Source: Paludisphaera borealis
Lineage (GTDB): Bacteria > Planctomycetota > Planctomycetia > Isosphaerales > Isosphaeraceae
NCBI RefSeq assembly: GCF_001956985.1
Contig: NZ_CP019082.1
Span: forward strand, 3,782,001 to 3,846,000
Length of the DNA: 64,000 nucleotides
Direction of reading: 5' to 3'
Position 1 is the first letter of the stretch; every line of letters begins with the position of its first letter. Positions 1 to 64,000 of the stretch are shown here, in pieces. A program made the position numbers and the translations under genes. The notes under the pieces were generated by a model, which saw only the letters and a program-made list of their open reading frames with translations, did not search any database and was not told where the DNA came from.

Positions 1-850
1 GGGGGATCTCGGGGGTGAACGCCGGGCCGTCGGACGGGCAGACGCGGAAGCTCGGCGTCCGGGTGACGTCGAAGATGATCGCCGCCCGTTCGAGCACGAT
101 GTTGAAGCTCATCTCGAAACCGAAGCTCGGCGTCATCCGCCAGGTGCTCTCGGCCACCACGGCCGGGCCGGCGGGGTAGTGGTACTGGGTCGAGATGTAC
201 GACAGCGGCACGTCGGCCGTGCTTGACACCGATTCCGGCATGCCGAACAGGTAGTGCACGTAATCGCTGTCATGAATGTGGAGGTCGAGCGGCTGGCCGC
301 CGCTGCGGTCCTCGTCGGCGAACCAGTTGTCGGGGCTCCAGTTGGGCTGGCTCGAAAACCGTCGGAACGTCGCCGCGATCGGCTTGCCGTACGCGCCCGA
401 CTGGATCAGGTCGCGCGCGACGACGTACTCGGGCCAGAACCGGATGCAGTGGCCGATCTGAAGGATCTTGCCCGACTCGTCGGCCGCGGCGACCATCCGG
501 TCGCACTCGGCCGTGTTCAGGGCCATCGGCTTCTCGCAGAGGACGTGCACGCCCGCCTTGAGCGCATGGACGGTGGTGTCCGGGTGCAAGAACGTCGGCA
601 GGGTGATCGAGAGGGCGTCGACCGTTCCCGACGCCAGCAGCTCGTTCAGGTCGCTGTACACCGCGATGCCGGTCAGGTCGATGTGGTCCGCCGCGCCCCC
701 GACGTTCCCCTTGGGCGCCTGCGTGGCCGCTTCGAGCGCCTTGTGGTTCGCCTCGCAAATCGCCGTGATGGTCGCGTCCGGAGACGCCTTCCAGCAGCGA
801 TAATGCATCCGACCCATGAACCCCAGACCGACGATCCCAACCCGAACCAT
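1..850 (-). CDS. Gfo/Idh/MocA-family NAD(P)-dependent oxidoreductase, 3' end missing
   Basis: About 283 residues are visible, reading in from an ATG at 850; the gene runs off the left edge of the window. The N-terminus begins MVRVGIVGLGFMGRMH, a Rossmann dinucleotide-binding loop of the GxGxxG type, and around residue 95 there is the family signature CEKPMAL, with the Lys-Pro that contacts the cofactor and substrate. The following region has the HxHxxDYVHYL segment typical of the substrate-binding domain. Members oxidise or isomerise sugars and inositols with bound NAD(P), usually in the cytoplasm; no signal peptide is seen. The substrate cannot be told from sequence. It is transcribed away from the msrA-like gene on the same strand, with 140 bases between them. 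Confidence 0.9.
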   Translation of the reverse strand, partial: MVRVGIVGLGFMGRMHYRCWKASPDATITAICEANHKALEAATQAPKGNVGGAADHIDLTGIAVYSDLNELLASGTVDALSITLPTFLHPDTTVHALKAGVHVLCEKPMALNTAECDRMVAAADESGKILQIGHCIRFWPEYVVARDLIQSGAYGKPIAATFRRFSSQPNWSPDNWFADEDRSGGQPLDLHIHDSDYVHYLFGMPESVSSTADVPLSYISTQYHYPAGPAVVAESTWRMTPSFGFEMSFNIVLERAAIIFDVTRTPSFRVCPSDGPAFTPEIP

Positions 851-990
851 GAGGACGCCCTCTCTTCTTCAACGAGCGGCAAGACCCCCGAGTCGTCCCC
901 GAGGTCCCTCGCCGCGCCTCTCGCGCCGTCTCCGCCACTACGATACCACCGCCGCGGGCGCGATCCAAGAGAGCGCGGCAGAGCGGGGCG

Positions 991-1710
991 TCACTTCAGC
1001 ATCGACTTGAGCTTGCGGAGCTTGGGCGTGATGTAGGTTTCGACGTAGTCGTAGCCGCGATGATTGCGGGCGTAGTCCTGGTGATATTCCTCGGCGGGGT
1101 AGAAGGCCTCGAACGGGACGACCTGGGTCGCGATCGACGAGCGATTCTTTCGCTTGGCGTTCAAGTCGTGGATCGCCTTCTTGGCGGCGTCTTTCTGGGC
1201 TTCGCTGTGATAGAGGATGATCGATCGGTACTGCGGGCCGAAGTCAGGCCCCTGGGAGTCGACGGTGGTCGGGTCGTGGGCGTGCCAGAACAGCTCCAGC
1301 AGCTTGTCGAACGAGACGACGTTGGCGTCGTACTCGATCTGGATCACCTCGGCGTGACCGGTCAGGCCGGTGCTGACCATCTCATACGTCGGGTTGGCGA
1401 CGTTTCCCCCCGAGTACCCTGAGACGACCGACTTGACCCCCGGCAACCGCTCGAACACCGCCTCGGTGCACCAGAAGCAGCCGCCCCCGAACGTCGCCGT
1501 CTCGATCTTCGGCTTGGCCGGCTTGGCCTTGTCCTGCTCGTCGGTCTTGTCTTTGTCCGTGTCCTTCGCCTTGGCCTCGCTCTTCGCCTTGGTGTCGGCT
1601 TTCGGAGCCGGGGCCTCGTCGGACGGCTTCGCGTCTTGGGCAAAGGCCAAGGTCGAGCCCAGCACGACGAGCAGAACGTGGAAGTGGAACGCCCGACGCA
1701 GTGTGCTCAT
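991..1710 (-). CDS. msrA: Peptide methionine-S-sulfoxide reductase, exported
   Basis: 239 residues. An N-terminal signal peptide (about residues 1-25, hydrophobic HVLLVVLGSTLAFA then AQ) precedes a Lys/Asp/Ala-rich charged linker (about 26-68) and a full MsrA domain (about 70-235). The catalytic motif is GGGCFWCTE, with the nucleophilic Cys at 78 and a second Cys at 81; this GCFWC version, as opposed to GCFWG, suggests that the second Cys resolves the disulfide. Downstream signatures GYSGG, TGHAEV, YRSIILYHS and the YHQDYA tail are present. It repairs oxidised Met-S in proteins, here probably outside the cytoplasmic membrane. The charged linker is unusually long for the family and may tether or space the enzyme. 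It appears monocistronic. Confidence 0.95.
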   Translation of the reverse strand: MSTLRRAFHFHVLLVVLGSTLAFAQDAKPSDEAPAPKADTKAKSEAKAKDTDKDKTDEQDKAKPAKPKIETATFGGGCFWCTEAVFERLPGVKSVVSGYSGGNVANPTYEMVSTGLTGHAEVIQIEYDANVVSFDKLLELFWHAHDPTTVDSQGPDFGPQYRSIILYHSEAQKDAAKKAIHDLNAKRKNRSSIATQVVPFEAFYPAEEYHQDYARNHRGYDYVETYITPKLRKLKSMLK

Positions 1711-2171
1711 CGCGAAAGCTCCTTAGAAGTTCGGCTGGCGTTGCCACGGACCTGCGACCAACCTTCCTTCCTCCATTGTCGCCAAGCGCCGGCGGTTTTC
1801 CACCCCCTTGCACCCCTGGACCCAATCGGTCGTCGGCAATTGAGACGGCGATCTTGAGTAAAAAGCTCCGCGGCCGCTTGTAAATTCTGGAAAACACCCA
1901 AGCTCTCACGAACCTCGCATTCGAGAATCACAACGCAATCCACTCATATTCACCATTCTCGCAAAGCTTCTCCCCCGGCTCAAATCCCACAGTCTTTCCA
2001 GTTCCTCCGCACGAACGGCCGATAAAGGTGAGGGGGAGAGTAGGGCGGCGCGAGGGGCGGTCTCACTCTACGTTGACGTTCTCGCGGGGATGAGCTATGG
2101 TTCCGGCGCTCGTTGATCCAGCTCGAGTCGACGACCGGGGTTGGTCCGCAGTCAGGGCAGGGAGGCCCACG
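1711..2171. other. Intergenic region upstream of msrA and kdsD
   Basis: This 461-base divergent gap holds the promoters of msrA (leftward) and the kdsD operon (rightward). An ATG at 2097 is in frame with kdsD, but the ATG at 2172 is better placed behind GGGAGG. I see no RNA gene and no convincing operator. Confidence 0.5.
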
Positions 2172-3194
2172 ATGGCGATGATCACGGATGCGTCTCCGGC
2201 CTCGGAGACCGAAGCCGAGGGACTGGCCTTCGCCCGCGAGGTGCTGCGGATCGAAGCCGAAGCGCTGACGCGGGTTCGGGAGCGGCTGAACGGGACGGTG
2301 GCGCGGGCGGCCGAGTTGATTCACGGCTGCGAGGGAAGCGTGATCGTCACCGGCATGGGCAAGGCGGGGCTGGTGGGCCAGAAGATGGCCGCGACGCTCG
2401 CCTCCACGGGCACCCGCGCGTTCCCGCTGCACCCGGCCGAGGCCGTCCACGGCGACCTGGGCCGGATCAGGGCCGACGACGTGGTAGTCGCCCTCTCGCA
2501 GAGCGGCGAGACCGAGGAGGTCTTGCGGCTGTTGCCGACCCTGCGACGGATCGGCGTCAACCTGGTGGCCGTGACCGAGCGGGGAGTCAGCTCGCTGGGA
2601 AGGGCCGCCGATCTGTGCATCGAGCTGGGGCCGATCGAGGAAGCTTGCCCGCTCGGCCTGGCGCCCTCGGCCAGCACGACGGTGATGATGGCGGTGGGCG
2701 ACGCCCTGGCCCTGTTGGTTTCACGGATGCGGGCGTTCTCGCCCGAGGATTTCGCGCTCTATCACCCTGCGGGCAACCTCGGACGCAAGCTGATGCGGGT
2801 CGAAGACGTGATGCGGACCGGCCGGCACATCCGCCGGGCGCGGGTCGATGAGACCGTCCGCGAGGTCTTCGTCCGCCTCGCCGGTCCGCGACGGCGGTCG
2901 GGGGCGGTGCTCGTCGAAGACGCCGAAAGCCGGCTCCTGGGGATCTTCACCGACAGCGATCTCGTCCGCCTGTTCGAGAAGCGTCGCGAAGGGGATCTCG
3001 ACCGGCCGATCGGCGCGGTGATGACGGCCGGCCCGTATCGCGTGGCGGTGGGCTCGCTGCTCGGCGACGCAGTCGAGCTGATGAAGGCCCATAAGATCAG
3101 CGAGCTGCCGGTGGTCGACTATTCCGACCGGCTGGCGGGCCTGATCGACGTCACCGACCTGATCGGCTTCACCGCCGCGGACTTCGAGGAATGA
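2172..3194 (+). CDS. kdsD: Arabinose-5-phosphate isomerase (KdsD/KpsF family)
   Basis: 340 residues from the ATG at 2172, chosen because GGGAGG lies about 7 bases upstream; an in-frame ATG at 2097 would add 25 residues of unremarkable sequence. The SIS domain (about 40-185) has the phosphosugar-binding motifs GMGKAG and SQSGET and the family signature HPAGNLGR; two CBS domains follow (about 215-275 and 285-335). The enzyme converts ribulose 5-phosphate to arabinose 5-phosphate, the first step of Kdo synthesis for lipopolysaccharide, in the cytoplasm. It overlaps kdsC by four bases (ATGA), so the two are very probably translationally coupled. Length and domain order match E. coli KdsD (about 328 residues). 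Confidence 0.95.
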   Translation: MAMITDASPASETEAEGLAFAREVLRIEAEALTRVRERLNGTVARAAELIHGCEGSVIVTGMGKAGLVGQKMAATLASTGTRAFPLHPAEAVHGDLGRIRADDVVVALSQSGETEEVLRLLPTLRRIGVNLVAVTERGVSSLGRAADLCIELGPIEEACPLGLAPSASTTVMMAVGDALALLVSRMRAFSPEDFALYHPAGNLGRKLMRVEDVMRTGRHIRRARVDETVREVFVRLAGPRRRSGAVLVEDAESRLLGIFTDSDLVRLFEKRREGDLDRPIGAVMTAGPYRVAVGSLLGDAVELMKAHKISELPVVDYSDRLAGLIDVTDLIGFTAADFEE

Positions 3195-3766
3195 GCCGAA
3201 TGTCGATCCCGGACCAGGAACCGGCCCCGATCTCAGCGGAACTCGCCGCGCGATGCGCGACGATCGAGCTGCTGGCGGTCGACGTCGACGGCGTTCTCAC
3301 CGACGGCTGCATCGTCGTCGACGATCACGGCGTCGAATCGAAACATTTTTACGTCCGCGACGGGCTCGGGTTCGCGCTCTGGCGCCGCGCCGGCAAGCGG
3401 TCGGCGATCGTCTCGGGACGATCGGCCGAGGTCGTGAACCGCCGGGCCGCCGAGCTGAAGATCGATCACGTCGCCCAGGGAATCAACGACAAGGCGTCGG
3501 CCTTGCGCGCGCTGCTGGTGGAATTCGGGCTCAACGCCTCGCAGGTCTGCTACGTCGGAGACGACCTGATCGATCTGCCGGCGCTGGGGGTCGTCGGTCT
3601 GGCCGCGTGCCCGGCCGACGCCGTCGCCGAGGTCCGCCGCGCGTCGCACCTCACAACCCGCTCAATCGGAGGAAGAGGCGTCGTCCGCGAGGTCGTCGAG
3701 GTGGTCATGAAGGCGCAAGGGCTCTGGCACGCCGCTTGCGAGGGGTATCGCGTCCCAGCGGTGTAA
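3191..3766 (+). CDS. kdsC: 3-deoxy-D-manno-octulosonate 8-phosphate phosphatase (KdsC family)
   Basis: 191 residues, a HAD-superfamily phosphatase of the small tetrameric KdsC type. The nucleophile motif DVDGVLTDG has Asp31 and the acid/base Asp33; further motifs are VSGRS (Thr/Ser motif II) and GDDLIDLP (motif IV metal ligands), and the protein has no cap domain. It removes phosphate from Kdo-8-phosphate, the third step of Kdo synthesis. It starts inside the last codons of kdsD (ATGA overlap) and is followed after 27 bases by the large LptC/LptA-like gene, so gene order parallels the E. coli kdsD-kdsC-lptC-lptA cluster. A second Met four codons in (3200) is a possible alternative start. Confidence 0.94.
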   Translation: MSRMSIPDQEPAPISAELAARCATIELLAVDVDGVLTDGCIVVDDHGVESKHFYVRDGLGFALWRRAGKRSAIVSGRSAEVVNRRAAELKIDHVAQGINDKASALRALLVEFGLNASQVCYVGDDLIDLPALGVVGLAACPADAVAEVRRASHLTTRSIGGRGVVREVVEVVMKAQGLWHAACEGYRVPAV

Positions 3767-3793
3767 GCGGGCTCGGGCTGAGCCGCCGTCCCA

Positions 3794-6700
3794 ATGCGGA
3801 AGTTCATCCGTGCGCGATCGAGGTCGTCGCTCGATCGCCGGAACAGGAACTCGCCGACGTTACGGAATGGTTATTTCGTGTTCAAGACACTCTTCAAGCT
3901 CGTGACCGTGTTCGGCCTCTTGGTGGGGTTCTACCAGGGCTACGTCCGCGCGTTCGCGTTCGTGATCAACCGCCTCACCGCGGACCGGCACGTCGAACAG
4001 ACCCCCTTCGAATACCACGAGCCACTCTCCAAGCTCCAGTCGTACGAACTCGCCCGCCTCAACCTCGGCAAGGACCACTGGGCGACCAAGCGCGACGTCC
4101 CCACCCACTTCAACGCCGGGCGCGGGATCTACCTGTTCGCCGGCAGCATCGCCCCGCCCGAGGGGGAGGAAGGCGCCCGGACCGACGGCAAACAGTTGGT
4201 CCTCAAGCCGGTCGCCATCATCCTCAAGACGCAAGGCGGCAGCAGCACCAAGGTCATCACCAGCGACGAGGCCCGGCTCGACTTCAACAAGCGGCTCGGC
4301 TTCGACGCCAAGCCCGGCGCCGAACCCCTGATCATCAAGCACGCCCGGCTCGAGGGCAACGTGGTCATCCGCGACGACCGCGGCACGCCCAACGACTCCG
4401 CGGACGACATGGTCGTCTCGATGCCGTGGATCGAGTACGACGCCGACAAGCTTCAGGTCCAGACCGATTCCGGCATCCTGCTCGTCGACCGCGACATGAG
4501 AGTGACCGCCGTCGGCCTCGACATCTTGCTCCGGCCCAAGAGCGACCCCACCCGGCCGAGCGGCCGAGCGGCCACCGGTTTCGAGGGCGCCAAGAGCGCC
4601 GTCTTGCGCAAGAACGTCAACATCGTCTTTGGCGACGTCGGCAGCACGGGCGTGCTGCCGGGCGCGGCGAAGACCAAGAAGTCGGCCGACGGCAAGGTCG
4701 CCGCCGAGGTGAACGTCGACGCTCGGCTTGCTCAGAACAAGAAGCCGGCCGCCGACGAGGCCGTGCCGCTCAACATCCAGTGCGACGGGCCGATGCAGAT
4801 CGACCTGCCCAACCCGCCGTTGCCGGAGAAGGTCGGGCCGCCGCCGCCCCCCGCGCCGACGCTCGTCCGGTTCAACCGCAACGTCGTCGTCAAGCGCGGC
4901 AAGCTCACCGAGCTGCCCGACCAGCTCAACTGCGACACCCTCGACCTCACGCTGCTGCCGGGCGAGAAGCCCGCCGCGAAGCCCGAGGACGCCCAGCTCG
5001 CCAAGGCCCCGAAGCCCGAGAAGCCGGCCGCGCCGCAGGGTGCCGCCGTCGCCGGAGCCGGAGCGAACGGCGACGCCGAGGAGAAAAGCCTCTTCGGCGG
5101 CCTGGCGCTCCGGCGAGCCAAGGCCAGCGGCCACGCGGTCTGGCTCCAGATGCCGTCGCAGAACAACAAGATCCTCTGCATCGAGCTGATCCACAGCAAA
5201 GACCCGCTCACCGGCAAGAACACGACCCACTTGCTCGGCGGCAGCCGGCAGCTCATGTTCGTCAAGGAGGACGTCGCCCTGGACGGCCCCGACAAGGGCA
5301 AGGTTCAGTCGGTCACCCACGCCTGGTGCGCCGACGCGACCCTGATGGACGACGGCGACATGGACCGGGGCACCCTGGTGGCCAACGGCCCCGGCCGGGT
5401 GGAAATCCGCCCCACCCCCAAGCCGGGTGACGGTCCGCCGCGCGAGACTCCCCCCGCCCAGACGGCCGTCTGGCAGGATCAGCTCTGGCTCCAGAACGAG
5501 GTCGGCCCCGACGGCACGGTCGTCGGCAAGATCGTCGTCCTCAAGGGCATGCCGCGCGTCCAGGACCGGCTCCAGGGAGCCTCGCTCGACGCGGCCCAGA
5601 GCATCGTCGTCTGGCTCGACTCCAAGCCCTCGACGGCCCCCAAGACCGCCACGACCCTCGACTCGCGCGAGGTCGTCCCCGCCGCCTACACGGTCGCTGA
5701 CGCCGCATCGAAGTCGCCCGCGCCCGGCGGGGGCATGAACATCCGCCGGCTGCTGGCCGTCAAGGACGTCCACATGGTCGCCCCGTCGCAAGACCTCCGC
5801 GCCCGCGATCGGCTCGACGTCGACTTCGAACAGGCCAAGATCACGGCCACGCCCCCGACCCCGGCCCCGGCCTCGAATCCAGCGCCCGCTCCGGCCGCCG
5901 CGCCGGGCTCCGAAGTCCCGGCCCCAGCGCCGGCTCAGTCGGCGGCCCCCGCGCCGAAGCCGCTGGAGCCGCTGATGACCGCCCTGGCCGACCGCGTGCA
6001 GGCCAAGGTGATCGTCGGCGCCAAGCCCCCCGCGACGTCGGGCAAGGCCGCGTCCGCGTCGCCGATCCCCGGCGGATCGAACTCGAGCTACGAGATCCGC
6101 GACGTCGAGATGCGCGGCGGGGTCGTGCTCCATCAAGACCCCGCGCCGGACAAGAAGAAGGGGACCGACGCCTCCGGCGAGGTGCTGGTCCTCCGCAACG
6201 AAGCCTCGGGCAAGGCGGTCTTCGACCTGTATCATCACGACCCGTATTCGCCCAAGACCCAGAACGTCAAACCCGAGACCATGCCCCCAGCCCGCGTGAT
6301 CACTGAAGAGATGACCATCGAAGCCAACCTGATCGGCGTCAACCAGTCGACCAACAAGGCCTGGGCCTACGGGGCCGGCAAGCTCACCCAGCTTACCGAC
6401 CGCGGCCTCATGACCGACCGATCGCCCGACGCCCCGAATCAGGCCGACGCCCAAGCCGGCGACTCCAAGACGCTCGTCGTCGAGAAGACGAAGAAGCGGG
6501 CCGGCAAGGTGAAGGCCGAGAAGACGAAGATCACCATCACCTGGGCCGACAAGATGACCTTCGAGGGGGTCGCGGTCGATCCCTTGAACCGGCCCGCCGC
6601 CAAGGCCGTCTTCTACAAGAACGCCCGGGCCGAGATGGAAGATTCGGTGCTCTACGGCGGCGAATCGATCACCACCTACACTGACCAGCCGATCCCGCTG

Positions 6701-7816
6701 GCGGAGTTCGGCAAGCTGACCCAGAAGCCGAAGCCCGCGCCGACCGCCGCGAACGACGAGGATCTGCCGGCCGTCGAGGACGAGAAGCCCAAGCCCGACC
6801 TCGCGCTCCTCGAATGCAAGGGCAACGCCGTGGCGATCACCCGCAAGGTCGATCCCGACCGGCCGGTGCTCCTCAGCCTCCAGAAGCTCGCCGCCAACTC
6901 GCTGACTTACGACCGTCGCAGCGGCGGCTTCGTCGCGCCGGGGCCGGGCATGGTCTACCTCTACGACCGCAACAACAACGACCCGACCAAGTCGTCCAAG
7001 CCCTCGGCGGCCGTCAACGAAACCGCGACCTCGCGCCGGACCATTCAGCAGACATCCTTCCAGTCGGACGGCGACGACAAGATCGCCGTCCGCAACGGCG
7101 GCCCCGCGGCCGCCGCGGCTGGGCGCGCCGCCGATCCGAAGTCGCTGCTGCCGCCGCTGGTCCTGACGCAGATCAAGTTCAACAAGGAGATGCGCGGACG
7201 GTTCGGGACCGGCAAGCAGGACGACGTGACCGAGCAGCGGTGGGCCGAGTTCTTCGGCGGCGTCGAGACGGCCCGTTGCGAAGTCCCGAGCGTGCTGAAA
7301 GACGGCCTCAACTACGACCACCTGCCGGCGAACGCCTATTTCTTGACGTCGGAGACCCTCCGCGTCATCACCGAGCCGCCGCCGGCCGGGTCCGAGCGGA
7401 ACGCCCCGAGCCGCAACTTCCTGAAGGCGTGGGACAACGCCACCGTCGTCGCCAAGGACACCACGCTCCAGGCCGACGTCATCACCTACGACTCGCTCAA
7501 CGATCTGATCTACGCCAACGCCCTGGAGGGCCGCACCGTCCAGGCCGTCCAGCAAACCGGACTCGGCCAGCCGGGCTCGCCGCTCACCGCCAAGGCCGTG
7601 AGGATGAACCCCAAGACCGGCGCGGTCGACGTGGCCGACCCCGCGAACATCCAGTTGATCGACCACCACACCGGCGAACGTCCCAAGACGGTCAACATGT
7701 CCGATCCCGAACCCGGCACCAAAGCCGGCAAGCTCGCCAAACCCAAGGAACCCCGCAAGCCACCCAAGCGTCCCACCGTTAACCAGATCGAGAAAAAGGG
7801 CTTCACCGGACGCTGA
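3794..7816 (+). CDS. Very large membrane-anchored LptC/LptA(OstA)-like protein, probable LPS-transport component
   Basis: 1340 residues from the ATG at 3794. A GTG at 3878, just before VFKTLFKLVTVFGLL, would give a more usual N-terminal membrane anchor, so the first 28 Arg-rich residues may not be translated. One transmembrane helix (about 30-55) is followed by a long extracytoplasmic part. Segments such as IIKHARLEGNVVIRDD (about 180-200), VEMRGGVVLHQDP (about 770) and a late block with MTFEGVAV, NARAEMEDSVLYGG and ITTYTD (about 915-970) resemble the repeated 'gnV.v...A..m.Y' strands of LptA/LptC beta-jellyrolls. A Pro/Ala-rich linker lies near 685-725. Position directly after kdsD-kdsC supports a role in carrying LPS across the periplasm. 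Normal LptC and LptA are about 190 residues, so this would be a planctomycete-scale version; lptB is not adjacent. Similarity was judged by eye only. Confidence 0.7.
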   Translation: MRKFIRARSRSSLDRRNRNSPTLRNGYFVFKTLFKLVTVFGLLVGFYQGYVRAFAFVINRLTADRHVEQTPFEYHEPLSKLQSYELARLNLGKDHWATKRDVPTHFNAGRGIYLFAGSIAPPEGEEGARTDGKQLVLKPVAIILKTQGGSSTKVITSDEARLDFNKRLGFDAKPGAEPLIIKHARLEGNVVIRDDRGTPNDSADDMVVSMPWIEYDADKLQVQTDSGILLVDRDMRVTAVGLDILLRPKSDPTRPSGRAATGFEGAKSAVLRKNVNIVFGDVGSTGVLPGAAKTKKSADGKVAAEVNVDARLAQNKKPAADEAVPLNIQCDGPMQIDLPNPPLPEKVGPPPPPAPTLVRFNRNVVVKRGKLTELPDQLNCDTLDLTLLPGEKPAAKPEDAQLAKAPKPEKPAAPQGAAVAGAGANGDAEEKSLFGGLALRRAKASGHAVWLQMPSQNNKILCIELIHSKDPLTGKNTTHLLGGSRQLMFVKEDVALDGPDKGKVQSVTHAWCADATLMDDGDMDRGTLVANGPGRVEIRPTPKPGDGPPRETPPAQTAVWQDQLWLQNEVGPDGTVVGKIVVLKGMPRVQDRLQGASLDAAQSIVVWLDSKPSTAPKTATTLDSREVVPAAYTVADAASKSPAPGGGMNIRRLLAVKDVHMVAPSQDLRARDRLDVDFEQAKITATPPTPAPASNPAPAPAAAPGSEVPAPAPAQSAAPAPKPLEPLMTALADRVQAKVIVGAKPPATSGKAASASPIPGGSNSSYEIRDVEMRGGVVLHQDPAPDKKKGTDASGEVLVLRNEASGKAVFDLYHHDPYSPKTQNVKPETMPPARVITEEMTIEANLIGVNQSTNKAWAYGAGKLTQLTDRGLMTDRSPDAPNQADAQAGDSKTLVVEKTKKRAGKVKAEKTKITITWADKMTFEGVAVDPLNRPAAKAVFYKNARAEMEDSVLYGGESITTYTDQPIPLAEFGKLTQKPKPAPTAANDEDLPAVEDEKPKPDLALLECKGNAVAITRKVDPDRPVLLSLQKLAANSLTYDRRSGGFVAPGPGMVYLYDRNNNDPTKSSKPSAAVNETATSRRTIQQTSFQSDGDDKIAVRNGGPAAAAAGRAADPKSLLPPLVLTQIKFNKEMRGRFGTGKQDDVTEQRWAEFFGGVETARCEVPSVLKDGLNYDHLPANAYFLTSETLRVITEPPPAGSERNAPSRNFLKAWDNATVVAKDTTLQADVITYDSLNDLIYANALEGRTVQAVQQTGLGQPGSPLTAKAVRMNPKTGAVDVADPANIQLIDHHTGERPKTVNMSDPEPGTKAGKLAKPKEPRKPPKRPTVNQIEKKGFTGR

Positions 7817-7825
7817 CCCACGAGC

Positions 7826-7850
7826 CGAGGCGGCCTCGATGGCCGCCTCG
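7826..7850. terminator. Stem-loop between convergent genes
   Basis: A perfect 10-bp stem (CGAGGCGGCC / GGCCGCCTCG) with a five-base loop lies between the convergent 3' ends of the LptC-like gene and the lacD-like gene. It lacks a T-run, so it may act bidirectionally or only as a 3'-end stabiliser. Confidence 0.5.
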
Positions 7851-7865
7851 CTCAGTCGACCCCGA

Positions 7866-8996
7866 TCAGTACACCTCGCCCGGCGCGGCGGGGCCGTGGG
7901 ACGAGGGGAGGGCGGGGGAGCCGCCGGCGAGTCGGGGGTAGCGGTAGTGCCAGCCTTCGACAGCGCGGACGGTGTTCAGGTCGTCGCGGGTCAGGCCGTA
8001 GCGGCCGAACCAGGGGGTGCCGAGCGACCGCACCAGGGCGTCGACCTCGGCGATCCGCTGGCGGCCGGTCGTGACGGCGAACTCGGTCCGCGACGGGCCG
8101 TCGGGCTGAAGGAAGTACTCCTTCCAGAACGCCCGGCCGCCGAGAATCCCCGCGGCGCCGGCGCGCAGGGCCATCTCGACCTGCACGAGATAGGCCGCGT
8201 AGTCGACGCCCGCCGACAGCAGCACCCAGGGCCGCTCGCTGACGGCGTCGAGGGCCTGGAGGTTGTTTTCAAGCTGGTCGTCGCTCTCACGGTCGAGCGT
8301 GCCGGGGAACTCGGCCTTGTAGACGTCGCAGAACCGGCTGAGCTGGCGGGCCGTCTCGATCACGGTCTCGGCCTTGCGCTCGAGGAACGAGGCGTCGGTC
8401 TTGGCCTCGCCGCCGAACGGGAACGCCACGGCTTCCAGCAGCAAGAGCACGTCGTGCCGCTTGCACTCCTCGTACACCTGCTCGACCAGCGCGAGATTCG
8501 CCTCGGCCGAGTGCGGCTCGGTCGGTTCGAACTGGGCGAGCAGCTTGACGGCGTCGGCCCCCATCAGCTTGATCTTCTCGACGCCCCAGCCGGGCTCGAC
8601 CGCCGCCAATGGAGCGCCCAGCTTGCTCTTGTTGTAGGCTGACTTTTCGAGCCGGACGAGCAGCCCCTTGTGCGGCGGGATCGCCTCCGAGGCCACCGCC
8701 GACCACGCGCCGTAGTACGGGTCGATCAGGACGCCCGAGACGACCGGGGCGAGCGACCGCATCAGGTCGAGCTTGATCTCGACGACTTCCTCGTAGGTCG
8801 GCTGCCGATCTTCGCCGGCCGTCTTGAGGGCCTTGGCCGCCATGTCGACCACCGAGTTGTTCTGGTCGAGGGCCAGGATCGTGAGCGTGCCGTCGGGGTT
8901 GCTGATCCGCTGCAAGCCCCGCAGCTTGCCCGGCGTCAGCCCCTTGCTCAACAACGTCGTGGCGCTCAGCTTCCGCGATTGATCCCCGAACGACAT
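7866..8996 (-). CDS. Tagatose-1,6-bisphosphate aldolase-like protein (LacD family)
   Basis: 376 residues from the ATG at 8996, chosen because AAGG sits about 8 bases upstream; an earlier in-frame ATG at 9044 adds only a polar 16-residue tail. The fold is a class I TIM-barrel aldolase: LTILALDQNNSV near residue 40, SGVLIDPYYG on the next strand, and CDVYKAEFPG near residue 235, whose Lys is the candidate Schiff-base residue. LacD enzymes split tagatose 1,6-bisphosphate into dihydroxyacetone phosphate and glyceraldehyde 3-phosphate. The C-terminus carries an extra Pro/Gly-rich tail of about 25 residues. It is divergent from a second class I aldolase (FbaB), which suggests linked central sugar-phosphate metabolism. 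The true substrate is unproven. Confidence 0.83.
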   Translation of the reverse strand: MSFGDQSRKLSATTLLSKGLTPGKLRGLQRISNPDGTLTILALDQNNSVVDMAAKALKTAGEDRQPTYEEVVEIKLDLMRSLAPVVSGVLIDPYYGAWSAVASEAIPPHKGLLVRLEKSAYNKSKLGAPLAAVEPGWGVEKIKLMGADAVKLLAQFEPTEPHSAEANLALVEQVYEECKRHDVLLLLEAVAFPFGGEAKTDASFLERKAETVIETARQLSRFCDVYKAEFPGTLDRESDDQLENNLQALDAVSERPWVLLSAGVDYAAYLVQVEMALRAGAAGILGGRAFWKEYFLQPDGPSRTEFAVTTGRQRIAEVDALVRSLGTPWFGRYGLTRDDLNTVRAVEGWHYRYPRLAGGSPALPSSHGPAAPGEVY

Positions 8997-9426
8997 GGCC
9001 GACCTTCTTCTCTGTCTGGACGCGTTCTCATTCCCACTGCACAACGCCGCGAGCGTATTCTAGACCGTTGCGCCAGCCTGGCACCAGCCCACCGGGACGC
9101 ACAGGCCGGATCGGCCGGATCGATAAACCAAACCGCTCATTGCGTCGGGGGGCGTCCGACTCTATGATGGGTGGCCTGGCCCGAATGTTTCCGGTGATCC
9201 CGATTCGGGACGGCCGGATTCCGGCCAGCGTGCTCGAAACACGAGGGATTGCGAGCACACCCTTACTTTCGCACCCGGGCCCGCTCGACTGGGGCCGGAG
9301 TCCGGGGCGCGACGGCTTCCGCCCGTCGCATTCGCATCTCATTTCCATCGTACGCGGACCGGCCGTCGGCGTCCGCCCCCAGAGAGGGACCGCCACAGGC
9401 CGCCGCGGATCGGAGAGTCTCCTGAC
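8997..9426. other. Divergent intergenic region between two aldolase genes
   Basis: About 430 bases with promoters firing both ways. No conserved hairpin, RNA gene or riboswitch was recognised. GGAG lies about 10 bases upstream of the fbaB start. Confidence 0.4.
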
Positions 9427-10491
<1,065 letters not shown>

Positions 10492-10703
10492 CGCCCGCCC
10501 GGCGATCGATTCCCGGAAAAACTCCAGGCCCCGCCCGCGAACGTCGATATCAGGTATGTCGGTTGGAAGACCGATGCGGTCAGGGAAGACCGAGCACCAG
10601 GCCCCGAAATCCTCGGTCGCGTCCAGGGACGGACACGCGACCTTTGGGCCAAGGGCCAGGGAAGGCCCCTGCTTCAGATATAGATACTTCGCGGTATCGC
10701 AAG

Positions 10704-10738
10704 CACCCTGCCGGTTTCACGACCCGGCAGGGTGTTTT
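10704..10738 (+). terminator. Intrinsic terminator downstream of fbaB
   Basis: A perfect 11-bp GC-rich stem (CACCCTGCCGG / CCGGCAGGGTG) with a nine-base loop is followed at once by TTTT. The T-run is on the + strand, so it terminates rightward transcription from fbaB and keeps it out of the convergent sigma-factor operon. Confidence 0.88.
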
Positions 10739-10764
10739 GCGTTGCGCCGGATCAGCTCGCAACC

Positions 10765-11313
10765 TCAGCGAGCCCCCACGCCGATCAGCACGTGCATGCC
10801 GTCGCGCAAAGCCCGCTCGTAGAAGAAGAGCTGGTTCTCGGGGGCGTCGACCAGGGTTGAGAATCGCGGCTTATCGCCGTCGATCAGCTCGCAGCGGAGC
10901 CGGACGCGGCCGAAATCGTCGGCCGAGGGGGGCTCCAGCGTGGTCTTGGCGAGCCAGCCGCGACCCAGGTCGCACTTCAGGAACTCGCCCGGGTCGAGCC
11001 GGCCGGTCTGCACTTCGAGCAGCTCGAAACCATGATCGGGCAGCACCTTGCGAAGCTGCGCCTTGACGCTCGACAGCCGGGGGTCGATCGCCGACTCGCC
11101 CGGCACCGCCCGGATCGCGAAAACCGTCACCTGCCGCGCCGCACCGAGGGGGGGCGCGGGGGAGGGGGGCTCGACCGGGGCGGAAACGGGGGCCGAGGAC
11201 GCTCTCTGGGCCCGCAGCCGTTGCGCCACGATCAGACCCGAGACCGAGACTCCGAGGACGACCAGGGCGATCTGGACCCAGAGCGTGTAGTCTCGCCGCG
11301 AGGGCGTGGGCAC
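10765..11313 (-). CDS. Membrane-anchored protein of unknown function in the ECF sigma operon
   Basis: 182 residues with one N-terminal transmembrane helix (about 12-30, WVQIALVVLGVSVSGLIV), a Pro/Ala/Ser-rich linker to about 58, and a soluble domain (about 60-182) with VTVFAIRAVPG and VKAQLRKVLPDHGFELLEV. I do not recognise the domain. The short gap (8 bases) to the putative anti-sigma gene upstream and the same orientation make it the third gene of the sigma-factor operon, suggesting an envelope sensor or target of that regulator. Topology is predicted as N-in with the C-terminal domain outside. Confidence 0.72.
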   Translation of the reverse strand: MPTPSRRDYTLWVQIALVVLGVSVSGLIVAQRLRAQRASSAPVSAPVEPPSPAPPLGAARQVTVFAIRAVPGESAIDPRLSSVKAQLRKVLPDHGFELLEVQTGRLDPGEFLKCDLGRGWLAKTTLEPPSADDFGRVRLRCELIDGDKPRFSTLVDAPENQLFFYERALRDGMHVLIGVGAR

Positions 11314-11320
11314 GAGGGGC

Positions 11321-11839
11321 TTACTCCGACATCGCGAGCGGGTTGGTCATCGATTCCAGGAGGTTGTAAACCAGGTACCAGGCGTCCACGCCGCCGGTGC
11401 CGAGCTGGGCCGAAAGGTCGATCGCCTGAACCGTGTCGGCGTTCGACCGGATCAGCACAAACTGACCCTCTTCGATCCGCACCTCTCCAGTCGCAACCTG
11501 TGGCTGGCTGGGCGCGGCCGGCTCGCGATCGGCCCCGTACCACGACAGGCCGACCGCCAGCAGAATCGCGGCGGCCTGGGCGAGCACGACCGCCGCGGCG
11601 GCGGCGCCCACGGCGAGCGGGCGTCGCGCGAGGATGGGCGACGGCGGATGGACGAACAGGCCCTCACGCCCGGTCGCGGCCACGACCTGGGCCGTCGACG
11701 CCGGGAGCCGATCGAGGTCGTCGGCGACCGACGCCCAGACCCGATCCCACGCCTGAGCCGAGGGTTCGACCGGACGGGTCGCTTCCCACAGGGCGTCGAG
11801 CCGGTCGGCAGGGTCGCGGATTTCAACATCGCCACGCAT
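11321..11839 (-). CDS. Putative transmembrane anti-sigma factor
   Basis: 172 residues when started at the ATG at 11839, preferred because GGAGAGGA lies just upstream; an in-frame ATG at 11857 adds six residues. The N-terminal cytosolic part (about 1-70) is helical with DRLDALWEATRPVEPS and AWDRVWASVADDLDRL. One strong transmembrane helix follows (about 78-105, Ala/Val/Leu-rich), then a short outside domain. No zinc-binding HxxxCxxC motif is visible, so it is not a classic ZAS anti-sigma protein. The role is inferred from its place 23 bases after the ECF sigma gene and from its one-helix topology. Confidence 0.65.
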   Translation of the reverse strand: MRGDVEIRDPADRLDALWEATRPVEPSAQAWDRVWASVADDLDRLPASTAQVVAATGREGLFVHPPSPILARRPLAVGAAAAAVVLAQAAAILLAVGLSWYGADREPAAPSQPQVATGEVRIEEGQFVLIRSNADTVQAIDLSAQLGTGGVDAWYLVYNLLESMTNPLAMSE

Positions 11840-11862
11840 CGTTCCCATCCTCTCCAAACGCC

Positions 11863-12441
11863 TCAGTCGAGCCCCTTGAGCCGGTTCCAGTCGAGCGCCG
11901 CTTGCAACTTCTCGCGGGCCGCGTTGATCCGGCTCATGACCGTCCCGATGGGGACTTCCTGGGTCTCGGCGATCTCCTTGTAACTCATCCCTAGCTCGGC
12001 GAACAGGACGAAGGTCGTACGAATCTTGGGGGAGAGCCGCCCGAGCGCCTCGTCGAGCGCCCGTCGCAGGTCTTGCTGTTGCAGCCGCCGTCCCGGGTCG
12101 TCGTCGATCACCGGCCCCGAGGCTCGCTCGTCCAGGGGGACGGTGTGCTTGCGTTTCCGTCTTCGGCCCCAGTCGAGGGCCGTGTTGGAGACGATCCGCA
12201 AGAGCCAGAACCGGAACCCGCCCCGGCCGTCGAAATCGGCCAGCCGCGAGAACGCTTTCAACAACGAATCCTGAACCACGTCGAGGGCGTCTTGCTCGTC
12301 GCCCAGGAGTCGGTAGGCCACCCGGTACGCGTCGCCCCGATGCCGCTGAAACAGCTCCTCGCGCGCCGCCGAATCTCGCTGTCGGGCGCGCTGAACCAGG
12401 ACTTCATCGGTAATCGGCGCGATCGTCGGGGCCTCGAGCAT
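11863..12441 (-). CDS. ECF-family RNA polymerase sigma factor
   Basis: 192 residues. Region 2 (about 28-95) has ELFQRHRGDAYRVAYRLLG, the -10-recognition helix DALDVVQDSLLKAF and FRFWLLRIVSNTALDW; region 4 (about 128-180) has LSPKIRTTFVLFAELGMSYKEIA and VPIGTVMSRINAAREKL, a helix-turn-helix for the -35 element. There is no region 1.1 or 3, as expected for group 4 sigma factors. A GGAG motif is five bases before the ATG. It heads a three-gene leftward operon with an anti-sigma-like membrane protein and a second membrane protein, so it probably answers an envelope signal. Its exact ECF group cannot be assigned by eye. Confidence 0.95.
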   Translation of the reverse strand: MLEAPTIAPITDEVLVQRARQRDSAAREELFQRHRGDAYRVAYRLLGDEQDALDVVQDSLLKAFSRLADFDGRGGFRFWLLRIVSNTALDWGRRRKRKHTVPLDERASGPVIDDDPGRRLQQQDLRRALDEALGRLSPKIRTTFVLFAELGMSYKEIAETQEVPIGTVMSRINAAREKLQAALDWNRLKGLD

Positions 12442-13098
12442 ACGATCTCCTACCCATTCCAGACGCCGAACCGCCGGCCCTTATTCGCCCCACCGCCGCC
12501 GGTTTCCCCGATTGATTATCGCCCGGGGCCGATCCGCGGTCACGCCTCATCTTATAGGGGTGTTATCTCAAAGGGCGGTCGGCCCTCGACCCCTCGTCGT
12601 TTCGGGGTTGACCACTTGAGTCGATCCTTGCAAAATGCGGCCCTCAAGTAACAGGAGGTTACACACCATTGGCTTTCACTTCTTTGCGCCCGGCCCCTTG
12701 CGGCTTGAGCCCGGCTTGTCGACTGACGAGACGGGGGACGGACTGAGCCCTTGCGGCGGGCGATCGTGAAGACCGAGCGGTCTTGCGGACGGTCGCGGCG
12801 GGGGAGCGGTGCGGAACGCCCCGGAACGGTTCGCTTCTCGGACGCGAAGTCGGCTCTCGGGCCGCGTTCTCGACTGGGAGAATGGCCGGGCCAAGGCCGC
12901 GAGACTCATGCTCTTCAGGAGGAAGATCGGATCCCGACCCGCGAAACTTGCACGAAAACCTCGGAATCGCATCGAACCGGCCTGGGAACGGGACGGACGC
13001 TCGACCCGGATTTTCGACGACGGACGCGGGCAGGAAGGGGATCGATCGAGCCCTCGGTAAACGCCGAATTCATGCAGCTATCAAGGAGGATACTCGCC
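12442..13098. other. Long divergent regulatory region between sigma operon and PEP-CTERM gene
   Basis: 657 bases without a confident gene. It contains the inverted repeat ACTTGAG (12614-12620) / CTCAAGT (12643-12649) followed by AGGAGG at 12653-12658. Ten bases after that is a TTG that could begin a 25-codon reading frame ending at 12746. A long open frame from 12751 runs into the PEP-CTERM gene but has no ribosome site and low-complexity Arg-rich content, so I reject its upstream part. Confidence 0.4.
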
Positions 13099-13752
13099 GT
13101 GATGCGTCGTTGTTTTGCCCCCACGGCAGTACTGGCGGCCACGTTCATCCTGGCAATCGCCGGGCGGACGGAACGCGTACAGGCCAGCACGATCAATCCG
13201 AACGCCTCGACGGCCGTCGCCAATTACCGCCTCACCGTGAGCGGCGGGCTCCCGGTCCCGGACGCCAACATCGACGGCCCGCAGGTCGTGGCGATGGTCG
13301 CTCCAGCCGGCGGCGTGGTCCCCCCGACCAACGCCGACGGCACCCAGGGGAGCCCCCTGACCGTCCTGAGCGACTCGTCGGGCTTCGACGCCAGCCAACT
13401 GGTCGTCGCCCTCAAGGACGCCACCAGCTCCGCGGGCCAGCCGGAGCAACTCCTCGGCCTGGTCTTCTTCGGCAAGGGCCTCGACGCCAGCGGCGTCCTC
13501 CATTTCAGCCTGAGCATCGACAAGGCGCTCGCCGCCACCCCCCCGACGCTCGTCTCGTCGACCCCGGGCGTCACGATCACCGCCGACCCCGTCGCGCCGC
13601 CGACCGACGGTTCCGGCGGCACGACCAACCCTCCGACCGAGAACGTGCCCGAACCGGTCGCCTTCGTCCTCTGGTCGGCCGTGGCCGCCGCCATCGCCCT
13701 CCGCGCCCGCGGCGTGCAACGCGCTCGGCTCGACGCCGCCCGAATCGCCTGA
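13099..13752 (+). CDS. PEP-CTERM sorting-signal exported protein
   Basis: 217 residues from a GTG at 13099; the choice rests on AAGGAGGA eight bases upstream, with ATG 13102 next to it. A signal peptide (about 1-32) is followed by a mature domain starting STINPNASTAVANY (about 35-170), a Thr/Gly/Pro linker, and a C-terminal tripartite tail: VPEP (183-186), a hydrophobic helix (AFVLWSAVAAAIALRA) and basic residues. That is the PEP-CTERM signal processed by exosortase in bacteria that make exopolysaccharide. No exosortase is in the window. The mature domain is not recognised. It may be a target of the divergent ECF sigma factor, but nothing in the sequence proves that. Confidence 0.82.
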   Translation: MMRRCFAPTAVLAATFILAIAGRTERVQASTINPNASTAVANYRLTVSGGLPVPDANIDGPQVVAMVAPAGGVVPPTNADGTQGSPLTVLSDSSGFDASQLVVALKDATSSAGQPEQLLGLVFFGKGLDASGVLHFSLSIDKALAATPPTLVSSTPGVTITADPVAPPTDGSGGTTNPPTENVPEPVAFVLWSAVAAAIALRARGVQRARLDAARIA

Positions 13753-13913
13753 CATCCGCCACGCGCCGCGGTTCCCTCCCGGACCGCGGCGGCCCCGTTT
13801 CTTTCCTCGCGAATCCCCGACGTTCCCGATCTTCGCCGCGAAAACGTTGCTTTTCCGCCGTGGGCTTGCTGATTTCCAGGGAACCTTCGCGAAAATCTGT
13901 GGCTTGCCGGAAA

Positions 13914-14006
13914 AGAATCAAGCATAATCACAAGACACAAGGGATGGCGCACATCCTCCTGGCTTGCATGACCGCTCTCAGAGAATCCACCCATTTGAGA
14001 CAAGCC
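13914..14006 (+). promoter_or_regulatory. Conserved 5' leader, copy 1
   Basis: The block holding CAAGCATAATC, a purine-rich ACACAAGGGATG and CTTGCATGACCGCTCTCA is repeated upstream of the next paralogue (14911-14999). CATAAT resembles a -10 box, but the spacing to any -35 differs between copies. Similarity outside coding sequence implies a shared promoter or leader duplicated with the gene. Confidence 0.5.
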
Positions 14007-14711
14007 ATGAACGACACGCCCGCGCACTTCATCGCCGTCTGTCCGAGCTGCTTGATCGGACTGAAGGTCAATTATGAATACAGCGGGCGGATGGTCCGCT
14101 GCCGGCACTGCGACGAGGCGTTCCGTCCGTTCTCTCCCGACTTCGGCACGGTCTCGGGGTCGGCGGAATACGCCGTGGGGCCGGTCGCCCCGGCCGACGA
14201 CGAATCCGAGCTGATCGTCTCGTGCCCGAGCTGCGCAACGACCCTGAGCGTGCGCGCCCGGTACGAGGGCCGTCACGTTCGCTGCGGTGCCTGCCGACAC
14301 AAGTTCCGGGTCGTCGCCGACTCGTCGGCCCCCGCGACCCCGACCGCCCCCCCCATCGCCGACTCGGACCCGGTCGACCACGACGGGCCGACCCCCGATC
14401 CCGACGTCACCCGGAGCGAACTCGCCCGCCTGAACCAGGAGGTCGCCACGCTCCGCGAATGGAACGACCTGCTCCTCGGTCGACACGACGAATTAAAACG
14501 CGAAGTCGAGAACCTGCGGGCCCAGGTCCAGCGGCTCGAAGCCGACCGCAAGGCCGCGCAGAGCCAGATCGCCGAGCTGACCGACCGCGTCGACCGCAAC
14601 GCCCGCCGACTCGGTCCCGTGGGCCTCGCCCCCCTCGACGACGAAGTCCACGACGTCCGCCGCGCCACCGTCCCCTTCGTCCAGGAACGCTCGGCCGCCT
14701 CCGGCCGCTGA
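14007..14711 (+). CDS. Double MJ0042-type zinc-ribbon protein with short coiled coil (paralogue 1)
   Basis: 234 residues from the ATG at 14007, the start shared with the downstream paralogue (MNDT...HF.AVCP.CL.GLKVN); in-frame ATGs at 13944 and 13968 fall in the duplicated leader. Two CxxC...CxxC zinc ribbons are seen: Cys12/15 with Cys32/35 and Cys73/76 with Cys93/96, each like the MJ0042 family found near N-termini of many bacterial proteins. An acidic Pro-rich linker follows, then a coiled coil (about 140-200, ELARLNQEVATLREWNDLL). No membrane segment or signal is present, so it is probably cytoplasmic. Function unknown; the zinc ribbons may mediate protein or nucleic-acid contacts. Confidence 0.8.
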   Translation: MNDTPAHFIAVCPSCLIGLKVNYEYSGRMVRCRHCDEAFRPFSPDFGTVSGSAEYAVGPVAPADDESELIVSCPSCATTLSVRARYEGRHVRCGACRHKFRVVADSSAPATPTAPPIADSDPVDHDGPTPDPDVTRSELARLNQEVATLREWNDLLLGRHDELKREVENLRAQVQRLEADRKAAQSQIAELTDRVDRNARRLGPVGLAPLDDEVHDVRRATVPFVQERSAASGR

Positions 14712-14910
14712 CCCGGTCCGGCCCCCGGCGCTTCAGGCCGCGCCCTCCTCGTCGCAAACACACGCGAACGCGAACCCACCGGCCCCCTCGCGTGTTTATT
14801 TAGCCGCAATTCCTTGGCCTTTCCAGGCGCAACGCCGAAAACTCATCGCATTTCTTCGGAGATGGCTTCATGGTTCGCTGTGATTTGAAAAAAGTTGTAG
14901 CCTATTGAAA

Positions 14911-14999
14911 GAAAACCAAGCATAATCGCAGGACGCATGAGATGACTCCCGGCCGAACGACTTGCATGACTGCTCTCAACGACCACATCTGAGTGAGAT
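14911..14999 (+). promoter_or_regulatory. Conserved 5' leader, copy 2
   Basis: This repeats the leader of paralogue 1: CCAAGCATAATC, GACGCATGAGATG and CTTGCATGACTGCTCTCA recur in the same order and spacing within a few bases. Here the frame is closed by a TGA before the start codon, which argues against the extended start in copy 1. Confidence 0.5.
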
Positions 15000-17126
15000 A
15001 TGAGTCAGGCCATGAACGACACCTGTTCGCATTTCACCGCAGTCTGTCCTGGTTGCCTGGTTGGATTGAAAGTCAACAATAAGTACAGCGGCCAGTGGGT
15101 CCGATGCCAGCACTGTGACAAGAAGTTCCAGGCGATGTCTACCGACTCGACCGCGCCAGCGGATTCGGCGGTGACCGAGACGCATCCGGCCCCTCCGCTC
15201 GAGAACGGATCGCGGCTGACCATCGCCTGCCCGAGCTGCGCGACGACGCTGAGCGTGCGCGCCAAGTACGCGGGGCGGCACATCCGCTGCGGCAAGTGCG
15301 GGCACAAATTCCAGGTCGGGGGCCACGCGCCGGGTCCGCGCGACGGCGCGTCGATGGCCCCGCACGATCCCCCGGCCGCCGACCTCGCCCGCTTGATCGA
15401 GGCCACCACCGCCCTCGCGGCCAGGAACAAGCGACTCCGCGAGCGGCAGCACGAGCTGCGTCACGCGTTCCTGCAACTTCACTCCGAGTTCAAGCGGATC
15501 GCGGCCCAAAGCCAGGACCGGGACGCGAACGGCGAGCACCACCTCGGCGAGCTCAAGCGGCTGCACGACGAATTGAGGACCGACCTCGACCTCCTCAAGC
15601 AACGGCTCGAAGCCGACGTCCAGCCCACGCCGCACGACCGCGAACTCGCCGAACTCAAGCAACGCCACGACGAGACGCTCCGCGTGATCGATCAGCTTCA
15701 AGCCCAGCTTCGGAGCGTCGAAGACGCCGCCCGGACCGCCGACGCCGAGCATCGCGACGCACTCAAGGCCCGCCACGACGAACTGTCCGCCGCCATCGAC
15801 GACCTCAAGGCTCAAGTCGGGACGATCGAAACCGACGCTCGAACTCCGAACACCGAGCAGGACCTCGTCGGACTCAAGAGCCGTCACGACGAGCTGTCCC
15901 ACGTGATCGATCAGCTTCAGGCACGGATTCAGGGGATCGAAACCGATGCACGCCCCGTGCTGCACGACCGCGAACTCGTGGAACTCAAGCAGCGGCACGA
16001 GAGCCTTCTCGGCCGGCACGACGACCTGACGGCCGCGATCGACCTCCTGAACAACCGGGTCCGGACGATCGCGGACGACGACCGAACGACCCGGCGCGAT
16101 CAGGACGTCGCCGAGCTGAGGCTGCGGCACGACGAATTGAAGCGCGCGATCGACCTCCTCACGGCCCACGCCGACGCCCAGCCCGCGCAGCGCGACCGCG
16201 AACTCGCCGACGCCCAGCAACGCCACGACCTCCTCGTCAACCGCCACGACGGACTGACCGCCGCCATCGACGACCTCAAACAGCGCATCGAGACCGACGC
16301 ACGCCCCGCGCGGCACGACCGCGAACTCGCCGAACTCAAGCAACGCCACGACGAGGCGGCCCACGCGATCGATCAGCTTCAAGCCCAGGTGCGGAGCGTC
16401 GAAGTCGCAGCCGCAACCCATCGCGAACACGACGTGGCCGCGCTCTCGCAGCGGCACGACGACCTGACGGCCGCGATCGAGGATTTGAAGGCCCAGGTCC
16501 GGAAGATCGAAACCAAGCCCCTCCCCGAACCAAGCGGCGAAGGCGTCGCCGAGCTGGCGCCGAGGCTCAACGACCTGAGACGCGAGATCGACTTCTTGAA
16601 GCAACAGCACGAGGCGCAAGGCCGGGCCGCGGACGGCGGTCACGACGCCGCCCTGCTTGAGCGGCTTCACGGCCGGCAGGACGATCTGTCCGCCGCGATC
16701 GACGGCTTGAAGGCCCAGGTCCAGACGGCTGGAACCGGCGGCCAGCCGTCGCCCAGCGCGAAGGAACTCGGCGTCCTCAAGGACCAGAGCGACGAGTCGC
16801 GGCGCGAGGTCGACCTCATGAAGATGCGGCTCAACAGGGTCGAAAACTTGCTGAACCGAAGCACGAAGGAAGCGACCGGGCTGAGAGAACAGAACGCCGA
16901 GTTGACCCGGCGGCACGAGGCGACGTCTCGCGCGATCGAGGATCTAAAAGCCCAGATCCAGGCCGCGCAGGAGGAACTCGCCGCATTCAAGGAGCAAACG
17001 CAAGACGCCCGCGACGACGCGCGGCGACGTCCCCCCGTCGCCGCATTCCCCGCCGCGAGCCTGGCCTCGATCGAAGGCCCCGCGGCCTTCGCCTTCCCCG
17101 GCCGAGGCCGCCCCTCCGACCGATGA
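15000..17126 (+). CDS. Double MJ0042-type zinc-ribbon protein with long repetitive coiled coil (paralogue 2)
   Basis: 708 residues (or 704 from the ATG at 15012, the position equivalent to paralogue 1). Zinc ribbons use Cys16/19-Cys36/39 and Cys77/80-Cys97/100. From about 125 to 675 the protein is one long coiled coil built from roughly ten degenerate units of about 40 residues, each with DRELAELKQRHDE and then AIDQLQAQVRSVE or AAIDDLKAQV. The C-terminus is Pro/Ala-rich. No signal or membrane helix is seen. The architecture suggests a cytoplasmic scaffold or filament, but the function is unknown. The repeats differ in number from paralogue 1, which has barely one unit, so the coil probably grew by internal duplication. 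Confidence 0.82.
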   Translation: MSQAMNDTCSHFTAVCPGCLVGLKVNNKYSGQWVRCQHCDKKFQAMSTDSTAPADSAVTETHPAPPLENGSRLTIACPSCATTLSVRAKYAGRHIRCGKCGHKFQVGGHAPGPRDGASMAPHDPPAADLARLIEATTALAARNKRLRERQHELRHAFLQLHSEFKRIAAQSQDRDANGEHHLGELKRLHDELRTDLDLLKQRLEADVQPTPHDRELAELKQRHDETLRVIDQLQAQLRSVEDAARTADAEHRDALKARHDELSAAIDDLKAQVGTIETDARTPNTEQDLVGLKSRHDELSHVIDQLQARIQGIETDARPVLHDRELVELKQRHESLLGRHDDLTAAIDLLNNRVRTIADDDRTTRRDQDVAELRLRHDELKRAIDLLTAHADAQPAQRDRELADAQQRHDLLVNRHDGLTAAIDDLKQRIETDARPARHDRELAELKQRHDEAAHAIDQLQAQVRSVEVAAATHREHDVAALSQRHDDLTAAIEDLKAQVRKIETKPLPEPSGEGVAELAPRLNDLRREIDFLKQQHEAQGRAADGGHDAALLERLHGRQDDLSAAIDGLKAQVQTAGTGGQPSPSAKELGVLKDQSDESRREVDLMKMRLNRVENLLNRSTKEATGLREQNAELTRRHEATSRAIEDLKAQIQAAQEELAAFKEQTQDARDDARRRPPVAAFPAASLASIEGPAAFAFPGRGRPSDR

Positions 17127-17232
17127 CGCCCCCCCGGAAGGCGGTCCGTCGAGGCAGCGGTTGAGGAAGACTCGCAAGCCATGGCGGCGGCGCCCCCGCT
17201 CTCGCCAATCTACATTTCCACATAAATTAGCG

Positions 17233-17268
17233 GGGACGCCCGGCCGTCGCAGGATCGACCGGGCGCCC
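17233..17268. terminator. Stem-loop between convergent genes
   Basis: A 10-bp GC stem (GGG-CGCCCGG / CCGGGCGCCC, one bulged A) with a 15-base loop lies between the coiled-coil gene and the leftward DUF1559 gene. No T-run; assignment as a terminator is tentative. Confidence 0.35.
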
Positions 17269-17306
17269 GTTCGTGCGGAAAGGGGGCTGACGAGTCGTCG
17301 AGAGAC

Positions 17307-18425
17307 TCAGTACGAGTCGGCCGAAACGACTTCGCCGCCGGAGGCACTACCAAGCTGCCAGATGGTCATCATGCTGGTGCTCGACTTGATGAACCGGACC
17401 GAGCCGTCGCCCATCATCGCATTGGCGCCGCCGGGGTGGTAGCTGCTGAAGTTCCACATGCCGGGCGTGTCCCAATCGCCCTGTCCCCAGGTGTTGATGT
17501 CGGCGTTGGGGTAGGGGGAGTTGGGAGGAAGCAGCGTCGTGCCGAGCGTACGGCCGCCCATGCCGGTGCACCACTGCTCGCCGATCCAACTGCGGTTGTC
17601 GCCCCACGAGCCCAGCGTCTTCGGCGCCGCCTGGGCGACCGTGTTGAGCCACTGCTGGAACGCAACCCCGCCGAAGGGCATGATGTTCAAGGGGCTGTCC
17701 CACGAGGACCCCGGAGGGAACGTGCCCTGAAGGTTGATCACGTCCTGAATCGACAGTTTGCTGGCGTTATAGTCGCCGATCCGCCATTCGCCGAAGGCGA
17801 TGGTGTTGCTCGTGCCGTCGGTGATGTCGGCGATGCTACGGGTTCCGCCGTAGGCGAACACGCCGTTGGGCGGATTCTGAAGGCTGACCGACCAGTTAAG
17901 GCTCGGGCCCAAGCTCGCCCAGTAGCTGTTGCCGGGCGCGGGACTGCCGTAGAAGGTCCAATTGCCTGGCACGCTGGGGCCCGACGGACAGAGGAACGTG
18001 TTGATCCGCGCTCTGATCCCGGTCGACAGGGCGGCCGGACCGAAATCATCGCTCCCCTGCGTGGCGACTGCGAAGTTGAGTGTGTTGTAGATCGGGGTCT
18101 GTTCCATATAGCCCAGGAGCATCGCATGAACGCTCCAAGAGCCCCATGGAGACCCGGTATCGCCGCCGATGAGGTTCGCTGGATTGCTCATCTGGCGAGC
18201 CGCGATGCCTCCCGGCGGGAAGCAGTTGAATGTGGATTGATAGTTGTGCAGGCCCAACCCGATCTGCTTCATGTTGTTCGTGCACTGAGAACGCCGGGCC
18301 GCTTCACGCGCCGACTGCACGGCCGGAAGCAAGAGCGCGATCAAGACTGCGATGATCGCGATGACGACCAGCAGCTCGATGAGCGTGAAGCCTCGCATTC
18401 GCGAAGCTCGAAAGGAGGAACTCAT
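17307..18425 (-). CDS. DUF1559 protein with type IV pilin-like N-terminus (module A)
   Basis: 372 residues from the ATG at 18425, which has GAGAGG nine bases upstream; the open frame extends further up without a better site. The N-terminus [16 protein letters not shown] is a class III prepilin signal, cut by prepilin peptidase between Gly and Phe, followed by a hydrophobic helix and the [10 protein letters not shown] segment. The rest is the DUF1559 beta-rich domain (about 45-345), closing with [17 protein letters not shown] and ending DSY. These proteins are hugely expanded in planctomycetes; their role is unknown and a pseudopilin or surface-filament function is inferred. The small lipoprotein gene lies upstream in the same direction and is probably cotranscribed. 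Confidence 0.93.
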
Positions 18426-18550
18426 GTAAGGCACCTCTCTGGCTGAGGGTACGTAAGAAAGAAAGATGAGGCACTCCGAAAAAACCGTCGAAAGATGAAC
18501 CGGCCGAGACCGACCCGCCTCGTCCACGATCCACTGAATCTGGGACAGCC

Positions 18551-18787
18551 TTACTTCGAGTAGTCTTGCGGAGACTTGCCCGGCGGGCTGCCGCCCCCCT
18601 TGGGAGGCGCGTCGCCTTGCTTGGCGTTCGATGACTTGGGAGGCGGACCACTGGGCGGTTCCGCCGTCACCGCTGGGCCTTTCGTCGCGACCGGCACGTC
18701 ATCGGAATCCGAGCACCCCGCCCCAAGTCCGAGGATCAACAACAGCGCCGTCGACGCCGCCGACAATCGCATTCCACGCATCATCAT
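18551..18787 (-). CDS. Small Pro/Lys-rich lipoprotein (module A)
   Basis: 78 residues from the ATG at 18787 (GGAGAA nine bases upstream); an ATG at 18802 adds five residues. A short basic start and hydrophobic helix lead to the lipobox LGAGC, with the Cys at about 24 lipidated by Lgt and cut by Lsp. The mature part is short and disordered, rich in Pro, Lys, Gly and Ser, ending SPQDYSK. No domain is recognisable. A similar tiny lipoprotein sits beside the DUF1559 genes of modules B and C, so it is likely part of the same envelope unit. It lies 125 bases upstream of the DUF1559 gene. Confidence 0.8.
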
Positions 18788-18802
18788 GTTGCATTTCTCC
18801 AT

Positions 18803-19206
18803 CGACTGAACCTATGTCGTTTTCAATCCGAGATGAAGCCCGGAATCGACCCCTCCGACCCGCCTGGATCAGGTCGCACCGTCGTCGATGAACCAGCCTC
18901 TCGCTTCACATGGGCGACCGCTCGAATCGACTTTGCGAAGCGCACGATCACGACCCGGGCGGAGCGTGAAATTCGGCCCCGTCAAAACGACTCGTTCTCG
19001 CACAACTCCGCGAGAACGCCCCTTGGGCTCGCATTCACAAGGGCTTTATCCTCTGCCGGCGAGGCGTTGTCAAATCTCTTGCAACGTCACTGTCATTAAT
19101 TATTTTTAATTCACTAATTCGCTCGGCACAACGCAAGTCAAATAGACACACCAAGATAAACCGACACCTACACAATTAAGTCGGAGGCCATGGGTATCTG
19201 AAAATC
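18803..19206. other. AT-rich intergenic region between module A genes
   Basis: About 400 bases, with a clearly AT-rich patch at 19095-19150 (ATTAATTATTTTTAATTC) in otherwise GC-rich DNA. It lies downstream of the FG-GAP/ASPIC gene and upstream of the lipoprotein, so it probably holds the promoter of the lipoprotein-DUF1559 pair. No gene is seen. Confidence 0.4.
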
Positions 19207-22116
19207 TCACAATATTCGGCGCGGACGAACGAGCATGGGAAGCTCATGGGGCGCGTCTCCCTCGCGGACGTGATAGCCCCGGTCGATTTCGATCTGTTTC
19301 AGGTTGGACTTCCGTCCCGACGGCCAGGTGATTTCGACGTCGACGGGACGTTCGTCGTCTCCGAGTCCGAAGTAGAGGCGAGAGTCGGAGGCCGAGAGGT
19401 AGCTCCCCCCTCCCACGCGGTGCGCGATGCGTCGACGGCCGTCCGCGTTGATCACGGCCACGCGCGCGCCGACGGCGTCGCGGTTCGACGGGGCGCCTTC
19501 GAGCTTCAACGTCACGAATCGGCGCGGGGGGCTCTCGTTGTGAAAGTAGGCCAGGGAGCCGTCGAGGGAGACGACGATCAGGTCGAGCCGGCCGTCGTTG
19601 TCGAGGTCGCCGACGCACAGCCCTCGGCCCACGCGGGGAGTCCGCCAGGGGGGGCCCGCGTCGCGGCCGACCTCGACCAGACGCCCCCCCTCCGCGCCGG
19701 CGAACAACTGGGCGGGCATGGCGTAGGGGACCTTGGGACGCGAGTCGTTGACGTGGCCGTTGGCGATCGCCAGATCGAGTCGGCCGTCGGAATCGAAGTC
19801 GGCGAAGGCGATCCCGAAACCGAGGCTGTAGCGGGTGGGGGCGGCCAGGCCGACGGCCTTCGATTGATCTTCGAACAGGCCTCGGCCCAGGGCGCGGAAG
19901 AAGGTCGTGGACTCGTTGTAGAAGTTCGTGACCGCCAGATCGAGTCGACCGTCGCCGTCGAGATCGCCCGTCGTAACGCCCATGCCGGCCTGAAATCCAC
20001 CGTTGGCGTTGCAGGCGACACCCGACACCAGGCCGTTCTCCTCGAACCGCATCCCGCCGAGGTTGTGGTACAGATCGTTGGCCGTCGTGTCGTTGGCCAC
20101 GAATAAGTCGATCCGTCCATCCTCGTCCAGGTCGGCGGCCAGGACGCCGAGCCCGCGCCCGTCCGCGTCGACGATCCCCGCTTCGGCGGTCACGTCGACG
20201 AACCGCGACCCGTCGTTGCGATACAGGCGGTCTTGCTGGCCGGGGAAGAGTCGAGGATCGCAATAGCCCGTGGGGGACGACGTCGCGTAGTTGGAGCAGG
20301 GCTTCGGATTGTGGGCGTCCCAGTCGAGGTAGTGGCAGACGTAGAGGTCGAGGTCGCCGTCGCCGTCGAGGTCGGCCCAGGCCGCCGACGTGGGCCAGCC
20401 TTTGGGACCGCCCAGGCCCAACCGGTCGGTCACGTCCTCGAAGGTTCCGTCCGCCTTGTTGCGATAGAGGGCGTAGGCGTCCAGGCGGGTGATGAACAGG
20501 TCGGAACGACCGTCGCCGTCGAAGTCGCCCACCGCGACGCCGTGCCCGTAACCGCCGGCCATATCGATGAGGCCCGTCGCACGCGTCACATCCTCGAACC
20601 GGCCTTCGCCCAGGTTGCGAAACAAGCGGTCGCCGCTGCGGGCGTCGGCCGGAGCAGGGACCGGGCCGCCCTGGACGGCGTAGACGTCGAGCCAGCCGTC
20701 GCCGTCGTAATCGATCAGCCCCGCGCCGCCGGCCATCGTTTCGGGCAACTGGAACTGGGGTGAACGGCCGCTCGCGAAGACGAACTTGAGACCGCTCGAT
20801 TCGGCGGCGTCGCAGAAGGCGAAGGCCCCGACGACGGCCGGCCCGGCGGCGCGACCGGAAACCGCCGCAAGCCGGTCGAGCCGGTCGGCCGTCGCCGCCA
20901 AGGCGGTCGAGGAGGGTAGGGGGCTCGGCCGCGATCGAACCTTCTCGACGGCCTCGATCAGGCGGGAATCCCCCCGATGCTCTCGGGCGGCCAGGGTCCA
21001 CCACCCCCACGCCTCGGGCCATCGCCCCAGCGTCTCGGCCAAGCGAGCCAGTTCCTCATGGTCGGCGCTCCGAAGCTCAAACTGCAAGAGGACGAGGTAT
21101 CGCCGGCGCGCCTGGTCGATCACGTCCTTGCGCCGCCGGTACTCCGCCGCCGAGGCGTCGCGGCCCGCCCCCATGGCGAGGCTCGCCAGTCGATCCAGGG
21201 CGATCGCGTCGCCTGGATCGGCCTCCAACCGGCCTTCCAGCGCCCGACGCTCGGCGTCGACGTCTCCCGCCAATGCGGCGGCCCACGCGTCGATCGTCGA
21301 AATCAGGCCGATCGAAAGCCGGTCGGCGGGCAACTTCCGGAGCGCCCGCGCCGCCTCGTCGGGACGTTTCGCGGCCATCGCCCAATCCAGCCGCGCTTCC
21401 TGGACCGCCGGGTCGTCGGGACGGTGCTGCAGGCAGCGGTCGAGCAACGCGCCGGCCTCGGCGACCTCACCGGTCGCCAGCAGGAATCGCGCGCGGCCGA
21501 GCATCACGCGGTCGTCGTCCGGCGCGAGGCGGGCGGCTTCGTCGAGCCGCGCGCGGATCTGGTCGACGGGCATCGGCTCGTCGTCAAGCCGCCAGAGGAG
21601 GAGGAGGTCGTCGGGCTTGACCGCCCCGCGCGCCCACCCGTTCTCGACGAGCCGGCGGACGTCGCCGCTCCGGTTCTGCCAGCGGAGCAGGGGGACCAGC
21701 ATGCCGCGCGCCTCCAACGCCTGTTCCGCGGGCCCTTGAAGCGCGTCGGTCAGCAGAGCTTCGGCCTGGGCGTATCGGCCCATCGATTCGACCAGGATTC
21801 GGGCTCGGCCGAGGATCGCGCGACCGCGCCACGGCGACCCCGCCGCGACGCGCTCCCAGGCCGCCGCCGCCGCCTCCGGGCGATTCAGCGCCTGCTCGCA
21901 AACACCAACCCAATAGCCGATCTCAGGATGGCCGTCCGCGCGATCCCGCCAGGGGGAGAGCGACCGCAAGGCCGACTCGAACTGACCGCGTTCGATCTCG
22001 GCCCGAGCGACTTGCAAGGCTCCATCAATCCTTCGCGACCGATCGAGCCGCCATGCCGCGGCGATCAAGGCGACGAGCAATAGGCCGAGCGCCAGCCTCA
22101 TGGATAATCGACTCAT
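19207..22116 (-). CDS. TPR + FG-GAP/VCBS + ASPIC/UnbV (CRTAC1-like) exported protein (module A)
   Basis: 969 residues. A single N-terminal helix (about 7-25) acts as anchor or uncleaved signal. Residues about 30-390 form TPR-like helical repeats (ARAEIERGQFESALRSL, GYWVGVCEQALNRPEAAAAAW). From about 430 to 880 there are repeated calcium-binding FG-GAP/VCBS blades with D.DGDG.LDL motifs (DYDGDGWLDVY, DFDGDGRSDLF, DLDGDGDLDLYVCHY), a predicted seven-bladed propeller, and then an ASPIC/UnbV domain (about 885-955) with ITWPSGRKSNL and DRGYHVREGD. Proteins of this build are common and unexplored in planctomycetes; adhesion or glycan binding is a guess. It has a close paralogue at 32522-35485. Confidence 0.92.
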   Translation of the reverse strand: MSRLSMRLALGLLLVALIAAAWRLDRSRRIDGALQVARAEIERGQFESALRSLSPWRDRADGHPEIGYWVGVCEQALNRPEAAAAAWERVAAGSPWRGRAILGRARILVESMGRYAQAEALLTDALQGPAEQALEARGMLVPLLRWQNRSGDVRRLVENGWARGAVKPDDLLLLWRLDDEPMPVDQIRARLDEAARLAPDDDRVMLGRARFLLATGEVAEAGALLDRCLQHRPDDPAVQEARLDWAMAAKRPDEAARALRKLPADRLSIGLISTIDAWAAALAGDVDAERRALEGRLEADPGDAIALDRLASLAMGAGRDASAAEYRRRKDVIDQARRRYLVLLQFELRSADHEELARLAETLGRWPEAWGWWTLAAREHRGDSRLIEAVEKVRSRPSPLPSSTALAATADRLDRLAAVSGRAAGPAVVGAFAFCDAAESSGLKFVFASGRSPQFQLPETMAGGAGLIDYDGDGWLDVYAVQGGPVPAPADARSGDRLFRNLGEGRFEDVTRATGLIDMAGGYGHGVAVGDFDGDGRSDLFITRLDAYALYRNKADGTFEDVTDRLGLGGPKGWPTSAAWADLDGDGDLDLYVCHYLDWDAHNPKPCSNYATSSPTGYCDPRLFPGQQDRLYRNDGSRFVDVTAEAGIVDADGRGLGVLAADLDEDGRIDLFVANDTTANDLYHNLGGMRFEENGLVSGVACNANGGFQAGMGVTTGDLDGDGRLDLAVTNFYNESTTFFRALGRGLFEDQSKAVGLAAPTRYSLGFGIAFADFDSDGRLDLAIANGHVNDSRPKVPYAMPAQLFAGAEGGRLVEVGRDAGPPWRTPRVGRGLCVGDLDNDGRLDLIVVSLDGSLAYFHNESPPRRFVTLKLEGAPSNRDAVGARVAVINADGRRRIAHRVGGGSYLSASDSRLYFGLGDDERPVDVEITWPSGRKSNLKQIEIDRGYHVREGDAPHELPMLVRPRRIL

Positions 22117-22232
22117 CGCGGCGACACCCTTTCTTGGCTGAAAGCCATGACCGCGACCTCGCGATCGGTTACACTGCCCTCAGTTCGTGTCGGCTTTCGA
22201 GACGCATTCTAACGCAGGGAGCTTGGACCGTC

Positions 22233-22748
22233 GTGCCCGTGGAGACCTTGATCACTGAAGCCGCGATTCAGGAGCGGGTTTGCGCGCTCGGCCAGGCGAT
22301 CGAGCGAGATTACACAGGCAAGCCGTTGACGATCGTCGCGGTCCTGACCGGCAGCCTGATCCTCCTGGCCGACCTCGTCCGCCAGATCGGGATTCCGCAT
22401 CGGATCGCCTTGCTCCAGGCGAGCAGCTACCGGGGGGCGACGACGACGTCGACGACGCTGGTGGTCAACGAGAGCTTCGCCCCCGACGTGAGCGACCGCG
22501 ACGTGCTCTTGCTCGACGACATCCTCGACACCGGCCAGACCCTTTCGGCCCTGGTCCGGCACGTCGCCGACCGCGGGGCGCGGAGCGTGCGGACCGCCGT
22601 CCTGCTCCGCAAGATCGGCCGCCAGACCGTCCCGCTTGAGCCCGACTACAGCGGCTTCACGATCCCCGACGCGTTCGTCGTCGGCTACGGTCTCGACTAC
22701 AACGACGACTACCGGCACCTGCCGTACGTCGGCATCCTCAAGGACTGA
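22233..22748 (+). CDS. hpt: Hypoxanthine (purine) phosphoribosyltransferase
   Basis: 171 residues from a GTG at 22233; AGGGAG is 11 bases upstream and the length then matches HPRT (about 170-180). The PRPP loop VLLLDDILDTGQTL is near residue 95 and the hydrophobic VAVLTGSLILLADLVR forms the first core strand and loop; DYSGFTIPDAFVVGYGLDYN near the C-terminus is the purine-binding segment. The enzyme salvages hypoxanthine or guanine with PRPP to give IMP or GMP in the cytoplasm. A GT4 gene starts nine bases after its stop, so it may be in the same transcript. Xanthine preference cannot be excluded. Confidence 0.93.
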   Translation: MPVETLITEAAIQERVCALGQAIERDYTGKPLTIVAVLTGSLILLADLVRQIGIPHRIALLQASSYRGATTTSTTLVVNESFAPDVSDRDVLLLDDILDTGQTLSALVRHVADRGARSVRTAVLLRKIGRQTVPLEPDYSGFTIPDAFVVGYGLDYNDDYRHLPYVGILKD

Positions 22749-22757
22749 CCGTAGGCC

Positions 22758-23936
22758 GTGACCGCCCCCCTCAAGTTGGCCCTGGCCTCCCGCCGCTACC
22801 CGCCCCTGATCGGCGGCGCCGAGCGCGTGTTCGGCTACCTCGCCGAGGCTCTCGCCCGCGCGGGGGCCGACGTCTCGGTGCTGACCTCGCGGACTGGCGA
22901 AGCCGAGGCCCTACCCGAACGCGAGGAGGTCGCCGTCGCCAACGTCCGGGGTCAGGGCCGGCTGGTCGTCCACCGCCTGCCGACCTCGGGGCTGCGGTTC
23001 GTGGGCACCTGGCTCTACATGCGGAACCTCCAACGCTGGCTGACGTCTCATCCCGTCGATTTGGCTTATGTGTCGATGCTCAAGCACGACGCCTACGTCG
23101 CCGTGGGAGCCGGCCGCGACCGTGGGTTCCCGGTCGTCCTGCGGCCCGAGGGCGCCGGAGCGACGGGCGACGTCGCCTGGCAGAGGCGGGGGAACTTCGG
23201 CGGGCGGATCGCCGCGCGATGCCGCCAGGCCGACGCCTTCGTGGCGATCTCGAAGGCCGTCCACGACGAGCTGACGACCGCCGGCTACGAGCCGTCCAGG
23301 ATTCACTCGCTCCCCAACGGCGTGCCGATCCCCGCCCGTGCCTGGCAGCGCCGACCTGGCTGGGCCCGAGCGCCGCACGCGATGTTCGTCGGCCGCCTGG
23401 CCGTCGAGAAGAACCTGGGCGCCCTGATCGACGCCTGGCCGATCGTCCGCCGGTCGCATCCCGAAGCGCGGCTGACGCTCGTCGGCGAAGGCCCCGAGCG
23501 AGCCGACCTCGAACGCCGAGCGCGGGCGCTCGGCCTGCCGCTGGGACCGGGTCAGGCCGTCGACCTGCCGGGCGCCTCGGACCGCGTCGACGACCTCCTG
23601 AGGACGGCCGATCTGTTCGTCCTGCCGTCGATCGAGGAGGGGATGAGCATCGCGCTGCTGGAGGCGATGGCGTTGGGAATCCCCGTCGTCGCCTCGTCGA
23701 TCCCCGGCAACCGCCGGCTGGTCGCCGACTACAAGCACGGCCGGCTCGCCGCGCCCGAGCCCCAGGCGATCGCGCGGGTGATCGTTGATCAGTGGTCCGC
23801 GTTCGACCGCGCCTTCCACATGAGCCGCGCGGCCCGGAGCCGCGTCGAGCAGGAGTTCTCCATCGCCGCCGTCGCGCGCCAACATCTGGATCTGTTCCAA
23901 TCCTTGATCGAAGCGAAACGGGTCCCGGCCTCTTGA
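22758..23936 (+). CDS. Glycosyltransferase family 4 (GT-B fold)
   Basis: 392 residues from a GTG at 22758. The N-terminal Rossmann-like half starts with LALASRRYPPLIGGAERVFGYLAEAL, the glycine-rich acceptor region of GT4 enzymes. The C-terminal donor domain holds FVGRLAVEKNLGALIDAW and LTLVGEGPERADLE, and the E-x7-E signature appears in EEGMSIALLEAMALGIPVVASS (about 300-320). It should transfer a sugar from a nucleotide donor with retention, as part of LPS or exopolysaccharide assembly at the inner face of the membrane. It is followed 15 bases later by a second GT4 gene. Donor and acceptor are unknown. Confidence 0.93.
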   Translation: MTAPLKLALASRRYPPLIGGAERVFGYLAEALARAGADVSVLTSRTGEAEALPEREEVAVANVRGQGRLVVHRLPTSGLRFVGTWLYMRNLQRWLTSHPVDLAYVSMLKHDAYVAVGAGRDRGFPVVLRPEGAGATGDVAWQRRGNFGGRIAARCRQADAFVAISKAVHDELTTAGYEPSRIHSLPNGVPIPARAWQRRPGWARAPHAMFVGRLAVEKNLGALIDAWPIVRRSHPEARLTLVGEGPERADLERRARALGLPLGPGQAVDLPGASDRVDDLLRTADLFVLPSIEEGMSIALLEAMALGIPVVASSIPGNRRLVADYKHGRLAAPEPQAIARVIVDQWSAFDRAFHMSRAARSRVEQEFSIAAVARQHLDLFQSLIEAKRVPAS

Positions 23937-23951
23937 AATGGAGTCGCAGAG

Positions 23952-25058
23952 GTGTTGAAGGTCTTGCAGCTCATCCCGACGCTCGATCGGTCGGGGGCGG
24001 AAAAGCAGATGGTCCTGCTGGCCAAGGGATTGCCCAGGGATCGGTTCCAGGTCGAGGCGGCCGCGCTGACGCGGTCGGGTCCGCTGGAGGCCGAGCTGGC
24101 CGAGGCCGGCGTGCCGGTCGCGACGATCGGCAAGCGGTTCAAGGTCGACCCGTTCGCGCTCGGGCGGCTGACCCGGTTCATGAAGGCCGGCAAGTTCGAC
24201 GTCGTCCAGACCTGGATCTTCGCGGCCAACACCTACGGCCGCATCGCCGCGCGGCGGGCCAAGGTCCCGGTGGTCGTCACGACCGAGATGGCCGTCGACC
24301 TGTGGAAGGGGAAGATCGAGCGAGCCGTCGACCGCCGCCTGGCGACCTGGTGCGACCGCCTGGTGGGCAACTCGCGCGCGGTGGTCGACTTCTACCGCGG
24401 CCTGGGCGTGCCCGACGACCGCCTGGAGATGATCTATTCGGGGATCGCCGACGAGCCCGCGCCGACCGTCGACCGCGCGGCGGTGCTCGCCGAGCTGGGC
24501 TTCCCGGCCGACTCGATCCTGGTGCTGTTCGCCGGCCGGCTGGCGGCGCAGAAGCGGGTCGGCGACCTCCTCAAGACGCTCGACCTGCTCCAGCACATCC
24601 AGCCCAACCTGCGGACGGCGATCGCCGGCGACGGCCCGCTGCGAGCCGAGCTGGAGACGACCGCCGGCCACTACGACCTGGTCGACAAGGTGCGGTTCCT
24701 GGGCCATCGCAACGACGTCCCCCGGCTGATGGCCGCGGCCGATCTGGTCGCGCTGCCGAGCGAGTACGAGGGCCTTCCGAACGTCATTCTGGAAGCCATG
24801 AGCCTGGGCAAGCCGGTCGTGGCGACCGCCGCTCCGGGCACCACCGAGGTCGTGGTCGACGGCGAGACCGGAGTCTTGGTCCCGATCAACGACGCCCCCA
24901 AGATGGCCCGCGCCGTGCGCGACCTCGTCCGCAACCCCGACCAGGCCCGGGCGATGGGCCAGGCCGGCCGCGCGCGGGTGCGGGCCGAGTTCCGGGCCGA
25001 CGCCATGGTCGCCCAGTTCGCCGACCTCTACGAGCGCCTCGCCGCCGCGCGCAAGTGA
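23952..25058 (+). CDS. Glycosyltransferase family 4, second copy
   Basis: 368 residues from a GTG at 23952. LIPTLDRSGAEKQMVLLAKGL is the N-terminal glycine-rich loop; LFAGRLAAQKRVGDLLKTL, TAIAGDGPLRAELE and PSEYEGLPNVILEAM (the E-x7-E donor site, about 275-290) define the C-terminal domain. Compared with its neighbour the sequence is only moderately similar, so they probably add different sugars. Shared strand and a 15-base gap make them one operon, most likely for cell-surface glycan. No membrane helix is seen. Confidence 0.93.
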   Translation: MLKVLQLIPTLDRSGAEKQMVLLAKGLPRDRFQVEAAALTRSGPLEAELAEAGVPVATIGKRFKVDPFALGRLTRFMKAGKFDVVQTWIFAANTYGRIAARRAKVPVVVTTEMAVDLWKGKIERAVDRRLATWCDRLVGNSRAVVDFYRGLGVPDDRLEMIYSGIADEPAPTVDRAAVLAELGFPADSILVLFAGRLAAQKRVGDLLKTLDLLQHIQPNLRTAIAGDGPLRAELETTAGHYDLVDKVRFLGHRNDVPRLMAAADLVALPSEYEGLPNVILEAMSLGKPVVATAAPGTTEVVVDGETGVLVPINDAPKMARAVRDLVRNPDQARAMGQAGRARVRAEFRADAMVAQFADLYERLAAARK

Positions 25059-25081
25059 CCCGTCCGGCCCGTTGGTTCGGG

Positions 25082-27775
25082 TCACTTCGGCGTCTCCGCC
25101 TTGGCCTTGGCGGCTCCGATCGCGGCCAGGACGCGGGCGGCGCCGGCGCGGACCTCGGCGTCCTGGTCGCCGAGAACGGCGATCATCACGGGCTCGGCGT
25201 CCTCGAGCGCCTCAAGCGCGCCGGGGTTCGCGCGGGCGTCCTGGGCGAGTTCGACGAGGACGTCGAAGACCTCGCCGCGAACCTCCATCGAGGCGCCCCC
25301 CCCCGGCTTCTCCAGCAGCTTGAGCAGGCTCGCGACGATGGCCTCCGGTTGCAGACGGACTTCCTTGAGCCGTTCGAGGACGTCGGTTTGCACGTCGGAG
25401 TCGTCGCCTCCCAAGGTCGCGAGCAGGGCTTCGAGGCCGGGTTCGAGGGCCTTGCGGGTCGAGGCGTCGCGTGTGATCCGCGACGCCGCGACGAGCCGGC
25501 CGAGGAAGACCGCGGCGAGCAGGCGGACGTCCGAATCGTGCGACTTGAGCGCCTTGTCGAGCGGCGGCAGCGACGCGGCGACGATCGCCCGGAAGGTCGT
25601 GTCGGCCGGCCGTTTGGCGGCCCGGTCGTCGCGCAGCGATCGCCCGTAATCGGCGGCGCCGGTCACTTCGGCGATGTGGGCGTAGAGGGCGTCGCGGACG
25701 ATCGGCCTCCGCGCGTCCTCCTCGCCGCCGAGGGTCTGGAACAGGATCGGGATCACCAGGGGGCTCGCCCCGACGAGCTGGACCAGGCCGGCCGCCGCGG
25801 CCTTGCCGACCTCCAGGGTTTTGTCGCCCAGAGCCGTCGCCAGCGCCTGGACGACGGCGTCGGTCGGCGGCGGGTTCGGGAACGTCGCGCCGGCGAGCCG
25901 GACGCCGGAGTCCGCGTCGCGCAGGGCGTCGAGGTGGGCGTCGATCGTCGCCTGGTCCTGGGGGGCGATCCGGTCGAGGGCCCCGAGGGCCGCGGCCTTG
26001 ACCTGGGCGACGGTCTCCGAATGGAACTGGGCCTTCAAGGGGTCGAGCGCCGAGCCGGCCTCGCCGCCGAGCTTGCCGAGCGCCGCGGCGACGGCCCGGC
26101 GGACCTTGGGGTCGGCGTCCTTGAGGGCCTCGATCAGGCTCGGCAGAGCGGGGGCGCTCCGCCAGGCGAGGTCGCCCAGGATCTCGGCCGCGGCGATCCG
26201 CACGGCGGGGTCCTTGCTTTTGAGGTCTTCGAGAGCGCCGATCCGCTTGACCGCCTGACCGGCGGCCGGGGCCAGCGGGCCGTGGTCGGCGGCGGCCAGC
26301 GCCCGGACGGCGTCGAGGGAGGCGGCGGCCTCAGGCCCCAGGTTCTGGAGGACCGAAAGGGCCGCCGCCGCCGTCTTCGGATCGTCCGATTTCAGGGCCT
26401 CGACCAGCAGCGGCACCGTCCGCTTCCACACGCCTCGAATCGACACGTCCGGTAGATTCTTGGATGATGCATCGACGAGGATCTCCCCGGCGCGGGCCCG
26501 GATCGGTTCGGCCGGGCTTTTCAGCAGCTCGGCCAGGCGGACGAGCCAGACGGCCGACGGCTGCAGCGTCTCGTTCGGTTCGGCCGCCGAGGCGCCCGCG
26601 ACGATCGTGGTCCACTGGTTGATCGCCTGGAGCCGGAACGGCATGTCCTCGGTCTCGTCGGCGACCCGTTCGAGGATCGTCTCCACGCCGAGCTTGACGG
26701 GGCCGGCCAGATAAGACTTCGGAGTCTTCTTATATGTGGCGATGATCCGCGACAGCAGGTTCAACGCCGCGCCGCGCGATACGCCGCGCTTCGACTCGAC
26801 GACGGCTTTCAGCTCGCGGGCGACAGCCGAGAACCGCCTGGCGAGCGTCTCGTCGTCGGGCTTGGAGTCGATCGGCTGGAGGGTGACCTGTTCGAGGTTG
26901 GCGGCCATCCCCTCGTCGGTCGCCTCGTCGGCTTTCGCCGCGGCCTGGCAGAGGGCGGGGATCGCCCGGTCGTCGTCGACGCCGATTCGCGCCAGGTGGC
27001 CGCCGGCCATCAGCCGGACCTGGGGGCTGGAATCGTCCAGTCCCTCGATGATCGCGGCGACGCGGTCCTTGTAGGTCGCGGTTCGCAGGCCCGCCATCAC
27101 CTGGGCCCGGACCGCCGCGCTGGGGTCGCTGGCGAGGACGACCTCGACGAGCTGGCGATTTACCTCCTCCTTGTCGTGGGCGGCCGCTTGCAGAGCTTCG
27201 ACGGCCGCGATCCGGACGGAGTCGGCCTGGCTGGAAGCGAGCAGGCCCACGAGCGCCTCGATCGCCTCGGGGGTCGCCTCCTTCGATCCGAGCAGGCCCA
27301 GGCCGCGAGCGGCTTCGGCGCGGGTCCTGGGGTCGGGATCGCCGAGGGCCGTGATCAGCAGGGGGCCGGCCTCGGCCGCCTTGAGACCGGCCAGCACGGC
27401 CAGGGCTTCGCGGCGGACCGCCGGGCTGGGGTCGCGATTCGACAGATCAAGCAGCTTGGGGATCGACGGCTTGGCGGCGGAGCCGAACGCTTGCAGCGAG
27501 GCCAACGCGTTGCGGCGCACCTCCTCGTCGCCGTCGTCCAGGGCCTTGACCAGCGCGGGGACCGCCTCGGCCTTCTTGTGGGTGAACTGGGCCAGGCCCG
27601 CGGCGGCCGTCCGTCGGGTCGAGGCCCACCAGCTCTCCATGCCCTGAATCTGCGACTCGAACGAGGGACGTTCGCCCGTGTCGCGCTGGCCCACGAGATA
27701 CCATGCGAACCCGCCGAGGGCCGCCAACGCCAGGAACAGCAAGCCGAGCCGCGCAGCGGAGCCTCGCATGGACAT
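25082..27775 (-). CDS. Exported/anchored HEAT-repeat (PBS-lyase-like) protein
   Basis: 897 residues. An N-terminal hydrophobic helix (about 8-26, LGLLFLALAALGGFAWYLV) anchors or exports a chain of HEAT-like repeats that fills nearly all the rest: units such as AVPALVKALDDGDEEVRRNALASLQAFG, PSPAVRREALAVLAGL and LPSLIEALKDADPKVRRAVAAALGKLG recur about every 35-40 residues. Such alpha-solenoids bind protein partners; no enzyme motif is present. A second ATG six bases in (27769) is also possible. It is convergent with the GT4 operon, 23 bases away, and its partner is not evident. Confidence 0.88.
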   Translation of the reverse strand: MSMRGSAARLGLLFLALAALGGFAWYLVGQRDTGERPSFESQIQGMESWWASTRRTAAAGLAQFTHKKAEAVPALVKALDDGDEEVRRNALASLQAFGSAAKPSIPKLLDLSNRDPSPAVRREALAVLAGLKAAEAGPLLITALGDPDPRTRAEAARGLGLLGSKEATPEAIEALVGLLASSQADSVRIAAVEALQAAAHDKEEVNRQLVEVVLASDPSAAVRAQVMAGLRTATYKDRVAAIIEGLDDSSPQVRLMAGGHLARIGVDDDRAIPALCQAAAKADEATDEGMAANLEQVTLQPIDSKPDDETLARRFSAVARELKAVVESKRGVSRGAALNLLSRIIATYKKTPKSYLAGPVKLGVETILERVADETEDMPFRLQAINQWTTIVAGASAAEPNETLQPSAVWLVRLAELLKSPAEPIRARAGEILVDASSKNLPDVSIRGVWKRTVPLLVEALKSDDPKTAAAALSVLQNLGPEAAASLDAVRALAAADHGPLAPAAGQAVKRIGALEDLKSKDPAVRIAAAEILGDLAWRSAPALPSLIEALKDADPKVRRAVAAALGKLGGEAGSALDPLKAQFHSETVAQVKAAALGALDRIAPQDQATIDAHLDALRDADSGVRLAGATFPNPPPTDAVVQALATALGDKTLEVGKAAAAGLVQLVGASPLVIPILFQTLGGEEDARRPIVRDALYAHIAEVTGAADYGRSLRDDRAAKRPADTTFRAIVAASLPPLDKALKSHDSDVRLLAAVFLGRLVAASRITRDASTRKALEPGLEALLATLGGDDSDVQTDVLERLKEVRLQPEAIVASLLKLLEKPGGGASMEVRGEVFDVLVELAQDARANPGALEALEDAEPVMIAVLGDQDAEVRAGAARVLAAIGAAKAKAETPK

Positions 27776-27809
27776 GCCCTCGAAAAACGCCGGATTCGTG
27801 CGAATTTCA

Positions 27810-28511
27810 TCACTTCGTAATCGTGAACCAGTCGCCCGGTTCGAGGAGCACGGGATGCGCGTCGGTCTCGTTCTCGATTCGTTTGGCCCAGGCGGCGACG
27901 TCCTGGGCGATCAACGGGAACGTGTTGTAGTGGATGGGGGCGACGTACCTGGGCTTGAGCAGCTTGACGGCGCGGATGGAGTCGTCGGGGCCCATCGTGT
28001 AGTAGTCGCCGATCGGCAGCAGGGCCAGGTCGATCCCTTCCTCGCCGATCAGGGCCATGTCGCCGAACAGGGCGGTGTCGGCCGCGTCGTACACCTTCAC
28101 GCCGTCGGGGAAGGTCAGGAGGAAGCCGCAGGGGTTGCCGCCGTTGGAGCCGTCGGGCAGGGCCGAGCCGTGGAAGGCGAGCGTCAGCTTGACGCGGACC
28201 CAGTCGTCGAAGGTGAACCCGCCGCCGTGCTGAAGCCCTTCGACCCGCTTGAGCCCTCGGGCAGGCTGCTTGAGCCACTCGCTGATCTCATAGTTGGTCG
28301 CGACGGCTGCCCCGGTCCGCTTGGCGATCGCGACCGCGTCGCCAACGTGGTCGCCGTGCCCGTGCGAGATCAAGATCAGGTCGGCGGGCGCCTCGTCGGC
28401 CGTGATCGCCGCCTTCGGGTTGCCCGTCAGGAACGGGTCGATCAGGACGTTCTTGCCGTCGTTTTCCAGGAGGAGGGCGGAGTGCCCGAGCCATCGGAGC
28501 CGGGTGGACAT
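27810..28511 (-). CDS. UPF0173-type metal-dependent hydrolase (metallo-beta-lactamase fold)
   Basis: 233 residues, standard for UPF0173. The metal site begins with HGHGDH at 50-55, with Asp in DAADTALFGDMALIG (about 140) and the terminal His in KPRYVAPIHYNTFP (about 198). The fold begins with the RWLGHSALLLE strand-turn seen in this family. The reaction is unknown; relatives hydrolyse phosphodiester or lactone bonds with two zinc or manganese ions. It is cytoplasmic, lies 34 bases upstream of the HEAT-repeat gene on the same strand, and might be cotranscribed with it. Confidence 0.92.
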   Translation of the reverse strand: MSTRLRWLGHSALLLENDGKNVLIDPFLTGNPKAAITADEAPADLILISHGHGDHVGDAVAIAKRTGAAVATNYEISEWLKQPARGLKRVEGLQHGGGFTFDDWVRVKLTLAFHGSALPDGSNGGNPCGFLLTFPDGVKVYDAADTALFGDMALIGEEGIDLALLPIGDYYTMGPDDSIRAVKLLKPRYVAPIHYNTFPLIAQDVAAWAKRIENETDAHPVLLEPGDWFTITK

Positions 28512-28908
28512 GGCGATTCATCCCTCTCGCGGCGTCGAGCCGACGCCCGAAATCCAAGTTTTCCCGACCGGCGGACGGCCCCCGAAGATTGGTGGAGGTC
28601 GGGGAAGATCAACGTCCCGCCGCAACCCAAAATCATCCCCGACCGCCGCGCCTCTGACAACCCCCAGTCGCGGCGGATCGGCGTCGGCGAAAATGAAAAT
28701 TCATAAAAGTCTGGCGACCTGTCAGCGTCGAATGCGATTGATCCGGTAATGCGGCCTATCCCGTCGTCCGGACGGCGAGAAGGTCGATCGCCGCCGGGTC
28801 GACGCCGCAGCCGCGGGCGTCGGCCCGGTTTTCCTGATTTCGCGAACCTGTCCCCCTCCAATCGTGTCACCGCGATGGTCGACGAGCATTCCCCGGAGGA
28901 CTCGCCCC
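28512..28908. other. Divergent intergenic region
   Basis: About 400 bases between the leftward metallo-hydrolase and the rightward GNAT gene. It should contain both promoters. The only clear signal is GGAGGA at 28895-28900, which sets the start of the GNAT gene. No RNA gene was seen. Confidence 0.4.
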
Positions 28909-29742
28909 TTGGCCGCGCGTACGATTCTGTTGGCCGACCACGCCCTGGCGAGACGGATCGAGGCGGCCTGGGACCGGGTCGGCGTCGAGAACGCGCGGTC
29001 GGCCTTGAGGCGACGGCCGGACTGCGGGGCCGAAATCCTGGCCGTGGGCGAGGGTCATGCGGTCTACCTCGGGGCGGGGTCGCCGCTCTCGCAGGCCCAG
29101 GGGATCGGGCTGAACGGACCCGTGGCCGAGTCCGACGTCGCGCGGATGGAGGCGTTCTTTCTGGACCGCGCGACCCCCTGCCAGATCGAGGTCGCCTCGA
29201 CGGCCGACCCGTCGTTCCCGACGCTCCTGAGCGCCCGGGGCTTCGCGATCCTGGAGCTGACGCACATGCTCGCCCTGCCGCTGGCCGGCTGGACGCCCCC
29301 GGACCGACCGGGGGAGGGCGCCGGGCCTGAGATCGTCGTCGAACGGGTGGAGGCCGACCGGATCGAGGCGTGGGTCGACGTGGTGCTCGGCGGCTTTTTC
29401 GACGGCGACGAGCCCCCGGCGGCGCTCCGCGAGGGGGCGATCGCGATGGCGATGGTCCAGGGCGTGACCGCCTGGCAGGCGAAGGTCGACGGCCGGCCGG
29501 CGGGGGGCGCCTCGCTGCTGGTCATCGACGGCCTGGGCCTGATGGCCGGCGACGGCACCCTCGCCGAGTTTCGCGGCCGAGGCGTCCAGACCGCCCTCCT
29601 GTCCGCCCGCCTCGCCCACGCCCGAGACGCCGGCTGCGACCTGGCCGTCACCTGCACCCAACCCGCCACCGGCTCCCAACGCAACGCCGAGCGCCTGGGT
29701 TTCCAGATCGTCTACGCCCGCGCCATGCTCACCCGCGGCTGA
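28909..29742 (+). CDS. GNAT-family acetyltransferase
   Basis: 277 residues from a TTG at 28909, chosen because GGAGGA is eight bases upstream; a GTG at 28864 in the same frame lacks a site. The C-terminal half is a GNAT domain: ASLLVIDGLGLMAGDGTLAEFRGRGV is strand 4 and the acetyl-CoA pyrophosphate loop (R-G-R-G-V), and RNAERLGFQIVYARAML is the last helix and strand. The N-terminal half looks like a degenerate second GNAT fold (EAFFLDRATPCQIEVAST, SARGFAILELTHML). The substrate is unknown. It is not obviously in an operon; a repeat tract starts seven bases after its stop. Confidence 0.83.
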   Translation: MAARTILLADHALARRIEAAWDRVGVENARSALRRRPDCGAEILAVGEGHAVYLGAGSPLSQAQGIGLNGPVAESDVARMEAFFLDRATPCQIEVASTADPSFPTLLSARGFAILELTHMLALPLAGWTPPDRPGEGAGPEIVVERVEADRIEAWVDVVLGGFFDGDEPPAALREGAIAMAMVQGVTAWQAKVDGRPAGGASLLVIDGLGLMAGDGTLAEFRGRGVQTALLSARLAHARDAGCDLAVTCTQPATGSQRNAERLGFQIVYARAMLTRG

Positions 29743-29748
29743 CCGATG

Positions 29749-30247
29749 TGGCTTCGTTTGCCCCAATTCGCCCCGCCGCCGATCACCTTCCCGGCTCAGG
29801 TCGATGTGGCTTCGTTTGACCCATTTCGCCCCGCCGCCGATCGTCTGTTCCGTTCCCTTCGCCCCTCTCGCGAGATTCGCCGACTTCATCCTCACGACCC
29901 GCCGATTGGCTTTGTTCGCGCGTCTGAAACCAGCCGAACACCGAATGGAATTCGTTGTGAATACAAGCCTTACGACCGCCAGTCGATTTGGCTTCGTTCG
30001 CGCCGAAAACCTCGATTCCCGCCGGCTTCTCCGTTTCTCCGAGGCCACGGAAGCCGCTCCGCGCCCCGGCTACCCTCGCCAAGCCCCGCCGGTCGGATTG
30101 GCTTCGTCCGCGCGGTTTTCGCCATCTCCCACGTACCTCGGGTCGCCGCCGCCATTTGGCTTCGTCCGCGCGATTTTCGCCATCTCCCGCCAGCCTCGCA
30201 AGCCCCCCCCTCAATTGGCTTCGTCCACGCGGTTTCGCCGTCTCCCG
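29749..30247 (+). repeat. Interspersed repeat, seven copies of a TTGGCTTCGTYCGCGCG-type unit
   Basis: Seven same-strand copies lie at about 29749, 29807, 29906, 29987, 30098, 30155 and 30214. The core is (T)TGGCTTCGT(T/C)CGCGCG; the last three copies extend it with GTTTTCGCCATCTCCC. Spacing is irregular (57-111 bases), so it is neither a strict tandem array nor a CRISPR. The first two copies share a longer variant reading GCTTCGTTTG and a CCCCGCCGCCGATC tail. No coding function is evident. Confidence 0.72.
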
Positions 30248-30802
30248 CATGAGGCCCCACCGCCCCTTCCGAGAGTGATTCGCCGCTGCCGCCGAATTGA
30301 CAATGAACGTGACGAAGCTATTGCTCCAGTATGAACTTACTACACGACGCACGCCTTCGAACGCCCCAAAATGAATTCGCGAATGGATCAGCGATCCGGC
30401 GGGCGAGCGAGGTCCGAAAGAATACGTAGTGGCAAAAACATAACTTCGATCGATTTCCTGTTGTCCTCCATCAAGTTTCTGATTTATGCTTGTGCCCGCT
30501 ATTACCGTCATTCCATCGTGGGACGCAGCAGTCCTAAACGACGAACCGTGACGTCGACACGACGCGGACCGCGAGACGTCCGTCGGATGGAGCGTCCCCG
30601 TTTCGATCGGTTTGCGCGACGACCGCCGAGGAATTCAGCGCGGCTCCTGGAAAAGGGGGGGCGTGATCGCTGATCTCGATTCGGTCGGCGGGCTCGGTCT
30701 GTCGCGTCCCGATCGCGAGTACCTTCCATCCTAAACTTACTTACCTACCGTCATCCCCGATTGTTCGTCGGCAGGCCTCCCTGTGGACGAATGGAGCCTC
30801 TC
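30248..30802 (+). other. Upstream region of module B
   Basis: About 550 bases without a gene, lower in GC than its surroundings. It contains TTGACA (30297-30302), then 16 bases, then TATTGC (30319-30324), a plausible but weak sigma-70-like promoter. A GGAG about eight bases before 30803 serves the DUF1559 gene. Confidence 0.35.
30297..30324 (+). promoter_or_regulatory. Possible sigma-70-like promoter upstream of DUF1559 B
   Basis: A perfect -35 hexamer TTGACA is followed by TATTGC (three of six matches to TATAAT) at 16-base spacing. It is about 480 bases from the start codon, so the evidence is weak. Confidence 0.2.
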
Positions 30803-31909
30803 ATGAATTCAAGGTCCCCGTATCATCGCGCCTTCACGTTGATCGAACTCTTGGTCGTCATCGCCATTATCGCCGTGCTCATCGCGCTGTTGCTGCCCGC
30901 CGTGCAATCGGCGCGGGAGGCCGCCCGCCGCGCCCAGTGCGTCAACAACCTGAAACAGCTCGCGCTGGCGACGCACAACTACCACTCTTCCAACAACGCC
31001 CTACCGCCACTCTTCACGAATTTCGGGTTCGGGTCGGCCGGCCCGAACGCGCCCGCAGGGGCGTGGCCGCTCGGTTGGATGGTCAGCCTTTTGGGATACA
31101 TTGAGCAGCAGCCCCTCTTCAACGCTGCGAACTACTCCTTCGGGGCGTCGGACAACCCGAACGCCAGCACGCTCAGCGTGGCCAAAGTGAGCTCCTTCGT
31201 ATGCCCGTCGGAGAGCCTCAAGACCGGGGGCTGGATCGCCTCGTCGTTCACGAACTACCACGCCAACTTCGGCGGCCCGGCCTCGATGGCGTCGTGGAGC
31301 GGCCCGTTCGTACCGTTTCGGGCGGACAACAACGGCAATCCCGGATCTAACAATGCCGTCACCACCTCGAACATGGGCTCGTTCGGCTTCGAGTCCATCA
31401 CGGACGGCACGAGCAACACCGCCTTGATCAGCGAGAAATTGATCGGCCTGGCGGGGTACGTGGGAGGTGCCACGCCCGGTACTTCCAACGCGAAGCGGGT
31501 CTCATACCAGTCGAGTGTGAGCCTCGGCTGGGACACGGCGACGGGCAGCGCGGACGCCCAGGCGTTCTACGCCGCCTGCAAGTCCGTGCCTTCGACCACG
31601 GCGCCGACCAATCCCACCCAGTGGTCGGGGTCCTGCTGGACCGGCAGCCACGCTGGCACCCTCCACTTCAACTCCTATGACCATCTGATGACTCCGAACG
31701 GCCTGTCGTGCGTCGCGGCCAACTCGTGGGGCGGGGCTCCCGGAGGGTTCAACGACGCGATCACGGCCACGAGCAACCACTCGGGGGGCGTGAACGTGGC
31801 GATGGTCGACGGCTCCGTCAAATTCATCAAGGACTCGATCTCCCCCCAGACCTGGTGGGGGCTCGGCACCCGCAACCAAGGCGAGATCATCAGCTCCGAC
31901 TCGTATTGA
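30803..31909 (+). CDS. DUF1559 protein with type IV pilin-like N-terminus (module B)
   Basis: 368 residues from the ATG at 30803 (GGAG about eight bases upstream); Met codons at 30761 and 30791 belong to the leader. The prepilin signal [15 protein letters not shown] is as in the other copies, but Ala replaces Gly at the position before Phe, which may affect processing. The domain ends with [17 protein letters not shown] and DSY. Ser/Asn/Thr-rich stretches suggest a beta-rich surface protein. It is the first gene of a rightward set: DUF1559, small lipoprotein, TPR/FG-GAP/ASPIC protein and a multi-pass membrane protein. A perfect 19-bp hairpin separates it from the lipoprotein gene. Confidence 0.92.
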
Positions 31910-31960
31910 AGTCCGGCCCGAGCGTAGTGAGTTGGAAGTTCGACACATAACCAAAAGCCT

Positions 31961-32002
31961 GTGTGGGCCACGGGTTCGGTTCGCCGAACCCGTGGCCCAC
32001 AC
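31961..32002. terminator. Perfect 19-bp hairpin with TTCG loop after DUF1559 B
   Basis: GTGTGGGCCACGGGTTCGG pairs perfectly with its complement across the tetraloop TTCG. It lies 51 bases after the DUF1559 stop and 70 before the lipoprotein start. No T-run follows. It could be a partial terminator or mRNA-stabilising stem that sets the DUF1559/lipoprotein ratio, or a member of a dispersed palindrome family. Confidence 0.55.
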
Positions 32003-32071
32003 GATTCAAGACACTGGCTTTCCAGATCAGGGGCGTAGCCCTTTATCATTGCAATGAAAGGAAATGGGAGA

Positions 32072-32284
32072 ATGCGACGATATCGATTCCTCCTCGTCGG
32101 CTTGGCGATCTCGTGCTTCGGCGGGGGTTGCGGCGAGGACCAACCGAACACTTCCGCGGCACCCGAAGAGGTCAACGCCGACTTCGCCAAGAAGTCCGCC
32201 GACATGATGAAGGCCGCCAACACGGGGATGGACAAGAAGAATCTGAGACCGGGCGGGCAGGCGGCCCCCAAGCCCGCCAACTGA
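32072..32284 (+). CDS. Small lipoprotein (module B)
   Basis: 70 residues from the ATG at 32072 (AAAGGA nine bases upstream); an ATG at 32054 would add six. MRRYRFLLVGLAISCFGGGC is a classic lipoprotein signal with the lipidated Cys at about 20. The mature part has a short amphipathic stretch, ADFAKKSADMMKAANTGMDK, then a Gly/Pro/Lys tail. The pattern KS.DMMKA..GMDKK resembles the module C lipoprotein (FENMMKGMEKDMKNA), so these are divergent members of one family. It is in the DUF1559-to-FG-GAP/ASPIC transcription unit of module B. Confidence 0.8.
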   Translation: MRRYRFLLVGLAISCFGGGCGEDQPNTSAAPEEVNADFAKKSADMMKAANTGMDKKNLRPGGQAAPKPAN

Positions 32285-32364
32285 CTTTTGGATTCGGGCC
32301 GGCGTCGAGGATCGCCTCGAAGAGGAGGTCTTCGACGCCGGGGCTCGATGAGCCGACGGTCGGT

Positions 32365-32483
32365 CTGAGAGTCTGTCTCGAAAGGGGAGGGCGAGGCTCC
32401 CGCCGAGCCGGGGGCGGCGGTGAAAACCGGCTCGGCGGAAGCCTCGCCCTCTCGTAATACGCGCGTGTGGGACAGACTCTGAG
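32365..32483. repeat. Palindromic MITE-like element
   Basis: Nested inverted repeats: the outer arms AGAGTCTGTC / GACAGACTCT surround a 25-base inner pair, 32387-32411 with 32427-32451, that matches at 24 of 25 positions (GAGGGCGAGGCT / AGCCTCGCCCTC). It would fold into one long hairpin of about 119 bases. It lies between the module B lipoprotein and the FG-GAP/ASPIC gene. It encodes nothing and looks like a non-autonomous or REP-like dispersed element. Confidence 0.65.
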
Positions 32484-32521
32484 CGCGGCCGCGGCGGCGC
32501 CCCGCGGGAGAGACAGGGGTC

Positions 32522-35485
32522 ATGATTCGAAGTCGGCGACGCATTGCAATGCTGACCGTCGCGGTCCTGGCGGTCTCGGGGTTCGGATGGTGGGCCGTCG
32601 CGCAACGGCGGTTCGCGACCTCCTTGGAGCAGACCCGACGATTGATGGAAGCCGCCCGATTTCCGGAGGCGAGGGAGCGGCTCCTCAGCCTTCGGTCGTC
32701 CCGCCCGCGCGATCCCGAGGTCGGCTACCGATTCGGGGTCTGCGAACACGCCGCGGGGCGCATTCCAGACTCGCTGGCGGCCTGGTCGAGCGTGCCCCCC
32801 GGTACGGAGTGGTGGCTCAAGGCCGGCCTGGCGCGTGCGAAGACGCTCGTCGGAGACCTGGGACGGTTCAGCGAGGCGGAGGCGATCCTCGAGTCGCTCC
32901 TTGACGCGCCCGGCTCCGCGGCGGAACGCGACGGGGCGCGTCGCACCCTGGCGGAACTGTATTTCTGGGAGGGCCGGCGCCCGGACGTCCAGAGGCTCAT
33001 CAAGGCGGCGTGGCGCAATACGACCGACCCGGTGGGCGACCTCCGCGACCATTGGAAGGCTGAGACTGCGCCGACCTTGTTCGAAGTCGTTCGGGAGGAG
33101 ATCGAGCAAGCGGCGGCGAAGGCGCCGGACGACGACCGCGTCTGGCTGGCCCAGGCCGATCTGGCCGTCCAGACCGGCCGGCTCGCGGAAGCGGAAGCCA
33201 AGCTCGATCAGTGCTTGAAGGCGCGCCCGGACGATCCCGCCGTCTGGCGGGCGCGATTCGAGCTGGCGCGCGTCGGCGACGATCTCGAGGCGGCCCTCCG
33301 CTGCCTGCCGCACCTGCCGGCCGAGCGGTTCACCGACGCGGAGCAGCTCGACGTCCGAGCCTGGTTGTCGCGGCGAGGAGGCGACCTCCTTGCGGAGCGC
33401 GCGGCCCTCGAACGTCTCGTCGTGGTCGCGCCCGGCGATTCGAGGGCGATCGACCGGCTGGCCGCGCTCGCGGCGGAGTCGGGCGAAGCCGACAAGGCGC
33501 GCGAGTTGCGCCAGCGAAAGGCGGCCCGCGACGCCGCCAAGGACCGCTACCGCTTGCTGATGGACGAGCCGCTCGCGCCGGCCCGGTTCGCCGAGTTGGC
33601 CTCGCTTTCGGAGTCGATCGGCCGGACCTTCGAGGCGCGCGGGTGGTGGACCCTCCGCGCGGCCTTCGCGCCGTCCAACCCCACCGCCAAAGAGGCGCTG
33701 GCCAGGCTGCGCGAGCCGTCCCGGACCTCAAGCCCGTCGCCGGACGTCACGCTCGCCGACTTGCTCAAATCGGACGAGCCCCGATCGAGCCCGCGCCTGA
33801 GCCGCGAACCGGCGGCCCCGTCGACACCGCCGACGACGACGGCCTCCGCGCCGAGCTTCCGCGACGACGCCGAGGCCGCCGGCTTGCGGTTCGAGTTCGA
33901 CAACGGACGCTCGCCGCAACGCCAGATCCCCGAGACCACCGCCGGCGGGGTCGCGCTGCTCGACTACGACGGCGACGGCTGGATGGACGTGTACGTCGTC
34001 CAGGGGGGGGCGTTCCCGGCGAATCCCGAGCGGCCCTACCAGGGGGATCGGTTGTTCCGGAATCTCGGCGACGGGCGGTTCGAGGACGCGACCGAACGCT
34101 CGGGCATTGCGCGGATGGCGAAAGGTTTCGGACACGGCGTCACCGTGGGCGACATCGACAACGACGGCCACCCGGACCTTTTCGTCACGAGATGGCGGTC
34201 GTACGCTCTGTATCGGAACCGCGGCGACGGGACGTTCGCGGACGTGACCGCCGACTTCGGCCTCGACGGCGACCGTGATTGGCCGACGTCGGCCGCCTTC
34301 GCCGACCTCGACAACGACGGCGACCTCGACCTTTACGTCTGCCATTACCTCGTCTGGGACGCCGACCACCCCACGCTCTGCCCCAGGGTGACCGTGTCAA
34401 AGGCCAGCGAGCTTTCCGAGCCGGACCAGCGCTACAACTACTGCACGCCTCGCCCCTTCGCCGCCTTGCCCGACCACCTGTTCCGCAACGACGGCGCGCG
34501 GTTCGTCGACGTCACCGCCGAGGCCGGCATCATCGACGCCGAGGGCCGAGGGCTCGGCGTCGTCGCGGCGGACGTCGACGCCGACGGTCTCGTCGATCTG
34601 TTCGTCGCCAACGACACCACGGCGAACTATCTCTGGCACAACCTCGGGGGCATGAAGTTCGAGGAACGTGGGCTCGACAGCGGCGTCGCCTGCAACGCGG
34701 GGGGGGCGTACCAGGCCGGGATGGGGACCGCGTGCGGCGACATCGACGGCGACGGCCGCCTCGACCTGTTCGTGACGAATTTCTACGGTGAGTCGACCAC
34801 CTGTTTTCGGAACCTCGGGAACGGGGTGTTCGGCGATCATGGCGGCCGCCTCGGCCTGGCCGGTCCCAGCCGATACCTCCTGGGGTTCGGCGTCTGCCTC
34901 TTCGACGCCAACAACGACGGTCGACTGGATGTAGCGATCGCCAACGGTCACGTCAACGACGACCGCCCCGATTACCCGTACCAGATGCCGACCCTGTTCC
35001 TGGTCGGCGGCGCCGACGGCCGCCTCACCGACGTGACCGAGGCCGCCGGCCCGCCATGGACCGTCCCGCGCGTCTCCCGAGGGCTCGCGACGGGGGACCT
35101 CGACAACGACGGACGGGTCGACGTCGTCGTTCTCCCGCAGAAGTCGCCGCTCGGGTTCTTCCACAACCTGACCACGAAGGGCCGGTTCCTGACGCTCACG
35201 CTCGAAGGAACCTCGTCGAACCGCGACGGCGTCGGCGCGGTCGTCACCGTCACGGTCGACGGACGCCGACTCCGCCGATGGCGGACGGGCGGGGGAAGCT
35301 TCCAATCCGCGTCCGACCCACGCCTCCACTTCGGATTGGAGGCCGCGGAGCGAGTCGACTCGATCGAAGTCCGCTGGCCCTCGGGCCGCGTCGACCAGTA
35401 CCCGACGACGGCCGCCGATCGGGGTTATCGACTCCGCGAAGGAGAGTCGACGCCGATCCCGCTGCCCGGCCCTCGGGGCCGTTGA
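32522..35485 (+). CDS. TPR + FG-GAP/VCBS + ASPIC/UnbV (CRTAC1-like) exported protein (module B)
   Basis: 987 residues, same architecture as the module A protein: anchor helix (about 8-26), TPR-like repeats (about 35-400: RLMEAARFPEARERL, GYRFGVCEHAAGRIPDSLAAW), Ser/Pro linker, FG-GAP/VCBS blades (about 445-885: DYDGDGWMDVYVVQGG, DIDNDGHPDLF, DLDNDGDLDLYVCHYLVWD), and an ASPIC/UnbV domain (about 890-965: VRWPSGRVDQY, DRGYRLREGE). Many of the short motifs are identical between the two, e.g. RFVDVTAEAGI and RGLGV, showing clear paralogy over the full length. A short multi-pass membrane gene follows after 46 bases. Function unknown; calcium-binding extracellular propeller inferred. Confidence 0.92.
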   Translation: MIRSRRRIAMLTVAVLAVSGFGWWAVAQRRFATSLEQTRRLMEAARFPEARERLLSLRSSRPRDPEVGYRFGVCEHAAGRIPDSLAAWSSVPPGTEWWLKAGLARAKTLVGDLGRFSEAEAILESLLDAPGSAAERDGARRTLAELYFWEGRRPDVQRLIKAAWRNTTDPVGDLRDHWKAETAPTLFEVVREEIEQAAAKAPDDDRVWLAQADLAVQTGRLAEAEAKLDQCLKARPDDPAVWRARFELARVGDDLEAALRCLPHLPAERFTDAEQLDVRAWLSRRGGDLLAERAALERLVVVAPGDSRAIDRLAALAAESGEADKARELRQRKAARDAAKDRYRLLMDEPLAPARFAELASLSESIGRTFEARGWWTLRAAFAPSNPTAKEALARLREPSRTSSPSPDVTLADLLKSDEPRSSPRLSREPAAPSTPPTTTASAPSFRDDAEAAGLRFEFDNGRSPQRQIPETTAGGVALLDYDGDGWMDVYVVQGGAFPANPERPYQGDRLFRNLGDGRFEDATERSGIARMAKGFGHGVTVGDIDNDGHPDLFVTRWRSYALYRNRGDGTFADVTADFGLDGDRDWPTSAAFADLDNDGDLDLYVCHYLVWDADHPTLCPRVTVSKASELSEPDQRYNYCTPRPFAALPDHLFRNDGARFVDVTAEAGIIDAEGRGLGVVAADVDADGLVDLFVANDTTANYLWHNLGGMKFEERGLDSGVACNAGGAYQAGMGTACGDIDGDGRLDLFVTNFYGESTTCFRNLGNGVFGDHGGRLGLAGPSRYLLGFGVCLFDANNDGRLDVAIANGHVNDDRPDYPYQMPTLFLVGGADGRLTDVTEAAGPPWTVPRVSRGLATGDLDNDGRVDVVVLPQKSPLGFFHNLTTKGRFLTLTLEGTSSNRDGVGAVVTVTVDGRRLRRWRTGGGSFQSASDPRLHFGLEAAERVDSIEVRWPSGRVDQYPTTAADRGYRLREGESTPIPLPGPRGR

Positions 35486-35531
35486 GGGCCCAGAGCCAAC
35501 TCTCTTCCACGACTCGAAAGCAGGTCCCAGA

Positions 35532-36305
35532 ATGGATTCCAACAGCAGCACTGTCGACCCATCGACACCCGATCGGGAGGTCGTCGAGGCGGTCTCGATC
35601 CGTCGCCCGGCCGACCCGTGCGGACGCGGGCTCCGACTTCTGACCTTCGTCTCCTGTTTCATCGCCGGCGTCGTCGCCTGGGGGGTCGGCGAGACGAGCC
35701 TCGTCCGGGTCGAAGCGAAACGGGTGCCGCTCGTCACGATGGGGAATAAGCACGACGGAACGACCGCGGCGACCGAGCGCGCCGCGCTGATCGCGACGGC
35801 GAGCCGCAACTCCGCCGTGCTGGGGGCGGCGCTCGGGCTCGCCATGGCCGCGGCCGGAGGCTTGATCCGACGCGCGCCTACCGGCGCGCTGCTCAGGGCG
35901 GCTCTGGCCGGGGCGGCCCTGGGAGGCGTCGCGGGCGGCCTGGCCGCGCTCGGCTCGGTCACGCTCTATCTGAAAGCGAGCCCTTCCTTCGAGAACGATC
36001 TGATCCCCTCGCTGATCATGCACGGCGCGATCTCGATTGGGATCGGCGTCGTCGCCGCGTTCGCTTTCGGACTGGGGATCGGGACGGACGATACCTGGGG
36101 CCGACGTGTGCAACTGCTGGCCGGCGGGGGGGGCGGGGCTTTGCTCGGGGCGGTCGCCTTCCAGGTCGTGGGCGGCTTGCTGCTCCCGATCGACGGAACC
36201 GCGGAGCCGATTTCGACCACCTCGCAGGCTCGTTTCCTCTCGTCGGTCCTCGCCTCCACGTTCACCGCGATCGGCGCGGCCGCAGGCTTCCTCAATTCCA
36301 GATAA
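35532..36305 (+). CDS. Multi-pass membrane protein of unknown function
   Basis: 257 residues. Hydrophobic segments suggest five or six membrane helices, at about 37-52, 95-112, 122-145, 163-185, 190-215 and 235-252, with many small residues (GAALGLAMAAAGGLI, GAALGGVAGGLAALG). No family signature recognised. It directly follows the module B TPR/FG-GAP/ASPIC gene on the same strand and is convergent with the next gene only four bases away. It may anchor or export the module B proteins, but nothing in the sequence shows that. Confidence 0.68.
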   Translation: MDSNSSTVDPSTPDREVVEAVSIRRPADPCGRGLRLLTFVSCFIAGVVAWGVGETSLVRVEAKRVPLVTMGNKHDGTTAATERAALIATASRNSAVLGAALGLAMAAAGGLIRRAPTGALLRAALAGAALGGVAGGLAALGSVTLYLKASPSFENDLIPSLIMHGAISIGIGVVAAFAFGLGIGTDDTWGRRVQLLAGGGGGALLGAVAFQVVGGLLLPIDGTAEPISTTSQARFLSSVLASTFTAIGAAAGFLNSR

Positions 36306-36309
36306 CCGA

Positions 36310-36630
36310 TTATTCGGGCGGGCGCGAATGAACGTCCCATTCAGCCGCCCCGGTCGCTTCATCGATGATCACGCTGCCGATCATGACGTCGCCTTGCGGG
36401 TAGAGCAGGTAGCCGACGATCCAGTATGGGCTGAGGTCAAGACTCTGCACGAACTTCCGGAATTCCGCCTCCGTCACGTCGGCCGGAAACCGGCCTTCGC
36501 GCCAATCCTCTTCGTAGGAGGACTTGAACGCCTCGGCGTCGACCCGGCTGGCGCTGAGGCGTTCGAACCGACCGTCGAACTGGGAGCGCACGACCTCGTC
36601 GGCGAGGGCGATCGCGGCGGGTTCGTCCAT
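36310..36630 (-). CDS. Conserved-looking small cytosolic protein, unknown
   Basis: 106 residues from the ATG at 36630 (GAGG nine bases upstream; a GTG at 36645 is in frame). The C-terminal part has DLSPYWIVGYLLYPQGDVMIGSVIID followed by ATGAAEWDVHSR, suggesting an alpha/beta fold. It has no signal or membrane helix. Together with the gene just upstream it forms a two-gene leftward unit. No function assigned. Confidence 0.55.
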   Translation of the reverse strand: MDEPAAIALADEVVRSQFDGRFERLSASRVDAEAFKSSYEEDWREGRFPADVTEAEFRKFVQSLDLSPYWIVGYLLYPQGDVMIGSVIIDEATGAAEWDVHSRPPE

Positions 36631-36641
36631 GCGTGGAGACC

Positions 36642-37118
36642 TCACTTCGAGCGGGGCGATCCCGGGTCGAGCGGGCCGGCGCCGAGGGCGGAAAGCGCCT
36701 GTTGCAGGGGCTGGCGGTCGACTCGGTAGGTGCCGGGCTCGGCGCCCGCGCTCACCCGGAACTCATAATAGCGACCCACGTGGCCGGCGAGCAGGTCGAA
36801 CGCGACGGTCCAGCCGTCCTTCTTATGAAACGTCAGCCTACCGCTCGTCGAGCACTTGTGCTCCTCGACGCGCATCGCCCGACGGACGGCGGCGGCGACA
36901 GCCTCGACCTTCGAAGCGTCGGCCGACGTGGTCGCGAACGCCGACTGCCTCTCGTTGATCGCGTCCAAGGCGACGTCGACCGAGGCGACCGACCCCGAGG
37001 GGAGCGAAGCGGGTGGAAGCCTCGCCGCACCACTCTGGAACAAGCCGACGGCGAGGAGCAGGACGGCGGCGGCGAGGCTCACGACTACTGAGACGACGAC
37101 CCGGCGACGCGGTTTCAT
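36642..37118 (-). CDS. Membrane-anchored protein of unknown function
   Basis: 158 residues from the ATG at 37118; GAGGAGG about seven bases upstream decides this start over the longer open frame, whose upstream part crosses a repeat element. MKPRRR precedes a strong helix (about 7-27, VVVSVVVSLAAAVLLLAVGLF); the outer domain contains VALDAINERQSAF, VEAVAAAVRRAMRVEEHK and CSTSGRLTFHKKDGW. The gene is followed 11 bases later by the small cytosolic protein. No family recognised. Confidence 0.6.
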   Translation of the reverse strand: MKPRRRVVVSVVVSLAAAVLLLAVGLFQSGAARLPPASLPSGSVASVDVALDAINERQSAFATTSADASKVEAVAAAVRRAMRVEEHKCSTSGRLTFHKKDGWTVAFDLLAGHVGRYYEFRVSAGAEPGTYRVDRQPLQQALSALGAGPLDPGSPRSK

Positions 37119-37156
37119 GGACGGCCTCCTCACCCTGACCGACCGCTCGATTAGAG

Positions 37157-37230
37157 TGGAGCGCGGCGGCTTGTCGCCGCGCCTGCATGCGGGAGCAACC
37201 TCCCGCGCTCCACGAAAGAAGGCCGAACCG
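37157..37230 (-). repeat. Double-hairpin REP-like element, copy 1 (reverse orientation)
   Basis: Outer stem TGGAGCGCGG / CCGCGCTCCA encloses two inner hairpins, GCGGCG...CGCCGC and GCGGGAG...CTCCCGC. A flank of CGAAAGAAGGCCGAACCG follows. Read on the other strand, the whole unit matches copy 2 at 46063-46146, including the flank. Confidence 0.7.
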
Positions 37231-37361
37231 CTCCCAACCTCGCGCGGACCGGGGCCGCAACCCTGGCCATAAAGAGTTCGGCCTTGGCGATGCGCGGACG
37301 CTTCGCCAAGGCCGAGCAAATGCGAGTTCGGTTCGACAACGACGATCCGGGCTCGTGAGGC

Positions 37362-37580
37362 CTACTTGGCGGGGGCGCCGCCCTTGGAAAGGGCCTTGGG
37401 GTTGGCCGTGGCGTTCTTCATGTCTTTTTCCATGCCCTTCATCATGTTCTCAAACCCAGCGGGGCGTCCGTCCGGGGTCGGGGCCGTGTTGGGGGGCGGC
37501 GTTGAAGGGGCGCCGTCGTCACAACCGGCGAACGTGAAAACCAGAATCGCGGCGCCAAGCCATCCAGCTAGCGGCTTCAT
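37362..37580 (-). CDS. Small lipoprotein (module C)
   Basis: 72 residues from the ATG at 37580; AAGGAG about ten bases upstream selects it over the longer frame from 37724. The signal MKPLAGWLGAAILVFTFAGC has its lipidated Cys at 20. The mature part has a Pro/Thr stretch, FENMMKGMEKDMKNATAN (short amphipathic helix) and a Lys/Gly/Ala tail. It resembles the module B lipoprotein in length and layout. It follows the module C DUF1559 gene, same strand, with 140 bases between. Confidence 0.8.
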   Translation of the reverse strand: MKPLAGWLGAAILVFTFAGCDDGAPSTPPPNTAPTPDGRPAGFENMMKGMEKDMKNATANPKALSKGGAPAK

Positions 37581-37720
37581 CTCGAGCAAGCTCCTTGAAC
37601 TTAGGTACTGAACCGACCGGAAGTCGCGAAGTCTAAAGGGAATCGCAGGCGCCTTCTTACTGACTGAAGAGGAAGCATTCCCAAGATCCCCTGATCGATC
37701 GCAACAATGAACCCAGCTTA

Positions 37721-38800
37721 TCAATAGGCGTCGGCGCTGATTACTTCACCGCCGTTGCGGGTGCCGATGCCCCAGAACGTCGGGAGGTTGATCGAATCCT
37801 TGAGGAACCGAACCGAGCCGTCAGCCATGCCCAAGTTCACGCCGCCCGGGTGATTGCTGGACGGCGGGGCCGAGCCCAGCGGCCCGGTGAAGCTCAGCCA
37901 GCCTCCCTGGTCCGCCGAATTCGTGCAGGACACGCTGTTCGGGGCGCCGACGTGCGTATAGGCGTTCACCGCGACATGCCACGGATAAGCCGCGAACCAA
38001 GTGTAACCATTGCCGTCGGAACGGGCGGACGGGCTCGTGGGCGGAAGGGCGTTGCAGGCGGCGATGAACTGCATGGCGCCAGTCGCACCGCTACCCGCGA
38101 CGGGACCGGCCGCCGTGAAGATGGCGCGCTTGGCGTCCCTGTCGGCTTTGGTGAGCGCCGGGCTGCCAACGAGGCCGATGAGCCGTTCGCTGAACATCGC
38201 GGTGTTCGAACTCCCGTCCCGGATCGACTCGATCCCGATCGGCCCAAGATTGGAGTCGTTGTACCACCCGTTGGGGATGATCGTTCCGCTGAAGGCTCCG
38301 TTCGCGCCCACCGCGGCGAGCTGGCCCGGGCCGCCGTAGTTGCCCACGTAACTGGTCCCGCCGTTGGGGTCCGCCGGCATCTTCTTGACACCGTCGGAGG
38401 GACAGAGGAAGCCCGCGATCTTGAGCTGGCAGACCGTGTTGTTCCCCTGCTGATACGTATTTCCACCGGCGTTGCCGAAGATCCCCAGCGAAAAATTGAA
38501 CGAGCTGAACGCGGGCTGCTGCTCCATGTAGGGCAGAAGACCGAGTCCCCAGCCGTAGCTCCAGCCCCAACTCTGGTCCGAGGCCGTCGGGAACATCGTC
38601 TGCAACGGCAGCACAGAGTTCGACGAGAGATAGTTGTGGACGGCCAACCCGAGCTGCTTCAGGTTGTTCGTGCACTGGGAGCGGCGGGCGGCCTCTCGGG
38701 CGGACTGCACGGCAGGCAAGAGAAGCGCAATCAAAACGGCGATAATCGCGATGACGACCAAAAGTTCGATCAGCGTGAAACCGAAACGTGGTTTCCTCAT
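37721..38800 (-). CDS. DUF1559 protein with type IV pilin-like N-terminus (module C)
   Basis: 359 residues from the ATG at 38800; GGGAGG seven bases upstream decides it, while the open frame runs 86 codons further up. N-terminus: [16 protein letters not shown], a standard prepilin cleavage site. The DUF1559 domain ends with HPGGVNLGMADGSVRFLKDSIN and a terminal Tyr (ISADAY). The lipoprotein gene follows in the same direction. Its sequence is closest in style to module B among the four copies (many Gly/Asn/Ser), but no tree was made. Confidence 0.93.
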   Translation of the reverse strand: MRKPRFGFTLIELLVVIAIIAVLIALLLPAVQSAREAARRSQCTNNLKQLGLAVHNYLSSNSVLPLQTMFPTASDQSWGWSYGWGLGLLPYMEQQPAFSSFNFSLGIFGNAGGNTYQQGNNTVCQLKIAGFLCPSDGVKKMPADPNGGTSYVGNYGGPGQLAAVGANGAFSGTIIPNGWYNDSNLGPIGIESIRDGSSNTAMFSERLIGLVGSPALTKADRDAKRAIFTAAGPVAGSGATGAMQFIAACNALPPTSPSARSDGNGYTWFAAYPWHVAVNAYTHVGAPNSVSCTNSADQGGWLSFTGPLGSAPPSSNHPGGVNLGMADGSVRFLKDSINLPTFWGIGTRNGGEVISADAY

Positions 38801-39887
38801 GGACGGACCTCCCCGATAAACGCGCGGAAGAAAAGGAAGTGAAAGGCGACGGATCCAATCAACAGGGCGATTGAACCAAGCCCGACCCGCCACGAAAACG
38901 GTCTGGCAGAAGGCGATTGTTCCCCTTCGAATTCGTTCGTCGAATGTCAGCAAGCGAGCCTCACTCATGCAGGATCGCCAAACGCCACGCAAGGCTGGAG
39001 CCGGACACCCACCGAAGACGTTCGCAATCACGTCTCCGATTCTCGCCGGTCGTCCCATCGCTGGAGATCGCCCCCCAGCTCGACAAGACCCGGCGGATCA
39101 TCGTCGGCGTCACCATCACGGGCAAGCCCCCATGGACCGTCCCATCTTGCTTTGATGGACGATCGCGGCCACGCAGCCTAGCATTGACTTGCCTTCCCTT
39201 GACTCGATTCGACGAACGCCGCTTCCATGCCAGATAAATGAAAGGCTGGTAGCTCTTATATCGCCTGATAATCGGCACGGCAAGCATCAGCCCCTCGTAA
39301 CAATATCAATTTTGTAAACCTAATAAATTAGGAGACGCCGCCGTTTCTCGCACGCCTCGAATTCGCTTATTCTTTATAGGAAATGAAGGCCATACGGTTC
39401 ACGATAGCGATCCACGAACATCATCAAGGCACGAACACATGTTGCCGTCGCATCGGTCAAGGATTTGAGCCTCCATCGGGTCGAGGCTCACCGGGATCAT
39501 GTTGGCGCTTCGGGCTTGTATCGGGGCATGCCATCACCCGACGGCGTTATGATGGTTTGCATCCGAGCGCTCGGAATTCGCGGTGAGCGGAAGGGATCAT
39601 TGCATCCGATTTCAATGAATCATGATCATCGGCAACGGCGTCGGCCTCGAAAGAGCCCTCCTGGCAAGCGGTGACGGGAAAATGTGATCGGGATATCCCA
39701 TCAGCTTGCATTACTGCACGGCGAGCGTATATTCACCAGATATTATTTCACCCATATCGCCCAATCGTCCCGTTTTTCCAATCTTAATTCTTGCGAGCGC
39801 CCCTGATTGAGTGGTAGTGTTTCTTACATCCGTCCGAACGGCTGTGCGTTTCACGTTAGGAACAGGTCACATCCACGAGGCACTGCG
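38801..39887. other. Long divergent intergenic region between DUF1559 C and the giant surface protein
   Basis: About 1.09 kb with no supported gene. It has an AT-rich stretch around 39290-39340 that includes the palindrome CCTAATAAATTAGG (39319-39332), a possible operator. A half copy of the palindromic repeat found at 49171-49249 (TGGCGCTTCGGGCTTGTA) lies at 39502-39519. Promoters of both flanking genes must be here. Confidence 0.4.
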
Positions 39888-42800
39888 ATGGTCAACGGCT
39901 ACCTGGGTCAACGTCGGAAGGGCTTGGCGGCGAGGCGGCGGTCGTCGTCGCGGTTCAACTTGGAGGCGCTGGAACGTCGCGAGTTGCTGGCCGTCTGGAC
40001 GGTCGTCAGCAACACCGACACGGGGACGGCCTCGACAACCGACCCGAGCAAGGGGGACCTGCGGTACTGCCTCACGCAGGCGAACACCGACACCAATCCG
40101 GTGATCCAGTTCTCGATCGCGGGGAACACGACGATCCAGTTGACCGGTCCGTTGCCGGCGGTCGCCAAGCCGATGTTGATCGACGCCACGACCCAGGGGA
40201 CGTTCGCGGGGGTGCCGCTGGTCGAGATCGAGGGGAAGCAGATCACGGCCGCCCAGTCGGCGCTGACGATCACGGCGACGGCCGGCGGCACGACCGTCAA
40301 GGGGCTGGCGTTCGACGGCAGCGCGGGGACGGGGATCACGATCCAGGGGAACAGCGCCGGCGGCGGCGACGGCAACACGATCGTCGGCTGCTTCTTCGGC
40401 ACGTCCGACGGCGTCGCGTCCAAGCCCAACCTGGTGGGTCTGAAAATCTTCGGCTCGTCGAACAACACGATCGGCGGGACCACGCAGTTCGCCAGCAACC
40501 TGATCTCGGGCAACACCACCGCCGGCCTCGTCATCGGCGACGCGGGGGTCGCCAACGGCAACCTGGTGGTCGGCAACATCATCGGCCTCGACGTGACGGG
40601 CAAGACCTCGCTGGCCCCCCAGGCGACCGGCGTCCTGGTCGACAAGTCGAGCGGCACGCAGATCCAGGGCAACCTGATCTCGGGCAACACCGGCGACGGC
40701 GTCTGGCTGAACAACGTCAACGGCGCGCCGACCGCCGTGACGATCGTCGGCAACGGCGTCGGCGTCGACACGACGCTGCTCGCGGGGGTCGCCAACGTCT
40801 TCAACGGCATCCACGTCAGCGGGGCTTCCGGGGTCACCATCGGCGGCACGGCGGGGAACTCCCCCAATTTGATCTCGGGCAATACGCTGAACGGAGTCCT
40901 CCTCGATCCCAGCGCCGGCGGCGCGGCGACCACGGGCGTCTTGATCCAGGGGAACCGGATCGGCACGGACCTGAACGGCGCGGTCGCGATCCCCAACAAC
41001 AATGACGGCGTGCAGACGATCGGCACCCAGGGCGTGACGATCGGCGGCTTGACGACCGCGGCGCGGAACCTGATCTCGGGCAACAAGCAGTCGGGCGTCG
41101 AGCTGGCGAACATCACCTTCGGCGCGAACACGATCGCGACGTTGATCCAGGGCAACTGGATCGGCGTCAACGCCAGCGGCACGAACGCGCTGCCGAACGC
41201 CGTGGGGGTCAACCAGAACGGCGGCGACGCCACCACGATCGGCGGGACGGCGGCGGGGGCGGGCAACCTGATCTCGGGCAACACCGGCCAGGGGGTCAGG
41301 ATGGGGACCGGCGATCACTCGCTGGTCCAGGGCAACCTCATCGGCACGAACGCGACCGGCACGGCACCGCTGGGCAACGGCACGGGCCTTCTCTTCGCCA
41401 ACGCCTCGTTCGCGACGATCGGCGGCGCGGCGGCCGGCGCGGGGAACATCATCTCGGGCAACGGCGGCGCGGGGATCGACAGCTTCGTCATCGGCTCGCA
41501 GGCCGAGGTCATCCAGGGCAACTGGATCGGCGTCGTCCCCGGCGCGACCCCGACCTCGCCGGTCAACCCGCTGGGCAACGGCGGCCACGGCGTCCAGATC
41601 TGGGGCCCGATCAACGTGCTGATCGGCGGGACCGGCCCCGGCGAGGGGAACATCATCGCGGCCAACGGCGTGGGGGCGCTCGGCGGCAACGGGATCAACA
41701 CGTTCGGCGAGACCACCGGCCTGGTCGTCGAGGGCAACTTCATCGGCACCGACCGCATCGGCACGCCGGGCCTGGGCAACGGCAACAACGGAGCCAACGG
41801 CGGCAACGGCGTCAGCTTGTTCAGCAACGGCAACACGATCGGCGGAACCGCCCCCGGCGCGGGCAACGTGATCGCCAACAACAGCTCCAACGGCATCGCG
41901 CTGGTCCTCGGGTCGAACAACAATTCGTTCCTCGGCAACTCGATCTACAACAACGGCCAGAAGCCGGTCGGCTTCACGCAGCTCGGGATCAACTTCGGGC
42001 AGAGCAACGAGCCGCTGGTGAACCAGGTCTGGCCCCCCGGCCCCGCGAACAGCGGCCCCAACAACTTCCAGAACTACCCGGTCCTCGACCCGTCGAGCGG
42101 GATCTACGACAACGGGTCGATCGAGATCAAGGGGACGCTGAACGCCAACGTCGGCCAGACCTACCGCGTCGAGTTCTTCGCGAGCCCGACCCAGAACGTG
42201 TCGGGCTTCGGCGAGGGCAAGATCTTCCTGGGGGCGACAGCCGTCGCCGTCACCAACACGACGACGTACACCGCGGCGTTCGACGCCACGCTCACGACCT
42301 CCGCGCCGATCCCGTCGGGCTACTACATCACGGCCACGGCGACCGACGCGCTGGGGAATACGTCGGAGTTCGCCAAGAACATCGTCTCCAAGCAGATCGT
42401 CGACGTCTCGATCGCGGGCGCCGTCGCCTCGAACTTCCCGGGCGACCCGACCAAGGTGATCGTCGGCGGCCAGTTGACTTACACGTTGACCATCACCAAT
42501 TCGAGCCCGGTCGCCGCCAACACGGTGTCGCTGGTCGACACGCTCGATCCCAACGTCGTCTACCAGCCGCTGTCGTCCTCCACGAGCGTCCCGGGCGTCG
42601 TGCTCTCGTACAACTCGGCCGGCGGCACGGTCTCCGCCGTCTTCCCGACGATCGCCGCGGGCCAGACGGTGACGGTCACGATCGTCGCACTGGTGGCGCC
42701 CTCGGCCGCGTCCGGCCCCCCCGCGCCGATCACCAACGCGTTCGCGATCACGACGGCCGACGTGAATTCGAGCCTGAACACCAGCGGCGAGGTCGACACG

Positions 42801-45644
42801 ACCAACGCCCTGCCCGCGGCGGACCTGCGGATCTCGGGTTTCGCGGCCTCGCCCGACGGCGTGATCACGCCGCTCTACGCCGGCGGCGGCTACAGCTACA
42901 GCATCGGCGTGGCGAATCAGGCGGGCCTCTCCGACGCCACCAACGTCGTCGTGACCGACTACCTGCCCGACTCGACCCTCGTCACGTTCGACCCGACCCA
43001 GAACCCGGGCTGGACGCTGCACGCCTCGGGAACCTCGCAATATGCGACCTACGACGTGGGGACCCTGGTCTCGGGCGCGTCCCAGACCTTGACTCTGATC
43101 CTGGGCACGACGGCCGCCGCCGTGGGGCCGCCGCTGAGCAGCTTCGCGACGGTGTTCTCGACGGCCGTCGGCCCGGTCGGCGCGGTCTTCGACCCGAATC
43201 TGGCCAACAACACGTCGGCGACGATCAACACGCCGGTGACGGCCGCCGCCGACGTCCAGGTGACGGTCGTCCCGGACCCGAGCACGGTCTACGCGGGCGA
43301 CAACTTGTCGTACACGATCAACGTGATCAACAACGGCCCCTCGCCGTCGTCGGGGGTCATCCTGACCAACACGGTGCCCGCCGGCACGACGTTCATCTCG
43401 GCGGAGCAAGACGGCGCGCCGCTGGTCGTCACGCCGGTCGACGGCGTGCTCACCTTCAACCTCGGCGGCCTCAACGCCGGAGCGTCGATCAAGCCGATCG
43501 TGATCACGGTCGGCACCGCCGGGATCACCTCGTCCGCCGCCGTCTCGCCGACGACCACGGCGAACCTCGCGTGGACCGAGTTCCCCAACGCGTCGTCGGC
43601 CGCCGACGTCGTCGTCGGGACGGTCACGCCCAAGAGCCAGCTCTCGGTCGCCTTGCAGTCGGACCCGTCGAGCATCTACGTCGGCGGCACGGCGACCTAC
43701 ACCGTGACCGTCGCCAACACCGGCCCGTCCGACGACACCAACGTGACGGCCGTCCTGGTCTTCCCGGCGAACACCATCGTGACGCTCACGCCGGGGACGT
43801 ACACGCTCCAGCAGACCCCGACCAGCCAGATCGTCACCTTCAACCTGGGCAGCCTCGCCGCCGGCGCCTCGGTGCAACGGACGATCGCGTTCACGGCTCT
43901 GCCGGCCGCCGCCGACTCCAGCGGCTCGGGGACCGTCAACGTCTCGGCCACGGTCACAGGCGCCAACTACCCGGCGAACACCTATCCGCCGGCGCTCGCG
44001 GGGACGACCGTCCTGGCGGCGATCAACCTCTCGATCCAGCTCTCCGCCACCCCCAACCTCGCGCAGATCGGCCAGAACCTGGTCTACACGATCCAGGCCA
44101 CCAATAGCGGCCCGTCCACGGCGACGGGAGTCGTCGTCTACAACGCCCTGCCGGCGATCCCGCAATACGTGACGTTCGTCTCGGCGAAATCCAACGGCGT
44201 GCCGATCAACGTCGCCCCCAACGCCAACGGCGTCCTCACCCTGCCGGTGGGAACCCTGACGGCCGGGCAGTCGATCGTCTTCACGATCACCGTCACGACC
44301 ACCAACGCCGCAATCGCCGCCTCGCCGATCTTCAACACCGCCCAGGTCGTCGGCGCCGAGCACGACACGAACCCCGACGACGATCAGAAGACCATCGGCG
44401 TGACCGTCACGCCGGCGGTCGACCTCACCACCACGCTCACCGCCGCGCCCTCGACGGTCGAGGTGGGGGACTATCTGACCTACACGACGACCGTCCTGAA
44501 CTCCGGCCCCTCCAACGCCACCAACCTCACGCTCATCGCCACGATCCCCGCGAACTCGACGTTCGTCTCGGCCTCGCCGGGCGTCACGGTCTCGAACGGC
44601 CGGCTGATCCTCAATATCAGCAACTTGGCCGTGGGGGGCATGGTGGGCTTCCAGTACGTCGTCTCGCCCACCTCGTCGGCCCTCACGACCGGCACCCTCG
44701 TCAGCTTAGCCACCGCCCAGACGTCCGAGGCCATCATCAACCCGAGCACGAGCCAGACGTCGCTGACGATCCCGGTCATCGACCGTTACGGCATCATCCA
44801 GCTCGCCTCGGCGTCGTACACCGTCAATGAAGACGCGGGCTCGGTCGCGATCGTCGTGAACCGCGTCGGCGGGTCGCGCGGGACCGTGACCGTCGATTAC
44901 GCGACCGTCGCCGTCAACGCCGTGCCGGGGTTCGACTTCACCCCCGTCTCGGGGACCCTGACCTTCGCCGACGGCGTCACGACCCAGACGATCGTCGTGC
45001 CGATCCTGGCGAACCCGTACGACGCCCACAACGAGCTGTTCAACGTCGTGCTCTCGAACGTGACCCCCGCCGCCGCGCTGCTGGGCTCGCCGAGCACCAC
45101 CCTGGTGACGATCATCGACACCGATCCCAACACCACGCCGCTCACCGTCGGCCAGGCCACGTGGCAAGGGACTGCGACGACCATCACGGCGATCAAGGTG
45201 ACCTTCAACCAGCCGCTCGCGCCGGCGACCGCCGTCAACCCCGCCAACTTCCTGGTCGTCGGCGTCGGACCGGACAATCGGTACGGCACGGCCGACGACT
45301 ATTCCATCGGCCTGACGCCGACCTACGACCCGTCGACCTTCACGGTCACGCTCACCCCGTGGGAGCCGATCGTCGGCAACACGTTCTATCACCTGACCCT
45401 GGTGGGGACCTCGGGCGGCCTCGTGAACCTCGGCGGGACGTCGCTCAGCGGCGACGGCGCGACCGCCGGCACCGACAACCAATCCTCCCTGGCGCGGGGA
45501 CCAGCCTCAAGTACTACACCGCGGCCGGCGACCTGGTCACCCTGGGCGTCAGCGGCGGCGGGTTCCTCGACGACCTTCTGGACGGCTCGAATTCCGGCGA
45601 GCAGCTCGTGCTCGTCGACCATGTCGCGGGGCACACCACGCTGA
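39888..45644 (+). CDS. Giant LEPR-XLL surface protein: beta-helix, DUF11 repeats and Calx-beta (frameshifted at 3' end)
   Basis: 1918 residues as read from the ATG at 39888 (GAGG seven bases upstream). The N-terminus carries the planctomycete LEPR-XLL-type motif LEALERRELLA (25-35). Residues about 137-690 form right-handed beta-helix rungs with NLISGNT, TIGGT and VQGNLIGT motifs; about 834-1634 are six or so DUF11 domains (TYTVTVANTGPSDDTN); about 1634-1742 is a Calx-beta domain (YTVNEDAGSVAIVVNRVGG) and then an Ig-like segment. The last 50 codons after the G-run at 45496-45499 are nonsense in this frame; the real C-terminus continues in the -1 frame. An extracellular adhesin or surface-layer role is inferred. 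Confidence 0.85.
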   Translation: MVNGYLGQRRKGLAARRRSSSRFNLEALERRELLAVWTVVSNTDTGTASTTDPSKGDLRYCLTQANTDTNPVIQFSIAGNTTIQLTGPLPAVAKPMLIDATTQGTFAGVPLVEIEGKQITAAQSALTITATAGGTTVKGLAFDGSAGTGITIQGNSAGGGDGNTIVGCFFGTSDGVASKPNLVGLKIFGSSNNTIGGTTQFASNLISGNTTAGLVIGDAGVANGNLVVGNIIGLDVTGKTSLAPQATGVLVDKSSGTQIQGNLISGNTGDGVWLNNVNGAPTAVTIVGNGVGVDTTLLAGVANVFNGIHVSGASGVTIGGTAGNSPNLISGNTLNGVLLDPSAGGAATTGVLIQGNRIGTDLNGAVAIPNNNDGVQTIGTQGVTIGGLTTAARNLISGNKQSGVELANITFGANTIATLIQGNWIGVNASGTNALPNAVGVNQNGGDATTIGGTAAGAGNLISGNTGQGVRMGTGDHSLVQGNLIGTNATGTAPLGNGTGLLFANASFATIGGAAAGAGNIISGNGGAGIDSFVIGSQAEVIQGNWIGVVPGATPTSPVNPLGNGGHGVQIWGPINVLIGGTGPGEGNIIAANGVGALGGNGINTFGETTGLVVEGNFIGTDRIGTPGLGNGNNGANGGNGVSLFSNGNTIGGTAPGAGNVIANNSSNGIALVLGSNNNSFLGNSIYNNGQKPVGFTQLGINFGQSNEPLVNQVWPPGPANSGPNNFQNYPVLDPSSGIYDNGSIEIKGTLNANVGQTYRVEFFASPTQNVSGFGEGKIFLGATAVAVTNTTTYTAAFDATLTTSAPIPSGYYITATATDALGNTSEFAKNIVSKQIVDVSIAGAVASNFPGDPTKVIVGGQLTYTLTITNSSPVAANTVSLVDTLDPNVVYQPLSSSTSVPGVVLSYNSAGGTVSAVFPTIAAGQTVTVTIVALVAPSAASGPPAPITNAFAITTADVNSSLNTSGEVDTTNALPAADLRISGFAASPDGVITPLYAGGGYSYSIGVANQAGLSDATNVVVTDYLPDSTLVTFDPTQNPGWTLHASGTSQYATYDVGTLVSGASQTLTLILGTTAAAVGPPLSSFATVFSTAVGPVGAVFDPNLANNTSATINTPVTAAADVQVTVVPDPSTVYAGDNLSYTINVINNGPSPSSGVILTNTVPAGTTFISAEQDGAPLVVTPVDGVLTFNLGGLNAGASIKPIVITVGTAGITSSAAVSPTTTANLAWTEFPNASSAADVVVGTVTPKSQLSVALQSDPSSIYVGGTATYTVTVANTGPSDDTNVTAVLVFPANTIVTLTPGTYTLQQTPTSQIVTFNLGSLAAGASVQRTIAFTALPAAADSSGSGTVNVSATVTGANYPANTYPPALAGTTVLAAINLSIQLSATPNLAQIGQNLVYTIQATNSGPSTATGVVVYNALPAIPQYVTFVSAKSNGVPINVAPNANGVLTLPVGTLTAGQSIVFTITVTTTNAAIAASPIFNTAQVVGAEHDTNPDDDQKTIGVTVTPAVDLTTTLTAAPSTVEVGDYLTYTTTVLNSGPSNATNLTLIATIPANSTFVSASPGVTVSNGRLILNISNLAVGGMVGFQYVVSPTSSALTTGTLVSLATAQTSEAIINPSTSQTSLTIPVIDRYGIIQLASASYTVNEDAGSVAIVVNRVGGSRGTVTVDYATVAVNAVPGFDFTPVSGTLTFADGVTTQTIVVPILANPYDAHNELFNVVLSNVTPAAALLGSPSTTLVTIIDTDPNTTPLTVGQATWQGTATTITAIKVTFNQPLAPATAVNPANFLVVGVGPDNRYGTADDYSIGLTPTYDPSTFTVTLTPWEPIVGNTFYHLTLVGTSGGLVNLGGTSLSGDGATAGTDNQSSLARGPASSTTPRPATWSPWASAAAGSSTTFWTARIPASSSCSSTMSRGTPR

Positions 45645-46015
45645 CCGGCGCCGTGGCCAAGAGCAAGTTCGGCACCGGCCGCGCGTACCTCGGCTACACG
45701 ATCTACGGGCTCGGCAATTTCGGCGAGGTGAAGGTCAAGATGTACGCCCCGCCGTTCCTCGTCGACCGCTACCCGTTCTCGCCCGGCGCCGCGATCACCC
45801 AGGTGAGCAATGGCTCCGTCGTCCGCCTGGACGGTCAGGTCGTCAAGACGGGACGCCCGGTCCGGAACCATCCGCAACTCGTCCCGACCACGCGCCGGCC
45901 CCTCCCGACCCGCGTCCCGGCCGCGCCGAAGACGGCCCGACACGTCGCGACCGTCCCCCGAACGATCGCCGCCCGGGCCGCCCTCCCGCGGCCGTTCCTC
46001 GCCTTCCATCATTGA
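45497..46015 (+). pseudogene. C-terminal part of the giant surface protein in the -1 frame
   Basis: From GTSLKYYTAAGDLVTLGVSGGG onward this frame gives well-formed protein to a stop at 46015, about 172 residues: DGSNSGEQLVLVDHVAG, TGAVAKSKFGTGRAYLG, and a Lys/Arg/Pro tail. It joins the upstream reading frame exactly if one more G is added to the GGGG run (45496-45499). So it is the displaced end of one gene, not a separate one. No canonical X-XXY-YYZ slippery site is present, which points to an indel or sequence error. Confidence 0.75.
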
Positions 46016-46062
46016 GAGTTCCGGGACGGAAACCATGGAAGGTCGATGCCGATCGGGTGGCG

Positions 46063-46146
46063 CGGCTCGGCCTTCTTCCGTGGAGTGCGGAAGCTTGCTC
46101 CCGCATGGGCCGCGTGGTCAGCGCGGCGGCGAGCCGCCGCACTCCA
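46063..46146 (+). repeat. Double-hairpin REP-like element, copy 2
   Basis: CGGCTCGGCCTTCTTCCG leads into an outer stem TGGAGTGCGG / CCGCACTCCA with inner hairpins GCGGAAGC...GCTCCCGC and GCGGCGGC...GCCGCCGC. It is the reverse-orientation partner of 37157-37230, diverged at some bases but with compensating changes in the outer stem (GCGCGG to GTGCGG with CCGCAC). Confidence 0.7.
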
Positions 46147-47307
46147 CATCGGCGTCCGCTTCCAAATCTCGCCTCAAATCTTGTGCAGAACACGATTGAG
46201 GCTGAAGGCCGGGTGGGGGTCGTCGGTTCCAGCACGGATCTCGGGCCCGCAAACGAGGGTTTCAACATACGCCTCGAAGCGCCACGCCCCTCATCCGGCC
46301 TTCGGCCAACTTCTCCCGGGGGAGAAGGATGTTTGTGTCGTCATTTTTTGATGCTTATGCGCACCGCCCACGCCCGAGACCGTGAGGCGATACAACCGAT
46401 CGGTCTCTTCACGTCGTCGACGTCGCGCCAGTCCGAATCATTACGTTCTTAAAACTTATAGAACATCGATTCCGAATACTTGACAAACGGGTCGGCGAGG
46501 GTCAAATTCAACATCGTTCCATCACGTGTGGGCCCCCTCTCGACCCCGGATTTCCGCTCCGGGCGCGCCCCTTCTCGACGAGGCCCCCACGGGGACGTTC
46601 AAGTCTCCCAGGCCGACGGGCCGCCTCGACACGAGCGAGGAGAGGACATTGAGACGAGCTGATTCCGATCGATCGAAGATGGGCGACGCGCGACCGGGGC
46701 TTGCTCGACCTCGCGGCGTCCGAATTCTTACGTATTCAGGCATGAATTCGGCAGCCATCCGAATTCTTAAATCCTTAAGATCCAACAAACAAACAGGGAT
46801 GTCTTGACATTCGGATCGATTCGCGATTCAATCGGCGTTGCGGTTCAAAGTCTCTTGCATCCTCTCTCACAAGCTGGACCACGACCTAAGGACGCGGCCT
46901 CAACGGCCGAGACGTCCCTGGCGGGACCTCCCGGAACAAACCGTCGAGCCGCTCGCTGCGCCCGTCGGGCGAAACGAATCGCACGCTCAAGCCCCACGAA
47001 GCCGCGGGGCGACGATCGATTCGCTTGCGCCTCGAAGTTCGGCGACCGCGACGCTTCATTAAGTCGTTACGTCTTGCTTCGTTGAACCGACGAAGGACGG
47101 GCGGAGGCCCGGCGCGGGTCGACCGCGACCTCTTCAAGGAACTGCCACGCACTTCACCAGGATCGGAGGCGTCCTCGGCCCGAGTTTTGCAGCGTCTCGA
47201 GATTGCGGTCCGAGGTTCTTCCAAATCGGCGCTCGCAGCGCGCCGATCCGGAACGGCCTCGACAGCCGGTTCATGTCTTTTTCTCCTACTCTGGAGGTTC
47301 TCGTTCG
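46147..47307. other. Long upstream region of module D
   Basis: About 1.16 kb with no supported gene. It holds a small palindrome, CTTCTCCCGGGGGAGAAGG (46311-46329), similar to the stem in the inverted pair at 60.6 and 62.3 kb. TTGACA at 46804-46809 with TTCAAT 17 bases on is a possible promoter. GGAGG before 47308 serves the DUF1559 gene. Confidence 0.4.
46804..46832 (+). promoter_or_regulatory. Possible sigma-70-like promoter upstream of DUF1559 D
   Basis: TTGACA, 17-base spacer, TTCAAT (four of six to TATAAT). It is about 475 bases before the DUF1559 start codon, a similar distance to the TTGACA candidate upstream of module B. Weak evidence. Confidence 0.25.
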
Positions 47308-48438
47308 ATGCGTAGAAAAGGCTTCACCCTGATCGAGCTCCTGGTCGTGATCGCCATCATCGCGGTTTTGATCGCGCTCTTACTTCCCGCCGTGCAGTCG
47401 GCTCGCGAAGCGGCCCGCCGAGCCCAGTGCACCAACAACATGAAGCAGATCGGCCTTGCGCTGCATAATTACGAGAGCAGCATGGGCTCGTTCCCCCCCG
47501 GCGGCATCGCCGACGAGACCTTGGCGGCCTCCGGCAACCCGCTGGGCGGGATCTGGGGCGGGGCCGGAACGAACAACGTGGCGTCGTGGCGGGCGTTGGT
47601 CATCCCCCAGATGGAGGGTGGGGCGATTTACAACGCGATCAACTTCTCCGTCTCGCTCAACGCCTCGACGAGCAGCTCGGCCCAGTGGACCGCGCTGATG
47701 ACGATCAACGCCGCCTGGCTGTGCCCCTCGGACGACAACTACCAGGGCGTCAGCGACGGCTACCGATCGGCGTTGGGCCCGTGGGGCAACTACCCCAACG
47801 GCAACATGCCGAACAACCCGATCACCAACGCGCCGGAGACGCGGGTGCCGTACTCGAACTATGCGGGCAGCTTCGGCGACAACTACGCCATCGGCGCCCT
47901 CACCCCCTCGCAGAACCCCTGGGAAACCTACCCCTATCCGCCGGTCCTGGCGATCGGGCAGGCTCGCATCGGCTGGCCGGGCTTCTGGGGCACCAGCTTC
48001 GACGACCAGATCACCACCCGCCCCTCGGGCTCGCTCCGCGGCATGTTCTCCTACCGTATCCAGGGCGTCGGCCCGGTGCGGATCGCGTCGATCACAGACG
48101 GCACGTCCAACACCCTGCTATGCGGCGAGACGATCCCGGCGCAGGACGCCGACAGCAACTTCTGGAACAACAACGGCTGCACGTTCGGCACCACCATCCC
48201 GATCAACTGGCAGACCCTGCGGGTCCCGGTCGACGGCTCACTGCCGTGGGGCAGCGCCGACTGGCAGAACCGCTTCAGCTACGCCAGCAAGGGCGCCAAG
48301 AGCAAGCACCCCGGCGGAGCCAACTTCCTGTTCGGCGACGGCTCGGTCCACTTCCTCAAGAATTCGATCAACCTGCCCATCTACTGCGCCCTCGGCAGCA
48401 GGGCCGGCAATGAAGTGATCAGCTCGGATGCGTACTGA
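47308..48438 (+). CDS. DUF1559 protein with type IV pilin-like N-terminus (module D)
   Basis: 376 residues from the ATG at 47308 (GGAGG ten bases upstream). N-terminus [18 protein letters not shown] gives the expected prepilin cleavage between Gly and Phe. The DUF1559 domain includes [24 protein letters not shown] (split here by its turn), [16 protein letters not shown], and KHPGGANFLFGDGSVHFLK, ending SSDAY. It is followed by a carboxypeptidase-regulatory-like lipoprotein 124 bases downstream on the same strand. Confidence 0.93.
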   Translation: MRRKGFTLIELLVVIAIIAVLIALLLPAVQSAREAARRAQCTNNMKQIGLALHNYESSMGSFPPGGIADETLAASGNPLGGIWGGAGTNNVASWRALVIPQMEGGAIYNAINFSVSLNASTSSSAQWTALMTINAAWLCPSDDNYQGVSDGYRSALGPWGNYPNGNMPNNPITNAPETRVPYSNYAGSFGDNYAIGALTPSQNPWETYPYPPVLAIGQARIGWPGFWGTSFDDQITTRPSGSLRGMFSYRIQGVGPVRIASITDGTSNTLLCGETIPAQDADSNFWNNNGCTFGTTIPINWQTLRVPVDGSLPWGSADWQNRFSYASKGAKSKHPGGANFLFGDGSVHFLKNSINLPIYCALGSRAGNEVISSDAY

Positions 48439-48562
48439 TCCTGAAATCCCCCTCGAAGGGACGCGGCCGGCCGTTTCCAGCGGCCGGTCGCGCCTACGGA
48501 ATCCGCCGACGAGACGAAACGCTGGTCCGCCCAGTCGATCCCCTTACAGGAAGTTATCACCC

Positions 48563-49066
48563 ATGCCCGAATATTCGACGATCTCTCGAAGGTCCGCGGT
48601 CCGCGCCGCGGGCGTGCTCGCCTCCAGCCTCGCCGTGATCCTGCTCGGCGGTTGCGGTGACGATGGACTAGGCAAGCGCTATCCGGTCTCCGGCAAGGTC
48701 ACCTACAAGAACGCGCCCGTCGCCAGCGCGTCGATCACGTTCTACCCCGCCACCGGCCAGACCGGCGATCAGCGGGGCGCCACCGGGATCGTCAAGGACG
48801 GTTTTTACACGCTCTCGACGATCGGCAACGACGACGGCGCGTTCCCTGGCGATTATCTCGTCACCATCACCGCGCGCAACCCCGACATGACCCAAGCGAA
48901 GGAAAACGCGAAAGCGGGGGGCTCTTTCCGCCAGGACGACGTCGCCAAGGCGTTCAAGAAGGCCGAAGCCACCATCCCCATGAAGTACGAATCCCCCGAG
49001 TCCGGCAAACTGAAAGCCAAAGTCGAGGCCAAGAGCCAGACGATCAACTTCGACCTGACGGACTGA
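48563..49066 (+). CDS. Lipoprotein with carboxypeptidase-regulatory-like (transthyretin-like) fold (module D)
   Basis: 167 residues from the ATG at 48563 (AGGA about 12 bases upstream). The signal helix ends in the lipobox LLGGC, so Cys about 33 is lipidated. The mature domain YPVSGKVTYKNAPVASASITFYPATG is the Ig-like carboxypeptidase-regulatory fold, common in planctomycete genomes next to DUF1559 genes; YTLSTIGNDDGAFPGDYLVTI continues it. The C-terminus is Lys-rich. It takes the lipoprotein slot of the module but is larger than the other three. It is convergent with the TPR gene, separated by a long palindrome. Confidence 0.9.
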   Translation: MPEYSTISRRSAVRAAGVLASSLAVILLGGCGDDGLGKRYPVSGKVTYKNAPVASASITFYPATGQTGDQRGATGIVKDGFYTLSTIGNDDGAFPGDYLVTITARNPDMTQAKENAKAGGSFRQDDVAKAFKKAEATIPMKYESPESGKLKAKVEAKSQTINFDLTD

Positions 49067-49170
49067 ACGGAACCGTGGCAGCTATCAAGAAAAGTCGCCA
49101 CGAGCGGCCTCCGATAAAACCATCATGAGGCCGCGGCGATCACCCGGCCTCATGAAAATGGGCCCCCGAA

Positions 49171-49249
49171 GTACAAGCCCGAAGTGCCAGCGAGTGCATC
49201 GCCCGGACCGCTCCCGGGGAACGCACTCGCTGGCGCTTCGGGCTTGTAC
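49171..49249. repeat. Long inverted repeat between convergent genes
   Basis: Arms of 27 bases at 49171-49197 (GTACAAGCCCGAAG...) and 49223-49249 match at 26 positions with a 25-base spacer. The hairpin would lie at the 3' ends of both the lipoprotein and the TPR genes and could terminate or stabilise both mRNAs. A half copy occurs at 39502-39519, so this is a dispersed family. Confidence 0.7.
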
Positions 49250-49268
49250 TCTGTCCTGGCCTCTCGGC

Positions 49269-50585
49269 TCATCGCTCGCCGGCCTGCAGCTTGTGGAAAT
49301 TCGCGAGGCCGGCGTCGCCCCGACGCTGGTAGTAGTCGGCGAGCAGGTGGTGGGTCTTGGCGTGCGTGGGATGTTCGCGGACGTTCTTCTCCGCCCATCT
49401 CAGGCCCTCTTCCGGGTGCCCGTGCTCGATCAGCCACCGCGCGGCGGCGTATTGGATCGACGCGTCCTTGGGAGACTTGCGAAGGTCGTCGAGGATCGCA
49501 TCGATCTCCGCCTTCTGCTTCTGGAGCCGGGTCGTCTCCTCGGTCTCCTTCTTCGCCTCGTCGGCGCGTCCCAGCCAGGTGAGGACCAGGCTCCGCTGAT
49601 AGTGGACCTCGGGCTCGTCGGCGTCGAGCGCGACGGCGCGATCGAAGAAGCCGAGGGCCGGCCGGAACCGCCCGCGCTTCATCTCCAGCTTCCCCCGCTC
49701 GGAGAGGGGGCGGAAGTCGTTCGGGGCGACGTCCGCCGCGCGGTCGAAGCATCGGGCCGCCTCGTCGTCCTCGCCGCGCTCGACCGCGACCCGGCCCAGG
49801 CCGAGCAGCGCCTCGACGTCGTCGGGCCGGCTCGCGCGGACGACCTCGTACTGGCTCGCGGCGTCGTCGTAGCGGTGCGTCTGCAGGTACAGCTCGGCCA
49901 GGGCCAGCCGCCCCTTCTCGTGCCGAGGGTCCAGCCGGACGACCTGTTCGTAGCCGGCGATCAGAACGTCCTGGGTCGTATCGGTCTTGCGGCGATCGAT
50001 ATCGGCCTTCCAGTAGTAGGCCCGGGCGTCGTCCGGGGCGTCGACGATCCACTGCTTGACGACCGCCTCGGCCGCCCGAAGCTGGAACGTCTCGATGTAG
50101 CATCGCGCCAACGCCTCATCGACCTCGGCGTCCCTCTGGCCGGTCGCGCCCGCCTGTCGGAACAGCTTCTGGAGGATCGGCTCGGCGTCGGCGAGGCGGC
50201 CGGCGCGCGCCAGGACGAGCCCTTGCTCGCGATCGACGGCGGCGGCCGGATAGCCGAGCTTGCGGGCCGACTGGAGGCCGCGCAGACCGTCGTCGAACCG
50301 CTGGAGCCCGATCGCCCGCCGCGCGGCGAAGAAGCGGGCCTCGGCGTCGTCGGGCCGGGCCGCCAGCCAGCGATCGAGCGAAGCCCCCGCCTCCTGGAAC
50401 GCGCCGGCCTCGATCAGCCGCTTCGCGTCACGAGCGGCGGCATGAATCGCCCGCGCCTCCCACAGCTTGAACCCAAGCCCCCCCAGCGCGACGAGGACGA
50501 ACGCCCCGGCCAGCACCGCGCGCCAGCCGAGCCGCCGAGCCCGCTTCCGCGAAGCCGCCGGAATCGCGGATCGATCGTTTCCCAT
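49269..50585 (-). CDS. Membrane-anchored TPR protein (module D)
   Basis: 438 residues from the ATG at 50585; no strong ribosome site, and the longer open frame upstream is rejected as low-complexity. One anchor helix (about 23-42, AVLAGAFVLVALGGLGFKLW) is followed by TPR repeats to the end: AKRLIEAGAFQEAGASLDRWL, QVVRLDPRHEKGRLALAELYLQTH, ASRPDDVEALLGLGRVAVERG, EDDEAARCFDRAADVAPND. Its N-terminal layout matches the TPR half of the two FG-GAP/ASPIC proteins, so it could be a short relative without the propeller. The surface-protein gene lies upstream on the same strand, 95 bases away. Confidence 0.88.
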   Translation of the reverse strand: MGNDRSAIPAASRKRARRLGWRAVLAGAFVLVALGGLGFKLWEARAIHAAARDAKRLIEAGAFQEAGASLDRWLAARPDDAEARFFAARRAIGLQRFDDGLRGLQSARKLGYPAAAVDREQGLVLARAGRLADAEPILQKLFRQAGATGQRDAEVDEALARCYIETFQLRAAEAVVKQWIVDAPDDARAYYWKADIDRRKTDTTQDVLIAGYEQVVRLDPRHEKGRLALAELYLQTHRYDDAASQYEVVRASRPDDVEALLGLGRVAVERGEDDEAARCFDRAADVAPNDFRPLSERGKLEMKRGRFRPALGFFDRAVALDADEPEVHYQRSLVLTWLGRADEAKKETEETTRLQKQKAEIDAILDDLRKSPKDASIQYAAARWLIEHGHPEEGLRWAEKNVREHPTHAKTHHLLADYYQRRGDAGLANFHKLQAGER

Positions 50586-50680
50586 GGGAACGCTCGGGCG
50601 AAGGAAAAGGATTGGCCGTCGTCGACGTTCGTGAAGGCCGGACTTCGCGTCAGTATAACACGACCCGGCGCAAACCGTCG

Positions 50681-53600
50681 TCAGCGACCGCCGGCCGGCG
50701 ACGCGCGGCGGGCGATCGAGGGCCGCCGCCAGACCAGTTCGGTCGTGTAGTCGGTCCCGGAATGCACGCCGTCGCCCGCCAGCAGGACGCCGGTCGCGCC
50801 CCGGACGCCCGCGCCCGAGACCGTCAGGCGATACATCCCGTTCGCTGGCAACCGCCGCCTCGGCATGAGCTTCGACGTCAGGGTCGTCGGATCGTACCAC
50901 ACCGTCAGCCCGATCCGCCGGTCGTCGCGGGTGCCGAACTTCTGGTCGCGGCCTGGGGTCACGAGCGCGAAGTTCGCCGAGGCCAGAGCCGTCGACACCG
51001 CCACCGGCCGCGCGAACCGCACGTCGATCGCCGCGCCTCGCCACTGGACCGAGGCGACCGTCGGCGGAACCGCCTCGTGGATCGTCACGACGGCCGACGC
51101 CCCGGTCCCGATGTAGAACAGGAACGAGCGGTCGCCGCTGCCGTACGGGTCGGCCGCGATCGGCACGGCGATCGTCTTGCTCGTCTCGCCGTCGGCGAAT
51201 GCCAACGTCCCCCAGGTGGGCGTGAAGTCGCGCCCGGCCCACGCGCTGCCGGCGACGGTCGCGTAGTCGATGGTCAGAGGCCCGCTCACGCCGCCGACGC
51301 GGTTGATGGTGATCGCGACCGAGCCGGCGTTGGCGTCGACGGCGTACGACGTCGCGCCCAGCACCGGCGAGCCCGACGGCCCGGCGACCACCGCGACGGT
51401 CGCCGTCGCCGCGTTGGCCGCGAGGGTGACGATCGGCTGCGCGGCCTTGAGGACGCCCGCGTTGCTGGTCAGCCCCCCCGACAGGGCGTCCCAGGTCGGC
51501 GACACGACGAACTGAAAGCCGCCGGTCGCGCCGACGGGCAGGGAATCGACCGTGAACAGCAGCAAGTTCCCCTGGACGACGACGCCTGGCGACGCCGACA
51601 CCAGCCTCGAATTCGCGGGGATCGCCGCCGCGATCGTCACGCCCCGGCCGGGGTACCGACCCACGTTGATCGCGAGCGCCGTGAACGTCGCGTAACCGCC
51701 GGTCACGACCTGCGATCCGTCGGTCGTGAGCCGCGCGACCACGTTAAGCGGCAGAACGCCCGGGTCCGGGCTCGGGCCTAACGACTGGTCGCCGAGGGAG
51801 AGGTTCGGCTCGATCGTCGTCACCGAGGCGCTCGACCGATCCCTCGTTGCTCCCACCATCTGGATGACCCTTGACGCGCCGGGGGCCAGAGAGCCGAGCG
51901 GGATCGTGTAGGGCGGGTAGACCGGGAGACCGCTGATTCCGCCGCCGGGATAGAACGGAATCGAGGGCCCCGTGCCCTGGAAGTAGACGGGGACGCCGTC
52001 GATCTGGCCGTAGTCCGCGAACGTCTTCGTATCGGCGTACACCTCCACGCCCGTCGCCGTGACCGGCCCGTTGTTGGTGACGATGAACAGGAAGACGCCG
52101 GGGTCCGAGGGGAGCACATGCACCACGACGTCGACCCACGGCAAGACGCTTCTATCAACCGACAGCGCCGGGTAGTCGCTCGCCGGCCGATCCGCCTCGG
52201 TGATCGTCCCGACCACGTGGACGACGCCGCCGAGGGCGGGGAGGAGGGGGACCGCCTCGACCGAGAGCGTCCGCGACGCGCCGGAGGGCAGGTCGCCCAG
52301 GTGGAACGTGACGACCTGGCCGGTCGCCGTCGCCGTGACCGTATAGTCGCCGGGCGGAACGAACATCTGCGACGAGGGCGGGAAGGCGAGCGCGACGACC
52401 ACGTCGTGGGCGTCGGTCGCGGTGGTATTGGTCGCGGTGTACGAGTAGGTCAACATCTGATTCACGTAGCTGTCGGACTTGTCCGCGTCCAGTCGGATCG
52501 ACAGCGTGCCGGCGGGGGTCACGGTCCCCAGCGTGTACACGCCCCCGGTGCCTTCGGGCAGCTCGTTCCAGGTCACTTTGATCGGGGCCGAGAGGGTCGT
52601 GGGGGCGTTCTGAACCCCGCTGGTGTTCAGGGTCACGACGAGCGGGCCCGCCAGATTCGGCAGCGGAATCGAGAGCACGCCGCCGACGACCGAACCCGCG
52701 ATCGAGGCGCCTCCCCATGTGGCCGACACGAACGTCGTCCCGGCGGGGAGCGTCTGGCTCACCACGAAGCCGGTCGCGGCGTCCGAGCCCTGGTGCGCGA
52801 CCTGAACCGTGTAGGACAGGTCGTCGCCGACCGGCGTGGTGTGCGAGTCGGCGACCACCACGACCTTGGTCTCGGCCGACACCGGCACCGGCGTCGACAC
52901 GTCCACGACGTTGTTGGAAGGGTCGAGGTCGTAGGCGTAGGACATCGCGCTCGCCCGAAATGTGATCACCGGCGATGGCGACGTAGCAGGCCGCGCATCA
53001 AGCACCAGCGTCACGGTCCTCGACGCGCCGGGGGCCAGATCGCCGATTACGAATTGAAGGTCGCTCATGGCGCCGGGAGAGGCGGATTCCGCCGGCTCAG
53101 CATCGGTCCAGCCAGGATTGTTGTCGCTGTTGAAGCCGACGCCTCCTTTCAAATTATAGATGAAGATTTCCGCGAACGAGGCCTTCGTGGTGGTCGAGTT
53201 GTTGACCGCCACGAACGAGTAGACGACCTTGCCGCCCGGGTGGGGTGACCAGCCGTCGGGGGCAGAGGCCGTGACGCTCGCCAGCGCGACGTCGGCGATC
53301 GGGGTCGGGCCGCCGCTCTGCATCGAGCCGCTGGTCTTCGTGCTCGTGTTCACGTCGGCCGTCGTGATCGAGAAACTGTTGGTCCTGGGCACCCCCGGAA
53401 CGTCCGCCGCCGTGAAGGTCGTTTCGGCCTCGACTTCCACGTCCACCTTCCCCCGAACAGCCGGGATCGTGATGGTCACGACGCCCGTAGCCGGGTCGTG
53501 CGTGTAAGTGAAATCAACCCCCTTGGAGAGGTGGATGCTGTTCACCGTAGTAAAGGAGACACGCGGGTCCAGGACGTCGGTCAGAACGACCGGCTCGCCG

Positions 53601-53827
53601 TTCACCTGGTCCGTGTTGGTGATATCCAGCTCGTAGGTGATCCACTGGCCGTTCACCACGCCGTCGCTGTTGCTGGCGGGCCACGCGACGACATGGCCCA
53701 CGACCGAGACGTCGACCGTCAGCAGCTCGCGACGTTCCAGCCCCTCCAGCGAGATTACGGTCCTCGACCGACGACGACGGCCCGCGAGCCTCTCCCGTGC
53801 GCAGGAAATCAGCCAGGGTTTCGCCAT
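50681..53827 (-). CDS. LEPR-XLL surface protein with DUF11 and Calx-beta domains
   Basis: 1048 residues from the ATG at 53827 (GGAGG six bases upstream). LEGLERRELL (27-36) is the LEPR-XLL-type sorting or export motif. About 40-790 are DUF11-like repeats (YELDITNTDQVNGEPVVLTD, YSFVAVNNS, YTVQVAHQGSDAAT); about 819-905 is a Calx-beta domain (YAVDANAGSVAITINRVGG, DFTPTWGTLAFADGE); an Ig-like end domain follows. Wording of the last third matches the giant protein at 39888 closely (ASANFALVTPGRDQKFGTRDD versus NPANFLVVGVGPDNRYGTADD), so they are paralogues; this one lacks the beta-helix and the last tail. Extracellular, probably at the cell surface. Confidence 0.88.
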   Translation of the reverse strand: MAKPWLISCARERLAGRRRRSRTVISLEGLERRELLTVDVSVVGHVVAWPASNSDGVVNGQWITYELDITNTDQVNGEPVVLTDVLDPRVSFTTVNSIHLSKGVDFTYTHDPATGVVTITIPAVRGKVDVEVEAETTFTAADVPGVPRTNSFSITTADVNTSTKTSGSMQSGGPTPIADVALASVTASAPDGWSPHPGGKVVYSFVAVNNSTTTKASFAEIFIYNLKGGVGFNSDNNPGWTDAEPAESASPGAMSDLQFVIGDLAPGASRTVTLVLDARPATSPSPVITFRASAMSYAYDLDPSNNVVDVSTPVPVSAETKVVVVADSHTTPVGDDLSYTVQVAHQGSDAATGFVVSQTLPAGTTFVSATWGGASIAGSVVGGVLSIPLPNLAGPLVVTLNTSGVQNAPTTLSAPIKVTWNELPEGTGGVYTLGTVTPAGTLSIRLDADKSDSYVNQMLTYSYTATNTTATDAHDVVVALAFPPSSQMFVPPGDYTVTATATGQVVTFHLGDLPSGASRTLSVEAVPLLPALGGVVHVVGTITEADRPASDYPALSVDRSVLPWVDVVVHVLPSDPGVFLFIVTNNGPVTATGVEVYADTKTFADYGQIDGVPVYFQGTGPSIPFYPGGGISGLPVYPPYTIPLGSLAPGASRVIQMVGATRDRSSASVTTIEPNLSLGDQSLGPSPDPGVLPLNVVARLTTDGSQVVTGGYATFTALAINVGRYPGRGVTIAAAIPANSRLVSASPGVVVQGNLLLFTVDSLPVGATGGFQFVVSPTWDALSGGLTSNAGVLKAAQPIVTLAANAATATVAVVAGPSGSPVLGATSYAVDANAGSVAITINRVGGVSGPLTIDYATVAGSAWAGRDFTPTWGTLAFADGETSKTIAVPIAADPYGSGDRSFLFYIGTGASAVVTIHEAVPPTVASVQWRGAAIDVRFARPVAVSTALASANFALVTPGRDQKFGTRDDRRIGLTVWYDPTTLTSKLMPRRRLPANGMYRLTVSGAGVRGATGVLLAGDGVHSGTDYTTELVWRRPSIARRASPAGGR

Positions 53828-54063
53828 CGAAGGCCTCCATTAAAAATGATTCACAATCATCTTTTCGCCATACTGGATCGCAGCAAACCGATCAGCACAC
53901 CTGCGAAAAGTCTGCTTCTTCATCCAATATACTCGTTGAAATCTCGGATTCAATCCAGCGACGCCCGGCTTCGACATCCCAGCCTTGCAACCAGGGTCGA
54001 TCTCGTCGATGGGGGCCGAAAGCCGCATGCACGGGTTGGTTGCGAGGCGGGAACCCGCCCGCG

Positions 54064-55305
54064 TCACGCCTTGGCGGTGATGTGGAGTCTTTTGCATTGC
54101 ACGCCGTTCACGCCGGACCGTTGCGCGAACGGCCGGGGCTCGGGCTGGGCGAAACCGTTCCGGTCCACCGTGCGGACGCGGAATTCATAATCGCCCGGCT
54201 CCAGCCCTCCGAGCGACGCCGACCAGGGGGCGACACTGAACCGCAACGGCCACTCCTTCGGCCTGCCGTCCGGCCCGAAGCCCCAGATCCGGGCGAGGTC
54301 CACCCCGGCGGGAAGCTCCGCGGCGAGGTCGACGGGGGGCGGGTCGAGGTCGCAGGGCCGCCACGAGGCCGTCGCCCAGGCGGGATCGTCGTCGTGAAGC
54401 TCCACGACGGGCCGGCTCACGCGCCTCAGCCACGATTCGACGCGCGCCAGGCCCGGCCAGCCGACCATCGCCGTGCCCCGGATCACGAGCGTCTCGCCCG
54501 CGGGGCGCGTCGCCTCGTCGGCGTCGTCGAGGTAGGCGGCCGTCTTCAGGTACGACTCCGGGTCGTTGTTCGCGAGAGCGTAGGTGTCGTTCGCCTGGTA
54601 GTCGTTGGTGAGCACGATCTGCTGGAGCCACTTGACCGACTTGAACCCGTGCGCCCACGGCACGATCATTCGCACCGGCCCGCCGCGCTCCAGCGGAATC
54701 GGCCCGCCGTTGAGCCGGTACGCGATGAACGGAGGAAGTTCGCCCGGCGGCGCGTCGAGCACCTGATTGATCGCCAGCGACGATCGGAACATCTGTTTCG
54801 GGTCGTTGTTATGAAAACCCCAGTAATAGACGCGGCGGACCTGCTTCATCTCGCCCCCCAGGCGGAGCACGTCGCGGAGCGGCACGCCCTCCCAGAGCCC
54901 CTGGCCGAGCGGCTGGGCGATGTTGTTGCACTGCATGGCCTTGAGGAAGAGCACCCCTTTCGTCTCGCCCAGCTTGACGAGCGAGGCGAGGTCGATCGCG
55001 GAGCCGTCCGCCTGGCGGAGGGGCTTGGCGAGCTCGGCCTTCCCCTCGGCGGCGACCTCCAGTCGCCAGGTCTCGGGAGTGAGACGCGCCTTGACCAGGG
55101 CCTCGCCCTGGAGCGTGTGCGGGATCGGATCGCCCCGGCTGACGTCCGTGAAGTCGTCGCCTGGCGTGAGGAAGGGGCGGCGAGAGCCGTCGTCGTCCGT
55201 TCGCCCCGTCGGCGGCGAGGCGGCCGGCGAGCGTCGGACCAGACCGCTCAGCACAAGGCCCGTGGCGCCGAGACCAAGGGCGTCGCGGCGAGAGATCGGC
55301 TCCAT
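54064..55305 (-). CDS. Exported molybdopterin-dependent oxidoreductase (sulfite oxidase family)
   Basis: 413 residues. MEPISRRDALGLGATG is a twin-arginine-type signal, consistent with folding around Mo cofactor before export. The catalytic domain has the Mo-ligating Cys at 126 (KAMQCNNIAQ), WEGVPLRDVL, and GGPVRMIVPWAHGFKSVKW; the C-terminal half (about 270-410) is the Ig-like dimerisation domain with VIRGTAMVGWPG and GDYEFRVRTVDRNG. Relatives oxidise sulfite or act like YedY on methionine sulfoxide; the substrate here is not decided. Gene order: alkaline phosphatase upstream on the same strand, 90 bases apart, giving a possible two-gene unit. Confidence 0.88.
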   Translation of the reverse strand: MEPISRRDALGLGATGLVLSGLVRRSPAASPPTGRTDDDGSRRPFLTPGDDFTDVSRGDPIPHTLQGEALVKARLTPETWRLEVAAEGKAELAKPLRQADGSAIDLASLVKLGETKGVLFLKAMQCNNIAQPLGQGLWEGVPLRDVLRLGGEMKQVRRVYYWGFHNNDPKQMFRSSLAINQVLDAPPGELPPFIAYRLNGGPIPLERGGPVRMIVPWAHGFKSVKWLQQIVLTNDYQANDTYALANNDPESYLKTAAYLDDADEATRPAGETLVIRGTAMVGWPGLARVESWLRRVSRPVVELHDDDPAWATASWRPCDLDPPPVDLAAELPAGVDLARIWGFGPDGRPKEWPLRFSVAPWSASLGGLEPGDYEFRVRTVDRNGFAQPEPRPFAQRSGVNGVQCKRLHITAKA

Positions 55306-55394
55306 CTCAAACTCCGAACTCCCGCGCCGCCGAAGCGTCGCGACGACGCCTCGGCGGCTCCTGGGTCAGCGGTTGTAGACGGTGAAAAGAGCGC

Positions 55395-57137
55395 TTACTT
55401 CGCGGGGGCGAGCAGACCTTGCGGGTCGTCCAGGACCATGTAGTGGCCGTGGTCGGAAGAGACCAGGAGCATCGTGTCGTCCCAGTTGCTCTGGGTCTCG
55501 ACCCAGTGGATGATCCGCTTGATCGCGTCTTCGCCGCTGTAGACGGCGCCCACGGCGTTGTCGAGGTTGTTGGCGTGGAGCGCGAAATCGACGTCGCCCG
55601 ATTCGACGAAGAGGATGAACTTCTGGTCGGGCTTGGCCAGGACGGCGAGCGCGGCGTCGGTCATCTGCGCGAGGGTCGGCTGCGAGTCGATCTCGGCCGG
55701 GGTGTACGATTCGGCCACCGGGGGCTTGCCGAGCCGGGCGGGGTTGGGCGACGGGTCGAACCGGCCGTCGGCGGTGCGGAACGGCAGGTGGTCGATCTTC
55801 TCGGTCCCGTACCAGCCGAACAACCGAAGGCCTTTGCTCGCGGCCTCGGCCGCCGCTTTTTGCAGAGCCTCGCCGCCGTTGGTCCCGATATTGGTCTCGG
55901 CCACGAGATACTTGCCGCCGTTCTTGGCGTCGATCGCCGCGCGGTCCGCGTCGGCGAGGAACAGGTGGTCGGCGACGGAGTTCTTACCCTGTCGCTTGAC
56001 GTGCTGCGGCTCCATCTTGATGCCGTAGCCGGTGCCGATCACGACGTCGAGGCCGGGCAGGAGCGGGGCCTGGCGCGCCTCCTGGACGATCCCCGGCAGG
56101 CCGAACATGCAGCGGGCGAGGTCCTGATAGTCGTCGCGGTCGACGTTCTGGGCGTACATGCCGGCCGGCGAGGCGTGGCAGAACGGCACGCTGGTGACGG
56201 TGCCCGCCTTCCAGCCGTCGGCCTGAAGCTGGTGGAAGAGGGTCGAGATCAGGCGGCTGTCGTCGTCGACGTTGACGCCGCCGTTGTAGGCCTTGACTCC
56301 ACTGGCGATCTCGGCGGCGCTCTGCGACGAGTCGGTGTAGGCGTGCCGCTTGCGGCCGACCGCGGCGATCCCCTCGCGGTCCTTGTCGTGCCCGCTCTGG
56401 CCCTTGAAATAGCCCGGCGCCTTCATTCCCAGGGGCCCGTGGGTCCACGGGTTGGGGCCGGCGATCTGGACGTCGTAGCCGCCGCCGAGGCTGCCGGCGG
56501 GGATCGTCACGCGCTGGGCGTCGACGTCGATGACGCTCTTGTCGTGGGTCGGACTGGTGACGACGTATCCGTACTGGGCGGTCCCTTCGGCCTGGTAATC
56601 CTGGAAGACCAGGCCCGAGCCCTTGCCCTCGGTGAAGACCTTGTTCGTCTTGACGATCGCGGCCGCCTGAGTGGTCGGCCAGTCGAGACCGTCGAACCAG
56701 ACGATGAAGACGTGCTTGACCCCCTTGGCGACGGCGTCGTTCATCACGCGGTAGAGGTCGCTCTGATCTCCGTACTCGGCGTCCGGGTTGACGGTGTTGT
56801 CGGGTAGGAAGCCGTAGATCTTCTTGAGTTTCTCAGAGTCACGGTAGCTGCTGTTCGCTCCCGTGACGAGGCCGAGATCGGCCTTCTTTCCGAAGACGTA
56901 TACGGGCACCTGGCGGTTCGAGTGGCTGCCGTGGTTCGAGAAAACGTCGCCGGGCCCTTGCGACCCGAAGTGGTAAACGCGCGACTGCTTCTCGCCGGGG
57001 GTGCTGGCGTACTCGGTTTGAAGTTCCTTGAGGCGGTCGTCGGCCCGGAGAGTGCAAGGAAAGAGGCCGAGGACCGTCGAAACCAGCGCCGGGAGGGCCC
57101 AGGAAGCTCGAAGGGGCGGGGGTGCGAATCGAGACAT
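55395..57137 (-). CDS. Exported alkaline phosphatase
   Basis: 580 residues from the ATG at 57137; a TTG at 57170 is in frame. A signal peptide (to about residue 33, ending TLRA) is followed by the alkaline-phosphatase fold: FIVWFDGLDWPTTQ with a metal-ligand Asp, YTDSSQSAAEIASG with the nucleophilic Ser in D-S-S, FVESGDVDFALHANN and LLVSSDHGHY with the Zn ligands. It has more inserts than E. coli PhoA (471 residues). It should release phosphate from organic esters outside the membrane; no PhoB box was recognised. It is divergent from glgC and heads the unit with the Mo-enzyme. Confidence 0.9.
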   Translation of the reverse strand: MSRFAPPPLRASWALPALVSTVLGLFPCTLRADDRLKELQTEYASTPGEKQSRVYHFGSQGPGDVFSNHGSHSNRQVPVYVFGKKADLGLVTGANSSYRDSEKLKKIYGFLPDNTVNPDAEYGDQSDLYRVMNDAVAKGVKHVFIVWFDGLDWPTTQAAAIVKTNKVFTEGKGSGLVFQDYQAEGTAQYGYVVTSPTHDKSVIDVDAQRVTIPAGSLGGGYDVQIAGPNPWTHGPLGMKAPGYFKGQSGHDKDREGIAAVGRKRHAYTDSSQSAAEIASGVKAYNGGVNVDDDSRLISTLFHQLQADGWKAGTVTSVPFCHASPAGMYAQNVDRDDYQDLARCMFGLPGIVQEARQAPLLPGLDVVIGTGYGIKMEPQHVKRQGKNSVADHLFLADADRAAIDAKNGGKYLVAETNIGTNGGEALQKAAAEAASKGLRLFGWYGTEKIDHLPFRTADGRFDPSPNPARLGKPPVAESYTPAEIDSQPTLAQMTDAALAVLAKPDQKFILFVESGDVDFALHANNLDNAVGAVYSGEDAIKRIIHWVETQSNWDDTMLLVSSDHGHYMVLDDPQGLLAPAK

Positions 57138-57342
57138 CGGGGTCGAAGCCTTTCGGGACAGCGAAATCAAAACAGGCGGGAGGCCCCGCTCGCCGAGAAG
57201 CGAGGACGCGTCTTAGTTTACCCGAACCGTCGCTGAGTCGGCAGCGCCTGGCCTTCGCCGGCGGTCGCCCGTTGGATTAAGCGGCGGGGCAGGGCAAAAT
57301 GGTGAGGCGACTTGACGGGATCGAGCGACGAGTGGAGGCGGC

Positions 57343-58578
57343 GTGGTGTATCGAGACGTTCTGGCGATCGTGCTGGCGGGAGGCCGGGGGTCGCGACTCG
57401 AACCGTTGACCCGCGACCGGGCCAAGCCCGCGGTCCCGTTCGGCGGGATCTATCGAATCATCGACTTCACCCTGTCGAACTGCATCAATTCCGAGCTGCG
57501 GAAGATCCTCGTGCTGACCCAGTACAAGGCGACGAGCCTGAACCGGCACATCGACCAGGGCTGGAACTTCCTCTGCCGCGAGCTGGACGAGTATATCGAG
57601 GTGATCCCGCCGCAGCAGCGGATCGCCGAGATGTGGTACCAGGGGACCGCCGACGCGATCTACCAGAACGTCTACACGATCGAGAAGGCCGCCCCGCGCG
57701 ACACGATCATCCTGGCCGGCGACCACATCTACAAGATGAACTACGCCAAGATGATCGACTTCCACCGCGAGAACAAGGCCGACCTGACCGTCGCCTGCCA
57801 GCCGGCGAAGCTCGCCGCCGCGCGCGATTTCGGCGTCATGGGGACCGACGCCGGCGGCCGGATCACCAGCTTTCTCGAAAAGCCCAAGAACCCGCCGCCG
57901 ATGCCCGGCAGCCCCGACCTGGCCCTGGCCTCGATGGGCATCTACGTCTTCAACACCGACGTGATGTACGAGCTGCTGTTCCAGGACGCCGCCCGCAAGG
58001 AAGCCAGCCGCCACGACTTCGGCAAGGACGTGATCCCCGAGATGGTGGCCAAGGGGATGCGGGTCTTCGCCTACCCGTTCCGCGACGAGAACCGCAAGAC
58101 CGCCGCCTACTGGCGCGACGTCGGCACGCTCGACGCCTACTTCCAGACGAGCATGGACCTGATCGCCATCGACCCGATCCTCAACCTGTACGACCGCGAG
58201 TGGCCGATCCACACGTACCAGCCGGCCTCGCCCCCGCCCAAGTTCGTCCACACCGACGGCGACCGCCGCGGCTCGGCCTTCAGCTCGATCGTCTGCCAGG
58301 GGGTGATCGTCTCCGGCGGCCAGGTCTACCGCTCGATCATCTCGCCCGGCGTCCGCATCCACAGCTACTCGCTCGTGGAAGACTCGATCCTCTTCGACGG
58401 CGTCGACATCGGCCGCCACGCCCGCGTCCGCCGCGCCATCATCGACAAACACGTCCGCGTCCCCCCCCGCTTCGACATCGGTTGGAACCGCCAGCAAGAC
58501 CTCGACCGCGGCCTCACCATCACCGCCGAAGGCGTCACCGTCGTCTCCAAGGACGAAGACCTCGAACGGTTCGTGTGA
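57343..58578 (+). CDS. glgC: Glucose-1-phosphate adenylyltransferase
   Basis: 411 residues from a GTG at 57343 (GGAGG about six bases upstream). The N-terminal nucleotidyltransferase domain begins AIVLAGGRGSRLEPLTRDRAKPAVPFGG, the ATP/glucose-1-P signature; the GlgC markers IDFTLSNCINS, WNFLCRELDEYIEV, MWYQGTADAIYQN and ASMGIYVFNTDVMYELL follow, and a C-terminal left-handed beta-helix (about 300-400) includes SIISPGVRIHSYSLVEDSIL. It makes ADP-glucose for glycogen synthesis. A short stem-loop sits right after its stop, between it and the convergent ClC gene. No other glg gene is in the window. Confidence 0.96.
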   Translation: MVYRDVLAIVLAGGRGSRLEPLTRDRAKPAVPFGGIYRIIDFTLSNCINSELRKILVLTQYKATSLNRHIDQGWNFLCRELDEYIEVIPPQQRIAEMWYQGTADAIYQNVYTIEKAAPRDTIILAGDHIYKMNYAKMIDFHRENKADLTVACQPAKLAAARDFGVMGTDAGGRITSFLEKPKNPPPMPGSPDLALASMGIYVFNTDVMYELLFQDAARKEASRHDFGKDVIPEMVAKGMRVFAYPFRDENRKTAAYWRDVGTLDAYFQTSMDLIAIDPILNLYDREWPIHTYQPASPPPKFVHTDGDRRGSAFSSIVCQGVIVSGGQVYRSIISPGVRIHSYSLVEDSILFDGVDIGRHARVRRAIIDKHVRVPPRFDIGWNRQQDLDRGLTITAEGVTVVSKDEDLERFV

Positions 58579-58592
58579 GGAAGACGAGGCGA

Positions 58593-58612
58593 GCGGGCGA
58601 AAAGACGCCCGC
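58593..58612. terminator. Stem-loop between glgC and the ClC gene
   Basis: GCGGGCG / CGCCCGC, 7 bp with an A-rich six-base loop, in the 39-base convergent gap. Probably a shared, weak terminator. Confidence 0.45.
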
Positions 58613-58617
58613 CTGTG

Positions 58618-60522
58618 TCACGCGGACCCGTGAGTCGAGACCGGCGCGGGGCTGCGGAGTTTCTCGATCAGCGACGTGTAGGCGGAGGTCAGCGAGCGGC
58701 GGCTGAGGAGGCCGACGAGGCGGGAGTGGTCGTCGGGCTCGACGACGGGGATCTCGTCGATGTTCAGCTCGGTCATCCGCCGCAGCGCGGTGTGGAGGTC
58801 GTCGTCGGCCGTGACGGTCAAGACCGGGCGGGTGGCGAGGTCGTCGGCGACGACCAGCGGGCCCCAGCCGGCCGAGCCGACGAGGGCCAGACGGAGGTCG
58901 CGGAGGGTGAAGACGCCGGTCAACCGGCCCTCGTCGTCAACCACCGGGAACAGGCTCTCGCTCGACCGCGCCACGCGCTGCAAGACCGCCTCGAAGGGGA
59001 GGGCGGCGGGGATCGGCTCGACGCCATCGTGGCGCACGCCGGCCTCGCCGACCTTCAGCCGGGCCAGAACGTCAATGACGAAGTCGCCCTGGTGCGCCGG
59101 GCTGTCGATCGGCGTGGCGACCTGCTCCTCGTAGATCGTCCACCGCCGCGAAAGCGCCATGTTCAGGCCGCAGGCGAGCATCAACGGCACCAGCAGGCTG
59201 TAAGACCCGGTCATCTCGCTGACCATCACGATCGACGTCAACGGCGTCTTCGAAACCCCCGCGAAGAAGCCTCCCATGCCGACCAGCACGAAGGCCGAGG
59301 GGGCGATGTGGGCCTCGGGGAGCCACCACTGCATCAACTGGCCGTAGAACCCGCCGATCATGCCCCCGATGAGCATCGAAGGCCCGAACACGCCGCCGCT
59401 CCCCCCCGAGCTGATCGTCAGCCCCGTCGCCACGATCTTCACCAGCGACAGTATCAACAGCAGACTCATCGACATATTCGGGACGAACGGCGTCTCGCCG
59501 GCGCCCGCCAGCTCGGGAGGCATGCCGATCGCCCCCCACTGCACCCAGCCGTAGCCGCCGGCCATCACCTGCGGATAGGCCAACGCCACCACCCCCAGCA
59601 GCGCGCCCCCGACGGCGGGCTTGAACACCCGGGGGATCGGCAGCGGGTTGAACAGGTGATCGCGAAGGCCGTAGAAAACCCTCGTGTACAGCCAGCCGAC
59701 CGCCGCGCAAAGGAGCGTCAAACCGACGTAGAGCGGCAGGTCCCGCAGCCCCTGGAAGGTCAGCGGCGGCAGGCTGAAGATCGGCTGAGGCGTGATGAAC
59801 AGCGCGAACGTCGAGTAAGCGATGATCGAGCTGGACAGGCAGGGCAGGAGGGCGGCCGACTCGAAGGCCGTCGACGAGTACAAGACCTCGCCCGCGAACA
59901 GCGCCCCGCCCAACGGCGCCCGGAAGATCGCCCCGACGCCCCCCGCCGCGCCGGCGAGCATCAAGATCCGCCGCTCGCCCACCGGCAGCCGCAGCACCCG
60001 AGCCAGGAACGACCCGAACCCCGACCCGATCTGCGCGATCGGTCCTTCTTGACCGGCCGAGCCCCCCGTGCCGATCGTGATGATCGAGCTGATCGTTTTG
60101 ATGAACGGCACCCGCGTCCTGATCATGCCGCTCCCTTCGTGGAAGGCGCGGATCATGGCGTCGGTCCCGTGCCCCTCGGCCTCGGGCGCCCAGGTGAAGA
60201 CCAGGAACCCCGAGATCAACCCGCCGACCGTCGGCACCAAAACCACCATCCACCATGGCCACGGATACGTGATCGCGCCCCGCTCGCCTTCAAGCGTCGG
60301 CGGCATGTGGAAATGCAGCAGGCCGCCGAGCACGTGCGTGTACATCGCCTGGAGCGCCAGCAGGAATCCCACCGCCCCCAACCCCGCGATCACGCCGACC
60401 AGCGGACTGCAAAGCGCCACCCGCCCCACCCCGGGCGTCGCCCAGAACGCGGCGAGACGCTGGAAACCCGAACTCAACATGGAAAATCGCTTGCCGGTGG
60501 ACGAAGGGGAGGGGTCATTCAT
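58618..60522 (-). CDS. ClC-family chloride channel/antiporter with C-terminal CBS pair
   Basis: 634 residues from the ATG at 60522; the frame is open further up, but that part crosses a repeat element. About 10-12 membrane helices span residues 30-470. The chloride-path motifs are GTGGSAGQEGPIAQIGSG (the E of G-Q-E-G-P is the gating glutamate), ISSGGSGGVFGPSMLIG and GMGGFFAGVSKTPLT. Two CBS domains (about 495-555 and 570-625) with FPVVDDEGRLTGVFTL and IPVVEPDDHSRLVGLLS form a nucleotide-sensing module. It moves chloride, possibly with protons. Whether it is channel or antiporter cannot be said by eye. Confidence 0.93.
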   Translation of the reverse strand: MNDPSPSSTGKRFSMLSSGFQRLAAFWATPGVGRVALCSPLVGVIAGLGAVGFLLALQAMYTHVLGGLLHFHMPPTLEGERGAITYPWPWWMVVLVPTVGGLISGFLVFTWAPEAEGHGTDAMIRAFHEGSGMIRTRVPFIKTISSIITIGTGGSAGQEGPIAQIGSGFGSFLARVLRLPVGERRILMLAGAAGGVGAIFRAPLGGALFAGEVLYSSTAFESAALLPCLSSSIIAYSTFALFITPQPIFSLPPLTFQGLRDLPLYVGLTLLCAAVGWLYTRVFYGLRDHLFNPLPIPRVFKPAVGGALLGVVALAYPQVMAGGYGWVQWGAIGMPPELAGAGETPFVPNMSMSLLLILSLVKIVATGLTISSGGSGGVFGPSMLIGGMIGGFYGQLMQWWLPEAHIAPSAFVLVGMGGFFAGVSKTPLTSIVMVSEMTGSYSLLVPLMLACGLNMALSRRWTIYEEQVATPIDSPAHQGDFVIDVLARLKVGEAGVRHDGVEPIPAALPFEAVLQRVARSSESLFPVVDDEGRLTGVFTLRDLRLALVGSAGWGPLVVADDLATRPVLTVTADDDLHTALRRMTELNIDEIPVVEPDDHSRLVGLLSRRSLTSAYTSLIEKLRSPAPVSTHGSA

Positions 60523-60938
60523 CAAGCTTGTCTGGACCTCGAAATCCGCGGGGAGGGCGGCTCCCCGGGGACGATGGGATTGATGGAGAATGGCGGCCTG
60601 GCACGGTGTATTTTTGGGTTGAACACGAACCGAGGCCGAATTCCCTTCTCCCGCAAGGGGAGAAGGCATGCTCGTGACAGCCGATTTTGATTACCGTGTG
60701 ATCATGCAACGGTATCAGGAAGACTGCGAGGATCGAACAAAGTATACCCGCCGCACACCACCTAACGCGATTATCGCCGACGACGAGGCCCGGCGAACGA
60801 AAACAACGCGGTCCCATGCACGGAATCGCGGCTGAGTGGAGAATCCGGCGAGTCCGAAGCGACTCGGCTTCACCGGAAACGCAAGGCGCATATCATCTTC
60901 ATCAAGGTGCGATCCGCGCCGGAAGGAGGATGCAGACG
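60523..60938. other. Divergent intergenic region with one copy of an inverted pair
   Basis: About 415 bases between the ClC and peptidase starts. It contains one arm of the inverted pair (60632-60692). AAGGAGG at 60923-60929 just before 60930 fixes the peptidase start region. No gene. Confidence 0.4.
60632..60692 (-). repeat. Inverted dispersed repeat, left copy
   Basis: 61 bases which, read in reverse complement, match 62307-62366 with three substitutions and one indel. The core is the 9-bp hairpin CCTTCTCCC-CTTGC-GGGAGAAGG flanked by CGAGCATG and GAATTCGGC. It lies upstream of the peptidase gene. Confidence 0.72.
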
Positions 60939-62303
60939 GTGAAACGATTCTTGATCGGGGCGATCGTCGCGTACGCGCTCTCGGCGACCCTGCTCGTCGC
61001 GTGGTGGGGAGCGAAGGCTTCGTCGCTGCGTTTCTTGATCGACGCCCCCTCGATCCGCCAGGCGGAGCAGGCGCAGGAGCCGTTCGTTCCGAAGGACTTG
61101 CGGACGCTGTTTCTCGACCAGGGAGTCGAGACGTCGGGATGGCAGTATCTGAAGGTCCGGTTCGGCGACCTGAGCGGAACCGTCTTCCAGGCGGCGATCG
61201 GCGTGATCTTCGTGATCTGCCTGGTCGCGGCGATTCCGCCCAAGCCCGGGCCTTCGGGACAGGCGACGCGGGACCCAAGCAGCACGACCAAGCGGGCTCG
61301 CCGCAGCGCACTGGCGGCGTCGCTCATCGGCTTCGCGTCGATCGCCGTTGCCTGGGTCTACGGTCGATCGACGATCCTGCATCCGTACCATCAGATCGTC
61401 GTCGGGGCGCTCCTGGCGCTTCTGGCGGCCGAGGCGGTCGCCCTGTTTCTGGGGTTTCAGCAGCTTGCGCACGGCCCCCGCCGGGCACCCGTCGCGGGTT
61501 GGCTGGTCGTCGCCCTGGCGCCGCTGGCGTTCTGGGTCCTCGTGGGAGCCTACGGCGCGAAGCAATGGCAAGGCCGCAACGTCCCGCGCAGCCTGCTGAT
61601 GCAACTGAGCGTCGCGGCGGGCTCGGCCCTGATGCGGCTGGAATCGTCGTACGAGTATCCCCACCGCCTGGAAACCGACCGCCTGGTCATGCTGTACGAC
61701 GTGCTCGACAACCCCCATCAAGACGGCGAGGCGATGGACGCTCACATGGCCGCGATGGAGCGCACGCTGGGGACGACTTCGGGATCGAAGGTGCTCTGGG
61801 TGCGCGGCCGCCTGCCTGTGCTGGGCCTCGGCGGCCTGAGCGTCCACGAGATCGCCCTGGGCAGCGAAGAGAGCCCGAACGACTGGGCGGCCGACGGCCG
61901 GATCGACCGTCACGAGTTGGCGCACGCCGCGCTCGACTCACTGCGGTCGGCCGATGCCGACCCACCCACCTTCCTGCACGAAGGTTGGGCCGAGTCGCAG
62001 AGCGGCGCGACGCGGGACGAGCTGGCCGCCAAGGCGCTCGAACAACACACCGAGGAACCGTCGATCGGGATCGTCTCCCTCACCGAGCCCAAGTGGTACC
62101 ACCACGACGCCGGCCCCGTCTACCCCCTCGGCGGCGCCTTCGTCGAGTTCCTGATCCGGAAACACGGCGCCGACAAGTTCCTCCGCCTCTACAACGAGAG
62201 TCGCGAAAGCCGCTTCAAGCATACGTTCCGCGAGATCTACGACGTCGAACTCGACGCCATGGAATCCGAGTTCTGGAACGACGCCCAGGATCGGGACGGC
62301 TGA
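60939..62303 (+). CDS. Membrane protein with C-terminal gluzincin-like (peptidase MA) domain
   Basis: 454 residues from a GTG at 60939; AGGAGG nine bases upstream decides the start, since the ATG at 60930 abuts the site. About four membrane helices (about 5-25, 85-102, 130-150, 160-180 and perhaps 195-215) precede a soluble domain in which HELAH (325-329) and the Glu at 348 (LHEGWAES) form an HExxH...E zinc site. The layout is of peptidase_MA-type proteins with the active site probably outside. The substrate is unknown. It is monocistronic and flanked by inverted copies of a palindromic repeat, one starting three bases after its stop. Confidence 0.82.
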   Translation: MKRFLIGAIVAYALSATLLVAWWGAKASSLRFLIDAPSIRQAEQAQEPFVPKDLRTLFLDQGVETSGWQYLKVRFGDLSGTVFQAAIGVIFVICLVAAIPPKPGPSGQATRDPSSTTKRARRSALAASLIGFASIAVAWVYGRSTILHPYHQIVVGALLALLAAEAVALFLGFQQLAHGPRRAPVAGWLVVALAPLAFWVLVGAYGAKQWQGRNVPRSLLMQLSVAAGSALMRLESSYEYPHRLETDRLVMLYDVLDNPHQDGEAMDAHMAAMERTLGTTSGSKVLWVRGRLPVLGLGGLSVHEIALGSEESPNDWAADGRIDRHELAHAALDSLRSADADPPTFLHEGWAESQSGATRDELAAKALEQHTEEPSIGIVSLTEPKWYHHDAGPVYPLGGAFVEFLIRKHGADKFLRLYNESRESRFKHTFREIYDVELDAMESEFWNDAQDRDG

Positions 62304-62306
62304 AAC

Positions 62307-62366
62307 AATCAAAACAGGCTGTCGCGAGCATGCCTTCTCCCCTTGCGGGAGAAGGGAATTCGGCTC
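62307..62366 (+). repeat. Inverted dispersed repeat, right copy
   Basis: Mate of 60632-60692 in opposite orientation. It begins three bases after the peptidase stop, so its 9-bp hairpin could also serve as a 3'-end structure. No T-run follows. Confidence 0.72.
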
Positions 62367-62496
62367 CGACCCGCATGCAATTCCAACTCAAATCCAAACC
62401 GCGCTGGACCGCGACGCCCGGCCGTCGCAACCATGGAGTCAACTGAGCCCGGGAAGACGCTCCCGGCGGTTGCATCGACGTCGAAAGGCAATCTCC

Positions 62497-64000
62497 ATGT
62501 GCGGCATCTGCGGGGCGGTCTGGAATGACGCCGGCGAGGCTCTGGGCGAAGACCGCCTGACAGCCATGATGGATCGGATCGTCCATCGCGGGCCGGACGA
62601 TTCGGGGGTTTATCGCGACGACCACGCGGCCCTCGGGTTTCGACGGCTGGCGATCGTCGACCTGGCGGGGGGCCATCAGCCGCTGTCGAACGAGGACGGG
62701 ACGGTCTGGACTGTCTTCAACGGCGAAATCTACAACTTCCAAGAGCTGCGCCATAGGCTCGAAGCCAAGGGGCACACGCTCCGATCCAAAGGCGATACCG
62801 AGGTTCTGGTCCACCTCTACGAAGACATGGGAACCCGGATGTTCCCCCTGCTGCGCGGGATGTTCGCGCTGGCGATATGGGACGCCCCCCGGCGCACGCT
62901 GGTGCTCGCCCGCGACCGCCTGGGGCAGAAGCCGCTCGTCTACCGCCGTCACGGCGGCCGGCTGACGTTCGCCAGCGAGCTGAAGGCGCTGCTCGCCTTG
63001 CCTGAAAGCCAGATCCCGCGCCGGATCGACGCGATCGCCCTCGACCAGTATCTCACCTACGGCTACGTGCCGCACCCGAGGACGATCCTGGAAGGGGTCG
63101 AGAAGCTCCCGCCGGCGCACTTCGCGGTCTGGCACGACGGCGAGATGCGGATCGAGCGGTACTGGAGCCCCGACTGGAACCGCGAGAATCGGCGGTCGTT
63201 CGAGGACGACGCCGACGAGCTTCGCGCGACGCTGGGCGACGCGGTGCGCGAGCAGATGATCGCCGACGTCCCCCTCGGCGCGTTCCTGTCGGGCGGGATC
63301 GATTCGACGATCATCGTCGGCCTGATGCAGCAAGCCGCGACCCGGCCGGTGAAGACGTTCGCGATCGGCTTCCCCGACGCCGCATACGACGAGACCGCCT
63401 TCGCCGAGATGGCCGCGAAACACCTCGGCACCGAGCACCACACGTTCGTCGTCGAACCCCAGGCGTGGGAGACGCTCCCGGGTCTCGCCCGGCAGTTCGA
63501 CGAGCCGTTCGCCGACAGCTCGGCGCTGCCCACCTGGCACGTCGCCAAGGAGACCCGCCGCGCGGTGACGGTCGCCCTGACCGGCGACGCGGGCGACGAG
63601 TTGTTCGGCGGTTACGATCGCTACCGGGCGCTCGCCGTGACCGAGCTGTTCCATCGCCTGCCGGCCCGCCCGCGACGGTGGCTCGGCGGGACGATGACGC
63701 GCGTGCTTCCTCGTTCCGGGAAGGCGAAATCGCGGCTGCGGGCGGTCGAGCGGATCTTCGAAAGGATCAACGAGCCGGCCCGCGACCGCTACCTGGGCTG
63801 GATGACGACGTTCGACGAGACCGCCCGACTCTCGCTCTACGACAACGACCAGCTCGACCGCCTGGCCTCGCAAGCTTCCAGCCTGTCCGACCCCCGCCTC
63901 GGCGACCCCGCCGCCTTGCTCGCCCGCGCGTTCGCGTCGGCCCGGGGCCGCGACACGGTGACGCAGGCGATGGTCAGCGACGTGCTCATGTATCTGCCCG
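62497..64000 (+). CDS. asnB: Asparagine synthase (glutamine-hydrolysing), 3' end missing
   Basis: 501 residues visible; the window ends inside the gene. It starts MCGICGAVW, the Ntn-type glutaminase with Cys2 as nucleophile after Met removal, then HRGPDDSG, RLAIVDLAGGHQPLSNEDG and FNGEIYNF (glutamine binding). The synthetase domain begins about residue 230 and has the PP-loop SGGIDST (265-271), FADSSALPTWHVAK and TGDAGDELFGGYDRY. It makes asparagine from aspartate, ATP and glutamine, though in polysaccharide clusters relatives amidate sugars. AAAGG is about eight bases before the ATG. Full-length proteins are about 600-650 residues, so roughly 20% is missing. Confidence 0.94.
   Translation, partial: MCGICGAVWNDAGEALGEDRLTAMMDRIVHRGPDDSGVYRDDHAALGFRRLAIVDLAGGHQPLSNEDGTVWTVFNGEIYNFQELRHRLEAKGHTLRSKGDTEVLVHLYEDMGTRMFPLLRGMFALAIWDAPRRTLVLARDRLGQKPLVYRRHGGRLTFASELKALLALPESQIPRRIDAIALDQYLTYGYVPHPRTILEGVEKLPPAHFAVWHDGEMRIERYWSPDWNRENRRSFEDDADELRATLGDAVREQMIADVPLGAFLSGGIDSTIIVGLMQQAATRPVKTFAIGFPDAAYDETAFAEMAAKHLGTEHHTFVVEPQAWETLPGLARQFDEPFADSSALPTWHVAKETRRAVTVALTGDAGDELFGGYDRYRALAVTELFHRLPARPRRWLGGTMTRVLPRSGKAKSRLRAVERIFERINEPARDRYLGWMTTFDETARLSLYDNDQLDRLASQASSLSDPRLGDPAALLARAFASARGRDTVTQAMVSDVLMYLP

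Follow-up and report, generated by a model that had tools for sequence, protein, structure and literature searches.

Introduction

The closest described counterparts of the protein reported here belong to the Lpt machine of Escherichia coli and its relatives. LptA (PF03968), made as a precursor of 185 residues, is a small, soluble, periplasmic and polymerising protein, whose unit number in E. coli is set by assembly and hard to pin down. LptC (PF06835) carries an N-terminal membrane helix and one jellyroll, whereas LptD combines an N-terminal jellyroll domain (covered by PF03968) with a barrel (PF04453). The E. coli bridge, made up of LptC, the N-terminal domain of LptD and a small number of LptA units between them, spans roughly seven LptA lengths in total. 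Very long single-chain β-grooves between two membranes are represented by TamB and YhdP as well as by the eukaryotic VPS13 and LPD-3/BLTP1.

For planctomycetes, a passage of a genome survey calls the Lpt system 'largely reduced' (PMC8871954). A study arguing for an asymmetric outer membrane of these bacteria used LptD and BamA, and neither LptA nor LptC occurs in its main text (PMC3422733). Our searches of mainly open-access literature listed no fused or multi-unit planctomycete LptA, which does not imply that none has been published.

Here, we analyzed a 64,000-nucleotide stretch of the Paludisphaera borealis genome (the window; NZ_CP019082.1, positions 3,782,001 to 3,846,000), which encodes a giant protein of 1340 residues. 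With a probability of roughly 0.8, we predict this protein to be a single-chain LptC–LptA bridge forming the periplasmic part of the Lpt machine. It resembles LptA in its jellyroll fold where modelled, in orthologues exceeding the PF03968 cut-off and in a gene position behind kdsC, but it is one anchored chain of about seven LptA lengths with Pro/Ala linkers. Like LptC, it is predicted to start with a membrane helix that leads into a jellyroll, and it is encoded directly after kdsD–kdsC; unlike LptC, it carries many further repeats, and PF06835 stays below its cut-off in those members of the class that match it. Its best structural match is the LptD N-terminal domain (Z 13.2), whereas a match to the LptD barrel is absent and LptD is encoded separately. 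In principle the giant also recalls the very long grooves of TamB/YhdP, VPS13 and LPD-3/BLTP1, although its repeat family appears to differ from the RBG repeats of bridge-like lipid transfer proteins and LPD-3 reached a TM-score of only 0.15 in Foldseek.

Results

A sequence-only reading of the window had placed the long open reading frame directly after kdsD–kdsC, and we confirmed its coordinates as well as the identity of both preceding genes (Table 1). KdsD scored 264.6 bits against the NCBIfam model TIGR00393 (cut-off 203.7) and KdsC 142.8 bits against TIGR01670 (cut-off 106.95); the KdsD and KdsC equivalog models gave the lowest E-values (5.9e-87 and 2.4e-45, respectively), yet each remained below its own cut-off. 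The convergent aldolase neighbour is kept in several relatives. Intact homologues of the same family occupy the same slot with lengths of 1182–1539 residues, and divergence was minimal at codon position 2 and maximal at position 3 in all four comparisons, albeit with modest margins. Based on these two observations the frame is not a chance opening in G+C-rich DNA, and the codon-position pattern likewise argues against the antisense frame at 3860–7669 (1269 aa) as the true gene. The 1340-residue frame is therefore a real gene; its start is uncertain, because four relatives begin at a codon aligned with residue 29.

Table 1 Features of the giant gene and its surroundings in the window.
Feature	Residues	Position	Strand	Basis or remark
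Giant LptC/LptA-superfamily protein gene (probable)	1340 aa	3794..7816	+	ATG start; ORF, orthologues, their Pfam matches, internal repeats
kdsD, arabinose-5-phosphate isomerase, first gene of the Kdo unit		2097..3194	+	TIGR00393; Pfam SIS and two CBS stretches
kdsC, Kdo-8-phosphate phosphatase		3191..3766	+	TIGR01670; 4-base overlap with kdsD end
DeoC/LacD-type aldolase gene, convergent, outside the system		7866..9044	-	Pfam DeoC 9.1e-19
Sole N-terminal hydrophobic segment, probably an LptC-like anchor in the inner membrane	27-54	3872..3955	+	Hydropathy (residues 27-46)
Predicted β-jellyroll like LptD N-domain; residues ~203-459 also like LptA and LptC	203-528	4400..5377	+	AlphaFold, VIA-align
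Ala/Pro-rich linker, length variable among relatives	395-435	4976..5098	+	Composition, alignment gaps
Pro/Ala-rich linker	684-725	5843..5968	+	Composition
Second LptA-matching stretch	723-872	5960..6409	+	VIA-align Z 7.8, 7.7; low-confidence model
Putative C-terminal OstA/LptA-type repeat	~1206-1284	7409..7645	+	A1 vs PDB sequences; PF03968 near the C end of orthologue L024

The proposed N-terminal anchor, an LptC-like trait, corresponds to the one N-terminal hydrophobic stretch found by hydropathy; among the first 16 giants of the class listed, four score under the hydropathy threshold. Y50 and F54 are invariant in an alignment of 13 sequences. By eye, no obvious cleavage motif follows the hydrophobic segment, and the protein differs from LptA as a small soluble protein with a cleaved signal peptide. 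Both β-strand motifs pointed out earlier, EGNVVI and AEMEDSVLYGG, are present. The suspected repeat-like character was borne out by profile self-comparison, which revealed repeats between residues ~142 and ~1305, with 26 of 171 segment pairs at a probability of at least 20% and 18 at 50% or more. At the 20% level neither the column-shuffled control (0/171, best 1.1) nor the reversed control (0/171, best 17.7) gave a single pair. The protein thus consists largely of diverged β-repeats.

Searches of Pfam (E up to 10) and NCBIfam with the window protein returned no family, hence neither PF03968 nor PF06835 nor PF04453. In orthologues, PF03968 (LptA/LptD_N) was matched with E-values of 1.4e-13, 6.2e-12 and 8.3e-9. 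Seven class members exceeded its cut-off of 20.4 bits, namely L030 (51.5 bits, 1.4e-13), L057 (46.2), L056 (36.1), L058 (30.8), L083 (30.2), L024 (22.3) and L082 (20.7), and the remaining members scanned fell below it or lacked a match. The matches lie in the first half of some orthologues (L056, 266–377; L058, 301–403) and in the C-terminal third of others (L030, 834–934; L057, 704–791; L024, 1033–1128 of 1186 residues). Profile A1 retrieved L030 and L057 with E-values of 1.9e-126 and 4.5e-78, tying the window protein to these orthologues. For PF06835 (cut-off 21), those Planctomycetia members that match stayed below the cut-off, which was passed only outside the class, by the giants L108 (46.3 bits) and L091 (21.5 bits).

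The AlphaFold model m1ff070d7b4c6, whose residues 99–424 correspond to protein residues 203–528, suggests an LptD_N/LptA/LptC-like fold for this region. VIA-align superimposed it on LptD_N with a Z of 13.2 (162 residues, 3.5 Å) and its first part on LptA (Z 10.7, 126 residues, 3.0 Å) and LptC (Z 9.9). The best 19 rows were all Lpt chains, 18 of them by title and the remaining one, 4q35, presumably so, and the first unrelated row followed at Z 8.8; several top rows are nevertheless long, poor superpositions (8h1s, 14.5 Å; 9rpr, 17.9 Å). The second stretch matched LptA at model residues 619–756 (protein 723–860) and 619–768; the higher Z of 7.8 alone is not decisive, and model confidence is low there, with block means of about 27–62. 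Foldseek returned E. coli LptA with a probability of 1.00; unrelated DDB1 structures with low probabilities occupied ranks 2 to 4, and no match reached an E-value of 0.001. The long model averages 45.4 and the other four 33–37. As the model of residues 645–1304 was poor (pLDDT 38.9, pTM 0.27, six sequences in the alignment), we tentatively assigned the C-terminal half from sequence profiles, which would fit an LptA-type fold; the best match of A1 among PDB sequences was LptA (8onu_A), at a weak E-value of 0.025. The structural support for the jellyroll series anticipated over the whole length is thus confined to residues 203–528, whose Lpt matches rank ahead of every unrelated chain, and continuity into the C-terminal half is a prediction.

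In all 24 Planctomycetia genomes examined the giant adjoins kdsD, making the arrangement class-wide, and intact copies comprise 988–1539 residues. In five of these genomes, all of family f2, kdsC was not found next to the giant. A phylum search with a profile of residues 325–565 gave matches in 5 of 119 genomes and is unfit as a census, having missed three genomes that carry the giant (G013, G105 and G123). Outside the giants and the LptD genes we noted a PF03968 match of 16.8 bits, below the cut-off, in G014:C96.

We examined 28 loci of other classes. The slot is occupied by a long ORF in 11 of them and by a short gene in another 4; the remaining 13 (L084, L085, L087, L089, L090, L094, L095, L100, L103, L104, L105, L107 and L110), some of which end with the contig, enter neither count. 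In two of these, L084 and L100, kdsD is followed by a long ORF (1003 and 1454 residues, respectively). Four of the 11 long ORFs (L086, L093, L097, L111) lack a Pfam Lpt match and were counted by position, an adjoining or internal lptD or a weak profile link, and L096 and L106 were counted on the class profile alone (1.6e-5 and 2.3e-4). Short LptC or LptA genes lie behind kdsD in three loci, with a plain 174-residue LptC in the post-kdsC position of L109. In five loci lptD follows the long ORF, and in L111 it is fused into a polypeptide of 1604 residues, whose first 830 residues show no Pfam Lpt family match and may represent LptC–LptA. Aligning the class profile by hhalign with nine long ORFs of other classes clearly linked only L108 (93.8%), followed by L102 (55), L097 (36), L096 (31) and five at 4.2 or less. 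Direct homology to the short LptA/LptC of the phylum was not found by this approach (L099 1.6%, L109 2.2%, L098 0.3%), nor was a link to two LptD proteins (0.4 and 0.5%), compared with 0.1–0.2% for unrelated controls.

These neighbourhoods bear on whether a long lipid bridge of LptA/LptC fold might carry other cargo, phospholipids or another glycolipid, in a TamB- or YhdP-like manner. Length and one-piece design do recall bridge-like lipid transfer proteins, and the LPD-3 complex appears in the Foldseek list with a probability of 0.63, but at the low TM-score given above. We regard this reading as unlikely in view of the constant proximity to kdsD in the class, the lptD that follows or is fused to the long ORF in 6 of 28 loci elsewhere, the short LptC or LptA genes behind kdsD and the lack of any other LptA or LptC detected in the genome.

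Regarding the latter, the P. borealis genome contains LptF/LptG and a large, separate LptD frame of 1349 residues. PF06835 gave no match at 0.1 and PF03968 no real one, its match at E 0.49 falling within an aconitase/LeuC-type gene. No standard lptA or lptC was therefore found elsewhere, as the single-bridge proposal had predicted, and a search for a second copy of the giant (E up to 10) returned only itself. Since PF03968 misses the giant, it might miss another very diverged LptA too, as might PF06835. An oversized LptC docking on LptB2FG through its N-terminal jellyroll, with such an LptA as the bridge and the long tail serving another role, would exploit this insensitivity and the lack of a confident C-terminal model; it appears improbable, as the PF03968 matches of orthologues fall in the C-terminal third and not in the first half alone, the repeats extend to residue ~1305 and the giant has no homologue but itself in its genome. 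An unrelated envelope or surface β-repeat protein lying behind kdsC by chance would fit the missing direct family matches and the large repeat proteins common in planctomycetes, but is very improbable given PF03968 matches in orthologues from four Planctomycetia families (E 1.4e-13 to 3.6e-7), the Lpt chains filling the top 19 VIA-align rows and a slot kept in every class genome examined.

Discussion

The single long LptC/LptA-type bridge envisaged by the sequence-only reading is thus supported by the predicted fold of residues 203–528, the PF03968 matches of orthologues and the lack of a detectable separate lptA or lptC. Its assumption of a wide planctomycete periplasm proved unnecessary, because about seven LptA lengths are roughly what the E. 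coli bridge covers from LptC to the N-terminal domain of LptD.

As a single-chain bridge, the giant would stand in for LptC and several LptA copies. Its N-terminal helix would anchor it in the inner membrane beside LptB2FG, like LptC, and the first jellyroll would take up lipopolysaccharide. The lipopolysaccharide could then travel along one continuous hydrophobic groove, formed by a row of additional, diverged LptA-type repeats with Pro/Ala linkers between them, and the C-terminal repeat would deliver it to LptD at the jellyroll of that protein's N-terminus. The fold of the C-terminal half, the continuous groove, the contacts at either end of the chain and the identity of the cargo are what we infer. 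Bridge length would thereby be set by the gene rather than by polymerisation.

The single-chain bridge is best read as a new variant of the known Lpt machine. It is conceivable, though short of probable, that Planctomycetota replaced the assembled LptC–LptA bridge with a genetically fixed single chain, whose length possibly serves as a ruler for the intermembrane gap, and that one or more lineages, L111 among them, have the whole path from inner-membrane anchor to outer-membrane barrel in one polypeptide, a 1604-residue LptC–LptA–LptD fusion in L111 that is rooted in both membranes.

A giant in the place of LptC–LptA would account for the missing Lpt parts of planctomycetes. If true, it would offer a natural test of the bridge mechanism, as its repeat number is fixed and the chain can be genetically shortened or extended, and it would show whether transport needs continuous contact. 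Because a single phylum contains both short LptC proteins and long fusions, the steps of bridge evolution could be traced within it.

The kdsD-kdsC-associated giant is a conserved gene

The 1340-residue protein behind kdsD and kdsC (the giant) directly follows these two genes, as the sequence-only reading had stated, both of them scoring over the cut-offs of their NCBIfam subfamily models. The two downstream aldolase genes also adjoin the giant in loci L018, L039, L041 and L042. Homologues of a 231-residue piece of the giant were found in 15 of 21 genomes, including its own, and 12 relatives of full or nearly full length share 22–53% identity with it over the alignment, yielding a first alignment of 13 sequences with the giant among them. 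In all four comparisons, codon position 2 had diverged least and position 3 most, with modest margins. Judged from the sequence, the giant ORF is a genuine gene. An antisense ORF of 1269 residues overlapping it is taken as a by-product of the G+C-rich coding sequence, because both the codon-position divergence and the relatives support the plus strand.

Coordinates of the giant, its neighbours and related frames (window positions unless a locus, L, or contig, C1, of the same genome is named)
Feature	Location	Strand	Remark
kdsD	2097-3194	+	over cut-off of TIGR00393
kdsC	3191-3766	+	over cut-off of TIGR01670
Giant ORF	3794-7816	+	1340 residues encoded
Antisense ORF	3860-7669	-	taken as by-product
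ERKGFTG-like peptide	7754-7813		residues ~1321-1340
DeoC/LacD-type aldolase gene	7866-9044	-	downstream of giant, opposite direction
Class I fructose-bisphosphate aldolase gene	9427-10491	+	next after DeoC-type gene
LptF/LptG matches	C1:1595881-1598326
LptD	C1:5914803-5916083		1349-residue frame
Split giant of G002	L019:3467-7362	-	two overlapping ORFs
330-residue ORF	L098:8645-9637	-	behind kdsD
1003-residue ORF	L084:2373-5384	-	behind kdsD; may be chance frame
1454-residue ORF	L100:1511-5875	-	behind kdsD; may be chance frame
1604-residue frame	L111:2793-7607	+	begins at kdsC end

Paludisphaera belongs to the Isosphaeraceae within the Planctomycetia, and within this class the giant adjoins kdsD in 24/24 genomes with a neighbourhood read, representing six families (its own genome, G001-G020, G087, G105 and G123). 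The kdsC gene lies between the two in 19 genomes, the five without it (L056, L078, L081, L082, L083) all belonging to one family, f2; in the stretch read at these loci and at L040 no kdsC was found and the giant directly follows kdsD. Among five loci from named genomes, which partly repeat the 24 and include L040 without kdsC, kdsD adjoins the giant in four, and L043 is too short to show kdsD. In G002, of the same genus, the split of the giant reflects either an assembly frameshift or a real change, and the copy at L026 extends past the contig end.

Relationship to LptA, LptC and LptD

The giant itself has no Pfam and no NCBIfam match. With E-values as high as 1 allowed, PF03968 (LptA/LptD_N) matches three of the 13 members of the first alignment and PF06835 (LptC) likewise three, with best values of 1.6e-4 and 4.4e-4, respectively. 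The more distant class members L030, L056, L057 and L058 scored 1.9e-126, 1.5e-77, 4.5e-78 and 1.3e-45 with the first-alignment profile and 1.4e-13, 8.3e-9, 6.2e-12 and 3.6e-7 with PF03968, which covers two stretches each in L056 and L058. PF03968 also exceeds its cut-off in L083 (5.6e-7) and L082 (5e-4); the Pfam scan yielded one match below cut-off for L079, none at 0.01 for L078, L080 and L081 and none at 0.5 for L040. A profile search of PDB sequences placed LptA on top, but weakly (8onu_A, E 0.025). The giant belongs with the known Lpt parts as their homologue.

Hydropathy analysis revealed a single hydrophobic segment in the giant at residues 27–46. Across 26 giants and long ORFs, no segment rose above the threshold in L020, L021, L022 and L027, L029 showed one additional weak segment, and the remaining members carry a segment at the N end only. 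The ERKGFTG-like carboxy-terminal peptide follows a basic Pro-rich linker and is conserved in most Isosphaeraceae giants aligned; it was not seen in five aligned giants from other families. It could be a docking element or signal.

Predicted fold and internal repeats

An AlphaFold model of residues 105–1304 from six sequences reached a mean pLDDT of 45.4 (33–37 in four other models), with values of about 70–90 over much of residues 205–584, almost wholly strand. Foldseek with this model gave no match as good as E 0.001; by E-value LptDE ranked top, E. coli LptA had a probability of 1.00, and DDB1 structures of low probability fell in between. With VIA-align, Lpt chains fill rows 1–19. Eighteen are named as such in their titles; the other, 4q35, carries just a general membrane-protein title, and we take it to be an Lpt chain. 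The best match was N. gonorrhoeae LptD (Z 13.2, 162 residues, 3.5 Å), with LptA at Z 10.7 (126 residues, 3.0 Å) and LptC at Z 9.9 (119 residues, 2.9 Å), all above the first unrelated row at Z 8.8; two LptD rows superpose poorly (14.5 and 17.9 Å). A second stretch, residues 723–860, resembles LptA with Z 7.8 (88 residues, 2.2 Å), which is not decisive on VIA-align's own scale, and a second model of residues 645–1304 was poor (pLDDT 38.9). These matches support the proposed LptA/LptC-like fold in part of the giant, where Lpt chains rank first; for the poorly modelled C-terminal half such a fold is predicted from sequence profiles.

The proposed repeat-like character was borne out by hhalign comparison of 110-column segments of the family alignment. 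Out of 171 non-overlapping pairs, 26 reached at least 20% probability, 18 at least 50%, 9 at least 80% and 2 at least 90%; adjacent segments share half their columns, so that pairs are not independent. Pairs of at least 50% fall within residues ~142 to ~1305. Shuffling the columns of one partner in each pair (best 1.1) or reversing that partner (best 17.7) left no pair of the 171 at 20%. The giant is therefore mostly a string of diverged like repeats, part of it with the Lpt jellyroll fold.

The remaining Lpt machinery

Searching the 21 genomes, we found the LptF/LptG family over cut-off in all of them, the matches in the giant's own genome (three contigs totalling 7,651,896 bases, of which the longest has 7,497,544) being grouped together. 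The LptD barrel family PF04453 matched in five genomes, in two over cut-off, and found no LptD in the giant's genome; using LptD from the same family as query identified it there (61% identity over 419 residues). PF06835 gave two matches, both in giants and below cut-off. PF03968 matched 12 places in 9 genomes, 7 in giants, 4 in LptD-type ORFs and 1 elsewhere. No standard LptA was found in the giant's genome, PF03968 yielding nothing at 0.1 and a match at 0.49 being rejected as an aconitase-type gene. No second giant copy was found there at E up to 10.

Other classes of Planctomycetota

Among 36 genomes searched for kdsD, six of them Planctomycetia, the gene was found in 26 of the 30 from other classes. 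An ORF of at least 850 residues follows kdsC in 11 of 28 other-class loci read (L086, L088, L091, L093, L096, L097, L101, L102, L106, L108, L111), four hold a short ORF in this slot, and 13 were assigned to neither. Three long ORFs exceed an LptA or LptC profile cut-off (L091, L102, L108), L101 and L088 match below it, and L096 and L106 match only the class profile, built from the Planctomycetia giants. L086, L093, L097 and L111 matched none of these profiles; by hhalign, L097 reached 36% with the class profile. ORFs behind kdsD in L084 and L100 may be chance frames.

The short ORFs comprise a plain LptC of 174 residues in L109 (PF06835, 3.7e-22), an LptA of 301 residues in L099 (3.4e-14), and a 447-residue protein without Pfam match in L092. 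Some 700 bases separate the L099 LptA gene from kdsD, and the gene after it encodes an ABC ATPase, which we take for LptB. The fourth short ORF, in L098, has an LptC match (2e-7) together with an LptD_N match that falls below cut-off (0.0017); its size fits a two-unit LptC-LptA fusion, possibly an evolutionary intermediate.

In L086, L088, L097, L101 and L106 the long ORF is followed by an ORF matching the class-LptD profile (E 6.9e-79 to 1.9e-48), confirmed by PF04453 in L106. In L111 a single frame free of N bases, with a hydrophobic segment at residues 14–32, matches the LptD profile at residues 831–1376 and 1468–1590, at E 4.4e-15 with the first profile and 1.6e-58 after its enlargement by the five ORFs. 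Its base composition by codon position is roughly constant along the frame. Hydropathy gave no second segment as a sign of an internal signal peptide; of the eight LptD ORFs that stand alone, seven carry such a segment close to their N end. L111 may be a natural fusion running from inner-membrane anchor to outer-membrane barrel, a reading that rests on LptD profile and position, because Pfam shows no Lpt family in either half, the first ~800 residues included.

A proposed single-chain form of the Lpt bridge

According to the available text of PMC8871954, planctomycetes have a "largely reduced" Lpt system; that of PMC3422733 treats LptD and nowhere mentions LptA or LptC, and that of PMC7613979 concerns eukaryotic bridges, not using the term Lpt; in these portions, none gives an account of a single-chain giant. 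Among the papers covered, which include few subscription titles, searches for fused LptA, or for Planctomycetota LptD with LptA, found no relevant report.

We propose, as the likeliest mechanism, that the first jellyroll of the giant, anchored in the inner membrane, would receive lipopolysaccharide lifted from there by LptB2FG, and that the chain of repeats would carry this cargo along a groove as far as LptD. This step order is borrowed from the E. coli Lpt machine; what differs here is that one chain would form the middle part. The principle of the Lpt bridge is already known, and the single-chain giant is a new form of it.
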